Of a DNA stretch of 10,000 nucleotides, positions 1-10,000 are shown in pieces (position 1 is the stretch's first letter; every line of letters starts with the position of its first letter). Source of the stretch: Anaerolinea sp. (GTDB taxonomy: Bacteria > Chloroflexota > Anaerolineae > Anaerolineales > Anaerolineaceae); assembly GCA_020216845.1 (NCBI GenBank), contig JAIWNK010000135.1:1-10000 (forward strand), written 5' to 3'. The notes under the pieces are model-generated. The model saw only the letters and a program-made list of their open reading frames with translations. It made no database searches and was not told the origin of the DNA. The position numbers and the translations under genes were made by a program.

Positions 1-2065
1 GGAATTCCATGCCATATTTTTCGGCAAAGCCTTCAATTTGTCCATGGCCGAACATGGGCAAGCCCGGCAGGGTGGAAAGCAAGATGCAAATGCCAAAGTA
101 TTTATCGCCCTTGCCAAATTGGTCCACGGCAGTGCGTTCGTCGGGGTTGTTCATGAAGCTGACGTAGCGCTTGAGGATTTCGGGGTCAAATTCGAGGGTG
201 TTTTTGATGACGGTGCGATAATTGGCGTTATCCTCATTGCGCAGCATGTTCATGAAGGCGCTGTTGTAGACGCGGTGCATACCAAGGGTGCGGACGAAAT
301 AGCCTTCCATCAGCCAGAAGGCTTCTGCCAACAGCAGGGTGTCGGGGGCCTCTTGGGCGACGCGATCCACAACTTCGCGCCAAAATTCGGTTGGCATGGC
401 GGCGTCGAAGTCTTCTTTGGTCAGGCCATGCTCGGCGCGCGAGGGAATGTCTCCGCCGCTGCCGGGTTGTGGATACCAGAGGCGCTGATAGTGGCGTTTG
501 GCAAGTGTCATGGCGGCATCGAAGCGAATGATGGGGAAACGCCGTGCCACAGCCAAAATGGTTTGGATGACGGCTTCGCGCACTTCGGGATTGAGGTAAT
601 TGAGCTGAGCGGTGTCATTCCAGGGCATGGAGGTGCCGTCATTGCCGTGATAGATGTAGCGCACCTCGCCGGTTTGATTATCGGTGCGTTTGAAGACAAC
701 GGCGGCATCGTTGCGGGTGAAATAGTGATCTTCGATTTGAATGCGCACACGCGGGTCGGCGGAGAGGTCACCGCCTTCGAAGCTGTAGGAAGGGAAGGGG
801 CTGTAAGGCAGAGAGATGAACCAGTCGGGGTGTTCCACAACCCAAGGAGAATCAATGCCCATGTGATTGGGCACCATGTCGCTTGCCAGGCGGATGCCAC
901 GTTGCCAGGCGCGCTCGCGCAGATTGCGATAGGCCTCTTCGCCGCCCAGGTCATCGGCGATGCGGTAATCGTAGAGCGAGTAGGCCGAGGCGATGGCCTC
1001 GGGGTTGCCGCACCATTGCTTGATGGTGGCCGAGGCACGGCTGCGTTCCCATAGGCCAATAAGCCATAGGCCAGTGAAGCCCCAGCGTGCCAGGTCGTCG
1101 AGTTCCTGATCGGGGATTTGGTCGAGGTGATGGATGGGCTGATTGTATTTGCGGGAGAGCTGATCGAGCCAGACGTAGGTATTTTTGGCAATCAAAACCA
1201 GGTTGGGCATCCATTCGCGATCAGGGCTGAAGTTTTCAACCTCACCGGCGCTGCCCAGGCTCAGGGCGCTATCAAAGGTGGGAATGAGGGCCGGGCCGGG
1301 GCCAAGGAAGGGTAATTTGTTTTCTTCTTTGATGAAATCCAGGCTGCTGAGCAGGCGGTAGAGGAAACTGCCCAGCAATTCGCCCCAACGTTGACGGATA
1401 AATTCCAGCTGACCTTCAATGGAATTGGGTGAGGCCAGAGCCGGGGCGCGCAGCATATCAATGATGTGTTGGTTGTCGGGGCCAAAGCGCGGCTTTTTTT
1501 CAAAAAAGCGATAGAGTTCGGTCTGAATTTGGGTGTAAGCGGTGTTTGTGGCCAGGTTTGTATCGCTGAACAGCTCAAAGTAGGATGTTAGGGCTGGGTT
1601 TTGGTTGGCGATATATAACATGAGCATTTCTTCAAGGGCGATGGCGCGATGGCTGAGCCCTTCGCTGCTGCCAGCCAAATATTCGGCGGTGCTGAGCTGT
1701 TGCTGATAGACTGCAACGGGCGGAAATTCGTTGGTGAAGGCTTCCAGGGCGTGATTGAGGCGCTCCTTGCCCAGGGTTGCTTCGAGGGCCTGAACAGCCT
1801 CTTCGGTGACCAGGGGTGCTTTTTGCTTACGGTATGTGGCAAGAACGAGGTGGAGGATTTCGTCTAACAGACCCATGGCGTTGATTTCGCTGGCCCGCAC
1901 CGTGCGTTCGGGGAAGTTGGCAAGGTCTCGTTTTTGATTAATTTTTTGAGCAAACAGTCGGGCGGCATGGAAATTTGCAAAGATGACGTTGCCGTTGAAG
2001 CGGAACAATAGTTGATCAAATTGATAGCGATCACGGGATTGCCGCGAAACATGGAATTCGAACAT
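1..2065 (-). CDS. GH13 alpha-amylase-family glycosyl hydrolase, C-terminus cut off by window edge
   Basis: An uninterrupted minus-strand frame of 688 codons starts at ATG 2065-2063 and runs off the left edge. AGGAGG (plus-strand cctcct, 2071-2076) lies 5 bases before the ATG, which fixes the start. Catalytic-domain motifs of GH13 appear in order: YSLYDYRIADDLGG (about 362-375), region I DMVPNH (Asp396, Asn400, His401), region II IRFDAAM (Arg514, nucleophile Asp516), region III LLLAEAFW (acid/base Glu581) and region IV FMNNPDE (Asp642). The known GH13 role is cleavage or transfer of alpha-glucosidic bonds by a retaining mechanism. Region IV reads NPD where alpha-amylases usually have NHD, so a transferase or a specialised subfamily is possible. 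Residues 1 to about 310 form an N-terminal part with no domain I can name, opening with FEFHVSRQSRDRYQFD. No signal peptide is visible, so it is probably cytoplasmic. It is transcribed away from the peptide operon. The exact substrate cannot be told. Confidence 0.9.
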   Translation of the reverse strand, partial: MFEFHVSRQSRDRYQFDQLLFRFNGNVIFANFHAARLFAQKINQKRDLANFPERTVRASEINAMGLLDEILHLVLATYRKQKAPLVTEEAVQALEATLGKERLNHALEAFTNEFPPVAVYQQQLSTAEYLAGSSEGLSHRAIALEEMLMLYIANQNPALTSYFELFSDTNLATNTAYTQIQTELYRFFEKKPRFGPDNQHIIDMLRAPALASPNSIEGQLEFIRQRWGELLGSFLYRLLSSLDFIKEENKLPFLGPGPALIPTFDSALSLGSAGEVENFSPDREWMPNLVLIAKNTYVWLDQLSRKYNQPIHHLDQIPDQELDDLARWGFTGLWLIGLWERSRASATIKQWCGNPEAIASAYSLYDYRIADDLGGEEAYRNLRERAWQRGIRLASDMVPNHMGIDSPWVVEHPDWFISLPYSPFPSYSFEGGDLSADPRVRIQIEDHYFTRNDAAVVFKRTDNQTGEVRYIYHGNDGTSMPWNDTAQLNYLNPEVREAVIQTILAVARRFPIIRFDAAMTLAKRHYQRLWYPQPGSGGDIPSRAEHGLTKEDFDAAMPTEFWREVVDRVAQEAPDTLLLAEAFWLMEGYFVRTLGMHRVYNSAFMNMLRNEDNANYRTVIKNTLEFDPEILKRYVSFMNNPDERTAVDQFGKGDKYFGICILLSTLPGLPMFGHGQIEGFAEKYGMEF

Positions 2066-2099
2066 AGAATCCTCCTCGACAAGAATGGCGATCAAAAGA

Positions 2100-2128
2100 A
2101 TTATACTACAGCCGCAGATGCAGGAGCA
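2100..2128 (-). promoter_or_regulatory. Candidate promoter of the GH13 gene
   Basis: On the minus strand a perfect TATAAT lies at 2105-2100, about 35 bases before the ATG. A -35 at the usual 17-base spacing (2128-2123, TGCTCC) is a poor match, so the promoter is either weak or activator-dependent. The implied leader is about 28 bases and contains the ribosome binding site. Confidence 0.45.
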
Positions 2129-2168
2129 GCGAGAAGGGGGATGATTTGCGATCAGCAGAGAAGGGGGA
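2127..2168. repeat. Pair of near-identical 15-16 bp direct repeats in the divergent control region
   Basis: CAGC-GAGAAGGGGGA at 2127-2141 recurs as CAGCA-GAGAAGGGGGA at 2153-2168, differing by one inserted A. The pitch is about 26-27 bp. The pair lies between the GH13 -10 box and the -35 of the GntR promoter, upstream of both start sites, where an activator or second regulator could bind. Function is inferred from position only, and a chance purine-rich repeat is not excluded. Confidence 0.45.
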
Positions 2169-2187
2169 GTTTTTTAGAAATTGCCTG

Positions 2188-2216
2188 TTGACTTGGTATG
2201 TTTTTCGTGCTATGCT
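2188..2216 (+). promoter_or_regulatory. Sigma-70-type promoter of the GntR/peptide operon
   Basis: TTGACT (2188-2193) and TATGCT (2211-2216) are separated by exactly 17 bases, and TG-C precedes the -10 as an extended -10 element. Transcription would start near 2223, leaving a leader of about 40 bases before the GntR ATG at 2263. This is the only convincing plus-strand promoter I see in the window. Confidence 0.7.
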
Positions 2217-2228
2217 ATAGACATGTAA

Positions 2229-2246
2229 GATATTAGATATAATATC
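2229..2246. promoter_or_regulatory. Perfect palindrome, probable autoregulatory GntR operator
   Basis: GATATTA-GATA-TAATATC is a perfect 7-base inverted repeat around a 4-base centre. It sits roughly 6 to 24 bases after the predicted transcription start and 16 bases before the ATG of the GntR gene. GntR/FadR-type dimers bind short palindromes, and many repress their own operons from this position. It lies within an AT-rich stretch unlike the surrounding DNA. Alternatively it could form a small hairpin in the leader, but the AT-only-like stem would be weak. Confidence 0.6.
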
Positions 2247-2262
2247 ATTGATATAAAAGCCC

Positions 2263-2955
2263 ATGGATACAATCAACGATTCAGAACTTGTAACACATAA
2301 GCAACTCCGCCGTTGGGTGGCGGACCGGTTGCGTGCCGATATCCTCGAAGGCCGTTTGCGCCCAGGCGAGTGGTTGCGTCAGGAACGTTTGGCTCAAGAA
2401 TATGGCGTCAGTCAGATGCCGGTGCGCGAGGCTTTGAAGGAGCTCGTCGCCGAAGGTTTGGTGGAGCATGTGCCCTACCGCGGTGTGCGGATTGTTACCT
2501 TCACCGTGGCCGACGTGGAGGACTTATATGCCATCCGGAGTGACCTGGAAGGACGGGCGGCGCGGGCGACTGCGTTGCGCATTACACCAGAAGAGTTGGC
2601 AGAGCTGAAAGTGATGTATGAGCAAATGAAGCTGTGTCAGTCGCCGGATGATTTGCGGCGTTACCGCGAAGTCAACCGGCGGTTTCATCTCTACATCATT
2701 GCCGCCAGCAAACGCCCTTACCTGATCCGTACTCTGACCCAAATGTGGGATGTGTTCCCGACGATGTTGTGGAGCAATTTTGCGGTCACAGCGGCGCGCT
2801 CTTTGCCTGCCCGTGACCAAATGGACTGGCAAGAGCACGAGGCCATTTTGCAGGCCTTGGAACGGCATGATGGGGAAGGGGCCGAGGTGTTGATGCGCAG
2901 GCATATACAGACTGCTGGAAATGAGCTGATTGCTTTCTTGCGGGAGAACAGTTGA
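2263..2955 (+). CDS. GntR-family transcriptional regulator, FadR subfamily (FCD domain)
   Basis: This 230-residue protein has the usual FadR-group length. Residues about 12-78 form the GntR winged helix: the recognition-helix segment VSQMPVREALKELVAEGLV (about 49-67) is followed by the wing with PYRGVRI. Residues about 84-226 match the all-helical FCD ligand-binding domain. The candidate metal-binding set is Asn138, His142, His192 and His214 (the first position is often Asp). FCD regulators typically sense small carboxylates or amino-acid-like metabolites and lose DNA affinity on binding. As first gene of the operon it most likely controls the downstream peptidase and transporter genes and itself, through the palindrome at 2229-2246. 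The ribosome binding site is poor (AAAAGCCC before the ATG), consistent with low expression. Its stop codon overlaps the next start. The ligand is unknown; an isopeptide-derived amino acid is a guess from context. Confidence 0.92.
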   Translation: MDTINDSELVTHKQLRRWVADRLRADILEGRLRPGEWLRQERLAQEYGVSQMPVREALKELVAEGLVEHVPYRGVRIVTFTVADVEDLYAIRSDLEGRAARATALRITPEELAELKVMYEQMKLCQSPDDLRRYREVNRRFHLYIIAASKRPYLIRTLTQMWDVFPTMLWSNFAVTAARSLPARDQMDWQEHEAILQALERHDGEGAEVLMRRHIQTAGNELIAFLRENS

Positions 2956-3749
2956 TGGGCTTGCTGATGGCAATGGGCGGTGCAGTGGCGCTCGATGGGG
3001 CGGCGATGGCCGTCTTCCTGGATGCTTGTGCTGCGAATGGGCAGAATGTGGCGATTTTGCCGACTGCCTCGGCATTGCCGGATGCCGGCGCAGAATTGGC
3101 GGCGGTGTTGACCGAGCGCGGCCTGCGGGTGAATTTGCTGCCGGTGCATTCGCGTGAGCAGGCCAATGACCCGGAACTTGTCGCTGTGTTGCGTCAGGCC
3201 GGTGCCATTTTTATGACCGGCGGCAATCAGCTGCGTCTGACGGCTTGTTTGGGTGGCACGTTGCTACATCAGGCCATGTTGCAGGCCTGGCGGGCCGGGG
3301 CCGTGGTGGCGGGCACTTCGGCGGGGGCGGCGGTGCTCTCGGCGATCATGATTGCGTATGGTCGCTCAGGGTCGGCGCCGCGTCCCGGGCTGGCGCAGTT
3401 TGCCCCTGGGCTTGGCTTCCGTGAGGATCTGATCTTCGATCAACATTTTCGGCAGCGCAATCGTTTGGGGCGCCTGCTATACGCGTTGGCGTTCAACCCT
3501 GGCTTGTTGGGCGTGGGCGTGGACGAGAATACCGTGGCTGTTTTGGATGGGCAAATGGTGCGTGTGGTTGGGGCAGGGGCGGTGACGATTGCTGATGGTC
3601 AATCTCTGAAGGCAAACAACGTTGCAGAAATTACCAATGGGTTGGTGGCGATTAGTGGGGTCATGCTGCATGTATTAACCTCGGGCAGTGTTTTTGATGT
3701 TCAGACGCGCACGGCCAGTATTCCGGTTGTGCCTTTATCTGTGGAGTAG
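2955..3749 (+). CDS. Cyanophycinase-family serine peptidase, cytoplasmic (peptidase S51-like)
   Basis: This 264-residue protein has no signal peptide, a length close to that of classical cyanophycinases. Family motifs are in order: TGGNQ at 88-92, nucleophile motif GTSAG with Ser122, DQHF at 162-165 with His164, and GVGVDEN with Glu191. These give a full Ser-His-Glu triad of the kind described for CphB, in a glutamine-amidotransferase-like fold. CphB hydrolyses cyanophycin to beta-Asp-Arg dipeptides; relatives include dipeptidase E. The start chosen is ATG 2955, overlapping the GntR stop by one base (TGATG), with GGGAG about 8 bases upstream. An in-frame TTG directly before it is less likely. 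The coupling implies linked translation with the regulator. Because the protein appears cytoplasmic and sits next to a peptide importer, it may process imported isopeptides rather than a stored granule. Family assignment is strong, substrate is not. Confidence 0.87.
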   Translation: MGLLMAMGGAVALDGAAMAVFLDACAANGQNVAILPTASALPDAGAELAAVLTERGLRVNLLPVHSREQANDPELVAVLRQAGAIFMTGGNQLRLTACLGGTLLHQAMLQAWRAGAVVAGTSAGAAVLSAIMIAYGRSGSAPRPGLAQFAPGLGFREDLIFDQHFRQRNRLGRLLYALAFNPGLLGVGVDENTVAVLDGQMVRVVGAGAVTIADGQSLKANNVAEITNGLVAISGVMLHVLTSGSVFDVQTRTASIPVVPLSVE

Positions 3750-3870
3750 TTGCGTAGACACATTGTTCTGATGGAGGTGATTTCTTCCTGCTAATCGCTT
3801 GCATTGTTTGTAGTTGTTCCATCCATTGGGGATGGCATGTTCAACCGATTTTCTAGTTTCTGGAGGAGAA
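3750..3870 (+). other. 121-base gap and leader before the binding-protein gene
   Basis: The gap contains a short inverted repeat, CCATCC-ATTGG-GGATGG (3819-3835), with no U-run after it. I see no convincing -35/-10 pair: TTGCAT at 3799-3804 lacks a usable partner. The gap ends with the strong GGAGGAG ribosome binding site at 3862-3868. The simplest reading is an untranslated spacer within one operon, though a weak or non-canonical internal promoter cannot be excluded. Confidence 0.4.
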
Positions 3871-5604
3871 ATGAAGACGTTGAAAGGTTTATTGATGGTG
3901 GTTGTGCTGGCCTCGTTGTTGCTGAGTGCCTGCAACCAAACGCAAACGGCGACGACGGTGGCAACAAAGGCCCCCGAAGTCAAGCCGACCGAGGCTTTGC
4001 CGACCCCGGCGCCGACTGTTGACCCGAACGCGGTGCAGACGGGTGGCACGGTCATCATTGGCACCCCGCAAGAGCCGAGCGTGCTCAATCCGCTGCTGGC
4101 CTCGTCCTCGATTGAGGATGCCATTGGTTCGTTGATCATCGAAGGCCTGGTGCAGGTGGATGCAGATGGTAAGTATGCTGCTGTGCTGGCGGAAGAGCTG
4201 CCGACTGTTTCGGATGATGGCCTGGTGGTGACCTATAAACTGCGCAAAGGCGTCAAGTTCTCGAACGGGGATCCTTTCACCTGCGCGGATGTGCAGTTCA
4301 CCCTGGATGCAATTCTTTCTGACCTTTCGCAGGTCAGCACATCGGGCTATAGCGATATTGAAAAACTGGAATGCCCGGATGACTATACCGTGGTGTTGAC
4401 GTATGCGGAAGTGTATGCGCCCTATCTGCGCTTGTTCAGCTACATTCTGCCACGCGCAGCCGGTGACCTGGCGCAATTGGATAGCTGGGATTTCAACCGC
4501 AATCCGATTGGCACAGGCCCCTGGATGTTGAAGGAATGGAAAGCCGGCGATAGCATGACGCTGGTCAAGAATCCCAATTATCGCGAAGCGGGCAAGCCCT
4601 ATCTTGATCAACTCATCGTCAAGATTTTGCCAAGCCGCGAAGTGGGCATGCAGGCATTGGGCAACGGCGAAATTCATATCCTGTGGGATTTGGTGGAAGC
4701 TGACTTCCCGGCCCTGGCGCAGATGAAAGACAAGGGTGTGAGCTATGCTGGTGCGGTGACGGGCGAAAATGAGTTGTTGCTCTTCAACCTGGCTGATCCG
4801 GCGGTGGATGCTCCCGCGGACCCGGCTGCCAACCCGCATCCGATCCTGAGCGATGTGCGCGTGCGCGAAGCCATTGTTCTGGCGATTGACAAGCAATTGA
4901 TTGTGGATACCTTGCTTTCGGGCAACGTTAAGGTTGGTACAACCGTGTTGCCGACAGGGCAGTTTGCTTGCCCGCAACCACCGACGGCCTATGATGTGGA
5001 AAAAGCCAAGGCTTTGTTGGAAGAGGCTGGTTGGAAGCCCGGCGCAGATGGCATTCGTGAGAAGGATGGCAAGCGCATGAGCCTGAAGATTACGACAACC
5101 TCTGGCAACAAGCTGCGTGAACAGACCGAGCAGGTGTTGGTGGAAATGCTGCGTGAGGTTGGCATTGAACTGGTGATCGAGAATGTGCCTTCGGACGTGT
5201 TGTTTGCTGGTTGGGGTTCCAATGGTATGCGCAAGCATGGCGCCTTTGATATCTTGCTCTACACAACTGGCCCTGGCATTGATCCGGATAGCCATCTCTA
5301 CAGCAACTATCATTCTGACAATATTCCCACTGCTGAGAATGAGGGTGTGGGTGCCAACTACTCGCGCTACATCAACCCGGATGTGGATCAGTGGTTGGAT
5401 GATGCAGCGGTAATTACCAATACTGAGGCACGCCGTGAGCTGTATTGCAAGGTTGCTGAACAGCTGAACAAGGATATTCCGCGAGCGTATCTATATGAAC
5501 GGTTGCTCTTGAGTGGCTACCGTGTTGAGCTGCAAAACCTGCGGGTTTCGCCGGGCCCAAGCGATTTCACCTGGGGCTCTCAAAACTGGTGGCTTCGCAA
5601 GTAA
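3871..5604 (+). CDS. Peptide ABC transporter substrate-binding lipoprotein (SBP family 5, DppA/OppA-like)
   Basis: This is a 577-residue extracytoplasmic solute-binding protein. Residues 1-20 form a lipoprotein signal with lipobox LSAC, and Cys21 is the lipidation site. A Thr/Pro/Ala-rich linker spans about 22-55, a tether style common in Chloroflexota. The family 5 core follows. VSDDGLVVTYKLRKGVKFSNG (113-133, split here VSDDGLVV / TYKLRKGVKFSNG) is the classic N-lobe signature, and NPIGTGPWMLKEW (211-223) and LVKNPNYRE (231-239) are also typical. Cys138 and Cys168 could form a disulfide. Near the C-terminus TTGPGIDPDS occupies the place where DppA has its peptide alpha-amino-binding Asp. 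The start is ATG 3871, which has GGAGGAG 2-8 bases upstream and gives a proper signal peptide; a longer in-frame start at 3814 has neither. It would capture peptides for the two permeases downstream. A non-peptide ligand such as an opine or sugar is possible in this family. Confidence 0.9.
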   Translation: MKTLKGLLMVVVLASLLLSACNQTQTATTVATKAPEVKPTEALPTPAPTVDPNAVQTGGTVIIGTPQEPSVLNPLLASSSIEDAIGSLIIEGLVQVDADGKYAAVLAEELPTVSDDGLVVTYKLRKGVKFSNGDPFTCADVQFTLDAILSDLSQVSTSGYSDIEKLECPDDYTVVLTYAEVYAPYLRLFSYILPRAAGDLAQLDSWDFNRNPIGTGPWMLKEWKAGDSMTLVKNPNYREAGKPYLDQLIVKILPSREVGMQALGNGEIHILWDLVEADFPALAQMKDKGVSYAGAVTGENELLLFNLADPAVDAPADPAANPHPILSDVRVREAIVLAIDKQLIVDTLLSGNVKVGTTVLPTGQFACPQPPTAYDVEKAKALLEEAGWKPGADGIREKDGKRMSLKITTTSGNKLREQTEQVLVEMLREVGIELVIENVPSDVLFAGWGSNGMRKHGAFDILLYTTGPGIDPDSHLYSNYHSDNIPTAENEGVGANYSRYINPDVDQWLDDAAVITNTEARRELYCKVAEQLNKDIPRAYLYERLLLSGYRVELQNLRVSPGPSDFTWGSQNWWLRK

Positions 5605-5625
5605 GCCTTCCTGAGGAATGATTTT

Positions 5626-5668
5626 GGGAGGGGTGTTGGCGATACAAGTCGCCAACACCCGCTCTCCC
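5626..5668 (+). promoter_or_regulatory. Strong intercistronic hairpin between binding-protein and permease genes
   Basis: A perfect 12-bp stem (5631-5642 with 5649-5660, GGGTGTTGGCGA and its complement) closes a 6-base loop. Beyond a 3-base bulge (5661-5663), GGGAG (5626-5630) can pair with CTCCC (5664-5668). No U-run follows, so it is unlikely to be a full intrinsic terminator. Such structures after a binding-protein gene commonly protect upstream mRNA from 3' exonucleases or reduce read-through, which gives more binding protein than permease. That role is inferred here. Confidence 0.65.
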
Positions 5669-5703
5669 CGGCAGTACGAATTTATGACCTGAGGAGAGGT
5701 TGA

Positions 5704-6675
5704 ATGGCCGATTATTTGCTGCGCCGTTTTGTCCAGGCTTTGTTTACATTATTTGTGATCAGCATCATCATCTTTGCCCTGATCAGTTCTGTGCCGGGCG
5801 GGATTATGGCCGCCTATGAAGAAAACCCGGATATGACGCAGGCAGATCGGGAACGCATTGAGGCGAAATATGGATTGAATAAGTCCGTGCCGGAGCGTTA
5901 CCTGATTTGGCTTGGCAACCTTGCCAAAGGGGATTGGGGAAACTCGTTTGTCTCGAAGCGACCCGCAATTCAAGAAATTGCAGATCGTTTGCCGAACACC
6001 CTGATTTTGATGGGCGTGGCGTTTGTGGTCACCTTGCTGATTGCCATTCCCTTGGGGGTCTATTCGGCGTTGAGGCAATATTCGTTCTTTGACCATGTGA
6101 TGACGACGATTGCTCTGGCTGGTCAATCGTTGCCGGTGTTTTGGTTTGGGCTTTTGTTGATCATTTTATTCAGCGTGTTGTTGAAACAGCCCAATGGCGC
6201 GCCGCTTTTGCCTAGTTCGGGCATGTACACGCCCGGGGTAGAGCGGACGTTTGCAGATCTGGTGCGACACCTGGTGTTGCCGGTGACGATGTTGGCGCTT
6301 GTTTCCGCTGCGGGCTATATGCGCTATATGCGGTCTTCGATGCTGGAAGTGATTCATCAGGATTATGTGCGCACGGCGCGCGGCAAGGGCTTGCCGGAGA
6401 AGACGGTCATCTTCCGTCATGCGTTGCGCAATGCACTCATCCCGATTGCAACGTTGATTGGATTGGATTTGCCCTCACTGTTTGGCGGGGCTTTGTTCAC
6501 CGAGACCATTTTTGCCTGGCCGGGGATTGGACGGCTGTATTTTGATGCCGCGCTGAAAACAGATTATCCGGTCATTATGGCCGTGTTGATGATTTTTGCG
6601 GCGTTGATCATCCTTTCAATGCTGCTGGTAGATGTGGTCTATACCTTTCTTGACCCGCGCATTTCTTTATCCTAA
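5704..6675 (+). CDS. Peptide ABC transporter permease, DppB/OppB type
   Basis: This 323-residue inner-membrane protein has about six membrane segments (roughly 9-30, 100-120, 134-158, 188-206, 246-264, 290-313). The large external loop after the first helix contains YGLNKSVPERYLIWLGNLAKGDWG (split: YGLNKSVPERYL / IWLGNLAKGDWG), a DppB-type hallmark. The cytoplasmic EAA loop that docks the ATPase is about 222-247 (VRTARGKGLPEK through RHALRNALIP). ETIFAWPGIGRL (267-278) and the C-terminal DPRI (317-320) are also typical. GAGGAG (5691-5696) lies 7 bases before ATG 5704. It pairs with the DppC-type permease that follows to form the pore fed by the upstream lipoprotein. Confidence 0.93.
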   Translation: MADYLLRRFVQALFTLFVISIIIFALISSVPGGIMAAYEENPDMTQADRERIEAKYGLNKSVPERYLIWLGNLAKGDWGNSFVSKRPAIQEIADRLPNTLILMGVAFVVTLLIAIPLGVYSALRQYSFFDHVMTTIALAGQSLPVFWFGLLLIILFSVLLKQPNGAPLLPSSGMYTPGVERTFADLVRHLVLPVTMLALVSAAGYMRYMRSSMLEVIHQDYVRTARGKGLPEKTVIFRHALRNALIPIATLIGLDLPSLFGGALFTETIFAWPGIGRLYFDAALKTDYPVIMAVLMIFAALIILSMLLVDVVYTFLDPRISLS

Positions 6676-6685
6676 GGAGGGTGAG

Positions 6686-7591
6686 ATGAAACAGTTGTCG
6701 CCCAAAAAACAAGATGCGCGGCGTTCGTTGTGGCAGGTGTTTTGGCATCAATTTTTCAAGCATCGCATGGCGGTGGTGGGGGCCGTGACGATGGTGGTGA
6801 TTGTGATCCTGGTGGTTGGTGCTCCGCTGTTTACCCGCTATACACCGTTCAAGCAAGATTTGCGCAATCGTTTTGACCCGCCTTCAAGTCAGCATTGGAT
6901 GGGGACGGACGATTTGGGGCGCGATTTGTGGACGCGCGTGCTGTATGGTGGGCGTATTTCGCTTTCGGTTGGGCTGCTTTCGATGGCGGTGGCGGTCGTC
7001 ATTGGCACGGTGATCGGGCTGGTTTCGGGTTATTTTGGCGGTTGGGTGGATGCAGTGTTTTCGCGGCTGACGGAGATTTTTCTCTCGGTGCCGCGTTTGT
7101 TTGTGCTGTTGGTGCTGACTACTTTTTTGCGTCAGGCCAAGATTCCGGGAATTCAGCCCGGTTCGTTTTGGCCGATTGCGTTGGTGATTGGTGCTTTGGC
7201 CTGGATGAGTGTGGCGCGCCTGGTGCGTGGCACGACGCTGGCGATGCGTGAGCGTGAATTTGTGCAGGCAGCGCGCATGATTGGGGCAACGGATGGCCGC
7301 ATTTTGTTTCGGCATATTTTGCCGAATGTATCTTCGCCAATCATTGTGGCGGCAACGTTGGGGTTGGCCGGGGCCATCATTACCGAGTCTGGACTTTCTT
7401 ATTTGGGGTTTGGTGTGCAGTTGCCAACGCCGACTTGGGGCAATATGCTGAGCAATACACAAAGTCAGATGTTGACGGCACCATGGACAGCAATTTTCCC
7501 CGGGATGATGATCTTCATTGTTGTGATTGCAATCAATTATTTGGGCGATGGTCTGCGTGATGCGCTAGACCCGCACCATGTTGAGAAATGA
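6686..7591 (+). CDS. Peptide ABC transporter permease, DppC/OppC type
   Basis: This 301-residue membrane protein has the OppC-type N-terminal segment (about 15-50, first membrane helix 29-48). It is followed by HWMGTDDLGRDLWTRVLYGG (70-89), diagnostic of DppC-like permeases, and four or five further membrane segments. The EAA loop is at about 191-214 (EFVQAARMIGATD through RHILPN). ESGLSYLGFGV (234-244) and the C-terminal GDGLRDALDP (287-296) are family signatures. The start is ATG 6686, with AAGGAGG (6674-6680) 5 bases upstream; that site overlaps the stop codon of the preceding permease gene, which suggests coupled translation. An earlier in-frame ATG inside the previous gene is rejected for lack of a binding site. 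Its own stop overlaps the next gene's start. No ATPase gene follows, which is unusual for this transporter type. Confidence 0.93.
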   Translation: MKQLSPKKQDARRSLWQVFWHQFFKHRMAVVGAVTMVVIVILVVGAPLFTRYTPFKQDLRNRFDPPSSQHWMGTDDLGRDLWTRVLYGGRISLSVGLLSMAVAVVIGTVIGLVSGYFGGWVDAVFSRLTEIFLSVPRLFVLLVLTTFLRQAKIPGIQPGSFWPIALVIGALAWMSVARLVRGTTLAMREREFVQAARMIGATDGRILFRHILPNVSSPIIVAATLGLAGAIITESGLSYLGFGVQLPTPTWGNMLSNTQSQMLTAPWTAIFPGMMIFIVVIAINYLGDGLRDALDPHHVEK

Positions 7592-9648
7592 ATATGACGA
7601 AGAAATTTTGGCTTGTCCTGTTGATTTTGGTGGGGCTGATGGCAGGCGGGTTGAACCGGTCAGCGGCGCACGCGCAACAGTCGGTGCAGCGTTGGTTGGC
7701 ACCGATCGGCGGTGGCTATGCGGATGTGTATGCTGGCTATTGCGCCCGTGTGGTCTCGCTGGCGCGCAACAATCAGGTGAATATCCTTGTCTTGGGCATG
7801 ACGTATTCGACCAATGCGCAAAGCATTACCGAGGCGGAGCGGCAGGTCAATCTGCGCGATGCGGAAGAGCGGCGCTTTCAGGTGGAACAGGCCTGTCAGC
7901 GTGCTGCGCCTGCGGGGGTGACTTCTCGGGCGGTGCTTGCACCAATTTTTACCCGCAGCGATGCCATGGATGAGCAGCAGGTTCGCCAATATTTTTCGGA
8001 TGATTTGACCGCGGTTTTCTTTCTCGGTGGTGATCAGAAAGTGGCCATGCAAGTGATTGCCGGCACGCCGCTTGAGGCGGCTTTGCAGGCCGCCTATGCG
8101 CGCGGGGTGGCGATTGGCGGGACGAGCGCGGGCAGCGGGTTGCAGGCGGCTACCATGTTGGCCGATTACAACCCGAATTTTGCAGCTGATAACGCACTGG
8201 ATTTTGGCGCACCAGAGGTGTGGAACACGGCGGAGCGACATGGTTTGCCTTTTGGGCTGCAGGCAGCAATCCTTGATCAGCATTTTCAACAACGCGGGCG
8301 GATTGGACGCTTGCTGAACGCGCTTGCTTTGCCAGACGTGCCGCATGTAGGCGTTGGCGTGGATGCATATACTGGCGTGTGGGTGGCGGATGAAACCCGT
8401 TTGCAGGATGTGTTTGGTCTGTATGTGGTGACAATCCTAGATGAAGAGACTTATCATGCAGCACAGGGGGTGCGCTATGTTGGCAAGGATCATACGCTGA
8501 GCTTGCGCAATGTGTTGGTGCATTTGCTGGCGCCGGGTGACTTTTCTTATGATTTGCAAAGCAGGCAACATTCGTTGCAGCCTGCGCCAACAACCTTGCA
8601 GCGTGATTTTGCTGCTCTGCGCGCACCGGTTGGGGCGGGGCCGTTGTTCGTGGGGGGAAATTTGACCGGCCAAAAGCTGCAGCATCCGGCCGTGCAGCAA
8701 TTTTTGCAAGCCGCGGGTGGGGATCAGGCGCAGCTGCTGGTGGTGGCGGTTGGCTATCCTTCGCAACGGTCAGCGCTGACTGCTGCTGAGGAGATTTTGA
8801 AGGCCTGGGGGGGCAAAGGGCAGGCGTTGGCGCTGATGCCGGGTGAGATATTGACGATTCCGGCAGAGAGCACCGGTGTGTGGGTCATTGGCAAAGACCA
8901 ATCGCTGGTTGAGCCGATGGGCTTGTTGGCGCTTGCCGAAGCCTGGCGCGCTGGCAAACCCTTGCTGATGGATAATGCCGCTGCTGCGTTGGCGGGCAGT
9001 TTTTATTCTGCCCATCCGCCTACACCGCGCGAGTCGGAGCAAGCTGAGGTGGCAACGCAAGGGGCGTTTTTGGCTGGGCGAACTCGTTTGCAGCCTGGGT
9101 TGGGGCTAGTGCCGGCTTGTTTTGAGCCGCAGCTACTCAATGACAATCGGGTGGGGCGCATGTTCTCGCTGGCCTACAACCATCCAGAATTGGTGACGTT
9201 TGCGCTGATGCAAGATGCAGTGATTGTGGTGACCGACACGGGGGCGCAGGTGCTGGGCGAAAATGCGGTGCTGGCTTTGGATTTGCGGCAGGCAACGCTG
9301 GCGCTGGGTGACAATCAGGGTTTTGTGATTGCCAATGGCCTGTTGGATGTGTTTGCTCCGGGAGATGCGATTGAGGCGCTCTCTGTGGAAGAAGCGACAC
9401 AACGCACGCCGCAGCCGACGCCTGAGCTGGTTTTGCCAACAGCAACTGCGACCATCACTGCAACCACGGCAGCAACGTTGACTGCAACCGCTCAGCCAAC
9501 CGCTGCATTACCAACCCCAACGACAGCTGCTGTTGCAACAGAGCAACCCGCCTCGCAAGGCAAGTTGCCGAGCTGGGGGTTGTGGGTTGCCGGTGCTTTT
9601 TTGGCGGGGGTGTTGGCCTATTGGGTGCTGCGGCGGCCCAAGCGTTAG
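7588..9648 (+). CDS. Exported, membrane-anchored two-domain cyanophycinase-like protein
   Basis: This 686-residue protein is far longer than single-domain cyanophycinases. Residues 1-29 form a signal peptide with a likely cut after AHA. Domain 1 (about 35-330) carries GGDQ (147-150), GGTSAG with nucleophile Ser180, and DQHF with His232. GVGVDAYT has Ala260 where the cytoplasmic homologue has the catalytic Glu. Domain 2 (about 350-600) repeats the fold: AWRAG then DNAAAALAG aligns with the nucleophile motif but has Asn463 for Ser, Gln515 sits in place of His, and Gln542 in place of Glu. A Thr/Ala/Pro stalk (about 605-658), a membrane helix (about 663-681) and RRPKR at the end form a C-terminal anchor, placing both domains outside. 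ATG 7588 overlaps the permease stop (ATGA). ATG 7594, two codons later, has slightly better spacing from GAG at 7583-7585. Likely roles are extracellular cleavage or binding of cyanophycin-like isopeptides for import. Fold is confident; activity is uncertain. Confidence 0.88.
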   Translation: MNMTKKFWLVLLILVGLMAGGLNRSAAHAQQSVQRWLAPIGGGYADVYAGYCARVVSLARNNQVNILVLGMTYSTNAQSITEAERQVNLRDAEERRFQVEQACQRAAPAGVTSRAVLAPIFTRSDAMDEQQVRQYFSDDLTAVFFLGGDQKVAMQVIAGTPLEAALQAAYARGVAIGGTSAGSGLQAATMLADYNPNFAADNALDFGAPEVWNTAERHGLPFGLQAAILDQHFQQRGRIGRLLNALALPDVPHVGVGVDAYTGVWVADETRLQDVFGLYVVTILDEETYHAAQGVRYVGKDHTLSLRNVLVHLLAPGDFSYDLQSRQHSLQPAPTTLQRDFAALRAPVGAGPLFVGGNLTGQKLQHPAVQQFLQAAGGDQAQLLVVAVGYPSQRSALTAAEEILKAWGGKGQALALMPGEILTIPAESTGVWVIGKDQSLVEPMGLLALAEAWRAGKPLLMDNAAAALAGSFYSAHPPTPRESEQAEVATQGAFLAGRTRLQPGLGLVPACFEPQLLNDNRVGRMFSLAYNHPELVTFALMQDAVIVVTDTGAQVLGENAVLALDLRQATLALGDNQGFVIANGLLDVFAPGDAIEALSVEEATQRTPQPTPELVLPTATATITATTAATLTATAQPTAALPTPTTAAVATEQPASQGKLPSWGLWVAGAFLAGVLAYWVLRRPKR

Positions 9649-9658
9649 TTAGCGGAGG

Positions 9659-10000
9659 TTACTCGGCGCGCAGGATGTGGGTGATGATGTTTGAGCCGCT
9701 GCCGCCGATGTTTTGGGCCATGCCAATGCGCGCCCCTTCCACCTGGGTGCCATAGGCTTCGCCGCGCAGTTGTTGGACGACTTCAACGATTTGGTAGATG
9801 CCGGTTGCACCAACAGGGTGACCGCGTGCTTTCAGCCCGCCGCGCGTGGCTATTGGAATGCGCCCGGTTGGGCAAATTTCGCCATCCAGCGCCAGGCGCA
9901 CGCCCTGACCAGGCTCAGCAAAGCCGCAGGCTTCCAAAGAAAGTGCCGCCATGATGCTGAAGGCATCGTGTGCTTCAAAGACATCAATATCTTCTGGGCC
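9659..10000 (-). CDS. SCP2-type thiolase (acetyl-CoA acetyltransferase family), C-terminal part only
   Basis: The frame enters from the right edge at base 10000 and gives the last 113 residues. EAHDAFSIMAALSLEACGF matches the HDAF segment of SCP2-type thiolases (NEAF in classical thiolases). GGLKARGHPVGATG carries the catalytic His of the GHP motif. The classical C-terminal CxG with the second active-site Cys is replaced by QNIGGSGSN, as is usual for SCP2-type and archaeal-type members. The nucleophilic Cys of the N-terminal half is outside the window. The family joins or cleaves acyl-CoAs, and some members act in multi-protein acyl-CoA pathways. The stop (9661-9659) is 10 bases from the stop of the convergent operon, and no terminator hairpin is visible between them. 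It is functionally unrelated to the peptide genes as far as can be seen. Confidence 0.9.
   Translation of the reverse strand, partial: GPEDIDVFEAHDAFSIMAALSLEACGFAEPGQGVRLALDGEICPTGRIPIATRGGLKARGHPVGATGIYQIVEVVQQLRGEAYGTQVEGARIGMAQNIGGSGSNIITHILRAE

Follow-up and report, generated by a model that had tools for sequence, protein, structure and literature searches.

Scavenging of cyanophycin, a storage polymer rich in nitrogen, is known as enzyme secretion, or as loci that carry an isoaspartyl dipeptidase. Cyanophycin utilization loci have been described in the cyanobacteria scavengers strain L21-Spi-D4 and Flammeovirga pacifica, and in Firmicutes and Bacteroidota the isoaspartyl dipeptidases have yet to be identified (PMC10206079). 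Here we analyse a six-gene locus within a 10,000-nucleotide stretch of Anaerolinea sp. DNA (hereafter the window), no description of which was found among the open-licence papers listed for cyanophycinase and related topics (titles and abstract openings). We put at about one in two the probability that it is an operon under local control for the scavenging of isopeptide oligomers, which would most likely be cyanophycin fragments released by other microbes.

Gene content of the locus

All six genes lie on the plus strand at the place claimed in a prior reading made from the letters alone (the sequence-only reading), with families assigned by Pfam (Table 1). Four starts were read from the DNA as ATG, namely those of the CphB-like gene (2955, overlapping the regulator stop), the lipoprotein gene (3871), the OppC-type gene (6686) and the exported-protein gene (7588, overlapping the OppC stop). 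The interval at 5605-5703, which contains the stable hairpin, folds at -47.5 kcal/mol (z -5.09), a value equalled by none of 200 shuffles. The next reading frame after the operon is the C-terminal end of a thiolase on the minus strand (9659-10000).

Table 1. Coordinates of the genes, domains and regulatory elements of the locus within the window.
Feature	Position	Strand	Basis or remarks
Sigma-70-type promoter	2188..2216	+	TTGACT 2188-2193, 17-base spacer, TATGCT 2211-2216; read from sequence
Palindromic operator GATATTAGATATAATATC	2229..2246	strand-neutral	directly 3' of the -10 box; predicted, probably bound by the GntR/FCD protein
GntR/FCD transcription regulator gene	2263..2955	+	PF00392 72.9 bits and PF07729 99.3 bits (Pfam)
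Cytoplasmic CphB-like S51 peptidase gene	2955..3749	+	Peptidase_S51 (Pfam); TIGR02069; triad residues
Family 5 solute-binding lipoprotein gene	3871..5604	+	PF00496 (SBP_bac_5) 285.7 bits; lipobox LLSAC
Hairpin between binding-protein and permease genes	5631..5660	+	12-base stem, 6-base loop; fold
OppB-type permease gene	5704..6675	+	PF00528 (BPD_transp_1) 154.9 bits
OppC-type permease gene	6686..7591	+	BPD_transp_1 (Pfam); Opp4C
Gene for a tandem S51 protein, predicted to be exported and membrane-anchored	7588..9648	+	Peptidase_S51 (Pfam), NCBIfam, sequence and model
Exported protein domain 1, residues 34-331	7687..8580	+	S51 fold; Ser180 and His232 kept, Ala260 at triad Glu
Exported protein domain 2, residues 338-592	8599..9363	+	cyanophycinase (S51) fold; Ser and His lost; pocket arginines 521 and 524 kept
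Exported protein C-terminal helix, residues 662-681, putative membrane anchor	9571..9630	+	model and sequence

A peptide-type importer had been proposed, and Pfam agrees, in that a family 5 binding protein (the SBP_bac_5 lipoprotein) and two BPD_transp_1 permeases are present. Among PDB sequences the lipoprotein scores 165.1 bits for 8efz and 161.5 for AppA (1xoc), and lies further from E. coli DppA (1dpe, 55.9 bits); it also scores for NikA (193.5 bits, below the cut-off of 393). The OppB-type permease scores 290.9 bits for Opp2B and 273.8 for Opp4B, both below cut-off, and the OppC-type permease just exceeds that for Opp4C (350.9 bits against 350). ATPase genes are absent from the operon and the window. 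In a second genome (G073) they lie downstream of the operon, and contig C21 of the window's genome (G000) encodes, within the cluster of another importer, a DppD that shares 69% identity with the one in the G073 operon.

The two S51 proteins

The call of a cytoplasmic cyanophycinase-family peptidase stands at the level of sequence. This protein scores 212.2 bits to TIGR02069, the NCBIfam cyanophycinase model (cut-off 126.6), matches PepE weakly (26.7 bits), and keeps the Ser-His-Glu triad together with pocket residues Q101, D172, Q173, R178, R180 and R183. Among the 120 homologues listed, the triad, D172, Q173, R180 and R183 are kept in all, Q101 in 117 and R178 in 116. Position 158, which is Asp in Synechocystis CphB, is Gln in the window protein, and Asp is absent among the residues counted there in the same 120 homologues. 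Both S51 proteins have their best PDB match by sequence in 7uqv, an entry with the title "pseudo-CphB", whose protein is reportedly inactive on cyanophycin. The cytoplasmic protein is 40% identical to it, versus 36.7% to Synechocystis CphB, and 89 of the 120 listed homologues are also nearer to 7uqv. All residues named critical in the available portion of one study (PMC3235067) are present in the window's cytoplasmic protein.

The exported protein also exceeds the cut-off of the NCBIfam cyanophycinase model (133.5 bits against 126.6), and is predicted to comprise two S51 domains, a stalk and a membrane anchor. A hydrophobic N-terminal helix at residues 2-24 (sequence and model), a Thr/Pro-rich stretch of low model confidence at 617-661, and the C-terminal helix that follows it, fit an exported, membrane-anchored protein in the predicted model. 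Among 134 rows of relatives, domain 1 has Ser and His together in 117 and Ala at the acid position in 119, Gly replaces Ser in 15, and no row combines Ser and His with Glu. In most relatives C103 would pair with C113 in a disulfide; in the exported protein its partner may be C52. Neither the second S51 domain nor the alteration of the catalytic residues featured in the sequence-only reading. That reading had placed a cyanophycinase on each side of the membrane: the cytoplasmic triad is intact and an S51 relative is predicted to be exported, but the evidence does not support the latter as an ordinary cyanophycinase, as domain 1 is without the triad acid and domain 2 without Ser and His. In effect the surface protein resembles a cutting enzyme minus part of its machinery, and may mainly grip polymer.

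Conservation and regulation

The order of regulator, CphB-like peptidase, binding protein, two permeases and tandem protein is whole in four genomes (G000, G027, G073 and G469), and recurs in two more across a contig break, which divides the regulator in G289 and the gene set in G377. The proposed comparison of gene order with relatives thus came out in favour of conservation. In three genomes (G021, G065 on C657, and G433) the CphB-like gene adjoins importer genes without the tandem gene; G021 keeps regulator, CphB-like, binding-protein and permease genes together, and a search of it with the exported protein returned the CphB-like gene as sole match. In G434 the tandem gene is accompanied by genes for a regulator, a binding protein, permeases and ATPases, and no CphB-like gene apart from these matched at E 1e-15. 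Among 15 other genomes of the class with the tandem protein, importer genes adjoin it in four and OppC remnants in one, and in five of the remaining ten the contig is under 8 kb. A scan of genome contigs returned one locus, a Caldilineaceae CphB-like gene, around which no match to the other operon genes was found.

The regulator carries both GntR DNA-binding and FCD domains (Pfam), in agreement with the local regulator proposed before, and the palindrome upstream is its likely site. Two overlapping matches to the operator pattern lie in the window, where 0.04 were expected, and TTGAC precedes the operator in all ten upstream regions compared. The exact 15-base core occurs once per genome in six of ten genomes searched (G000, G021, G065, G073, G469 and G377), always 5' of this GntR gene. 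With up to two mismatches, 53 matches were obtained versus 38 for a reversed-pattern control, so we place weight only on sites with zero or one mismatch. One-mismatch sites include that of the detached tandem gene of G065, which has its own promoter, and one in G433 away from the operon genes. The G027 operon has a site with two mismatches, and none is among the matches listed for the G434 operon (search up to two mismatches). The sole match outside the operon in G000 (C152:9168, two mismatches) lies inside a metallo-beta-lactamase-like frame 5' of a PF06089 gene, and was taken as chance. That the gene order is repeated, complete with conserved promoter and operator, across further genera and families puts the grouping beyond chance; the six genes are one operon, as had been claimed.

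Synthetase and dipeptidase genes

Cyanophycin synthetase was not detected over the family cut-off in any of five genomes tested, which accords with the earlier proposal of a scavenging locus; in the window's own genome, for which the assembly is 75.7% complete, the best cphA1 score is 107.8 bits against a cut-off of 850. An isoaspartyl dipeptidase was expected in the same genome, and here the expectation failed: IaaA had no match in four of the five genomes, including the 75.7%-complete assembly of the window's own, and IadA was below cut-off in all five, again including its own. Neither is clustered at the operon. With neither IaaA nor IadA detected in the assembly, we regard a PF06089 protein, encoded on another G000 contig, as a candidate dipeptide-splitting enzyme. 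Its gene diverges from GntR in G027 and G073, and of the PF06089 data this adjacency alone is suggestive. PF06089 occurs in 51 of 396 genomes of the class, among them every one of the 11 genomes listed for the window's family, ten of which are without the exported tandem protein at E 1e-60; its distribution follows kinship, so that co-occurrence across genomes is uninformative, and we discarded it as an operon marker.

Discussion

We infer cyanophycin to be the substrate, and propose the following pathway. The GntR/FCD protein would bind the palindrome 3' of the -10 box and block transcription until a pathway metabolite appears, the operator being marked by its conservation, and binding and inducer being presumed. 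At the cell surface, the anchored tandem S51 protein may capture polymer, since domain 2 retains pocket arginines without the catalytic Ser and His, and domain 1, with Ser and His in place and the acid missing, would cut slowly or hardly at all, judging by the residues. The lipoprotein and permeases, presumably powered by ATPases encoded elsewhere, would, as their families suggest, import short oligomers, which the CphB-like enzyme, given its residues and family, would cut to beta-Asp-Arg dipeptides. A further enzyme would then split these, the PF06089 protein being our candidate. The sequence-only reading envisaged breakdown outside, uptake of small peptides and processing inside; the importer and inner enzyme it called for are present, but outside breakdown to dipeptides is awkward. 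Oligomer import fits better than dipeptide import, because the latter would leave a cytoplasmic cyanophycinase without anything to cleave.

How far the surface protein remains an enzyme bears on this scheme. It may be a true but slow hydrolase, in which the Ser-His dyad of domain 1 cuts long polymer to importable oligomers and domain 2 is a binding module, a possibility we hold tentatively and below even odds. The joint retention of Ser and His in most relatives favours it, as does the S51 peptidase MccG, for which the available portion of PMC9239234 reports that protection from Yersinia pseudotuberculosis type McC was substantially decreased when the triad Asp became Ala, and abolished when Ser or His did; against it stand the prevalent Ala at the acid position, the lack of any complete triad among the rows, and the occasional Gly for Ser. 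A more elaborate scenario, which we consider rather unlikely, is that the exported protein is a surface receptor derived from a duplicated cyanophycinase, in which domain 2 has lost catalysis and kept its ligand pocket, domain 1 is becoming weaker, and the two together grip polymer ends for an importer of oligomers that feeds the intact inner enzyme, with the PF06089 'asparaginase II' as the missing isoaspartyl dipeptidase, hydrolysing beta-Asp-Arg like a substituted asparagine.

The substrate could also differ. If the two S51 proteins come from a side branch of cyanophycinase-like proteins, then the operon may serve some other beta-aspartyl or aspartate-rich oligopeptide, a reading that deserves roughly a one-third share of belief in view of pseudo-CphB as nearest solved structure, the failure to find IaaA or IadA, and the altered position 158. 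Set against this are the score of the cytoplasmic protein to the cyanophycinase model, its retention of the critical residues given in the available text of PMC3235067, and the operon relative in G073, which scores the same for pseudo-CphB and true CphB (159.3 and 159.6 bits). MccG peptidases confer resistance to peptide-nucleotide antibiotics, and an operon that detoxifies such compounds after import, rather than a nutrient route, was thus entertained; in PMC9239234 MccG falls within S51 clade V and Synechocystis CphB within clade IV, the cyanophycinase model recognises the window protein, which has only a weak match to PepE, and a dedicated importer would worsen exposure, so that we rejected it as weak and exceedingly improbable. 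Turnover of the cell's own cyanophycin store would suit a cytoplasmic CphB-like enzyme, but leaves no role for the importer or exported protein, and was rejected as very improbable given that no synthetase exceeded its cut-off in the five genomes, the 75.7%-complete own assembly among them.

On the preferred reading of oligomer scavenging, the operon suggests another scavenging route, in which oligomer import precedes cytoplasmic cutting and a triad-deficient relative is displayed at the surface. Whether a cyanophycinase with a lost triad can act as a binding protein could be tested cleanly here, and the PF06089 candidate, adjoining the operon in two genomes, gives a concrete starting point for the isoaspartyl dipeptidases still being sought. 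The operon also counsels caution: where the exported family is annotated as cyanophycinase, the basis is its fold plus two of the three catalytic residues.

Comparison with known systems

Like CphE, the secreted cyanophycinase of Pseudomonas, the tandem protein falls within the cyanophycinase group and is predicted to be exported; CphE is, however, the product of one 1260 bp gene and keeps Glu251, according to the available portion of PMC3235067, whereas the window protein has two S51 domains and an anchor, and is without the Glu. The pseudo-CphB of Pseudobacteroides cellulosolvens (7uqv), the closest solved relative of both S51 proteins, is a single-domain chain of 275 residues. The second gene product resembles Synechocystis CphB (3en0, 7uqw) in its triad, named pocket residues and TIGR02069 score over cut-off, and differs in overall identity and in not keeping Asp158. 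A binding lipoprotein with OppB- and OppC-type permeases recalls the Opp4/App oligopeptide ABC importer, but the operon has no ATPase genes, and its lipoprotein and OppB fall below the Opp4 cut-offs. The operon resembles the scavenger loci of PMC10206079 in that a cyanophycinase gene and transporter genes are neighbours and that no cphA1 was detected in the genome; it differs in being without IaaA or IadA and in its Opp/App-type ABC importer, and has in addition a GntR operator and a tandem S51 protein for the cell surface.

Results

A sequence-only reading had described six same-strand genes for a regulator, a cytoplasmic peptidase, a binding lipoprotein, two permeases and an exported peptidase-like protein, and family profile matches bear out this content (see table). 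The junctions are tight: read from the DNA, the ATG of the CphB-like gene (2955) overlaps the regulator stop, and that of the tandem gene (7588), which encodes the exported protein with two S51 domains, overlaps the OppC stop. As the end of a thiolase gene follows on the opposite strand, and an alpha-amylase-like gene also lies outside, we place the end of the operon at 9648. The contig is exactly 10,000 bases long, and the assembly (G000) is 75.73% complete, with 0.92% contamination. A stable hairpin (z -5.09 for the fold of 5605-5703) separates the binding-protein gene from the permease genes, and may lower permease expression relative to the lipoprotein. A relative of the alpha-amylase-like neighbour, 73.5% identical, lies in genome G031, likewise some 2 kb from an S51 gene, which scores 105.1 bits, below the cyanophycinase cut-off.

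Coordinates of features in the window and in other loci (L)
Feature	Location	Strand	Remark
GntR/FCD regulator, S51 peptidase, family 5 binding lipoprotein, OppB-type and OppC-type permeases, exported S51 protein	window 2263-9648	+	family profile matches
Alpha-amylase-like gene	window 2-2095	-	flanks operon
Thiolase end	window 9659-10000	-	flanks operon on other side
Hairpin	window 5631-5660		
Alpha-amylase-like relative (G031)	L033 2838-6293	-	
S51 gene (G031)	L033 8290-9129	+	
PF06089 asparaginase II gene	L028 5935-6984	-	diverges from regulator
PF06089 asparaginase II gene (G073)	L029 14745-15851	+	diverges from regulator
MFS_2 transporter gene (G073)	L029 3825-5171	-	immediately after ATPase genes
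M55 D-aminopeptidase	L035 3576-4397		own-genome contig shared with PF06089 gene
OppC remnants (G226)	L064 11608-11834		directly upstream of stand-alone tandem gene

Gene-order comparison upheld conservation among relatives. Regulator, CphB, binding protein, permeases and tandem protein keep their order in G027, G073 and G469; the operon is split between contigs in G289 (regulator across C5 and C22) and G377 (C441 and C425). Genes for DppD, DppF and an MFS_2 transporter follow downstream in G073. In G021, G065 (contig C657) and G433 the CphB-like gene adjoins importer genes but the tandem gene is absent from the cluster, which in G433 includes ATPases; in G434 the regulator and tandem genes cluster with those for binding protein, permeases and ATPases. 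A search of 101 relatives recovered the full-length tandem protein in four (G000, G027, G073, G065); across the class, 16 of 396 genomes, G000 among them, encode it at E 1e-60. When all 15 neighbourhoods besides that of G000 were inspected, importer genes adjoined the tandem gene in four (G377, G289, G469, G434) and did not in ten, five of these on contigs below 8 kb (G333, G183, G206, G371, G211), so the tandem protein also occurs alone. In G226 it is adjoined by OppC remnants, which looks like decay of the importer genes.

Upstream of the regulator, TTGACT, a 17-base spacer and TATGCT are followed by GATATTAGATATAATATC. The predicted operator lies directly downstream of the -10 box, which suggests repression. 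Its 15-base core, at up to three mismatches, matched twice in the window, both times at this site (0.04 expected). Among 10 genomes searched, exact cores occur once each in G000, G021, G065, G073, G469 and G377, every one ahead of this GntR gene and none elsewhere. A one-mismatch copy adjoins the N-terminal part of the regulator in G289, G027 has a two-mismatch copy, and related repeats were seen only by eye in G434. The detached tandem gene of G065 carries TTGAC, a -10-like box and a one-mismatch operator directly ahead of its start. Weaker sites carry little meaning, as the search at up to two mismatches gave 53 matches against 38 for the reversed control.

The CphB-like protein scores 212.2 bits on TIGR02069 (cut-off 126.6). 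Among the best 120 of 7698 matches, Ser132, Asp172, Gln173, His174, Arg180, Arg183 and Glu201 are invariant, with Gln101 in 117 and Arg178 in 116; this set has been described as the triad and critical pocket residues of cyanophycinase (PMC3235067). Its best PDB match is 7uqv, titled pseudo-CphB (170.7 bits, against 134.5 for 3en0), which weakens a plain cyanophycinase label. The pseudo-CphB of 7uqv was reportedly inactive. Identity is 40% to pseudo-CphB and 36.7% to CphB, and 89 of these best 120 homologues are likewise nearer to pseudo-CphB; the G073 operon protein scores similarly to both.

The OppC-type permease just passes the Opp4C cut-off (350.9 bits against 350), and the lipoprotein scores 161.5 bits to AppA versus 55.9 to DppA. 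Lipoprotein and OppB fall below Opp4 cut-offs, and the NikA score of the lipoprotein slightly exceeds its Opp4A score. The window operon holds no ATPase gene. The DppD of the G073 operon has its closest G000 counterpart (69% identity) on contig C21, encoded beside another importer, so that ATPases may be shared between importers.

Cyanophycin synthetase and IadA gave no match above cut-off in G000, G027, G073, G021 or G065, and among these five IaaA was found in G021 alone. In G027 and G073 a PF06089 gene and the regulator gene are transcribed divergently, the two loci (L028, L029) representing two families; the PF06089 product is a candidate isoaspartyl dipeptidase. G000 has a 67% identical relative on contig C152, and PF06089 distribution in the class follows kinship. 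An M55 D-aminopeptidase gene shares an own-genome contig with the PF06089 gene.

Discussion

The earlier proposal of outside breakdown, small-peptide uptake and inside processing falters if the products are dipeptides, because the inner enzyme would then lack a substrate. We therefore favour oligomer import, in which the surface tandem protein would capture the polymer, cutting slowly at most, and short oligomers would enter as substrate for the CphB-like enzyme; this agrees with the inner enzyme being intact and with the resemblance of the importer to Opp4/App. By analogy the tandem protein may be a dyad enzyme, working without the triad acid, since in the S51 peptidase MccG replacing the triad Asp by Ala only lowered protection, while Ser or His to Ala abolished it (PMC9239234). 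The nucleophile Ser of domain 1 is Gly in 15 of 134 tandem-family rows, and catalysis is probably wholly lost in some members. Cys103 is invariant in all 134; its possible partner is Cys113 in 126 rows or Cys52 in eight, never both, which is predicted to be a switched disulfide.

Our searches of open-licence papers returned no title describing this operon. According to PMC10206079, 52 genomes combine cyanophycinase with IaaA or IadA while lacking cphA1, and in 45 of them the genes are clustered, often with transporters; the paper also names scavenging loci. The window operon is a variant of this kind and has no clustered dipeptidase.
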